Positions 1 through 32,165 of a DNA stretch of 32,165 nucleotides are shown here, piece after piece. Source of the stretch: Aequorivita sp. (GTDB taxonomy: Bacteria; Bacteroidota; Bacteroidia; Flavobacteriales; Flavobacteriaceae). The notes beneath the pieces were generated by a model. It made no database searches and was not told where the DNA came from. It saw only the letters and a program-made list of their open reading frames with translations. Location: assembly GCA_002715485.1 (NCBI GenBank), contig PAZL01000067.1, forward strand, positions 1-32,165, given 5' to 3'. Position numbers and translations under genes: made by a program. Position 1 is the stretch's first letter, and each line of letters begins with the position of its first letter.

Positions 1-1
1 G

Positions 2-187
2 GAAGAAATAAAAGGTGAGCAGATTGACGAGGCTTTTGATCGAGACGATCTAGTAGTGTTCACCAATCCGGCCGATTTTAAAACGTATCTTTTTTCTCAA
101 GATTATGACAATACTTGCTTGCTTTTAATGAGCAGCGGGAATTATGGGGGGCTTGATTTTGAGGAGGTGAAAAAGTATTTGAAATAG
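2..187 (+). CDS. Mur ligase family protein, C-terminal fragment (Mpl-like), 5' end outside window
   Basis: Open from the left edge, this frame gives the last 61 residues of a protein ending in TAG at 185-187. The tail LLLMSSGNYGGLDF resembles the C-terminal Rossmann-like domain of Mur ligases, closest to what I remember of the Bacteroidota Mpl-type ligase (UDP-N-acetylmuramate:tripeptide ligase of peptidoglycan recycling). The ATP-binding and central domains lie outside the window, so the exact family member cannot be fixed; MurC is the main alternative. It is convergent with the next gene, and a strong hairpin plus T-run at 256-288 is its likely terminator. Confidence 0.6.
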   Translation, partial: EEIKGEQIDEAFDRDDLVVFTNPADFKTYLFSQDYDNTCLLLMSSGNYGGLDFEEVKKYLK

Positions 188-228
188 ACTTAAGACCGCT
201 ACGCTGAAAGATAAAAGACGAAAGACTG

Positions 229-831
229 TTATGTATTTTTGTAAATTTCATCAATAAATCCCGAAACATCCTTTCGGGATTTTTTTATTAATTCCTCCTT
301 CGCATTCTCATAATCCTGCGGGATTTTATCTTGTGAAAGCTTGAATTTTCCTTCCCATTCTGTTATTTCTATTTCAAAAGCTTGAATGTATTCTATTAAA
401 CGCTCCATTCGGGAATCGTCTTTTTTTAGACTGAATTTTTGATCATCTCCTTCCAAAAATTCGGTCATAGCTACCATAGTTTGTTTTATCGCCTCTGACT
501 CATTTATAAGGCTTAGTTTTCCAATAATATGTACAATGATATAATTCCAAGTGGGTAGTTGTGGCGTTGAATAAATACTTGGTGAAATATAAGTGTCGGG
601 ACCTTTAAAAACGACGGTAACTTCAGCGTTTTCAGTCAATGTTTCGAGTTGTGGATTGCTTCGGTCTATGTGCGCGACTAGTTTTTTTGAATTTTCATTA
701 TAAATAAAAGGGATGTGTGTAACAAACGGTTTTCCATCCTTCGCAGTAACCAATATGCCCAACGGAAAATGCTTGATTACGGAAATCATTTTTTGAATAT
801 CTTCAATTTGATGATGCGGCGGTGGGTACAT
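229..831 (-). CDS. PaiB-family FMN-binding protein (negative transcriptional regulator family)
   Basis: A 200-residue protein beginning MYPPPHHQIED, the typical PaiB opening, followed by the flavin-reductase-like split-barrel core (PLGILVTAKDGKPFVTHIPF at about residues 23-42) and the conserved YISPSIY and PTWNYIIVHIIGKL segments (about 81-105). Length fits the roughly 200-residue family. Bacillus PaiB was first described as a repressor of sporulation and protease genes, but most members are only known to bind FMN, so a regulatory role here is unproven. It is a single gene, 71 nt downstream of the glycosyltransferase pair. Its 3' end doubles as the terminator of the convergent Mur ligase gene. 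Confidence 0.85.
   Translation of the reverse strand: MYPPPHHQIEDIQKMISVIKHFPLGILVTAKDGKPFVTHIPFIYNENSKKLVAHIDRSNPQLETLTENAEVTVVFKGPDTYISPSIYSTPQLPTWNYIIVHIIGKLSLINESEAIKQTMVAMTEFLEGDDQKFSLKKDDSRMERLIEYIQAFEIEITEWEGKFKLSQDKIPQDYENAKEELIKKSRKDVSGFIDEIYKNT
256..288 (+). terminator. Rho-independent terminator of the Mur ligase gene, inside the opposing coding sequence
   Basis: Perfect 11-bp inverted repeat AAATCCCGAAA (256-266) and TTTCGGGATTT (272-282) with the 5-nt loop CATCC, running into an unbroken T tract on the plus strand. The minus-strand side has no T-run, so it should act on plus-strand transcripts. It lies about 70 nt after the Mur ligase stop and within the last 20 codons of the paiB-like gene. 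Confidence 0.75.
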
Positions 832-902
832 TCAAATTATAAATAATGAGTCTTAATTTATTTAACTGATAAATCGTGAAGATAAATGTAAAGAAAAAAG
901 AA

Positions 903-2393
903 TTAAGCTTTTGAAGTGAGTGATTTAAAAAACACAAATCCAAAGCCCAAGAAAAGCATTAAATGGAATGGAAACAGCCCAAAATCACCGCCTTGGTCTC
1001 CAACGATGAAAGCACTGTACATTCCAAAACCAAAATAAAGCATCAATACGCCTTCAACAATCACATTTGGCGATATGTTTTTGGTAAGATACTTATTGCC
1101 TTTCCAGCTTTCCTTTAAAGTGCTTATGTTGAATTTTGGCGTACGTATAAATTCACTTTTCTTTCCAAAATGTCCTTCCAAAACCGCAATGGAGTTATGC
1201 AGTGAAAACCCCATCGCTACAGAAAAAAAGGTAAAAAACATAGCTGAATATTTCAGAAAATGTTTAAACCCGCCCCCATAAATCGTTTTATAGGTAAACC
1301 AATAACAGATAAAAAAAATGATGGTGCTTATCACAAAAAAGCTCATCACATAAAAGTACATTTTCAAATGCTCGTACTCGTTTTTGATGTAAAGCATTGG
1401 GATGCTTAAAATGGCGACAATCAAAATATTCAAAAACATAGTGCTATTCAGCAAATGCAAAAAGCTGTGCAGTTTTGTTTTAATGGAAATATCTGGGCTT
1501 TTAAAAACACGCCACGCCATTTTCTGAAAGTTCTCCGCGCCGCCTTTGTTCCATCTAAATTGTTGTGAACGTGCCGCACTGATAACCACGGGAAGTTCCG
1601 CCGGGGTTTCAACTTGCTCCAAATATTTGAATTTCCAATTTTTAAGCTGTGCCCGGTAGCTGAGGTCAAGGTCTTCGGTGAGCGTATCGCCTTCCCAATT
1701 GCCTGCATCCAGAATACATTCTTTCCGCCAAACGCCAGCCGTTCCATTGAAATTTATGAAATGTCCCTTGCTGTTTCTACCCACCTGTTCCAATGTGAAA
1801 TGGGCATCCAGCGCAAAAGCCTGTACTCGGGTAAGTATAGAATAATCACGGTTTAAATGCCCCCAACGGGTCTGTACTACGCCAATTTCAGGATCTTTAA
1901 AGTATGGGATGGTATTTTTTAACCAATCTTTCTTCGGAAGAAAATCTGCGTCAAATATGGCAATATATTCGCCTTTAGCAGTTTTTAAACCCTCCTTTAG
2001 TGCGCCAGCCTTAAAGCCTACACGGTCTTTACGCGTTAGGTGCTGAATATCCAAACCCGTTTTTCGAAGTTCTTCAATATGTCTTGCAGTTTCTTCAAAA
2101 GATTCATCTGTACTGTCATCCAATACTTGTATTTCTAGTTTTTCTTTTGGATAATCAATTTCGGCTATATTATCCAGCAACCTTTCCATAACGTACAGTT
2201 CATTATAAACTGGCAGTTGGATGGTTACAAAAGGAATTTCTTTTTCTTTGGAGAAATCGAAAGTAGGGGAATCGGAGTTTTTTTTACGAGCTCTTAAATA
2301 GTTAAATAATAGGTTTAGCTGCGCCAAAGCGTACATAAAAATGAGGAGCAGGGCAATGGAATAAATGGCAATGATTATTGATTCAAGAATCAT
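903..2393 (-). CDS. Family 2 glycosyltransferase, cellulose-synthase-like, membrane bound
   Basis: A 496-residue processive-type GT2 enzyme. One N-terminal membrane helix (about residues 4-26) is followed by the GT-A domain: PVYNE (61-65), DD (92-93) and DAD (148-150) for nucleotide-sugar and metal binding, TED (239-241) as catalytic base, and QQFRW (277-281), the acceptor/processivity motif. About four helices follow (roughly 313-336, 345-366, 380-400, 450-490). The arrangement resembles cellulose synthase and CslA-type mannan synthases; sugar and acceptor are not predictable. No PilZ domain is evident. Its start overlaps the end of the preceding glycosyltransferase gene by 11 nt, implying coupled translation and possibly joint action on one envelope glycan or glycolipid. 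Confidence 0.88.
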   Translation of the reverse strand: MILESIIIAIYSIALLLIFMYALAQLNLLFNYLRARKKNSDSPTFDFSKEKEIPFVTIQLPVYNELYVMERLLDNIAEIDYPKEKLEIQVLDDSTDESFEETARHIEELRKTGLDIQHLTRKDRVGFKAGALKEGLKTAKGEYIAIFDADFLPKKDWLKNTIPYFKDPEIGVVQTRWGHLNRDYSILTRVQAFALDAHFTLEQVGRNSKGHFINFNGTAGVWRKECILDAGNWEGDTLTEDLDLSYRAQLKNWKFKYLEQVETPAELPVVISAARSQQFRWNKGGAENFQKMAWRVFKSPDISIKTKLHSFLHLLNSTMFLNILIVAILSIPMLYIKNEYEHLKMYFYVMSFFVISTIIFFICYWFTYKTIYGGGFKHFLKYSAMFFTFFSVAMGFSLHNSIAVLEGHFGKKSEFIRTPKFNISTLKESWKGNKYLTKNISPNVIVEGVLMLYFGFGMYSAFIVGDQGGDFGLFPFHLMLFLGFGFVFFKSLTSKA

Positions 2394-3081
2394 TTTTGAG
2401 ACTATATTTAAAGATCCAGCTTAGGATTTTCACGCCCGCAAAGATAGCACCTTTTACCGTACCCGAAACTTTTGAGACACCAATGCGGTTTTTATATTTT
2501 ACCGGAACTTCCACGTATGTGAATTTCTTTTTCAAAACCTTCAGTTGCATTTCCACGGTCCATCCGTAGGTTTTGTCTTCCATATTTAAAGCGAGTAATT
2601 TTTTATATTTAATGGCGCGAAAGGGTCCCAAATCTGTAAATTTTGAATTAAAAAAAAGAGTCATTAGCCTGGTTGCCAATGCATTTCCGAATCGTTGTGG
2701 AAAAGTCATTGAGCCGTCTTCACGCAATGCTTTTACGCGTGCGCCCACCACAAAATCTATGTCATTCTCTAAAATGGGGGCAACTATTTTTGTCAATTCC
2801 GAAGGATAATCACTGTAATCGCCATCGAGAAAAACTACGATTTCCGGTTTTATTTCTTTGTCTGAAATGTACTCCATTCCTTTCAAGCAAGCGTTTCCGT
2901 AACCGGCCTTTGGTTCAAAAAGGACTGTAGCACCTGCAAGTTTGGCAACGTCGGCAGTATTGTCTGTAGAATTATTGTTGACCACAATTATTTCCGAAAC
3001 GATTTCGGGAATTTCAGCAATCACTTTCCCTATCGAGGCTTCTTCGTTATAGGCGGGAATTATTACTATAATTTTGGTCAT
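2383..3081 (-). CDS. Family 2 glycosyltransferase, dolichyl-phosphate mannose synthase-like
   Basis: A 232-residue soluble GT2 enzyme: IIPAYNEEASIGKV (7-20), VNNNSTDNT (35-43), and the metal-binding DGD (86-88), then the conserved GNALATRLMTLFF region and DLGPFRAIKY that mark the DPM1/polyprenyl-phosphate glycosyltransferase group. Such enzymes usually move a sugar from a nucleotide to a lipid carrier. It lacks the C-terminal membrane helices of longer relatives, although the tail VKGAIFAGVKILSWIF is hydrophobic and may touch the membrane. It is first of a two-gene unit with the cellulose-synthase-like enzyme (11-nt overlap), which might use the lipid-linked sugar it makes; that partnership is inferred from position only. 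Confidence 0.88.
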   Translation of the reverse strand: MTKIIVIIPAYNEEASIGKVIAEIPEIVSEIIVVNNNSTDNTADVAKLAGATVLFEPKAGYGNACLKGMEYISDKEIKPEIVVFLDGDYSDYPSELTKIVAPILENDIDFVVGARVKALREDGSMTFPQRFGNALATRLMTLFFNSKFTDLGPFRAIKYKKLLALNMEDKTYGWTVEMQLKVLKKKFTYVEVPVKYKNRIGVSKVSGTVKGAIFAGVKILSWIFKYSLKNDS

Positions 3082-3195
3082 TAAGAACTTTACAATTTAT
3101 GAATTGCGAATTTCAGAAAAATATATGACATTCCGTTTTATGAAGTATATTCTTAAACCTGACAGCTCTATGCTGTGCACTGCAACTGAATACTG

Positions 3196-4782
3196 CTACT
3201 TATTTACATAATTCATCAAATCCACGTCATTTCCCAAAAGAATTTCGTTGGAATCAATTCGTTTTTCCAGTGGACCGTTTTCAAGTTTCAAAACCCCCCT
3301 TGGACAAACTGCTGAACAAATGCCACAGCCCACACAGCTTGAACGTACAATATTTTCGCCTTTTTGTGCATAGGCACGTACATCTATGCCCATTTCGCAA
3401 TAGGTAGAACAATTTCCACAGCTAATGCATTGGCCGCCATTGGTTGTTATTCTGAAACGTGAAAAAAGGCGCTGTTGAAAACCAAGAATTGCAGCCATCG
3501 GGCAACCGAAACGGCACCAAACGCGACTTCCGAAAATAGGGTAGAATCCAACGCCAATAACACCGCTAAACACGGCCCCGATTAAGAAACCGTAAGTTTG
3601 GCGTAGGGTTTCGGCTTCAAAAAGAAACAAGGTTTTTCCCGAAAAATAGTGAAAACCGATCAGTGAAATAATAATCACGAAATAACCAATCGCTCCATAA
3701 CGTGCGTCTTTCTGTAATTCTTCCCTTTTAAAAATAAATGTCCCTACAAAAACCACGGTTAGGATTATTGCTACAGAAATTAAAAATGCATCTTTTGTCA
3801 ACCAATATTTTGAACTGTCATCGCCCAAATAGGAATGAACAACCGCCGTTGTCATTAAAACCACAAAAACCAAAACACTATGTATTACCCAACGCTCCAC
3901 CTTCCAGGCTATTTGTCGTTTATCGCTTAAATGACGAAATGGATCACCGGCAGTTTCTGCCAGTCCGCCACAACCGCATACCCATGAGCAATACCAGCGT
4001 TTGCCATATTTATAGGTCAAAATAGGAGTGATTACAAAAATGGAGACGATTCCAAATATTAATAATGCCAAGCCAATATCACCAGCGGAAATAAATTGAT
4101 CCACCCTGTATTGCTCAAAATTGTAATAATTGAGCGGCCAGATATTTTTCAGGTCGTAATAGGGAAGTGAAAACGAATCACTATTGAGACGTTGCATAAA
4201 TTCAGGAATCAGAAACGCAAAAGCCAGCTGGAAAAACATAACGGAATAAGTTCGCAGTTTTTCGTATTTATTGTGGCGGTATTTTAAAATAAATTTTATT
4301 CCAAACGCCAAAATAGCCAATGTATAAAGCGTGCCATATACAAACCATTGGCTTGCAGGCCCGCCATTCAGCATTTTGCTCAAGGGATCAAAAAGCGCCA
4401 CCAAGCCTTTGTTATCACCATCCTTTACCAAGCCCAAATACTGCGGAAACCAATAAAGTAATACATAAAATAGCGTAAGGGCAATACCCAACACCCAGGC
4501 CCAAAAACCTTTTGAAGAGAGTGATTTAAAATATACGCCATCGTTTTTAATGCCTTCGTGTTTATTTAAATATGCTGCTGTAGAAAACCAGATGGTTCCT
4601 ACGCCAATCATTACTAAAGAAGCAGTAAGCCAAAATGATTTATTTGGAAAATTCACGTTTACTAAAGCCAAAAAAAGCACAGTCAAACCTATTAATCCAA
4701 TAGCAGAAGCAAGTTTTTGTTGCGTGTTAATCGTTTTTGGTGGTTCGCCCGTAAGCGACATATTTCGTTGGACTGTACTCAT
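3196..4782 (-). CDS. Membrane-bound polyferredoxin, NapH/FixG/NosR-C-terminal-like 4Fe-4S protein
   Basis: A 528-residue integral membrane protein with roughly nine or ten hydrophobic segments. Two cytosolic cysteine motifs of the NapH/NosR type are visible, C265-SWV-C269-G-C271 and C423-RFG-C427-P. The C-terminal domain holds two classic ferredoxin clusters: C452, C455, C458, C462 and C483, C486, C489, C493-P. Family members pass electrons from the quinol pool, or from a flavoprotein, across the membrane to a periplasmic or copper-assembly partner. The gene starts 3 nt after the FAD oxidoreductase gene, so the two very likely form one electron-transfer module. No denitrification or cbb3-oxidase genes adjoin it, so the terminal acceptor is unknown. 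Confidence 0.85.
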   Translation of the reverse strand: MSTVQRNMSLTGEPPKTINTQQKLASAIGLIGLTVLFLALVNVNFPNKSFWLTASLVMIGVGTIWFSTAAYLNKHEGIKNDGVYFKSLSSKGFWAWVLGIALTLFYVLLYWFPQYLGLVKDGDNKGLVALFDPLSKMLNGGPASQWFVYGTLYTLAILAFGIKFILKYRHNKYEKLRTYSVMFFQLAFAFLIPEFMQRLNSDSFSLPYYDLKNIWPLNYYNFEQYRVDQFISAGDIGLALLIFGIVSIFVITPILTYKYGKRWYCSWVCGCGGLAETAGDPFRHLSDKRQIAWKVERWVIHSVLVFVVLMTTAVVHSYLGDDSSKYWLTKDAFLISVAIILTVVFVGTFIFKREELQKDARYGAIGYFVIIISLIGFHYFSGKTLFLFEAETLRQTYGFLIGAVFSGVIGVGFYPIFGSRVWCRFGCPMAAILGFQQRLFSRFRITTNGGQCISCGNCSTYCEMGIDVRAYAQKGENIVRSSCVGCGICSAVCPRGVLKLENGPLEKRIDSNEILLGNDVDLMNYVNK

Positions 4783-4785
4783 AGA

Positions 4786-6087
4786 TTAAGCGTTTACGGG
4801 TTGGTTAAAAAATTTTGATTGGATTTCCGTTTCATAATTTTTATAGAATTCTGGATCGAAATTGGCCTTTTTTAGGTTTTGGATTATATAATCCACACGT
4901 CGTTTTTCATTGAGCCATTTGTCAAAAACTTCGTGTTTCATCCGTATACCGAAGGTATTTATGCCCAGAAATTCATTTGAATTTTTATTATATGAAATCG
5001 TTACGCAGCGAAGATCACTTGCACATTTCCAATGAAATTGCGCTTCGTAATCTTTCCGTTTATTTTCTGAAAAAACCCAGCCATAGGTTTGGTATTCAAT
5101 ATCAAAAAATTTGGCGCTGTTGAACCAGTTTCCGGGATTGTACTCAAAAGGTTTTTCGCAAATTGTCTGTGCCAAAGCCTCGCCCATCATTCTGCCCGTA
5201 TACCAAACCGCTTCAACGGGTGGGCGGTTGCCGATAGGCTCGCGCTGTTGGGCACAATCGCCAATGGCATATACCCCTTCAATGTTTGTTTTCAGATATC
5301 GGTTTACCAAAATACCCCTATCGGTTTCAATTTTTGAATTCTTCAGAAAAGAAATTTGCGGCTTAACCCCTGTAGTAATCCCAACCACGCAACACGGAAT
5401 TTCCTCCCCATCTTTGGTTATGATGGCGCGAACATTTCCTTTCCCATCTCCTAAAATTTTATTTAATTCGGTATTGTGCCGAAGATCCACTCCGTGTGAA
5501 ATAATATGTTTTGAAATCATTTCTGCTTCGGGTTTTGGAAGGGTGCCGGCCCAAAAAGCAGCTTCACGGACGAGCAGGGTTACTTCAATTTTTCGGGTGC
5601 GGAGCATTTCGGCCATTTCAACGCCTATCAAACCGCCACCAACAATTACCGCACGGGGACATTCTTTGTTGTTTGGTGCATTTTTTTCGAGGTTTTCCAA
5701 GTCCTGTTTTGTTACCAAACCTTGCACGCCGTTCAATTCCAATCCTTCCCAACCAAATGTATTTGTTACCGAACCTGAGGCAATTATAAGTTTGTCGTAT
5801 GTAATTGATCCGCCATCTTTAAAATGAAGCGTTTTGTTATTGGTGTCAACGGTTTCAACATAGGCTTTTTTGAGTTCCAGCCTGTTTTTTTCCCAAAACC
5901 AGCTTTCATAGGGTTCAATATCGCGCCATCGCATATGGCCCATGTAAACGTACATTAGAGCAGTTCGGGAGAAAAAATGGTCGGCTTCAGCGGAAATAAT
6001 AGTAATTTTTTTATTGGAAAGTTTTCGGATGTGCCGAGCTGCAGTAACTCCAGCAATTCCGTTGCCTATTATGACGATGTGCTCCAT
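4786..6087 (-). CDS. NAD(P)/FAD-dependent pyridine-nucleotide oxidoreductase
   Basis: A 433-residue flavoprotein of the rubredoxin-reductase / nitrite-reductase-subunit type. The FAD Rossmann motif GNGIAGVTAA is at residues 8-17, a second nucleotide motif (VIVGGGLIGVEMAE) at about 147-160, and the ATG-like/FAD-closing GVYAIGDCAQ at about 268-277. There is no CxxC redox-active disulfide, so it is not a thioredoxin- or lipoamide-type enzyme. It opens a two-gene operon with the membrane polyferredoxin (3-nt spacing) and probably feeds it electrons from NAD(P)H or receives them from it. The upstream gap of about 130 nt separates it from a divergent glycosidase gene and must hold both promoters, though I find no clean consensus there. 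Confidence 0.87.
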   Translation of the reverse strand: MEHIVIIGNGIAGVTAARHIRKLSNKKITIISAEADHFFSRTALMYVYMGHMRWRDIEPYESWFWEKNRLELKKAYVETVDTNNKTLHFKDGGSITYDKLIIASGSVTNTFGWEGLELNGVQGLVTKQDLENLEKNAPNNKECPRAVIVGGGLIGVEMAEMLRTRKIEVTLLVREAAFWAGTLPKPEAEMISKHIISHGVDLRHNTELNKILGDGKGNVRAIITKDGEEIPCCVVGITTGVKPQISFLKNSKIETDRGILVNRYLKTNIEGVYAIGDCAQQREPIGNRPPVEAVWYTGRMMGEALAQTICEKPFEYNPGNWFNSAKFFDIEYQTYGWVFSENKRKDYEAQFHWKCASDLRCVTISYNKNSNEFLGINTFGIRMKHEVFDKWLNEKRRVDYIIQNLKKANFDPEFYKNYETEIQSKFFNQPVNA

Positions 6088-6218
6088 ACTTTTGGTGATT
6101 GGTTTCTTCAGTCGTTTATAAATTTACGCAATTACAATTGGGGCAGTTTCGAAACGGTTATTAATATTTCCCTAATTTCTGAAATAAAGCCTTAAATTCA
6201 ACTTTTAATTTTTTTAAA

Positions 6219-7274
6219 ATGGTATTGCTTCATCACTTTGTGCACGGCCTTCTTCTTTTCGCCATTATAACTGGGTGCGCACAAAAGAAGGATACTTCAA
6301 AAGAAAAAATAATTCAAAATTCGACCATTTCCAAAATAAACGGCCTGAGCCTTGTCGCAGCTCCCGATTCCCTTTCAGCTAAAAGCATAGCGTCCTTAAA
6401 GGAAGTCAACGCCAATTATGTTACGGTGATGCCTTTCGGTTTTATTAGAAGTTTAAACCATCCCGAAATAATATACAACCAAGAGCGGCAATGGTTTGGT
6501 GAAACGCGCGAAGGCGTAAGCCAATACGTTGAATTACTTCATAAGAACAAGATAAACGTAATGATGAAACCGCAAATCTGGGTTTGGAATGGTGAGTATA
6601 CGGGCTGGGTTGAAATGGGTTCGGAGACAGATTGGCTTCAACTTGAAGAAACCTATAAAAATTTCATCCTCGATTTTGCAAAAGTTGCAGAGGCAAAAGA
6701 AATTGAAATTTTCTGTATTGGTACCGAGTTGGAAAAATTCATTGAGCACCGTCCTGAATATTGGCGCGAATTGATTACGGAAGTGAAAAAGATTTACAGG
6801 GGAAAATTGACCTATGCCGCAAATTGGGACGAATACAAACGGGTACCGTTTTGGGATGGGTTGGATTATATAGGCGTGGATGCCTATTTCCCGATTTCGG
6901 AAAGTAAAACACCAACGGTGGAAGAGGCAATAGCAGGTTGGAAGCGATGGAAAACAGAATTGAAAGATTTTTCAGAAAAGGAAAACAAAAAAATCCTCTT
7001 TGCGGAATACGGCTACCGAAGTGTCAATCTCAGTGGTAAAGAGCCCTGGAAAAGCGATAGGCAAATGACCTCTGTAAACTTAGAGGCTCAAGCAAATTTA
7101 CTGGAAGGACTCTATCAAACAGTTTGGGAAGAGGATTGGTTCGCGGGTGGCTTCCTGTGGAAATGGTTTATTATAAACGAAAAAGTGGGAGGTACCGATG
7201 ACAATCAGTTTACGCCCCAAAACAAACCGGTACTGCAGCTAATTTCAAAACAGTATTCTACCCAAAAAGAGTAG
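6219..7274 (+). CDS. GH113-like glycoside hydrolase lipoprotein (beta-mannanase type)
   Basis: A 351-residue secreted lipoprotein. The signal peptide ends in the lipobox IITGC (Cys20). The TIM-barrel domain shows strand-end glutamates expected for clan GH-A: E170 in FCIGTE (acid/base candidate) and E263 in FAEYGYRS (nucleophile candidate), plus aromatic +/-1 subsite residues such as W121, W123, W203 and the C-terminal GGFLWKWF. The pattern matches GH113, whose characterised members are endo-beta-1,4-mannanases. No SusC/SusD pair or sugar regulator adjoins it, so this is not a typical polysaccharide utilisation locus; a cell-wall or endogenous glycan target is possible. It is a single plus-strand gene, convergent with the hemerythrin gene at 11 nt. 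Confidence 0.8.
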   Translation: MVLLHHFVHGLLLFAIITGCAQKKDTSKEKIIQNSTISKINGLSLVAAPDSLSAKSIASLKEVNANYVTVMPFGFIRSLNHPEIIYNQERQWFGETREGVSQYVELLHKNKINVMMKPQIWVWNGEYTGWVEMGSETDWLQLEETYKNFILDFAKVAEAKEIEIFCIGTELEKFIEHRPEYWRELITEVKKIYRGKLTYAANWDEYKRVPFWDGLDYIGVDAYFPISESKTPTVEEAIAGWKRWKTELKDFSEKENKKILFAEYGYRSVNLSGKEPWKSDRQMTSVNLEAQANLLEGLYQTVWEEDWFAGGFLWKWFIINEKVGGTDDNQFTPQNKPVLQLISKQYSTQKE

Positions 7275-7285
7275 CTCTTAACTGC

Positions 7286-7720
7286 TTATCTATTCTTTTT
7301 CATTTCTTCCAAATAATCCTTTGCAATGGCTGTTTTTTGGGTTTCGGTGAAAACTTTTCCTGCCAATTGAAAAAAGCTGTGCTCCTCATCTTCCAAATGG
7401 TGCTCTACCTTTTCACATAGTTGTTTTGCGTACACAAGCCAAGCGGGAGAATCCATATCGGTTTCGTCTACTTTTTCCATTAATTCGTCCATTTCGTGAT
7501 GTTCGGCTATCCCGTGGCGGGCGTGTTCCTGCATCATATCGTTATGGATTAGGGGTGAATAGAACGTTCGTTCCTCGGCGTCTGCGTGTATTTTTAATTC
7601 GTGTTTCAATTTTTCCCACATCTCCTTTCTGCCTTTTGAATCGCCCGAAGTGGAGGTTACCAAACGGCAGAGTTCGCGTTGTTTGTCGTGGTCTTTTCTA
7701 ATTGCTTCAAAAATGTTCAT
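7286..7720 (-). CDS. Hemerythrin-like domain protein
   Basis: A 144-residue all-helical cytosolic protein carrying the spaced His/Glu ligands of a hemerythrin di-iron site: H11, H45 with E49, H74/H75, and H107/H108 with E112 in HHLEDEEH. Members bind O2 or act as iron, oxygen or nitrosative-stress sensors and buffers; DNA-binding or signalling domains are absent here. It closes the long minus-strand run that contains the arsenosugar genes, but an 86-nt gap separates it from the preceding glycosyltransferase, so it may be independently transcribed. The function in this context is unknown. Confidence 0.87.
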   Translation of the reverse strand: MNIFEAIRKDHDKQRELCRLVTSTSGDSKGRKEMWEKLKHELKIHADAEERTFYSPLIHNDMMQEHARHGIAEHHEMDELMEKVDETDMDSPAWLVYAKQLCEKVEHHLEDEEHSFFQLAGKVFTETQKTAIAKDYLEEMKKNR

Positions 7721-7806
7721 AGCGTTGTTTTTGTTGGTTTTTCTTTACAATATCCTAAAAATTTTGGAAAGAAACCATTTTGAAAATCGAAAGATTTTAA
7801 ATTTAT

Positions 7807-8565
7807 TCAATTCTCAGCAACTTGATTGGAAAATTTTTCTTCTGAAATTTCCGAGTTATTCACTTGCTTTATATGCTTTAAATAATATTTGTACAATTCG
7901 TCGGCATCTGCACCAAACCACCGTTTCACATAAATTGCCCAAAAGTGATATTGCAAGTTCCAAAGGCCTTTTTGTCTGTAAAGGCGCGCTGAGGTGGTTA
8001 TGCATTTTTGGATTACCACAAATTTCTTCCGCTTGTAAAGCTCGTTGATTAAAATATTGTCTTCATAAATTGTGTAGTTTTCATCAAAACCGCCAATTTC
8101 ATCAAAAAGTTTTTTGGTTATAAATTGGCTTTGATCGCCGCCACGACATGCACGCCAGCTAAATTTCGTAAGCCAACCGGCCAGTTTTAGCCACCAATGG
8201 TCGTTATCAAATTTCATTCGGAAACAGCCTGCTGGATTTCCTTTTTCAACTTCAGAAATTATGTATTTGTCGAAATTTTTAGGGGGAAAAGAATCAGCGT
8301 GCAGAAAGTAAAGGATTTTTCCGGAAGCGTTTCGCGACCCTTCATTCATCTGTTTTGCACGGCCTCTCGCGGAAGTGATTAAACTAATTGGTATAGTTTG
8401 GCTTTCAGTAAAGTCTTTGATTAACTTGGGAGTGCCATCGTTGCTTCCACCGTCTACCACAATCAATTCAACTTTGCATTTTTCCGATATATTTTCGGTT
8501 AAATGCTCAAGTAAATTGGTGATGTTTTCGGCTTCGTTTAAAACCGGGATGATGATGGAAAGCAT
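7807..8565 (-). CDS. TIGR04283-type arsenosugar biosynthesis glycosyltransferase
   Basis: A 252-residue GT2 enzyme: IIPVLNEAENI (5-15), VDGGSNDGT (37-45), the family signature SARGRAKQMNEG (65-76) and FLHADS (87-92), then CRGGDQSQFITKKLF and a WxxYxxKRWFGAD-like tail. This set identifies the family that NCBI names arsenosugar biosynthesis glycosyltransferase TIGR04283. It probably adds a sugar or glycerol-type aglycone precursor to the arsenic-bearing ribose, but the exact reaction has not been shown as far as I know. It lies in the same direction as the arsM-arsS genes, 46 nt downstream of the DUF547 gene and separated from the arsM core by the pst genes. Confidence 0.9.
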   Translation of the reverse strand: MLSIIIPVLNEAENITNLLEHLTENISEKCKVELIVVDGGSNDGTPKLIKDFTESQTIPISLITSARGRAKQMNEGSRNASGKILYFLHADSFPPKNFDKYIISEVEKGNPAGCFRMKFDNDHWWLKLAGWLTKFSWRACRGGDQSQFITKKLFDEIGGFDENYTIYEDNILINELYKRKKFVVIQKCITTSARLYRQKGLWNLQYHFWAIYVKRWFGADADELYKYYLKHIKQVNNSEISEEKFSNQVAEN

Positions 8566-8611
8566 TCAATTTTTTTTGGTTGCAGTTTGCAATTTATTGA
8601 TTTTTACAAAA

Positions 8612-9415
8612 TCAATTTTGTTCGTTCAATTCCCAATTATAATTCTTGTAGCTTAAACTTGCTTCGGAATTTATCTTTGTGTTTGCGTATCTATTGATAA
8701 ACCCAATAACATCCTGTTTGCCGTTTACTTTGAAATCTTTTTGGTACCAATCAAAAATAGAGGAAACTTCTGGGGTTTGCGGTGAAATATCGTTTTTATC
8801 GCTATTGATGAATTCTTTGGTGGCGCGATCCAATTGTTCGTTGATTTTTGCAGCTGTGTACGCTTCATCCAAAAGTTTTGGGCAGGAAATGGAAGCACAG
8901 TTTATAGCGAAATGGATACGCGGCTCGTTCATTTTTCGAAGAATTCCGTTTTCAATTCCGCCGAGGGAAAGGTTCTTATTGCCCACGGCTACACGACCTT
9001 TTGTCCAAGCGCCGTCTATATCTTTTATACTTTTTATAGGGTAGTTTTCCAGAATCAATTTTACAGTCGCTGCATTGTAAAGGTTGATGTAATAAGCCAA
9101 TAATTCTTGTACGCTCCAATTATCGCTCGGATTCTTTTCTGCAAGCATTTTAAGATATCCATCCAGTTTGGCTTCATCCTTTTTAAAACCTTTGTAATTT
9201 ACCATTCCTTTGCTGTTTACATATTTTTTCAGCAATTTGTCCCATTGTGAGTGATCAATATTTACTGCAGAGTTTGCGGTGGTTGAGGTGAGGTCGGACT
9301 GGACTTCTTTAGTTGGTTGCCCTTGGCTGCTAACGCCAGCTGCGGAAAGCAGATTGCAACTTTGTAAAAAAAATGCGAAAAAAAATATAGTAGCAAGATT
9401 AAACACAGTTTTCAT
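8612..9415 (-). CDS. DUF547 domain lipoprotein
   Basis: A 267-residue protein with a lipoprotein signal peptide (lipobox FLQSC, Cys20). Beyond a low-complexity Ser/Thr/Gln linker (about 26-50) comes a DUF547 domain with its landmarks: LLAYYINLYNAATVKLIL (about 105-122), IHFAINCASISCP (about 168-180) and the SSIFDWYQKDF segment near the C-terminus. The invariant Cys and His suggest a transglutaminase/papain-like fold, but no activity is established for the family. Its product should sit on the periplasmic face or outer membrane. DUF547 genes recur near TIGR04283-type genes in my recollection, which hints at a shared role. Gaps of 26 and 46 nt to its neighbours fit co-transcription. Confidence 0.85.
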   Translation of the reverse strand: MKTVFNLATIFFFAFFLQSCNLLSAAGVSSQGQPTKEVQSDLTSTTANSAVNIDHSQWDKLLKKYVNSKGMVNYKGFKKDEAKLDGYLKMLAEKNPSDNWSVQELLAYYINLYNAATVKLILENYPIKSIKDIDGAWTKGRVAVGNKNLSLGGIENGILRKMNEPRIHFAINCASISCPKLLDEAYTAAKINEQLDRATKEFINSDKNDISPQTPEVSSIFDWYQKDFKVNGKQDVIGFINRYANTKINSEASLSYKNYNWELNEQN

Positions 9416-9441
9416 TTAGGTATGGTTTTATATTGAAATAA

Positions 9442-10338
9442 TTACGAACTATTTCGACGTTTGGTTTTTATAGGATATAATTCCTGCGAGATAAAACTGG
9501 AAGGAAATTTTTCATCCCCATCAAAGCCTAGCTCAATATCCCTTCCGTCATGCGGAATATGGTTCGTTCTGAAAAGATAGTCCCACACACTTAAACTAAT
9601 CCCAAAATTAACACCGTATTGGGCGTGTTTTGGCAAAACTTTAGCGTGATGCCAAATGTGCATTTTTGGATTGTTGAAAATGTATTTCAAAAAACCATAG
9701 TCCCATCCCAGATTGGCGTGATTTAAATGACCGATGGCGAGCGCAGAGAAATGCACAATTGCAACCGATTCCACATCAAAACCTCCAATTATGGCAAGGG
9801 GAATGTAAAGCAACGATTTGTAAACGACAGGTTCCATCCAATGGTACCGTAGATGTGCCGCAAACCCCATCTCTTTTACCGAATGGTGCAGTTTGTGAAA
9901 ATTCCAAAGAAAAGGGGAGTAGTGTAGCAAACGATGTGTGTTCCACTGCACAAAATCGGTAACCAGAAAGAAAATTAAAAGCCCCAATCCAAAAGGAAGC
10001 GCATCCAAATTGAGAAGCTGAAAATCTGAAAGTTGCAAGCCTGCAATGGCTAAAAGATCATTAAATAATTCAGCTGTGGCGTTTGAGAGGAAAATGAGCA
10101 CGATTAAATTCAATAGAAAAAAATTGAAGAACATATAAAAGGTGTCCAGCCAAAAATCTTTTCGGAAGACTTTTTGGTTTTTTCGCCACGGGAATAAAAG
10201 CTCCAACACCCAGACTACTAAAGAAACAACGATCAGTCCGTAGAAATAGTTTTCCCAATGGAAGTGGGTAATTTCATTCCACAAATAGTTGAAATAGCCT
10301 TGGTAGGAATTTTTGAATATGTAGAAGTATTTTTCCAT
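9442..10338 (-). CDS. Sterol desaturase / fatty acid hydroxylase superfamily membrane protein
   Basis: A 298-residue integral membrane di-iron enzyme. The three histidine clusters are intact: HRLLH (135-139), HKLHH (148-152) and HIWHH (227-231), with extra histidines at 204 and 207. About four membrane helices are visible (around 31-50, 67-86, 115-130 and 175-202). The superfamily includes sterol and fatty acid hydroxylases, carotenoid hydroxylases and alkylglycerol mono-oxygenase; sequence alone does not give the substrate. It lies 41 nt after pstB and 26 nt before the DUF547 gene, inside the arsenosugar directon. A role in making or remodelling an arsenic-containing lipid is an attractive but unproven idea; an unrelated membrane-lipid role is equally possible. 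Confidence 0.87.
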   Translation of the reverse strand: MEKYFYIFKNSYQGYFNYLWNEITHFHWENYFYGLIVVSLVVWVLELLFPWRKNQKVFRKDFWLDTFYMFFNFFLLNLIVLIFLSNATAELFNDLLAIAGLQLSDFQLLNLDALPFGLGLLIFFLVTDFVQWNTHRLLHYSPFLWNFHKLHHSVKEMGFAAHLRYHWMEPVVYKSLLYIPLAIIGGFDVESVAIVHFSALAIGHLNHANLGWDYGFLKYIFNNPKMHIWHHAKVLPKHAQYGVNFGISLSVWDYLFRTNHIPHDGRDIELGFDGDEKFPSSFISQELYPIKTKRRNSS

Positions 10339-10379
10339 CTTTATAGAAAGAGAGTCGTTTTATTAAGGCAGAAATTACT

Positions 10380-11189
10380 TTAACAGTTACAGCTTTCGTT
10401 AAAAAGATATGCTTTGGTTTCTTCTTTTTTAGGTTTTAAAAAGAGGTTGTCTTTTGAGCCACTTTCAATCAATTCTCCTTTGCACATAAAAAATAGCTCA
10501 TCCGCAATGCGCTTTGCTTGGGTTAAATTGTGGGTAACAAGAATAATAGTATAATTTTCTTTTAATTTATTCATCAATTCTTCAATAGCTCGAGTGGAAA
10601 AGGGGTCTAATGAAGAGGTTGGTTCATCCATCAATAAAACTTTCGGTTTTACTGCTAGAGCACGAGCTATGCATAATCGCTGTTGTTGTCCTATTGAAAG
10701 TGCTGAAGCTGGTTCACTGAGTCTTAAATGTACTTCATTCCAAAGAGAAGCTGCTTTTAAATTTTCTTCAACAATAGCATTTTTATCCTTTTTTGATAAT
10801 TTTTTGTGTTGTTGAACCCCAAAAAGAACATTTTCCTGAATGGATTTTGGAAAAATACAGGGACTTTGAAAAACAATTCCAATGTCTTTTCTGAGTTGGG
10901 TAAGATTTTTTTCCTTTTTTAGAATATTATCCTTTTCAAAAAAAATAGAGCCGCTGACTTTTAAATTAATTTCCTCATTATTAATTCGATTAATGCTTCG
11001 TAAAAGGGTAGATTTTCCGCTCCCCGATGGCCCCACAATGCAGTTTACTTTATTTTTAAGAAAGCTCAGGTTAATATTTTTCAACACTAATTGATTTCCG
11101 AAAGAAACATTCAGGTTAGAAATAATAATATCATGTTCTGATACTTTATTATGAATGCTGTTTTCAATAGTTTTTTCTGCTGTAATCAT
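10380..11189 (-). CDS. pstB: Phosphate ABC transporter ATP-binding protein PstB
   Basis: A 269-residue ABC ATPase with Walker A GPSGSGKST (53-61), Q-loop FQSP, signature LSIGQQQRLCIARAL, Walker B VLLMDEPTS followed by SLDP, and the H-loop THN. The spacing INRIN after Walker A and the family length fit PstB, the motor of the phosphate importer. The start ATG overlaps the pstA stop as TAATG, so the four pst genes are translationally coupled. There is no phoU downstream, unlike most complete pst operons; instead a membrane hydroxylase-like gene follows. In the arsenosugar context, arsenate (a phosphate analogue) is a plausible co-substrate or an undesired substrate of this importer. Confidence 0.92.
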   Translation of the reverse strand: MITAEKTIENSIHNKVSEHDIIISNLNVSFGNQLVLKNINLSFLKNKVNCIVGPSGSGKSTLLRSINRINNEEINLKVSGSIFFEKDNILKKEKNLTQLRKDIGIVFQSPCIFPKSIQENVLFGVQQHKKLSKKDKNAIVEENLKAASLWNEVHLRLSEPASALSIGQQQRLCIARALAVKPKVLLMDEPTSSLDPFSTRAIEELMNKLKENYTIILVTHNLTQAKRIADELFFMCKGELIESGSKDNLFLKPKKEETKAYLFNESCNC

Positions 11190-12034
11190 TATTGTTTATT
11201 TTTTGAATATTGCAATCTTCTCACAAAAGCGCTGATGCTAAAAACGAAAACCAATAAGATTAAGACCAAGCTCGTACCCCAAGCATTTTCAAGTGCACTA
11301 GGGTTTGTTGCTTGTTGCGCAAGCGAGAGTATGTGCGTAGGTAAACTTCTTACGGGCTCAAAAAGGCCATTGGGGATTGTTACACCAGAAAATGCGGTGG
11401 CAATAAACATTATCGGGGCCGTTTCGCCTATAGCGCGTGCTAAGCCCAACAGCAAACCTGTAAACCCACCATTAACAGCGCGAGGAAAAATGACTGTTTT
11501 TACCACCTGCCATTTTGTTAAACCCAGCCCGAAAGCATTTTCGCGATATGAATTTGGAATGCTATTAATTGATTGATAGGAAGAAAGGATAATTGTAGGT
11601 AAAATCATTATTGCCAGAATAATCCCTCCAACAAACCAAGAAACGCCTGTCTGTAGCAAATTCACAAAGAAGATAAGACCGAAGATGCCAAATATAATAG
11701 AAGGTATTCCATTAAGGCTATAAATAACTGTATCTGTAAGATTTTGTAAATATGAATTCTTAATATACTCACTTTTATAGATGGCAAACCCCAATGCCAA
11801 TGGAAAACTAATAATCGCAGCGCACGCAGTTAGTAAAACGCTTCCTATAATTTGGTATGCAATTCCTCCCTCTGATCCAAAATTACTGGAGTCTGAAATT
11901 AAAAACTCAAATGAAATAGCTGAGAACCCTTTCCAAAAAAGTACAGTAATTAAAAATAACAAAACGCCAATTGAAATGGTAGCTGCTATACAAACAAAGG
12001 TTTTAAAGGCAATGTTTTGAAGTTTTCTGCTCAT
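11189..12034 (-). CDS. pstA: Phosphate ABC transporter permease PstA
   Basis: A 281-residue permease with about six membrane segments. It has the MetI-type permease core and the cytoplasmic EAA loop, here ENAFGLGLTKWQVVKTVIFP, followed by GLARAIGETAP, the conserved PstA segment that carries the Arg and Glu implicated in phosphate passage in E. coli PstA. Its start overlaps the pstC stop by one base (TAATG), and its stop overlaps the pstB start in the same way. It pairs with PstC to form the membrane channel. Confidence 0.92.
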   Translation of the reverse strand: MSRKLQNIAFKTFVCIAATISIGVLLFLITVLFWKGFSAISFEFLISDSSNFGSEGGIAYQIIGSVLLTACAAIISFPLALGFAIYKSEYIKNSYLQNLTDTVIYSLNGIPSIIFGIFGLIFFVNLLQTGVSWFVGGIILAIMILPTIILSSYQSINSIPNSYRENAFGLGLTKWQVVKTVIFPRAVNGGFTGLLLGLARAIGETAPIMFIATAFSGVTIPNGLFEPVRSLPTHILSLAQQATNPSALENAWGTSLVLILLVFVFSISAFVRRLQYSKNKQ

Positions 12035-12900
12035 TATAAACGTCTTTCTTTTTTGAAGTATAACTGAGTGATGATAGTTACGGTTATTACTATTAGAAAT
12101 AGTAAAAATCCAATGGCGTTAAGTGTGCTAAAGTGCAAGGAGCCAAATGCACTTTCACCTATTTCCCGACCCAATTTTGAAGTCATTGTCTGTCCGGGAT
12201 TAAGAACATTGTAAAACGGTTCAGGAATTCTGTCAATACTCCCAATCAGCAACATTACCGCCATTGTTTCACCCAACGCTCTTCCCAAAGCCAAAAGAAC
12301 AGCTCCCGCAATATCTTTTTTTGCAATGGGCAAAAGTGTTTTGGTAATTGTTTCAAATTGATATAGCCCCAAACCTTTTGAAGCTTCGCGATATTTTTTT
12401 GGAATATTGTGCAATGCATCTTCTATAAGCGTAACAATTGTGGGCAAAATCATTATCGAAAGTAAAATTCCAGCAGTTAAAATTGTTCTTCCCGTGGGTA
12501 ACTCAAAAAATGAAGAAACCCATGCGCTAAAAAATGCAATACCAATAAGCCCATAAATAATTGAGGGGATGCCTGCTAATAATTCTATGGCAGATTTAAT
12601 ATATAATCTATATTTTTCCGGAATAATTTCTGAAATAAATATTGCAGTTAAAATGCCCAATGGAACGGAAATTCCTAAAGCAATAAAAGTTACCGAAACG
12701 GTTCCATATATCATTGAAAGAATTCCAAACTTATCTTTGGAAGGGTTCCATTCCAAAGAAAATAAATCCCAACCAATATTTGCAAAAGCATCGTAACTGC
12801 TTAAAAACAGCACAACGAAAATTATGGCTACAATTGCAATACTTAAATAAGTACTGACCAATACATAACACTTACCTATATTATTTTGCGATGCTGACAT
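12034..12900 (-). CDS. pstC: Phosphate ABC transporter permease PstC
   Basis: A 288-residue inner membrane permease with six predicted helices. The EAA loop reads REASKGLGLYQFETITKTLLP and is followed by LALGRALGETMAVMLL, the hallmark of PstC. It lacks the extended N-terminal region of some PstC proteins, and its start overlaps the last 20 nt of pstS, so translation is probably coupled to the binding protein. It is the heterodimer partner of PstA. Confidence 0.92.
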   Translation of the reverse strand: MSASQNNIGKCYVLVSTYLSIAIVAIIFVVLFLSSYDAFANIGWDLFSLEWNPSKDKFGILSMIYGTVSVTFIALGISVPLGILTAIFISEIIPEKYRLYIKSAIELLAGIPSIIYGLIGIAFFSAWVSSFFELPTGRTILTAGILLSIMILPTIVTLIEDALHNIPKKYREASKGLGLYQFETITKTLLPIAKKDIAGAVLLALGRALGETMAVMLLIGSIDRIPEPFYNVLNPGQTMTSKLGREIGESAFGSLHFSTLNAIGFLLFLIVITVTIITQLYFKKERRL

Positions 12901-13717
12901 ACTCGTTTTTTATAACGATTTTTTGTCCTTCATCGCTTAATATGTAGTCTATAAATTCTTTTGTGATTCCGGTGGGTTCCCCATTTGTTACCAAATCTAA
13001 ATCACGAATAATAGGGAACTTGCCGTTAACAATATTTTCAAGTGTGGGTTCAATTACTTCTCCATTTTCCATAATAATGGCAAGACCTTTCACGTCTTTA
13101 TTCATCCAGGCATTTGATAAAATCCCCAGAGCAGCGTCACTTTGAACGATGGCTGTTTGTTCCTCATTGTTTGCTCCCAATACTAAATCTGCGCCAGCAG
13201 CTTGCGCCTCCTTATCTCCTAAAACAATTTCCATAAAAACGTGGCGCGTGCCTCGGGCTGCTTCTTTATCAATTACCAAAATTTCCTTATCCGGCCCGTT
13301 AAGTTCTTTCCAGTTAGAAATTTCACCGCGATAAATTTTAGCAAGTTGATTTATGGAAAGAGATCTTATACCTGCATCGTAAATTTCTGAAGAAACTACT
13401 GGCACCACTGCGTCTCTTCCAATTGGTGTAATAGTGAATTTTGTTTTGGGATATTGTGAGGTTTCCTTTTCAGTAATATTTCTAGAAATCATTCCAATTT
13501 CTATTTGTTGTGCTCCCACTTGATTAATGCCAACTCCAGATCCCCCTGCATTTACTATAATTTTCACATCTGAATGTGTTTTCATAAATTGTTCTGCCGC
13601 TGTGGATATTACTGGTAATACCGTTGTAGAGCCCGAAGCATTTATTACTTGTTTGTTGTTTTTTGAGCAAGCACTAAATATTAGGGGAATGCTCAATGCC
13701 AATAGAAATTTCTTCAT
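12881..13717 (-). CDS. pstS: Phosphate-binding lipoprotein PstS
   Basis: I place the start at the ATG at 13717 (MKKFLLALSIPL), giving 278 residues with a lipobox SAC at Cys17; the longer reading from a GTG at 13750 would spoil the signal peptide. Phosphate-loop motifs are present: ASGSTTVLPV, NAGGSGVGINQV and the RGTRHVF segment. After the second loop it reads GMISRNITEKE, so the position I align with E. coli PstS Asp56 (in SDAPLSD) is Arg; that Arg-type loop is common in other PstS groups. It follows arsM by 23 nt and leads the pstSCAB genes. It should capture phosphate, and possibly arsenate, in the periplasm. Confidence 0.92.
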   Translation of the reverse strand: MKKFLLALSIPLIFSACSKNNKQVINASGSTTVLPVISTAAEQFMKTHSDVKIIVNAGGSGVGINQVGAQQIEIGMISRNITEKETSQYPKTKFTITPIGRDAVVPVVSSEIYDAGIRSLSINQLAKIYRGEISNWKELNGPDKEILVIDKEAARGTRHVFMEIVLGDKEAQAAGADLVLGANNEEQTAIVQSDAALGILSNAWMNKDVKGLAIIMENGEVIEPTLENIVNGKFPIIRDLDLVTNGEPTGITKEFIDYILSDEGQKIVIKNEYVSIAK

Positions 13718-13740
13718 TTTTATATTTTTAAATTGATTGC

Positions 13741-14709
13741 TTAACAACACCCTCCACCATCATAATGGAATGTAGATTCACTTATAAAAATATCATCTCG
13801 GCCTAAACTTGCCAATGCCCCGGCTGTTTTGTCGCATATCGCAATAGGTTGGTTTTTCAATAGAATATGCCCATTTTTATCATCAAAATGATTTTCTGAA
13901 CCATAGTAAATCGCCGCTTTCCCAGTAAATACACATGGGCCATCCTCTGGCATGGGATCTTTTATAGCCGCAACTTCTATAGATTCAATATATATTAATT
14001 CGTTAGTTGGGTAGTTTTTAGGGTCTAGGATTCTGTAAGGTTTACGCGCGCGAATTTCAATGGTTCCGAAACCAACATCGGTAAGAGCTTTTACATATTC
14101 TGCAATGGGTAAACTACCACTTAGGCAAAGCGCACGTAGGCGCGCATCCTCACGAAGTGTTTCATTCATTTGTTGTTCGCAGGTAGGGTCGCTCATTACC
14201 AATCTGCCGTGAGGTTTTAAAACGCGGTACATTTCCTCAATTGCTTTTTTGAGATCTTCGGCTTTAAAAATATTGAAAAGACAGTTCTGTGCCGCAACAT
14301 CTATTGAATTGTCTTCTACTGGTAGATTCAATGCATCTCCTTTTTTCAATTCCACAAATTCACTTTTAAACCAAGGGTTCAGAGATTCAGCTTCCTTGAA
14401 ATTTTTACGCGAAGCTTCAAGCATTTCATCTACAGTATCCACTCCAACCACACCACCTTTTTGTCTGTTGAAATATGAAAACTGCAACAATTCCATGCCG
14501 CCGCCAACACCTACATACAGCATTTTGGGATTATTTGTAAGATCTCGGGCATTTACGGTGCTACCGCAACCATAATTCATTTCCTGCATTATTTTAGGAA
14601 TTTTAAGCCCTGGAAGCTCCCAAATGGGGTTTGTGGTACAGCATAACCCAACATCTGGGGTTAATGCAGCTTGCTTATATACATCGTTGGTGGTATCTAG
14701 ATAGCTCAT
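13741..14709 (-). CDS. arsM: ArsM-type arsenite S-adenosylmethionine methyltransferase (arsenosugar type)
   Basis: A 322-residue class I methyltransferase. The SAM site reads YVGVGGGMELLQF (65-77) with acidic loops GVDTVDEML (89-97) and KKGDALNLP (122-130). Candidate As(III)-binding cysteines are C48 (NYGCGS), C143 (QNCLFNIF) and C195 (ALCLSGSLP), matching the ArsM three-cysteine scheme; in addition there are vicinal pairs C23-C24 and the extreme C-terminal C321-C322 after GGG. The protein converts arsenite to methylated and dimethylated arsenic, the substrate of ArsS. The variant with this N-terminal GLCCTTNP and terminal GGGCC is the form I associate with arsenosugar clusters. It lies 9 nt after the phosphorylase gene and 23 nt before pstS. 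Confidence 0.92.
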   Translation of the reverse strand: MSYLDTTNDVYKQAALTPDVGLCCTTNPIWELPGLKIPKIMQEMNYGCGSTVNARDLTNNPKMLYVGVGGGMELLQFSYFNRQKGGVVGVDTVDEMLEASRKNFKEAESLNPWFKSEFVELKKGDALNLPVEDNSIDVAAQNCLFNIFKAEDLKKAIEEMYRVLKPHGRLVMSDPTCEQQMNETLREDARLRALCLSGSLPIAEYVKALTDVGFGTIEIRARKPYRILDPKNYPTNELIYIESIEVAAIKDPMPEDGPCVFTGKAAIYYGSENHFDDKNGHILLKNQPIAICDKTAGALASLGRDDIFISESTFHYDGGGCC

Positions 14710-14718
14710 AGTATATTT

Positions 14719-15537
14719 TTAAAGTTGTTTTATCAATTCTGTAAAAAGCGTAATCATGTTTGGTTCCGCCTTTTCCGCAGAAGCAATAATATCGGCAATA
14801 TCAACTGGTTTTAAGTTATCTGGGTCACACTCGTCAGTTAAAACCGAAATTGCTGAAACTGGAAGTTTTAAATGGTTTGCGACAATTATTTCAGGAACGG
14901 TACTCATGCCAACTGCATCGGCCCCAATTATTTTTAAGTATCTGTATTCTGCTCGGGTTTCCAGTTGGGGCCCAACAACACTTGCATAAACACCTTTGTG
15001 AATTTTAATATCATTTTCTGAAGCAATCTGTTCCAATTTTTTATTCATTTCGGAATCATATGGTGCGCTCATATCCACAAATCGCTCGCCCATTTTTTCG
15101 ACGCCACGGAAGGCGAGGGGTGAGTCTCCCTGTAAGTTGATGTGGTCATCAATAAGCATGATTTCACCTTTTTTGAAATTGAGGTTTATTGCTCCGGAAG
15201 CATTGCTCACAAGCAAATGCTTGATTCCCAAAAGGTGCATTACACGCACGGGAAATGTAACATCTCTTAAAGAATAGCCTTCATAAACGTGAAAACGACC
15301 CTGCATCAACACAACTTTTTTCCCTTCCAACGTACCATAAATAAGCTTTCCTTTGTGAAATTCAACGGTTGCTGTTGGAAAATATGGAATGTGGTTATAG
15401 CTTACCTCTGCTTCAATTGAAACATTTTCAATTATCTTTCCGAGTCCAGTACCAAGAATGATTCCTACCTCTGGTTTTTCAAATCCTCTTTGCTTAAGAT
15501 AGGCTACTGCTTCTTCAATATATTTTAAAATGCTCAT
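14719..15537 (-). CDS. Purine nucleoside phosphorylase, trimeric type
   Basis: A 272-residue protein of the PNP/MTAP family: LGTGLG (28-33), GRFHVYEGY (80-88), SNASGAIN (111-118), GPQLETRAEY (189-198), GMSTVPE (210-216) and SVLTDECDPD (231-240). The Glu193 position corresponds to Glu201 of human PNP. The residue I align with human Asn243, which reads 6-oxopurines, is here Asp235, as in MTAP, which reads adenine. The enzyme may therefore phosphorolyse an adenosine-type nucleoside. Located 9 nt upstream of arsM and 1 nt downstream of the TIGR04282 gene, it is well placed to remove adenine from the 5'-deoxy-5'-dimethylarsinoyl-adenosine made by ArsS. General purine salvage remains possible. Confidence 0.9.
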   Translation of the reverse strand: MSILKYIEEAVAYLKQRGFEKPEVGIILGTGLGKIIENVSIEAEVSYNHIPYFPTATVEFHKGKLIYGTLEGKKVVLMQGRFHVYEGYSLRDVTFPVRVMHLLGIKHLLVSNASGAINLNFKKGEIMLIDDHINLQGDSPLAFRGVEKMGERFVDMSAPYDSEMNKKLEQIASENDIKIHKGVYASVVGPQLETRAEYRYLKIIGADAVGMSTVPEIIVANHLKLPVSAISVLTDECDPDNLKPVDIADIIASAEKAEPNMITLFTELIKQL

Positions 15538-15538
15538 T

Positions 15539-16231
15539 TTATAAAAAGTTTTTGTCTAAATAGGGTGGTAAAAATTGCTGAAAAGCATCAATTTCTTTGA
15601 TGTCTTCAAAATAATCTACGTCGTTCCGTTCTTCCAATAAAACGTATTTTTTTTCTTTTAAATTGGCCAGTGTTTCTTCCAAAACGGTGCTCGTGCCCCA
15701 GTTTTTGTTTTTAAATACTTCCGCGTTCAGCTCTTTCATTCCCAGTAAATAGTAGCCGCCATCGGTTGCGGGACCAATTACGAACTGGGTTGTTTGCAAG
15801 GCATCGTAAGCAGCCTCCAAATCTTTTTTGCTCAAATCAAACATATCGCTGCCTATGATAATAGCTTTTTCATATCCCATTCCAAAGATTTCCGAAAATG
15901 CATTTTGCATACGCTCGCCAAGATCGTTTCCATTTTGCAGTTTCTTTCTGAAGAGATCACTATTCCAAATATCGTTTTTATGAATATTTTCAGAATAGAA
16001 AACATATTTATCTACATTTAAGTTCTCGGTAATTTCAACAGTATGTTTCAGTAAAAACGTATAAATTTTCAAGGCGCTTTCATCACCGACTGATTTTGCC
16101 AAACGTGTTTTAACCTTCCCCAGTTCAGGGTTTCGAGTAAAAATTATCAATGCTTTTTTTGATGTGGGAAAGTGGAAGTCGAAAGCCATTTCGTTATCGC
16201 CTTCGGTGTCTTTTGAGGAAAGTAGACCCAT
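15539..16231 (-). CDS. TIGR04282-type arsenosugar biosynthesis glycosyltransferase
   Basis: A 230-residue GT-A-fold protein with FTRNPELGKVKTRL (31-44), GNDLGERMQNAF (101-112), IGSDMFDLS (126-134; most nucleotidyl relatives have GSDCP here) and GPATDGGYYLLG (153-164). These are the marks of the TIGR04282 family, related to CofC-like nucleotidyltransferases and annotated as arsenosugar biosynthesis glycosyltransferase. It may activate or transfer the sugar after adenine loss. I keep the start at 16231 because the MGLLSS opening recurs in relatives I remember; Met15 is an alternative. The gene ends 1 nt before the phosphorylase start. Confidence 0.9.
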   Translation of the reverse strand: MGLLSSKDTEGDNEMAFDFHFPTSKKALIIFTRNPELGKVKTRLAKSVGDESALKIYTFLLKHTVEITENLNVDKYVFYSENIHKNDIWNSDLFRKKLQNGNDLGERMQNAFSEIFGMGYEKAIIIGSDMFDLSKKDLEAAYDALQTTQFVIGPATDGGYYLLGMKELNAEVFKNKNWGTSTVLEETLANLKEKKYVLLEERNDVDYFEDIKEIDAFQQFLPPYLDKNFL

Positions 16232-16262
16232 TTTTAAGTTTTCAGTTATAAATAATTATTTT

Positions 16263-16763
16263 TCAATAAACAGGATTTCCGCTGTGTAAATATTTGCTCC
16301 ATATTTTTGAAAACGTATGAATATTTTCAGTTTCAACTCCTGAAGTATCTACAACTGGATAACCCTTATTTTTCCACTCAAAGATGCCGCCGTAAAGATT
16401 TTTTACGGTAGCAAAACCAGTATTTTTTAATTCTTCAGCTATTTTTTCGGAACGGATTCCAACTGAACAATATACAATTACAGGAATATTTTTATTCAAT
16501 TTCTTGAGTTGTTTTTCATCTAAAGAAAAATTGTTATATCCAACATTTATTGCGGATTTCAGGTGACTTACTTCAAATTCCTCGGGCTCGCGGGCGTCAA
16601 GAATTGTGACGGTATCATTCATCTGAAACATGCGCAATTCATCTACAGAGATGTATGGAACACTGTGGGTGTTGTATTTTTTCAACAATTCATCAAGTGG
16701 CTTTTGACCCACCATGATACCTGAAAAAAGCAAGCAAACTAAGAATGTAAAAAATGTTTTCAT
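16263..16763 (-). CDS. Periplasmic rhodanese-like domain protein
   Basis: Start chosen at the ATG at 16763, giving 166 residues that begin with an N-terminal signal peptide (MKTFFTFLVCLLFSGIMVG); the longer upstream reading overlaps arsS and would bury it. A single rhodanese domain spans about 35-137, with the CH2A-like DAREPEEFEVSHLKSAINVG stretch at 56-75 and the active-site loop C99-S-V-G-I-R-S. The intact Cys implies sulfurtransferase activity, or oxyanion binding. It lies between arsS (29 nt) and the TIGR04282 gene (31 nt). Thio-arsenosugars exist in nature, and arsenate reductases such as Acr2/Cdc25 relatives share this fold, so either sulfur transfer or oxyanion handling in the periplasm is conceivable; neither is shown. 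Confidence 0.85.
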   Translation of the reverse strand: MKTFFTFLVCLLFSGIMVGQKPLDELLKKYNTHSVPYISVDELRMFQMNDTVTILDAREPEEFEVSHLKSAINVGYNNFSLDEKQLKKLNKNIPVIVYCSVGIRSEKIAEELKNTGFATVKNLYGGIFEWKNKGYPVVDTSGVETENIHTFSKIWSKYLHSGNPVY

Positions 16764-16792
16764 GAAATTGTTTAAGCCAAAATAGTCGGTAT

Positions 16793-17869
16793 TTATGTTG
16801 CCGTCGCGCCTTGGCAACTGCTTCCTGCTCCTGCCGTACAACCATAACAATGTTGTGAAATAACAATTTTTCTATCATTCAAAATATCTTCGTTGTATTC
16901 TGAAATGTGCTGGATTTTACTGGCAACCTTCAATTCCAACATTTGGTTGAAATCGCAATCATACAAATAACCATCCCAACTAACTGAAATAGTATTTCGA
17001 CACATTACGTTCTTGACTGCGGCGGGATTGTATGCTTCAACTAATTGATACATATAATCCTCATAATTTTCGGAAGCAATCAGGTAATCCAAGAACCGTG
17101 AAATTGGCAAATTGGTTATTGCAAAAAGATTGTGGAAATGAATCCCAAAATCTTCCAGTAACGCTTTCTTGAAATCTTTTTCCATGCTCGCCTGGTCGCC
17201 CGGCAAAAAAGCACCACTTGGATTATAGACCAAATCCAACCGCAAATTGCTATCGGGCATTCCGTAACCGACGGCATTCAATTCCTGTAATGCTTTAATG
17301 GATTGGTCAAAAACACCCTCACCACGTTGTTTATCAGTTTTTCCACGAGTCCAATGTGGCATGCTGCTAACAACGTGTACGTTGTGACTTTTGAAAAACT
17401 CCGGAAGGTCGTAATATTTTTTATTGGCGCGGATAATCGTCAAGTTACTTCGAACGATAAAATCTTGAATACCAGCTTTACTTGCCTCATCTACAAACCA
17501 ACGGAAATCTGGGTTCATTTCGGGAGCGCCTCCAGTTAAGTCTAACGTATGGGCGCCCGTGTTTCGGATAACCTTTAAACACTGCTCCATTGTTTCGCGC
17601 GTCATTATCTCTTTTCGATCTGGTCCAGCATCTACGTGGCAATGCTCGCAAACCTGATTGCACATATAGCCAACGTTAATTTGAAGAATTTCAAGTTTCT
17701 TCGGTCGCAGCGGAAACTGATCGGTTTCCTTTATTTTTTGTGAAAAAGTAGGAAGCTCGCCATTGGCAAATATGCCGTTGGAGAGTTTTTCCAACTGTTT
17801 ATTTGCGATAGCAAGATCACTGTGACGTTTATGAAGAGATTGTTGTTTTTTCTTTTTTTCCTTAAGCAT
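16793..17869 (-). CDS. arsS: Arsenosugar biosynthesis radical SAM protein ArsS
   Basis: A 358-residue radical SAM enzyme. The cluster motif is C70-x3-C74-x2-C77 in GYMCNQVCEHCHVDAGP, followed by LDLTGGAPEMN. The C-terminal auxiliary-cluster region carries C-R-N near WDGYLYDCDFNQ and ends HCYGCTAGAGSSCQG (C341, C344, C352), the signature of the ArsS/TIGR04167 family. Characterised cyanobacterial ArsS joins a SAM-derived 5'-deoxyadenosyl group to dimethylarsenic. Some family members are selenoproteins; here these positions are ordinary cysteines and I see no in-frame TGA. The N-terminus is very Lys-rich. It is flanked by a 56-aa membrane protein gene (36 nt upstream) and the rhodanese gene (29 nt downstream). 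Confidence 0.95.
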   Translation of the reverse strand: MLKEKKKKQQSLHKRHSDLAIANKQLEKLSNGIFANGELPTFSQKIKETDQFPLRPKKLEILQINVGYMCNQVCEHCHVDAGPDRKEIMTRETMEQCLKVIRNTGAHTLDLTGGAPEMNPDFRWFVDEASKAGIQDFIVRSNLTIIRANKKYYDLPEFFKSHNVHVVSSMPHWTRGKTDKQRGEGVFDQSIKALQELNAVGYGMPDSNLRLDLVYNPSGAFLPGDQASMEKDFKKALLEDFGIHFHNLFAITNLPISRFLDYLIASENYEDYMYQLVEAYNPAAVKNVMCRNTISVSWDGYLYDCDFNQMLELKVASKIQHISEYNEDILNDRKIVISQHCYGCTAGAGSSCQGATAT

Positions 17870-17905
17870 ATAATTTTTTTCGAATGAAAATTCGGGAGAA
17901 TGATT

Positions 17906-18076
17906 TTAAGCAGTTTGCCTTTTCTTGAGAAAGGACATGAGCATCAAACCAATACCAATTCCGAATAAACCTCCCTTTAAAAAATCGGAAAGGTTGATGT
18001 ATTGTGTAAGTATAAATGTTGCTGCATTTACAAACAGACCTAGGGATAGAAGGGTGAAATTGATTTTGTTTTTCAT
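17906..18076 (-). CDS. Small two-helix membrane protein, 56 aa, uncharacterised
   Basis: A short frame, ATG at 18074-18076 and TAA at 17906-17908, encoding 56 residues: MKNKINFTLLSLGLF at the start, hydrophobic segments at about 7-24 and 35-49 with GGLFGIGIGLML in the second, and a basic tail KKRQTA. It has no cysteine or conserved motif I recognise. Spacing of 12 nt from the upstream CMD gene and 36 nt to arsS places it firmly inside the arsenosugar operon, supporting real expression. It could be a small membrane anchor or transporter accessory for the pathway; no function is assigned. Confidence 0.7.
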   Translation of the reverse strand: MKNKINFTLLSLGLFVNAATFILTQYINLSDFLKGGLFGIGIGLMLMSFLKKRQTA

Positions 18077-18088
18077 AGCTGTTCTATT

Positions 18089-18427
18089 TTACATTTCAAG
18101 TTTGTTCACTTTATTCATCATTTGTACGCCGTGCACCAAGCTGGCTCCACTTTTAATAGCTGCTCCTACGTGAACTGCTTCCATCATTTCTTCTTTAGTG
18201 ATCCCGCGCTGTAACCCGTCCTTTGAATAGGCATCAATACAATAAGGGCACATTTCGGTATGGGCAACGGCAAGGGCAATGAGTGATTTTTCACGGGCAG
18301 ATAGTGCGCCTTCTTCAAAGACTTTTCCATAATATTCAAAAAATTTTTCACCGAGCTCTTTGCTCCATTCTGTAATATTTCCAAATCTTTTTAAATCTGC
18401 TGGGTCATAATAATTCTGTGAGGCCAT
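18089..18427 (-). CDS. Arsenosugar-biosynthesis-associated peroxidase-like (CMD/AhpD family) protein
   Basis: A 112-residue all-helical carboxymuconolactone decarboxylase-type protein. The redox pair is C60-P-Y-C63 in HTEMCPYCIDAYSKDG. AhpD-type peroxidases have a His four residues after the second Cys (CxxCxxxH); here that position is Tyr67, so the usual proton relay is missing, with H56 just before the motif. NCBI uses the name arsenosugar biosynthesis-associated peroxidase-like protein for close relatives. It could act as a dithiol reductant or arsenic-thiol carrier in the pathway. It is the first gene of the operon; a candidate promoter lies at 18477-18508. Confidence 0.85.
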   Translation of the reverse strand: MASQNYYDPADLKRFGNITEWSKELGEKFFEYYGKVFEEGALSAREKSLIALAVAHTEMCPYCIDAYSKDGLQRGITKEEMMEAVHVGAAIKSGASLVHGVQMMNKVNKLEM

Positions 18428-18476
18428 AGGAGTGCTTTATTTATAAGTACGAAATTTTAGGTGTTTTGGTTTTCAA

Positions 18477-18508
18477 TAAAGGTAAATATAGGCAAGTAGT
18501 CTTTCAAA
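18477..18508 (-). promoter_or_regulatory. Candidate promoter of the arsenosugar operon
   Basis: Read on the minus strand, TTTG (18508-18505) is followed after 20 nt by TACCTTTA (18484-18477), one mismatch from the Bacteroidota -7 consensus TAnnTTTG. It would start transcription near 18470, giving a leader of roughly 45 nt before the CMD gene. This is a pattern match only; I saw no adjacent ArsR-type operator. Confidence 0.35.
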
Positions 18509-18537
18509 AAGGAGCATGCTTACGAAAGTTTAACAAT

Positions 18538-19290
18538 TTAATCAAAAGAATAAACAAAGCCGCTTTCCAGATTGTACTGTGAGTTTGGAATGCCAAGAGC
18601 GGGGGTTTCATCATATATAAAGGTGTAAGTGGTTTTGAAGGCAAAGTTTTTAAATAAATCAATCAGCAATGAACTTTGGTTTGATACACGATAATCTCCA
18701 AAGTCTTTGAGTTTAGGTTGATAATAAGTAGTACTTACAAGGCTTATGGTTTCGGTTGGGTACAAACTGAAGGAAAGATAGGAAGTGCTCCTAAAATCAC
18801 GTTGAAGTGGGGTTACACCATCGCTGAGCTCCTCTTGTTCATACATTATATGCGTTCCCAAATAGAATTTATAATTTTCTGAACTAGTTAGTTTAAAGCG
18901 TGGTCCCGTTCCAACGAGTCCCCTAAAATCTATTTTTGAAACTTTGTTATACTGCGCTTGCGCAAAAACCTCCCATGCTATTCTAGGATGAAACCTATAA
19001 TTATAGCGAAGATGGGTTATTCCCGCGTTTTCAAATTTGTTGCCTTCAATGTTTTTTAATTCAATATCATTCTTCAACAGGACCAAATGCTTATTCATTT
19101 TGTATTGTAGGTGTGTACTGCTGCTAAAGGCGAAATAATCATTTACATCGCGTTTCAATGAAAAGCCAAGACTCACAGAGCCCGAAAAACCAGAGGTATC
19201 AGTTACTTTCCGAAGCGATTCGGCATTAAGTATTTGGGATTTTACAGTAAATGAAAAGCATATAAAGAAAAGCGCAATTAAATATTTCAT
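18538..19290 (-). CDS. DUF481-like outer-membrane beta-barrel protein
   Basis: I place the start at the ATG at 19290 (MKYLIALFFICFSFTVKSQ), a typical signal peptide ending near residue 20; a longer TTG reading to 19320 adds an unlikely leader across a palindrome. The 250-residue mature protein is rich in alternating aromatic strands, ends in YNLESGFVYSFD with a C-terminal aromatic/Phe typical of BAM substrates, and resembles the DUF481 (YdiY-like) family, which is predicted to form an outer membrane barrel. Function unknown. It lies 110 nt upstream of the arsenosugar operon start in the same direction, with the candidate promoter in between. Confidence 0.75.
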   Translation of the reverse strand: MKYLIALFFICFSFTVKSQILNAESLRKVTDTSGFSGSVSLGFSLKRDVNDYFAFSSSTHLQYKMNKHLVLLKNDIELKNIEGNKFENAGITHLRYNYRFHPRIAWEVFAQAQYNKVSKIDFRGLVGTGPRFKLTSSENYKFYLGTHIMYEQEELSDGVTPLQRDFRSTSYLSFSLYPTETISLVSTTYYQPKLKDFGDYRVSNQSSLLIDLFKNFAFKTTYTFIYDETPALGIPNSQYNLESGFVYSFD

Positions 19291-19305
19291 GCTAATTTTC
19301 AATAA

Positions 19306-19320
19306 TTGGTTAGTAACCAA
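19306..19320. promoter_or_regulatory. 15-bp palindrome, possible operator
   Basis: TTGGTTA-G-TAACCAA is a perfect inverted repeat (7-bp arms, 1-nt centre) 15 bp upstream of the DUF481-like start codon, in a 60-nt intergenic gap. The short, odd-centred symmetry suits a dimeric repressor site better than a terminator. No regulator gene lies nearby, so binding is speculative. Confidence 0.3.
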
Positions 19321-19350
19321 AAATAATCAAAAGGTTTAAATAAGTAGAAT

Positions 19351-19698
19351 TTACTGGTTTTCCAGATAATTTTTTAAAACAATGGCTTGGTTGTGTTTTT
19401 CATCCTTTGCCCCATATAGAAGTGTGAGGCGTTTATCTTTTGCTTTTTCCAACAGTTGTTGTACCAGTTTTGAATGGTTTTCCAGTTCTTTTTTATATTT
19501 TTTTGAGAAATCATCAAATCGCTTTTCTTCGTGGTCAAACCATTTTCGAAGTTCCGTTGAAGGGGCGATTTCCTTCATCCATTCGTCCAGTTTTGCATCT
19601 CCTTTGCTTACGCCACGTGGCCAAACACGATCTATCAAAATCCTTGTACCATCACGATTGGCTGGTTTTTCGTAAATACGTTTTGTTTGAATGTCCAT
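19351..19698 (-). CDS. DUF488 family protein (YeaO-like)
   Basis: A 115-residue cytosolic protein with the DUF488 landmarks: KRIYEKP (6-12), RILIDRVWPRGVSKGDAKLD (19-38), EWMKEIAPSTELRKWFDH (39-56), a charged middle helix, and LTLLYGAKDEKHNQA (91-105). The family is widespread and small but has no proven function. It follows the tryptophan dioxygenase-like gene by 21 nt on the same strand. Confidence 0.85.
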   Translation of the reverse strand: MDIQTKRIYEKPANRDGTRILIDRVWPRGVSKGDAKLDEWMKEIAPSTELRKWFDHEEKRFDDFSKKYKKELENHSKLVQQLLEKAKDKRLTLLYGAKDEKHNQAIVLKNYLENQ

Positions 19699-19719
19699 AA
19701 TTTCACAAATTCCAAATGG

Positions 19720-20625
19720 TTATTCGCCCCAGTTGGCAATTTCTTCATCGGTCCAGAGGGTGGGGAAGAATTTACGTTGTTGATATTTTGGATGTAGGTA
19801 TTTTTTCCATTCCGAACCACCCGTTGCAGTTTTGTTTTCTCCTTTGCTGTTTAAATAATGCTGTGCTGTATCTAAATGTACCATAGGCCAAGCCACGTTG
19901 TAAAAATGGTCAAACTGCTGCAGTTTTTCTTTTAGTTCTTCGGAAGGGTTTTCCATTTGGGCCACTCGTTCTTCCAGCGTTTTTCCATTTACATTTTCAG
20001 CCAGTGCTTTGAAATCTGCTTCATATTTTTCGATGAAAAGCTGAAGGGTAAGTGTCATTTTACCAGTTTTTCTATTTAGACCGGCATCTTTCCAATAAAT
20101 ATGCTTGAAATAATCGTCAATAGTTGGGCTTTGCGGTAATCTTTCTCTTCCTTCGGAATTGATTAAATTTTCAAGCCGAGTGCTGTAAAGTTCCAATATT
20201 CTGAACTGTGCGCTCTGAAAACCACTTGCAGGGGTAAGGGTGGAGCGGAAGGTATTGTAATCTTCATAGCTCATTCCGTTTTTCATAATATCAAAAGAAG
20301 TGATGAGCATTCGGGTGTATCTTTTTAATCTATCCAGTTTTGTTAGCCAGATTTCCTCCGCAAGGTTTTCACCTTCCGAAAGTTGTTTTATTTCGTGGAT
20401 CATCATTTTTAGGGTAAGTTCCGTTACCTGATGGTACATCACAAATATTTCTTCATCCTTAAAATCGGTTCTTGTTTTTTGGAGTGATAGCAACGTGTCC
20501 ACTTGAATATAATCCCAATAGGTTATTGGTTTTGCCTGTAAAAGCCCTTTAAGGTAGGTTTCGGGATTTTCGCCCAGATTTTTATACTTTTCCTCCAGTG
20601 CTTTTATTATTTCTGAATTGTCCAT
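19720..20625 (-). CDS. kynA: Tryptophan 2,3-dioxygenase family protein
   Basis: A 301-residue helical heme protein. The substrate-side motif YHQVTELTLKMMIHEI contains H65, which corresponds to the active-site His55 of Xanthomonas TDO. The C-terminal region HLDTAQHYL (250-258; H250 or H256 is the probable heme ligand) is followed by TATGGSEWKKYL, the equivalent of the GTGGSSGY motif that closes over the substrate. TDO opens the indole ring of L-tryptophan to N-formylkynurenine. The loop spacing between the His and GG differs somewhat from classical TDO, so the enzyme may be a divergent subgroup. No other kynurenine-pathway gene adjoins it. Confidence 0.85.
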   Translation of the reverse strand: MDNSEIIKALEEKYKNLGENPETYLKGLLQAKPITYWDYIQVDTLLSLQKTRTDFKDEEIFVMYHQVTELTLKMMIHEIKQLSEGENLAEEIWLTKLDRLKRYTRMLITSFDIMKNGMSYEDYNTFRSTLTPASGFQSAQFRILELYSTRLENLINSEGRERLPQSPTIDDYFKHIYWKDAGLNRKTGKMTLTLQLFIEKYEADFKALAENVNGKTLEERVAQMENPSEELKEKLQQFDHFYNVAWPMVHLDTAQHYLNSKGENKTATGGSEWKKYLHPKYQQRKFFPTLWTDEEIANWGE

Positions 20626-20700
20626 TTTGTTCTTTTGGTAAAAATCCCTTAAAAATAAAGGTTATTTTCGGTTTTTCTAAAGGATTGATGAATCAGTTTT

Positions 20701-20745
20701 AAAGAAAAAGCCCTGTTGCAAAATGTGCAACAGGGCTTTTTAATT
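20701..20745 (-). terminator. Terminator after ppiD-like gene, probably bidirectional
   Basis: Perfect 15-bp inverted repeat AAAAGCCCTGTTGCA (20706-20720) and TGCAACAGGGCTTTT (20726-20740), 5-nt loop. On the minus strand the stem ends in a T-run (CTTTTTCTTT) just downstream of the ppiD-like stop at 20760; the plus-strand side also ends in five Ts. Confidence 0.85.
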
Positions 20746-20759
20746 ATTTATGTATTCTA

Positions 20760-22871
20760 TTAATAGAAAGTAGCACGATTGTCCTCAATATCGGCTTTCT
20801 TTTTAAGTGCGTTATAAACTGCGCTTTGAGATGCTGGAGCTGCCTTAGAACTCAATTGGTTTGCATAGTTTACGTATGATTCCAACTTGGGCGCTGGGTT
20901 AAAAGCAGTGGTTCTTATTTTATAAACCCCATTTTTACCATCAATCAAACCGGTTGACTCCCCTGGTTTTGTTCCGAAGGCCGTGCCCACAACTTTTGGT
21001 TCGTTGTTAGCGCCAACCATAGGATTAGCCATTGTGACGCCCGTACCATTCTGTACACTCACGCCTTGGTTTTTGGCTATATCTTCAATTGTGTTTCCAG
21101 TGATCGACTCACGTATTTTTTGAGCCTTTTTCTCGTTCATTAAAATAGGCTTAACAGTTTCAGTAGCTTGTGCGACACTCATTAGGCCTTTTTCATTTTT
21201 ACGGGTAAGTTGGGCAATTATGTATCCTTCAGGAACACTGAATCTTTTTATGTCTCCAACTTTAGTATCTTCATTAAACGCCCAGTTAACAATAGGACGA
21301 TTGGCGCCAATACCAGGGATGTTAGAATCCATTTTTCCAAGATTGTTTACTGGCTTTACTTCAAGGTTCTGTGCTTGTGCCAGTTCTGTAAAGTCACCAT
21401 CTTTTAAGGCTACCTCAAATTTTGAAGCCTTAAAGAAAACATCGTCAGTTGTTTTTTTGGAGGGCTCAACATTCTTTACAACTGTTGCAAGCTTAACGGC
21501 TTTTTTAGGTTCAGACTGCTTTCCTACCTCTACAATGTGAAAACCAAAATCTGTTTCTACTAAACCAATAGTTCCGGTTGGATTATTGAAAATGAATTTA
21601 TCAAAGGCTGGAACCATTCGTCCAGGCGTGGAACTTCCGAGATCCCCTCCGTTTTGGCTAGAGCTATCATCTGAAAATTCAGCTGCAAGTTCCGCAAATT
21701 TGGATTTGTCCTTTTTCACAACTCCCAAAAGGCTATCTGCAAGTTTTTGTGCTTCTTCCTTAGTCTTTGTAATAGTTTCTGGAGCTCGTAAAGTTCCAGC
21801 GTATCTTATTAAAATATGTTTTGATTCAGCAGAATCCGGCATTTTCTTGGTTTCTAGAACCTTAGAAAGGTAGAAAGCGTTGTCAACTTTATAAGGGCCA
21901 TAAATATCGCCATCATTTAGGTTTATAAGCGTGTCTGCAACAGTTGCCGGTAACTGGCTCTTGAACATCCAAGTGTCGTAGTAAGGTACATCGGAATTTG
22001 CATTTACATATTCTTCGTAGTCTTTTGTATTTCTAAAACCAGGAATTGTATCGTTGCTCTTTGTGTCTTGGTTAAATTCTACTTTGTTGTTCAACAGTGC
22101 AGCTGTTTCAGTTTTAGCTTCTGCAATATCGGCTTCTGATGGTTCTTCAGAAAAGAAAACATATTGAATGTCTGCCTGTGCATCAACTTCATAATCGCTT
22201 GGGTGCGCAGCAACATATTTCTTTATTTCATCGTCTGAAACATTTACATCCTCATCGGCAATTTTGCTGTATGGAATCATTACATAACTGAAGTTCAAGT
22301 TGTCATTCTGAAAATGATATTCTTGCTCACCTTCAGCAATTGTGGTGCGCAAACCTCCTTTTATCATATTGAAATAGGTGCGCTGAAGTACGCCTTCTGC
22401 TGTGTTTTGCTCAAAATCTAACCACTGCTGATACATTGCTGGTGATGAAGCTTTAATACTTGCAATGTACTCCTGAATTTTACCATCATCAACCTGTCCA
22501 GCTTCATTAAGAAAAGTGGGATTGTTTGCTAAAGAAGTTTTAAGTGCATCGTCTAACTGTGCCTTTTCAACAGAAAGACCTGCTTTTTCATATTGTTCTT
22601 CCAAAATAACACGGCGAAGTTCTCTGTCCCAAACCATATTCACGGCTTGTGAAGTGTTTGAGTTTGGCCCCATGTTGCGTTGGGTGGCATCTACCTCTTC
22701 CATAAAACTTTGTCGGGAAATGTCAGTGCCATTTATGGTGGCAATTGTATCCTGAACCTTTGTGCCGCCGCCTTTGGTTAATACATCACTTAAAATAAAG
22801 GCGAAAAGCGCCAATGCAATAATGAGGATAAGAAATATCCCACGTTTTCTAATACTGTTTAAAATTGCCAT
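20760..22871 (-). CDS. PpiD-like periplasmic peptidyl-prolyl isomerase / chaperone
   Basis: A 703-residue protein anchored by one N-terminal helix (residues 11-30), with a SurA_N/PpiD-like chaperone region (about 37-175), a long helical middle and a parvulin (PpiC) domain at about 349-452 (HILIRYAG, FAELAAEFSDD, GGDLGSSTPGRMVPAFDKF, TDFGFHIVEV). A second, weaker helical/rotamase-like part follows to the C-terminus. It should help fold outer membrane and secreted proteins at the inner-membrane surface. It is last in the CoaX-to-PpiD envelope block, 194 nt after the CorC-like gene, and is followed by a strong terminator. Confidence 0.9.
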   Translation of the reverse strand: MAILNSIRKRGIFLILIIALALFAFILSDVLTKGGGTKVQDTIATINGTDISRQSFMEEVDATQRNMGPNSNTSQAVNMVWDRELRRVILEEQYEKAGLSVEKAQLDDALKTSLANNPTFLNEAGQVDDGKIQEYIASIKASSPAMYQQWLDFEQNTAEGVLQRTYFNMIKGGLRTTIAEGEQEYHFQNDNLNFSYVMIPYSKIADEDVNVSDDEIKKYVAAHPSDYEVDAQADIQYVFFSEEPSEADIAEAKTETAALLNNKVEFNQDTKSNDTIPGFRNTKDYEEYVNANSDVPYYDTWMFKSQLPATVADTLINLNDGDIYGPYKVDNAFYLSKVLETKKMPDSAESKHILIRYAGTLRAPETITKTKEEAQKLADSLLGVVKKDKSKFAELAAEFSDDSSSQNGGDLGSSTPGRMVPAFDKFIFNNPTGTIGLVETDFGFHIVEVGKQSEPKKAVKLATVVKNVEPSKKTTDDVFFKASKFEVALKDGDFTELAQAQNLEVKPVNNLGKMDSNIPGIGANRPIVNWAFNEDTKVGDIKRFSVPEGYIIAQLTRKNEKGLMSVAQATETVKPILMNEKKAQKIRESITGNTIEDIAKNQGVSVQNGTGVTMANPMVGANNEPKVVGTAFGTKPGESTGLIDGKNGVYKIRTTAFNPAPKLESYVNYANQLSSKAAPASQSAVYNALKKKADIEDNRATFY

Positions 22872-23065
22872 TTGATGTTCGTAATTTATATTGCTTCACT
22901 TCCGCATCTGCGAACAGGAAGGGTTTGGTTGTGATTTTCTTTTGGTTCCTAATAAATTATAAGGTTCTTTAAGAATTGTTGCTTTTATTATTTAGGGGGC
23001 GAAAATACCATTTTCCTACCATTAATAAAAAAGTATATTAAAAAAAGTGAGGAATAATTGAAAAT

Positions 23066-24319
23066 CTAACTTTCAGAAATATTTTTCACTTCCACTAGTT
23101 CAATTTTAGTACTTGAAACTTCCAGAATTGTAAATATATAATCTTCAATTTCAACAGTTTCGCCTTGTTCTGGGATCTCTTCGGTATGGTTTACGATTAG
23201 GCCGCCCAAAGTCTCGTAATTTTCACTTTCTTCCAAATCCAGTTTGTAAGTTTCATTGAGGTAATCTACTTCCAAACGTGCGGAAAATTTATAATGGCCT
23301 TCGCCAAGTTCTTCTTCAATAAGGGCAATGCTGTCGTGTTCGTCCTCAATATCGCCAAAAAGCTCTTCGATAATATCTTCTACGGTAATAATACCGCTGG
23401 TCCCACCATATTCGTCAATTACTACCGCAATGCTTTTTCTTTTTTTGCTGAGAATGCCCAATACATCTTTAACCAGCATGGTTTCTGGAACAAATACCAC
23501 TGGCATCAATACCTTTTTAATGCTGGTTGGTTTTTTGAAAAGCTCAAACGAATGCACGTAGCCCAAAATATCATCAATATTTTCTTTGTAGACCAGTATT
23601 TTTGAAAGCCCTGTTTCTGTAAAAATTTTAGCGAGTTCTTTAGGTGTAGTGTTAATATCTACCGCTACCACTTCAGTTCTCGGAATCATGGCTTCGCGCG
23701 ATTTAACTTCAGAAAAATCGAGAGCGTTTTGGAATATCTGTATTTCCGAATCCATTTCTTCCTTGGTTTCGGCAATTTCCATTTGTTCTGAAATATAATT
23801 TCCAAGTTCCAGTTTACTGAAGGTCAATTGCACAGTATCTCCTTCAGATTTAAAAATTAATTTCAATACTAAGTCTGAAATCCAAATAATAAATTCTGAA
23901 ATAAGTGAAAAAAGAAAGTAAAAGAAATATGCGGGTACTGCAAAAATTTTGACTAAGCTGTTTGCGTAAATTTGAAAGAAAACCTTTGGCAGAAATTCTG
24001 CGGTAAGCAAGATGATAATTGTGGAAATTATAGTCTGTAGAAGCAGTCCCGTGAACCCTGCAATAGGAATGTAATCCATTAAAAGGTCACCCATAAAAAA
24101 ACCGTAAACAACGAGGGCAATGTTGTTGCCCACAAGCATAGTTGCTATAAATTTTGAAGGGCGTTTGGTTATTTTTTTAAGAACACCTGCTAAAAAAGTA
24201 TTCTGTTTCTTTTCAATTTCAATATGAATTTTATTTGAAGAAACATATGCAATCTCCATACCCGAAAAGAAGGCGGATAGAAGTAACATAGCTATTATAA
24301 TTAGGATACTGTAATCCAT
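23066..24319 (-). CDS. CNNM/CorC-type hemolysin-family membrane protein
   Basis: A 417-residue protein with a DUF21/CNNM transmembrane domain (about residues 1-155, four helices, including SAFFSGMEIAYVSSNK), a CBS pair (MIPRTEVVAVD at about 210-220 and AVVIDEYGGTSGIITVEDIIEELFGDI at about 295-320) and a C-terminal CorC_HlyC domain (YKFSARLEVDYLNE to the end). The family is linked to Mg2+/Co2+ export or efflux control. It resembles the flavobacterial gliding protein GldE, but gldD is not adjacent, so I do not use that name. It is spaced 55 nt from the small membrane protein gene. Confidence 0.88.
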   Translation of the reverse strand: MDYSILIIIAMLLLSAFFSGMEIAYVSSNKIHIEIEKKQNTFLAGVLKKITKRPSKFIATMLVGNNIALVVYGFFMGDLLMDYIPIAGFTGLLLQTIISTIIILLTAEFLPKVFFQIYANSLVKIFAVPAYFFYFLFSLISEFIIWISDLVLKLIFKSEGDTVQLTFSKLELGNYISEQMEIAETKEEMDSEIQIFQNALDFSEVKSREAMIPRTEVVAVDINTTPKELAKIFTETGLSKILVYKENIDDILGYVHSFELFKKPTSIKKVLMPVVFVPETMLVKDVLGILSKKRKSIAVVIDEYGGTSGIITVEDIIEELFGDIEDEHDSIALIEEELGEGHYKFSARLEVDYLNETYKLDLEESENYETLGGLIVNHTEEIPEQGETVEIEDYIFTILEVSSTKIELVEVKNISES

Positions 24320-24374
24320 TTAGAAATTTAAATGTTCAATTGTTACGATTCAAAAGTGGATGGAATCCTGGAAG

Positions 24375-24569
24375 CTATTTGTTTCTTTCCTCCATTTTTT
24401 TCCGAAAATTTCTTTTGAAAAAAAACATGAATATTGCAAGAACTACAAAAAATAAAAACAAGTATGCACGATAGGGCTGGCTTTCCCAATTATTTATTGC
24501 TTCATAGGTAAAAAATACTGCGATGATAAGATAGGCATATTCAAAAAAACGGTAAACTTTATTTAACAT
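24375..24569 (-). CDS. Small two-helix membrane protein, 64 aa
   Basis: Start placed at the ATG at 24569 (MLNKVYRFFEYAY); the only upstream option is a TTG that would extend it by 7 residues. The start overlaps the lptC stop (24559) by 11 nt, so translation is coupled. Two hydrophobic stretches (about residues 8-24 and 36-51) are followed by a strongly basic tail (FKRNFRKKMEERNK). The sequence has no motif I recognise. Its position directly after lptC hints at a link to lipopolysaccharide export, but the family function is unknown. Confidence 0.72.
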   Translation of the reverse strand: MLNKVYRFFEYAYLIIAVFFTYEAINNWESQPYRAYLFLFFVVLAIFMFFFKRNFRKKMEERNK

Positions 24570-25137
24570 CTTCGGTTTTGGTTTTGTCAACTAATTGTAC
24601 TCCTTGGTTTTTTCTGGATAGAAAGGTAGTGAAATCTTCACTGCTGTCAAACCCAACGGCACCATCATTATAGGAGCCGTCCTTAAATTTTATTTGATAG
24701 GGTTGGTCTGTGAAGACCCATTTGTTTTTTTGGTCCCAATAAAGCTGATTGGCCTTTAAGACTACGCTGTCTGCGGTTATAACCACAACATTGCTTCGCA
24801 GATCCACCAATCCGGTTTCGTCAAATTGTATGGCATAGTCTGCTGTTACAGTGTTTTTTTTGCCGTTTTCATCCCAAAACCGCACTTCAATTCCATTTGG
24901 AAATTCTTTGTAGGGAAATTCAAGGTTTGAGTAATCCAGTAATTTTTCAGCTAAGAGGTTGGTCACCAATTTCCCCGAGTCAGTATATTTAAAGTTGATG
25001 TCTTTGCCTTCGGCAATGGGAGCGCCATCAGAAAGCCCCATTTTTTTTACATTTTGGTAATTGCTTTCACATGCAAAAAGCGTGATGGCCAATACCAGGA
25101 CCATCACGCTTTTAAACATATTTATAGTGGTGTACAT
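24559..25137 (-). CDS. lptC: LPS export periplasmic protein LptC
   Basis: A 192-residue protein with an N-terminal hydrophobic signal and lipobox-like LFAC (Cys23 from the 25137 start). The core reads as an LptC domain: ISFKYTDSGK-like entry, then beta-strand repeats GIEVRFWDENGKKNTVTADYA and LRSNVVVITADSVVLKANQLYW with the terminal DQPYQIKF. LptC links the LptBFG ABC complex to the LptA bridge. Two starts are possible: ATG at 25137, 2 nt after the TPR gene stop, and ATG at 25119. A terminator-like hairpin covers its first 21 codons (25076-25113), making the second start notable. Confidence 0.85.
   Translation of the reverse strand: MYTTINMFKSVMVLVLAITLFACESNYQNVKKMGLSDGAPIAEGKDINFKYTDSGKLVTNLLAEKLLDYSNLEFPYKEFPNGIEVRFWDENGKKNTVTADYAIQFDETGLVDLRSNVVVITADSVVLKANQLYWDQKNKWVFTDQPYQIKFKDGSYNDGAVGFDSSEDFTTFLSRKNQGVQLVDKTKTEDVK
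25076..25113 (-). promoter_or_regulatory. Terminator-like hairpin inside the lptC 5' coding region
   Basis: Perfect 13-bp inverted repeat AAAAGCGTGATGG (25076-25088) and CCATCACGCTTTT (25101-25113) with a 12-nt loop. On the minus strand the stem is followed by U-rich sequence (TTTTTGC), as in an intrinsic terminator; the plus strand also has a short T-run. It lies over the signal-peptide codons of lptC, about 30 nt after the TPR gene stop, so it could partially attenuate transcription into lptC. Confidence 0.55.
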
Positions 25138-25139
25138 TC

Positions 25140-26504
25140 TTATAAGTTAGGAACTCTTACGCTTCCGCCAACCCAACAGTTAAAGGTAACTGTTTTTCCA
25201 GCCATACCTTCAGTAAAAATATCGCTTGCCTGAGGGGCACGAGCTCTATAAGAACTTGCTGCTGCTTTTGCATTGCCTGCAATGGTTCCATCCACACGGG
25301 CTGCTTTATCCATCATATCTGCTGCAAGCCAGTACATAGCTCTTTTTTCAAATACCGTGGTGCCACAGTTGTTTGCGCTATCGGCATACATTGTGCCAAT
25401 TTTGTAATAAGCCATACCAGCAGATGGTTTTACTTCCAGCATCTTGTTGTAATAATTTCTTGCAGTTCCATAGCTGCCTTTTTTGCGGTAGTTTTCTGCT
25501 ATACTATAATAAATTGAAGCTTTTTTTCCTTTGTCCGTCTGCAGGTCTGCTGCTTGATTAAAATAATCCAAGGCGGTACTAGCTTTGCCATCTTTTTCGG
25601 CAAGTTTTCCTAAATAATAGGCAGATTCTGCGGAAGGCTCCAAATTGTGCAATTCCTGAACGAGTTTAAAGAACAAAGGATCATCACAATCTTTAGCACT
25701 TAAACGGCCAGCTGCATTCTTAAGCCAGTTTACATCAGTCTTCTTATTTTCAAAATCTTTATTGTACAGTGGAATTAAGTTATCGCAATCTGCCAATTGG
25801 CCTAACTTTCCATTTACACTTCCTTCAACAGTTGCATATACCCCAAGATTGTTTTCATAAACATCTTTTGCGCGTTGCTCTTTACTGGTAAGTGCTGTAC
25901 CTGCTTCTTCTTTGTCCATTAAAGGAGTAAGCTTGGATGCAAGGCTGTTCTTTTCGGCATCAATTTTATCGATTACAATATCGTATAGGTTAAAAATATC
26001 CTGAAGATCTTTTTGGCCCTCGTTATGTAAATCTACAGCCAATGAGAAATAGGCATATAGGCTTTTTCCACTTGTAAAGTTTTCTGGATCTTTTTTAAAT
26101 GCTTCGTCAAATGCCTTGAATTGTTCAGCTTTTGAGCCTATGTTGTTGTCATACTTAATTTGGGCGATGGTTGAAAGCACATCACCTTCTTTTGTTTGGT
26201 CAGGAAAGTTTTGCAATCTCAGTTCCCAGGCGTGGATAAGGTCATTCACTTTGCTTTTATCTCCTTTTTCTTCAACAAAATATTCAAACATTTTTACTCC
26301 ATATTGATAGATGGCAATATGGTATCCTGGGCATTCCTTAATTAGTTTTTCGTAATATGGAAGAGCGGCCTCGTAATTTTTTATTTTAGCCGGTTCTGTA
26401 AAATAAGAAAGGGATATTGCACAATCATCGGGAGCTTGAGCAAAAGAATTTCCAGAGAAGGAAAGCAGAAGGATTGTAAATAGTAAAATAAATTTTGTTT
26501 TCAT
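25140..26504 (-). CDS. Tetratricopeptide-repeat periplasmic protein
   Basis: I choose the ATG at 26504 (MKTKFILLFTILLLSFSGNSFAQ) because it opens a clear signal peptide cleaved near AQA-PDD; upstream in-frame codons would overlap the preceding gene. The 454-residue protein contains TPR-like helical pairs: an N-terminal pair around DYEAALPYYEKLI, and a C-terminal array (SAYYLGKLAEKDGKASTALDYFNQA, IYYSIAENYRKKGSYGTARNYYNKM, GMAYYKIGTMYADS). It has a long helical centre. Such proteins scaffold envelope complexes. It sits between the outer membrane protein and lptC in a block conserved in flavobacteria from memory. Confidence 0.82.
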   Translation of the reverse strand: MKTKFILLFTILLLSFSGNSFAQAPDDCAISLSYFTEPAKIKNYEAALPYYEKLIKECPGYHIAIYQYGVKMFEYFVEEKGDKSKVNDLIHAWELRLQNFPDQTKEGDVLSTIAQIKYDNNIGSKAEQFKAFDEAFKKDPENFTSGKSLYAYFSLAVDLHNEGQKDLQDIFNLYDIVIDKIDAEKNSLASKLTPLMDKEEAGTALTSKEQRAKDVYENNLGVYATVEGSVNGKLGQLADCDNLIPLYNKDFENKKTDVNWLKNAAGRLSAKDCDDPLFFKLVQELHNLEPSAESAYYLGKLAEKDGKASTALDYFNQAADLQTDKGKKASIYYSIAENYRKKGSYGTARNYYNKMLEVKPSAGMAYYKIGTMYADSANNCGTTVFEKRAMYWLAADMMDKAARVDGTIAGNAKAAASSYRARAPQASDIFTEGMAGKTVTFNCWVGGSVRVPNL

Positions 26505-26523
26505 GGTATTAGAATTATTGGTA

Positions 26524-27762
26524 TTAATCATATAATCTTTTTTCGAACCAACGGTCATTTAATGAGAAGCTTAAAAAGGTATTAAAAAAGTTTTCCTGTA
26601 TCAAACTAAAGTCAGTGGTTCCACGTCTTCCGATTTCAAAACCTAAATTTGCGTTTGAGAATAATCGGCCTACGGGCAAACCTAGTCCAAAAGATATGCC
26701 AAACTCGTTTATGTCTTGTCCATTCACGTTTAAGCCTGTTTGCTCATATCTAGCTCCTGCTCGGTATACAACTCTTTTAAAGTAATTTCCAAAAGAATTA
26801 TAATTTGGAATATAATATCCTCCTAATCGAAACTTAGAAGCATTTTCATAGGTTATGTTGTCAATGGTGAAAGACCTGTTTGTAAAATTACTTGTTTTTT
26901 GGTTGGTATATTCTGCACCTAAAGCCCAGTGTTTTGGCTCACCAATAGCAGCGCCGATTGTAAATTGGGACGGAAAGGTAAAATCTGTATCTGAAACGGT
27001 GACTTCTCTTTCATCAACTGTGAAAATACCCGCAGGTATAATAGATACTGTGGCAATTCTTCTATAGTTTTCTGCAGTAAAATTAGTTCCCGGGGTGAAC
27101 GTTACCGAGCCTGTAAATTCTAGATTTTCAGTTACCATTCTTTTATACATTGCTCCAAAATTGAAGCTGAAGCCAAGAATATCAGATCTGTTAAATGTAC
27201 GCGTACCATATTGAAGGTCGCCTTTTTGGGTAATAGCGGTATTTTCTATTTTACCAAAATTGTAATTTGCGTCAATACCTATACTAAGTTCGGGCGTTAC
27301 TTGATAACCGAGAGAAAGATAAGCTCTGTTTAAGCCACCGCTGCCTTCATATTGTGTGAGGCCATCAGGTAACTCGGAATAAAAATTATAGCCCACTGAA
27401 GTATAAGGAATAACTCCAAAGCCCATTCCAAATTTTCCCATCGGAATACCCATAGCAATATAATCTAGAGTGGTTGTGGAAACATTTTGACTGTCTGTTT
27501 CGTTTTTTTGTGTCGAGGCTTTATGACTTCCGCCTACAGAAAAGTTAACCAACCGCAAACTTGAATATGCTGCTGGATTTTGAAGATTAAGGTGGATGCT
27601 GTCCGAGAAAACACCCAATCCTCCCATAGTTCTGTTTTCAACTGTTCCACGAAATTTTAAGGTACCAATACCATAATAGGAATATGGAGATGTGGTTCCT
27701 TCCTGGGCCACTGTTACACCTGCAATAAGTATAAATAAACCGACTATTATTTGTCTAAACAT
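26524..27762 (-). CDS. Outer membrane beta-barrel protein (FadL/PorV-like), uncharacterised
   Basis: Start set at the ATG at 27762, which overlaps the coaX stop (TGATG); the extra TTG codon upstream is dispensable. The 412-residue protein has a signal peptide ending at VAQ, a PYSYYGIG/LGVFSD segment and a long series of amphipathic beta strands with an NPAAYSSL motif near residue 60, which I associate with FadL- or PorV-type barrels. The C-terminus ends RWFEKRLYD. Probably an outer membrane channel or anchor; substrate unknown. It is translationally coupled to coaX and 19 nt upstream of the TPR protein. Confidence 0.75.
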   Translation of the reverse strand: MFRQIIVGLFILIAGVTVAQEGTTSPYSYYGIGTLKFRGTVENRTMGGLGVFSDSIHLNLQNPAAYSSLRLVNFSVGGSHKASTQKNETDSQNVSTTTLDYIAMGIPMGKFGMGFGVIPYTSVGYNFYSELPDGLTQYEGSGGLNRAYLSLGYQVTPELSIGIDANYNFGKIENTAITQKGDLQYGTRTFNRSDILGFSFNFGAMYKRMVTENLEFTGSVTFTPGTNFTAENYRRIATVSIIPAGIFTVDEREVTVSDTDFTFPSQFTIGAAIGEPKHWALGAEYTNQKTSNFTNRSFTIDNITYENASKFRLGGYYIPNYNSFGNYFKRVVYRAGARYEQTGLNVNGQDINEFGISFGLGLPVGRLFSNANLGFEIGRRGTTDFSLIQENFFNTFLSFSLNDRWFEKRLYD

Positions 27763-28490
27763 CAATGTTTGTTATATTCTAGGATATGGTTCAAGCCCTC
27801 CAATAAAAAATTTGAGTTGGCAAAGATGTCATTTTTTATGGTATCTCGCAAAAAATGTGCGTCTCCTCCTGTTAAAATAACTGTTAAATTCTCGTAATTA
27901 TTTTTATAAGCTTCAATAAAGCCATCTATTTCGTACAAAACCCCGTTCACAACTCCAGTGTGTATAGATGTTGCGGTGTTGTTTCCTGTTAATAATTTTG
28001 AATTGTTTGCTTCCAATAACGGTAGTTTGTCCGTAAACGTATGTAAAGATTTATATCGCAACGATATTCCAGGTGAAATTGAACCCCCCATATATTCTTT
28101 TTCTGAACTAATAAAATCATAGGTTATACAAGTTCCTGCATCGATCACCAGCATATTTTTATTTGGATATAAATGTGTTGCTGCACTCGCTAATGCAATG
28201 CGATCCATACCCAAGGTTTGGGGGGTTTTGTATTTATTGATGAATGGAACTTTGGTCGTGTGGTCCAACAGTAAAACACTACAGAGCTTTTTAAGTTTTG
28301 AAAATTGTTGCTCTGAAAAGTGGGCAACCGAGGAAACGATGCAATTATTTATAGAAGGGAAATTTTCAAAAAAATCACTCAGAGTAGTCAAAAAATCTGC
28401 TTTTACACAGGTTTTTTTATGTTTTAAGATTCCAGAATCAAACACCGCAAGCTTTACAAGCGTGTTCCCAACATCAATTACAAGATTCAT
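27762..28490 (-). CDS. coaX: Type III pantothenate kinase
   Basis: A 242-residue ASKHA-fold kinase for the first step of coenzyme A synthesis (pantothenate to 4'-phosphopantothenate). Motifs are intact: DVGNT (6-10), GMDRIALASA (94-103), IDAGTCITYD (116-125), GGSISPGISLR (135-145) and the C-terminal ILTGGDAHFL. Type III enzymes need a monovalent cation and are not inhibited by CoA, and are shorter than type I. Its stop overlaps the outer membrane protein start by one base, so it heads the operon leading to ppiD-type genes. The 145 nt upstream separates it from a divergent tRNA gene. Confidence 0.95.
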   Translation of the reverse strand: MNLVIDVGNTLVKLAVFDSGILKHKKTCVKADFLTTLSDFFENFPSINNCIVSSVAHFSEQQFSKLKKLCSVLLLDHTTKVPFINKYKTPQTLGMDRIALASAATHLYPNKNMLVIDAGTCITYDFISSEKEYMGGSISPGISLRYKSLHTFTDKLPLLEANNSKLLTGNNTATSIHTGVVNGVLYEIDGFIEAYKNNYENLTVILTGGDAHFLRDTIKNDIFANSNFLLEGLNHILEYNKH

Positions 28491-28592
28491 TTTTTTGAAT
28501 AAGGCATTAAAATTACAACTACCCTAACGAAGTAATTGTTAAGGCTCTATTAAATTGAACACAGATTATCTGTTTATTTTTTTAATTATTGT

Positions 28593-28622
28593 TTTGCAAA
28601 AACGAAAATAGCTTTATATTTG
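28593..28622 (+). promoter_or_regulatory. Bacteroidota-type promoter of tRNA-Phe
   Basis: TTTG at 28593-28596 and TATATTTG at 28615-28622, exactly matching the -33 TTTG and -7 TAnnTTTG consensus, with an 18-nt spacer. The tRNA begins 14 nt after the -7 box, which fits a short 5' leader. Confidence 0.8.
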
Positions 28623-28635
28623 CCGTCTCAATAAT

Positions 28636-28708
<73 letters not shown>

Positions 28709-28712
28709 CATT

Positions 28713-28748
28713 AAATCCCTAAGCATATTGCTTGGGGATTTTTGTTTT
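28713..28748 (+). terminator. Terminator of tRNA-Phe
   Basis: AAATCCCTAAGCA (28713-28725) pairs with TGCTTGGGGATTT (28729-28741) through a 3-nt loop with one G-T wobble, then TTTTTG TTTT follows. It lies 5 nt after the tRNA. Confidence 0.85.
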
Positions 28749-28755
28749 AAATAAC

Positions 28756-29670
28756 TTACTTTATCATCTCATCAAAAGGTATAATGGTTTCAAATCCTTT
28801 TTTTCTGAAATAATCCATCTCATTTTTATCGCCTGAAGCCAAAATAAAATCGCCGCCCCAGGCACCCAAGCTTTTAATAGTATTAGGGTAATCACTAAAT
28901 AATTGTTTTTTTATAGTTGGTAGGTTAATGGTTTCTGAAATGATTTCCTCGTGTGCATTCATCAATTGTTCAAAATCTGAAAGCGAATAACAGATCAATA
29001 ATTTATTGCTGATGTCTGAAATTCTTTGAAGGGTTTTTTCATATACTGAAGAGTTTTTGTATTTCGCAATCCCTTCCTTACTGTCCTGTTTTTGGTTCAA
29101 ATGCACAAAAAATAACGAGTCTGTAAAGCTCCAGGAAAGGTGTACTTTTCTAAATTTAGGAATACCTTTTTTAATTTCATATAAAAGAGGAGCATCGGTT
29201 TGCGCCGCTGCGATATCATAACCGCTTCCGCCAAAGCTGTTAGCGAGCAAAGCGAAACCATCCACTTTTGCCCATTGAGCTATATTGTTTATTAAAGTTG
29301 AGGAAGTGCCCAAGCCCCAATTTCTAGGAAAATCCAGTTTGGTGATGATATGCATTCCTTGATTTTCACATAGAAAATCAGGGTTAAGCTTTCTGGCTTC
29401 GTTAAGTATTTTGGAAAGTGTTTCGGAAATTTCATTTCGGTTTTTGCTTTCAAAATTCTTTAAATCGAAAAAATCCTCAAACCAAAGAGCCCCATTTTCA
29501 TCAAGACTTTTCCAATGAATTATTTCTTTTTTTGAAGCAGAGACTTCTAAAGATTGCCCATATTTTGTTGGTATGGCTAGGGCTGTAGCGCCATCGAGCA
29601 CTACATATTCTCCCGTGAGCAATAATTTTCCGTTGCTGTAAAATTTCTTCTTCAAATTTCTAAAATTCAA
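28756..29670 (-). CDS. GYDIA-family GHMP kinase (mevalonate-pathway type)
   Basis: A 304-residue small-molecule kinase of the GHMP fold. It has the N-terminal SNGKLLLTGEYVVLDG (12-27), the ATP-binding loop GLGTSST (119-125), the signature GSGYDIA (148-154) that gives the GYDIA subfamily its name, and the C-terminal GAWGGDFILASG. Neighbouring HMG-CoA reductase suggests a mevalonate or phosphomevalonate kinase role, though the substrate of this subfamily is not firmly known to me. There is no ATG before the conserved domain; the usable starts are TTG at 29670 or TTG at 29655 (second fits MKKF-type relatives). It lies 3 nt after mvaA. Confidence 0.85.
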   Translation of the reverse strand: MNFRNLKKKFYSNGKLLLTGEYVVLDGATALAIPTKYGQSLEVSASKKEIIHWKSLDENGALWFEDFFDLKNFESKNRNEISETLSKILNEARKLNPDFLCENQGMHIITKLDFPRNWGLGTSSTLINNIAQWAKVDGFALLANSFGGSGYDIAAAQTDAPLLYEIKKGIPKFRKVHLSWSFTDSLFFVHLNQKQDSKEGIAKYKNSSVYEKTLQRISDISNKLLICYSLSDFEQLMNAHEEIISETINLPTIKKQLFSDYPNTIKSLGAWGGDFILASGDKNEMDYFRKKGFETIIPFDEMIK

Positions 29671-29673
29671 AAC

Positions 29674-30990
29674 CTATCGGTCTCTCAATCGTTTCAAAAA
29701 ATCTGCGGCAGAGCTATGCGAAACTGGTTTTCTCATAAAATATTCCATCGCTTTTTCCTTTTCTTCTTTTGTAGCGTGCAGTTGGTTCAAAATGTTCATC
29801 AAATGCATTTTCATATGACCCTTTTGTATTCCGGTTGTCACCAAAGAGCGTACCGCGGCAAAATTTTGTGCAAGTCCGGCAACGGCCATGATTTTCATTA
29901 ATTCCTTTGCGTTCGGTTTTTGAAGAACTTCAAAAGCAAGTTTTGTTAAAGGGTGAAGTGAGGTCAAGCCACCAACCGTACCAATCGCCAAAGGTAATTC
30001 AATCCAAAATGTAAAAATATCGTCTTCTATTTTGGCGTGCGTCAAACTTCCATAATAACTATTTCTGGCCGCAAAAGCGTGAACGCCGGCCTCCACCGCA
30101 CGAAAATCGTTGCCTGTTGCCAACACAACCGCATCTATTCCGTTCATTATTCCCTTGTTGTGTGTTACTGCCCGTCGGGTTTCGGTTTTTGCAATTTCAA
30201 TGGCGCGGACAAATTTTTCGGCAAATTGCTTGCCTTCGTAATGTTTTGTGGTAAGTTCTTCCACTTTGCAGCTCACTTCCGCACGCACCAAGCATTCGGG
30301 AACGTAGTTGGAAAGTATGCTCATCACAACTTCCGGGTAAGTTTCTTTTTGCTGAAAAGTTTCAAAATTTTTGGCTTCTTCCTCAAATGTTTGCGCCATT
30401 TGTTCCAAACAACTGTTGATGAAATTGGCGCCCATGGCATCCAGCGTTTCAAAAGTGGCATGAAGGTAATAGTAGCCCTCTAAGATATGGGATTTGTCCA
30501 CTAGCGAAAGCTCCAAAATTCCACCGCCCCTCGCTTTCATATTCTTTTCAATGGATTGGATGCTTTTAAGAAGTTTTGGTTTTACAGTTTCAAAAAAAGC
30601 ATGGATGCTTTTTTCACTTCCGTAGAAATTGAAATGAATCTGCCCATTTTTTTCTGTGGAAATAACATCAGCTTTAAATCCGCCGCGTTCCAGCCAAAAT
30701 TTTGCTGCATTGCTGGCTGCTGCCACGACTGAGCTTTCCTCTGTAACCATAGGCAGGGCAAAAAGTTTTTCGTTTATCAAAAAATTAGGTGCAATACCGA
30801 AAGGCAAGTAATAGTTTGAAAGTGTATTTTCTATAAAATCATCGTGAAGCTGTTGCAGTTGAACATCTTCATTCCAATACTTTTTTAAGATTTGTACGGA
30901 ATCAGGATTGTTTTGTAAATAGTTTTCTGCAAGCCAATTAATTTTTTCCTGCTTTGATTTTTTTGAAAATCCAGAAACTGGTTGGTCCAT
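29674..30990 (-). CDS. mvaA: Hydroxymethylglutaryl-CoA reductase, class II type
   Basis: A 438-residue HMG-CoA reductase of the shorter bacterial class. Catalytic residues by alignment to the Pseudomonas mevalonii enzyme: E54 in ENTLSNYYLPFG (Glu83), K279 in THNKGIMNG (Lys267), D295 in ATGNDFRA (Asp283) and H392 in GIQKGHMKMH (His381). Other anchors are MVTEESSVVAAASNAA (81-96), MGANFINS and GTVGGLTSLHP. Class II enzymes catalyse the reversible NAD(P)H-dependent reduction of HMG-CoA to mevalonate; in flavobacteria they serve isoprenoid synthesis rather than degradation. It heads a two-gene unit with the GYDIA kinase. Confidence 0.93.
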   Translation of the reverse strand: MDQPVSGFSKKSKQEKINWLAENYLQNNPDSVQILKKYWNEDVQLQQLHDDFIENTLSNYYLPFGIAPNFLINEKLFALPMVTEESSVVAAASNAAKFWLERGGFKADVISTEKNGQIHFNFYGSEKSIHAFFETVKPKLLKSIQSIEKNMKARGGGILELSLVDKSHILEGYYYLHATFETLDAMGANFINSCLEQMAQTFEEEAKNFETFQQKETYPEVVMSILSNYVPECLVRAEVSCKVEELTTKHYEGKQFAEKFVRAIEIAKTETRRAVTHNKGIMNGIDAVVLATGNDFRAVEAGVHAFAARNSYYGSLTHAKIEDDIFTFWIELPLAIGTVGGLTSLHPLTKLAFEVLQKPNAKELMKIMAVAGLAQNFAAVRSLVTTGIQKGHMKMHLMNILNQLHATKEEKEKAMEYFMRKPVSHSSAADFLKRLRDR

Positions 30991-31012
30991 TTATATAAAT
31001 ATCATTTAGTTG

Positions 31013-31020
31013 CAAAGATA
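31013..31020 (-). promoter_or_regulatory. Candidate -7 box of the mvaA operon
   Basis: On the minus strand TATCTTTG (31020-31013) is a perfect TAnnTTTG match, 23 nt upstream of the mvaA start. I see no convincing -33 TTTG at the right distance, so only the -7 element is supported. Confidence 0.45.
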
Positions 31021-31058
31021 GTGTTTCGGTATAGTTTCTCTATGATCATTTAATAAAG

Positions 31059-31100
31059 AAAAGGTTTTTGAGGACTAAAATCTGTTCTCAAAAACCTTTT
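31059..31100 (-). terminator. Bidirectional-type hairpin terminator after the THX gene
   Basis: AAAAGGTTTTTGAG (31059-31072) and CTCAAAAACCTTTT (31087-31100) form a perfect 14-bp stem with a 14-nt loop. On the minus strand it ends TTTTCTTTATT, 27 nt after the THX stop. It insulates the ribosomal gene from mvaA. Confidence 0.75.
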
Positions 31101-31127
31101 GCATTCAACTTAAAACGAAAATCTATT

Positions 31128-31259
31128 TTAAGTTTCTTTTATCTGGGCATCCTTTGTTGGTTTTGGACGTACATTAAATTTTTTTCGTTTCGGGCGTAAT
31201 TTTCCAAAACTGCCAATGCTAATCTTGCCACGTTTCGTTTTCTTGTCACCTTTACCCAT
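31128..31259 (-). CDS. 30S ribosomal protein THX
   Basis: A 43-residue, very basic protein beginning MGKGDKKTKRGKISIGSFGKLRP, which matches the THX family (about 26-45 residues, N-terminal MGKGD(K/R)KT and RGKI-GS-GK pattern) that fills a cavity at the head of the 30S subunit. ATG at 31257-31259, TAA at 31128-31130. The C-terminal half (KKFNVRPKPTKDAQIKET) is longer than in Thermus Thx. It starts inside the TAATG stop/start overlap with the preceding 42-codon gene. Confidence 0.9.
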   Translation of the reverse strand: MGKGDKKTKRGKISIGSFGKLRPKRKKFNVRPKPTKDAQIKET

Positions 31260-31387
31260 TATTTTTTGTTTTGTTGTTTTTTGATGGTTTTTTTATCAAT
31301 ATCAAATTCATTGGTTTTTTGGTTGGTATTTCCCGTAGGGTTTGTGGGATTTTTTTGCTCTGTATTTCTTTCAAATTTCTTATCCAT
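31259..31387 (-). CDS. Small basic hydrophilic protein, 42 aa, coupled to THX
   Basis: ATG at 31385-31387 and TAA at 31259-31261, overlapping the THX start as TAATG. The 42 residues are rich in Lys, Asn and Thr (start MDKKFERNTEQKNPTNPTGN) with no hydrophobic segment, cysteine or known motif. The exact overlap with a real ribosomal gene, a clear terminator after the pair and good open-frame preservation support expression. It could be a leader peptide that tunes THX translation or a small RNA-binding protein; neither is established. Confidence 0.55.
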   Translation of the reverse strand: MDKKFERNTEQKNPTNPTGNTNQKTNEFDIDKKTIKKQQNKK

Positions 31388-31472
31388 AATTCTGTCTTTA
31401 TTCGATTAAAATTGAATTTCTAATATAAAAAATACAAATCACAAATTCCCTTAAACCCTTGCTAAAGAATGG

Positions 31473-32165
31473 TTAAACCTTCCGAAGTGAACCCACAAAC
31501 GCTGAAATTCCTGCTATTCCTTTTTCTGAAAGCATTTTTATAAATGCACTGCCAATGATTGCACCTTTAGTATGATTTGTTGCTTGCTGAAATGTTTCCA
31601 GATTATTTATTCCGAACCCTACAATTTGTGGGTTTTTAAGTTGAAGTGCTTCAATTCTTTTAAAATAAACTTCTTGTTCGCCCCCAAAACCGGATGAACT
31701 ACCGGTAACGCTGGCGCTACTCACCATATAAATAAACCCTCCAGAAGCTGCATCAATCTTTCGGATGCGTTCTTCGGATGTTTGCGGGGTGATCAAAAAG
31801 ATGTTCAGCAGCCCATATTTTTTGAATATTTCAGCATAATGTTCTTCATATTCTGCCAATGGAAGATCGGGGAGAATTAAACCGTCAATGCCAATTTCAG
31901 CACATTTTCGGCAGAAATTTTCCACACCGAATTGGAGTACGGGATTAAAATATCCCATAATTATCAATGGAATGGAAACCTTTTTTCGGATGTCTTTTAA
32001 TTGCTGAAAAAGCAATTCGGTAGTCATTCCATTTTTTAAAGCAGCTTGCGAGCTTGCTTGAATGGTCGGGCCATCAGCCAATGGATCACTGAAAGGCAAA
32101 CCGATTTCAACCATATCTACACCATTGTTTTCCAACTGTTGAAGGATTTCAACCGTGTCGTCCAA
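31473..32165 (-). CDS. trpA: Tryptophan synthase alpha chain, N-terminus beyond window
   Basis: The C-terminal 230 residues of TrpA; the frame runs off the right edge and about 25 N-terminal residues are missing. The catalytic Glu49 and Asp60 equivalents are present in VDMVEIG (E20 of the fragment) and PFSDPLADGP (D31). GYFNPVLQFG, GLILPDLPLAEY, LITPQTSEERI, YMVSSASVTGSS and GFGINNLE complete the TIM-barrel landmarks. The enzyme cleaves indole-3-glycerol phosphate and channels indole to TrpB. Flavobacterial trp operons end in trpA, consistent with the unrelated genes downstream. Confidence 0.95.
   Translation of the reverse strand: MDDTVEILQQLENNGVDMVEIGLPFSDPLADGPTIQASSQAALKNGMTTELLFQQLKDIRKKVSIPLIIMGYFNPVLQFGVENFCRKCAEIGIDGLILPDLPLAEYEEHYAEIFKKYGLLNIFLITPQTSEERIRKIDAASGGFIYMVSSASVTGSSSGFGGEQEVYFKRIEALQLKNPQIVGFGINNLETFQQATNHTKGAIIGSAFIKMLSEKGIAGISAFVGSLRKV

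Follow-up and report, generated by a model that had tools for sequence, protein, structure and literature searches.

The product of ArsM is dimethylarsenic, to which ArsS attaches a 5'-deoxyadenosyl group; to our knowledge, the steps downstream of ArsS are unsolved. Phosphate importers have also been described in the company of arsenic genes. Published arsenic islands include extra pst operons (Li et al. 2013, PMC3834237), and one of the Pst systems of Halomonas GFAJ-1, which are reported to be phosphate-specific, lies inside an arsenic island (PMC5930303). Here we analyzed a window of 32,165 nucleotides from Aequorivita sp., in which ArsM, ArsS and PstSCAB are encoded in one run of genes. We consider it fairly probable that this run is a composite, in which a general nucleoside/glycosylation block has been extended to arsenosugar synthesis and joined by a phosphate importer that was probably favored under arsenic.

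The run comprises 14 minus-strand genes between positions 7807 and 18427. From the CMD gene onward, the gaps between them are 12, 36, 25, 31, 1, 9, 23, -20, -1, -1, 41, 26 and 46 nt; that between ArsS and the rhodanese is 29 nt if counted to the rhodanese ATG. The first-pass annotation had claimed such a run, tightly spaced or overlapping. All of the genes that it named are in the same place and on the same strand, and spacings of -20 to +46 nt bear it out, but its boundary at 18508 lies 81 nt beyond the first start codon (18427). The arsenic genes sit in two slots, CMD-ArsS upstream and ArsM-hydroxylase (here with PstSCAB) between PNP and DUF547. The upstream slot opens with a CMD peroxidase-like protein (18089..18427; TIGR04169, 187 bits, cut-off 120), which is found at 38 of the 40 best-scoring arsS loci (chosen by rank, and hence not a random sample). 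A called ORF for a 56-residue membrane protein (17906..18076), with a relative at one of these 40 loci (L062), separates it from the radical SAM enzyme ArsS (16793..17869; TIGR04167, 446 bits, cut-off 300). Of 397 genomes in the family, 288 have an ArsS above that cut-off; G292 was scored as arsS-negative, though its match at 1.5e-50 may be a cut gene. In the second slot, ArsM (13741..14709) is of the arsenosugar type (NF038099, 568 bits, cut-off 400), a type found above cut-off in 11 of 12 arsS-positive versus 0 of 22 arsS-negative genomes tested. Sigma-70 and terminator scans of the run gave no more matches than shuffled sequences, a flavobacterial promoter pattern gave 3 matches against 2.6 expected, and the single match in an Rfam scan was a tRNA away from the run.

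What we term the general block consists of five genes: a rhodanese with a signal-peptide-like start (16263..16763; NF045521, 200 bits, cut-off 145; its ORF opens at 16850 with TTG), a TIGR04282 CofC-like transferase (15539..16231; 219 bits, cut-off 134), a purine nucleoside phosphorylase or PNP (14719..15537; NF006054, 342 bits, cut-off 218), a DUF547 lipoprotein (8612..9415; PF04784, 97 bits) and a TIGR04283 GT2-type glycosyltransferase (7807..8565; 233 bits, cut-off 182). A GH113-like gene (6219..7274, plus strand; PF22612, 151 bits) is convergent with the block. Among the 40 best-scoring arsS loci, 29 bear PNP, and these have DUF547 in 26 cases, TIGR04283 in 24 and the GH113-like gene in 22; at 11 of the 40 the block lies outside cis. 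The same genes also occur without arsS. From the 19 arsS-negative genomes in our PNP survey, 12 neighborhoods around PNP were available: the rhodanese, TIGR04282 and PNP stand together in eight, with TIGR04283 in seven, and all five genes are present in five, while the block is missing from four. The GH113-like gene accompanies six of eight arsS-negative blocks. All ten transferases from five arsS-negative genomes passed the TIGR04282 or TIGR04283 cut-off, and those genomes also lack arsenosugar ArsM; TIGR04283 exceeded its cut-off in 19 of the 80 arsS-negative genomes searched (of 109), and DUF547 relatives were tallied by eye in 21 of the 109. Neither transferase family is thus specific to arsenosugar makers. 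Because the block occurs without arsS and arsenosugar ArsM, its job probably needs no arsenic. The first-pass view of these five as pathway genes holds as far as their place in the run, but not as to exclusivity; DUF547 in particular occurs independently of arsS. A role for PNP as a dedicated arsenonucleoside enzyme was rejected: the window genome has one detectable copy, as do 31 of 32 other genomes, the last having none at the same threshold. Nor is its TDECD motif an arsenic marker, the TD being common to PNPs inside and outside arsS operons. Against the Protein Data Bank, DUF547 had no match by sequence at E 1, and none by fold at E 0.001 (model pLDDT 88).

The pst cassette encodes all four subunits consecutively: PstS (12881..13717; its ORF opens at 13750 with GTG), PstC (12034..12900), PstA (11189..12034) and PstB (10380..11189). 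The permeases PstC (TIGR02138, 260 bits, cut-off 196) and PstA (TIGR00974, 231 bits, cut-off 193) pass their NCBIfam cut-offs; PstS (TIGR02136, 188 bits, cut-off 206.6) and the ATPase PstB (TIGR00972, 318 bits, cut-off 343) fall slightly short, so that the full set of four does not pass. In a tree, the window PstS belongs to a separate, long-branched, multi-phylum clade with an altered ligand loop: KExxRGTRH stands where other PstS proteins have SGT, residues that we take to contact phosphate. The altered loop, in which Arg replaces Ser, is present in all four family genomes, that of the window among them, that were identified independently of any motif search. We rejected RGTRHVFM as a proven invariant motif, because, of the two scan patterns, 59 of 72 clade rows match this one and not the other; the residue table counted one canonical row (L098_b) with the clade. 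The PstS proteins of six arsS-linked loci form one clade (support 100/99), and all six members of this subclade directly follow arsM, a count that omits L099, whose PstS is identical to that of L121. L107 and L044 are one genome (Leptobacterium), and L105 and L131 are near-identical.

Beyond the family, the clade again keeps arsenic company. Its genes share an operon with arsM not only in Flavobacteriaceae but also in Nitrospirota and in a planctomycete, and arsR immediately precedes them in Nitrospirota, in one Myxococcota genome and in one anammox genome. Within 2.8 kb, arsM or arsR was found at 14 of 74 clade loci (6 being the Flavobacteriaceae operons themselves, leaving 8 of 68 elsewhere) and within 10.5 kb at 29, compared with none of 28 other Pst loci, although these controls (20 from this family, 8 from Bacillota or Fusobacteriota) are not taxon-matched, most clade loci coming from other phyla. 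At the remaining 45 clade loci, many of them on short contigs, neither gene lies within 10.5 kb. Phosphate settings occur as well: a phosphate porin adjoins L115, and PiT lies near the PstS of G059 and of G288, the latter having no pstCAB next to PstS. The first-pass idea of an importer belonging to the operon survives in that the cassette is inside it and its clade recurs beside arsM or arsR, but pst is rare, being present at one of the 40 best-scoring arsS loci (directly 3' of arsM) and, within the genus, in 2 of 28 genomes. The wider clade occurs apart from arsS at 68 of 74 loci in the flanking DNA examined, many of these contigs being short.

The stretch from arsM through pst carries signs of a separate past. 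The window arsM is 97% identical to that of L104 (genome G405) and 92% to that of L062, and most flanking genes show the opposite trend; in L062, which is of the same genus, arsM is followed by the hydroxylase, with pst absent. Loci with pst are scattered across the arsM, arsS, PNP and hydroxylase trees, which leave out L044 and L131 and hold five pst rows (four for the hydroxylase). By these sequence criteria, the arsM-pst stretch and its flanks differ in history, and pst beside an arsenic gene shows the identity mosaic and tree conflict expected of horizontal transfer. The mosaic gives no direction: the L062 stretch may have been replaced, or pst may have been lost there. A search of 78 plasmid records found none at 60% identity or more.

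The fatty-acid-hydroxylase-family protein (9442..10338; PF04116, 88 bits) behaves differently from the block. Its orthologues occur in 112 of 288 arsS-positive versus 0 of 109 arsS-negative genomes (a check by eye of 24 genomes without a listed arsS score found no 400-bit hydroxylase), and it lies within 30 kb of arsS in 54 of the 57 genomes with both positions listed. The linkage to arsS that the first-pass annotation proposed is thereby upheld. The histidine clusters of a di-iron fatty-acid hydroxylase (H135, H139, H148, H151, H152, H204, H207, H227, H230 and H231) are conserved in 19 of 19 sequences, and the OlsE model NF052566 scores 84.7 bits. The possible lipid step that had also been suggested draws its support from this gene.

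Were the run a single dedicated operon that takes arsenate in through PstSCAB and ends in a finished, possibly lipid-bound arsenosugar, every gene in it would belong to the pathway. The tight co-directional arrangement, the regular presence of DUF547 and TIGR04283 at PNP-bearing arsS loci and the restriction of the hydroxylase to arsS-positive genomes all speak for it; we nonetheless judge it unlikely, as TIGR04282, PNP, DUF547 and TIGR04283 co-occur without arsS or arsenosugar ArsM, and 39 of the 40 best-scoring arsS loci lack pst. One might reply that the arsS-negative genomes lost arsS and ArsM and that the block lingers in them as a relic, and the prevalence of arsS in the family makes such loss plausible. 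Yet four genera that are arsS-free in every sampled genome (three genomes of g2 and two each of g203, g227 and g104) still keep TIGR04283 at 219-244 bits, and a relic is therefore improbable.

Two further readings concern the importer. That it brings in arsenate, or another arsenic oxyanion, to feed ArsM is suggested by the replaced loop and by the recurrent operons with arsM. An upstream arsR, however, would by ordinary ArsR logic induce such an importer under arsenic stress; the structures that best match the fold of the PstS model are of phosphate-binding proteins, and the top one contains bound phosphate; and the GFAJ-1 systems are reported to be phosphate-specific. We regard arsenate import as rather doubtful. 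Much the same doubt attaches to a neutral passenger, the only high-affinity phosphate importer of its genome, inserted by chance and co-expressed with the operon. The window genome (G000) has no further PstS at E 1e-10, in a draft that is 90% complete; it does have PiT, and canonical PstS is found in just 3 of 28 genomes of the genus. Chance insertion nevertheless sits poorly with a subclade that follows arsM in six of six cases and with wider-clade members elsewhere that also lie by arsM or arsR.

In the composite that we favor, the Flavobacteriaceae block would serve an arsenic-independent task. ArsM would yield dimethylarsenic and ArsS would add the 5'-deoxyadenosyl group, as the family literature has it, whereupon PNP, the nucleotidyl-like transferase and the glycosyltransferase probably convert the 5'-modified nucleoside to an arsenoriboside. 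The hydroxylase probably acts on a membrane-bound product. PstSCAB most likely imports phosphate selectively amid arsenate, while ArsM and ArsS handle the arsenic. A different synthesis, possible but in our estimation short of even chances, would make the Pst clade with its rebuilt loop the arsenic-specialized element, either importing or strictly excluding arsenate and traded among Flavobacteriaceae arsenosugar operons, Nitrospirota arsM-arsR operons and anammox loci with a radical SAM-ArsM fusion. Arsenosugar synthesis would then be a late add-on borrowing the general block, whose transferases would be called "arsenosugar" enzymes by association only.

These results bear on how arsenosugar makers are recognized. 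Because both transferase families occur without ArsS and arsenosugar ArsM, tallies of such organisms that take TIGR04282 or TIGR04283 as their marker may be inflated. The hydroxylase stands out as one gene with orthologues confined to genomes that have ArsS, and the Pst clade offers a testable case of how cells distinguish phosphate from arsenate.

In the literature titles and abstract openings that we searched, subscription papers being outside that scope, no DUF547, TIGR04283 or Pst importer appeared in an arsenosugar operon. The hydroxylase shares a superfamily with the ornithine-lipid hydroxylase OlsE but, at 85 bits, is far below the cut-off of 475, and its orthologue group occurs solely in arsS-positive genomes. 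The importer has the four subunits of a PstSCAB system, and its modeled PstS shares the fold of the TIGR02136 protein 4gd5 (TM 0.80/0.91); it differs in its identity of about 31%, its KExxRGTRH loop and its separate long-branch clade. Like the arsenic islands with extra pst operons (PMC3834237, PMC5930303), the locus places pstSCAB next to arsenic genes and bears marks of horizontal spread; those islands carry arsenite oxidase or ars efflux genes, whereas the window pst is in an ArsM-ArsS operon. None of the 20 window ORFs scanned against families is aioBA. With the cyanobacterial arsenosugar pathway, finally, the locus shares ArsM and ArsS, both above NCBIfam cut-offs; set against that pathway, rather than against the cyanobacterial loci themselves, it adds the PNP/TIGR04282/DUF547/TIGR04283 block, the hydroxylase and pst.

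The first-pass annotation had described an operon-like minus-strand run in the window, and this run is real: it comprises 14 ORFs between 18427 and 7807, whose spacing varies from -20 to +46 nt. The window is the complete contig G000:C67 (32165 bases) of a draft genome that is 90% complete, and its genus includes Aequorivita soesokkakensis. Family scans of 13 of the ORFs (all but one of 56 aa) upheld the earlier gene names, with PstS and PstB scoring slightly below the NCBIfam cut-offs. We conclude that the run probably consists of two interleaved gene sets: a general block (rhodanese, TIGR04282, PNP, DUF547 and TIGR04283) and an arsenic set (CMD, ArsS, ArsM, a PF04116 hydroxylase and the PstSCAB cassette).

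PNP is present as a single copy in 31 of the 32 genomes searched, arsS-positive and arsS-negative alike, and is absent from the remaining one at that threshold. We fetched 20 PNP neighbourhoods, 12 from arsS-negative and 8 from arsS-positive genomes. Rhodanese, TIGR04282 and PNP lie together in 8 of the 12 arsS-negative neighbourhoods; 7 of these 8 add TIGR04283 and 5 add DUF547 beside, and in the other 4 of the 12 PNP stands alone, with the rest of the block missing. The proposal that the whole run serves a single pathway is thus weakened, since the block can stand without arsenic genes. TIGR04282 accompanies PNP in all 8 arsS-positive neighbourhoods and ArsM directly follows PNP in 5 of them, with arsS located elsewhere in the genome. 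ArsM of the arsenosugar model scored above cut-off in 0 of 22 arsS-negative versus 11 of 12 arsS-positive genomes (Fisher p 4e-8). The exception, G027 of the window's genus, keeps arsS with no arsenosugar ArsM above cut-off; there, 44 nt separate PNP from the hydroxylase (L063:8190-9948). The TIGR04282 and TIGR04283 proteins of five arsS-negative genomes all (10/10) exceed the “arsenosugar” cut-offs, and TIGR04283 is above cut-off in 19 of 80 arsS-negative genomes. Therefore, these family names alone are no proof of arsenosugar synthesis.

The hydroxylase is unlike the general-block genes in being restricted to arsS-bearing genomes. An orthologue of at least 400 bits is encoded in 112 genomes but in 0 of the 109 arsS-negative ones (Fisher p 1e-19, uncorrected for kinship), whereas DUF547 (E 1e-45) is found in 21 of those 109 as well as in 243 of 288 arsS-positive genomes. 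For the 57 genomes with both positions listed, the hydroxylase lies within 12 kb of arsS in 50 and within 30 kb in 54; in the remaining three it is 1.1 Mb away (one) or on a different contig (two). Where arsS is listed and the relative scores below 400 bits (n = 19), the two are unlinked in 18 cases and 4 kb apart in genome G143. A literature search found, among the papers it covered, no description of the hydroxylase-arsS link or of the Pst clade discussed below. The model of the DUF547 protein (8612-9415) is confident (pLDDT 88), yet no structure in the PDB matches it at E 0.001; its His168, Cys173 and Cys178 are conserved in 30/30.

ArsS (TIGR04167) is above cut-off in 288 of 397 Flavobacteriaceae genomes. 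Forty arsS loci, a non-random sample because it was drawn from the top of a score-ordered list, contain CMD (38), PNP (29), TIGR04282 (29), ArsM (28), DUF547 (26), TIGR04283 (24), rhodanese (23), a GH113-like gene (22), the hydroxylase (16) and PstS (1). PNP is missing from 11 loci, all of the small CMD-arsS kind, with 9 adjoining one common gene set and 2 another. The GH113-like gene (6219-7274 in the window) is convergent with the block in many relatives, whether or not they have arsS.

PstS of at least 60% identity is found in 4 of the 397 family genomes, the window's included, and, within the genus, in 2 of 28 genomes (27 of these carry ArsS). In two same-genus relatives, the slot is arsM-hydroxylase (locus L062) or PNP-hydroxylase (L063), and pst is absent from both. 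The window shares 82-98% DNA identity with L062 in the flanks and 76-83% in TIGR04282 and PNP. Its arsM is nearer to that of L104 (83-84%, versus 76-81% for L062; 97% versus 92% as protein), a locus whose coordinates are identical to those of the match in the same-genus genome G405. The arsM-pst stretch therefore has a history different from that of its flanks. Most simply, arsM and pst were acquired jointly by recombination in the window's line; it may instead be that the stretch was replaced in L062. The PstS proteins of six arsS-linked loci (the window, L104, L105, L106, L107 and L131) form a single clade (support 100/99), while pst-bearing operons, L131 left out, are dispersed across the trees of arsM, the hydroxylase, PNP and arsS, forcing at least 2, 3, 3 and 4 changes, respectively. 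Transfer, repeated loss or a combination of the two must account for this conflict. In four of the six loci the cassette is flanked by arsM and the hydroxylase; L105 and L131 also have it after arsM, but without a hydroxylase behind it.

A contig scan with a PstS alignment gave 138 confirmed loci, of which the best 80 were kept. Of these 80, 72 (L104-L175) belong, like the window and two family genomes, to one clade (branch length 1.71) spanning Bacteroidota, Planctomycetota, Nitrospinota, Nitrospirota, Pseudomonadota and others. Its ligand loop is KExxRGTRH, where other PstS proteins mostly have SGT; only the four family genomes found by similarity can be taken as unbiased for the loop, because 59 of the 72 rows match no other scan pattern. 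An arsM or arsR gene lies within 2.8 kb of 14 of 74 clade loci and within 10.5 kb of 29, versus 0 of 28 other Pst loci (Fisher p 0.01 and 1.5e-5, uncorrected for kinship). Excluding the six Flavobacteriaceae operons, 8 of 68 retain the closer proximity, in Nitrospirota, a Myxococcota, an anammox genome and a planctomycete. Phosphate genes also occur near some members: Porin_O_P adjoins L115, and PiT is near the clade PstS of genomes G059 and G288. In G288 (L121 / L099) PstS adjoins the PiT gene, with no pstCAB seen within the stretch. The model of the window's PstS (pLDDT 87.5) has as its top fold match 4gd5, a structure solved with phosphate.

Several clade loci have other neighbours. In Scalindua rubra (L116:8971-11163), pstSCAB, a GT2 and a DUF3179 gene are followed downstream by a gene, cut by the contig end, for a radical SAM/SPASM-ArsM fusion protein; at L108:17745-19574, pst precedes a comparable long ArsM-bearing protein with a putative radical SAM part. 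These two possibly represent a new organoarsenical locus. A Planctomycetota contig (L169:3-4999) carries, in a row, genes for ArsM, two DUF3179-cluster ORFs, a TIGR04282-like gene, PstS and a DUF547-like gene. The Nitrospinota loci (L138-L175) often continue with genes for a TPR protein, for a protein of 426 aa (the one member scanned gave no Pfam match at E 1e-5) and for DUF3179.

Gene content, co-occurrence, the presence or absence of pst in the slot and clade structure are direct observations; to these a putative mechanism can be added. PNP would cleave an arsenonucleoside, TIGR04282 would perform an activation step and TIGR04283 a transfer step, and the hydroxylase would act on a membrane product. 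ArsS is reportedly the subject of Cheng et al. 2021, and ArsM and DMA that of Xue et al. 2017. PstSCAB, for its part, would take up phosphate selectively, by analogy with published arsenic islands that carry pst and with the Pst systems of GFAJ-1. PMC3834237 reports 10 pst operons in a set of 21 arsenic islands and cites control of pstS1 by ArsR; PMC5930303 reports the GFAJ-1 Pst systems to be phosphate-specific.
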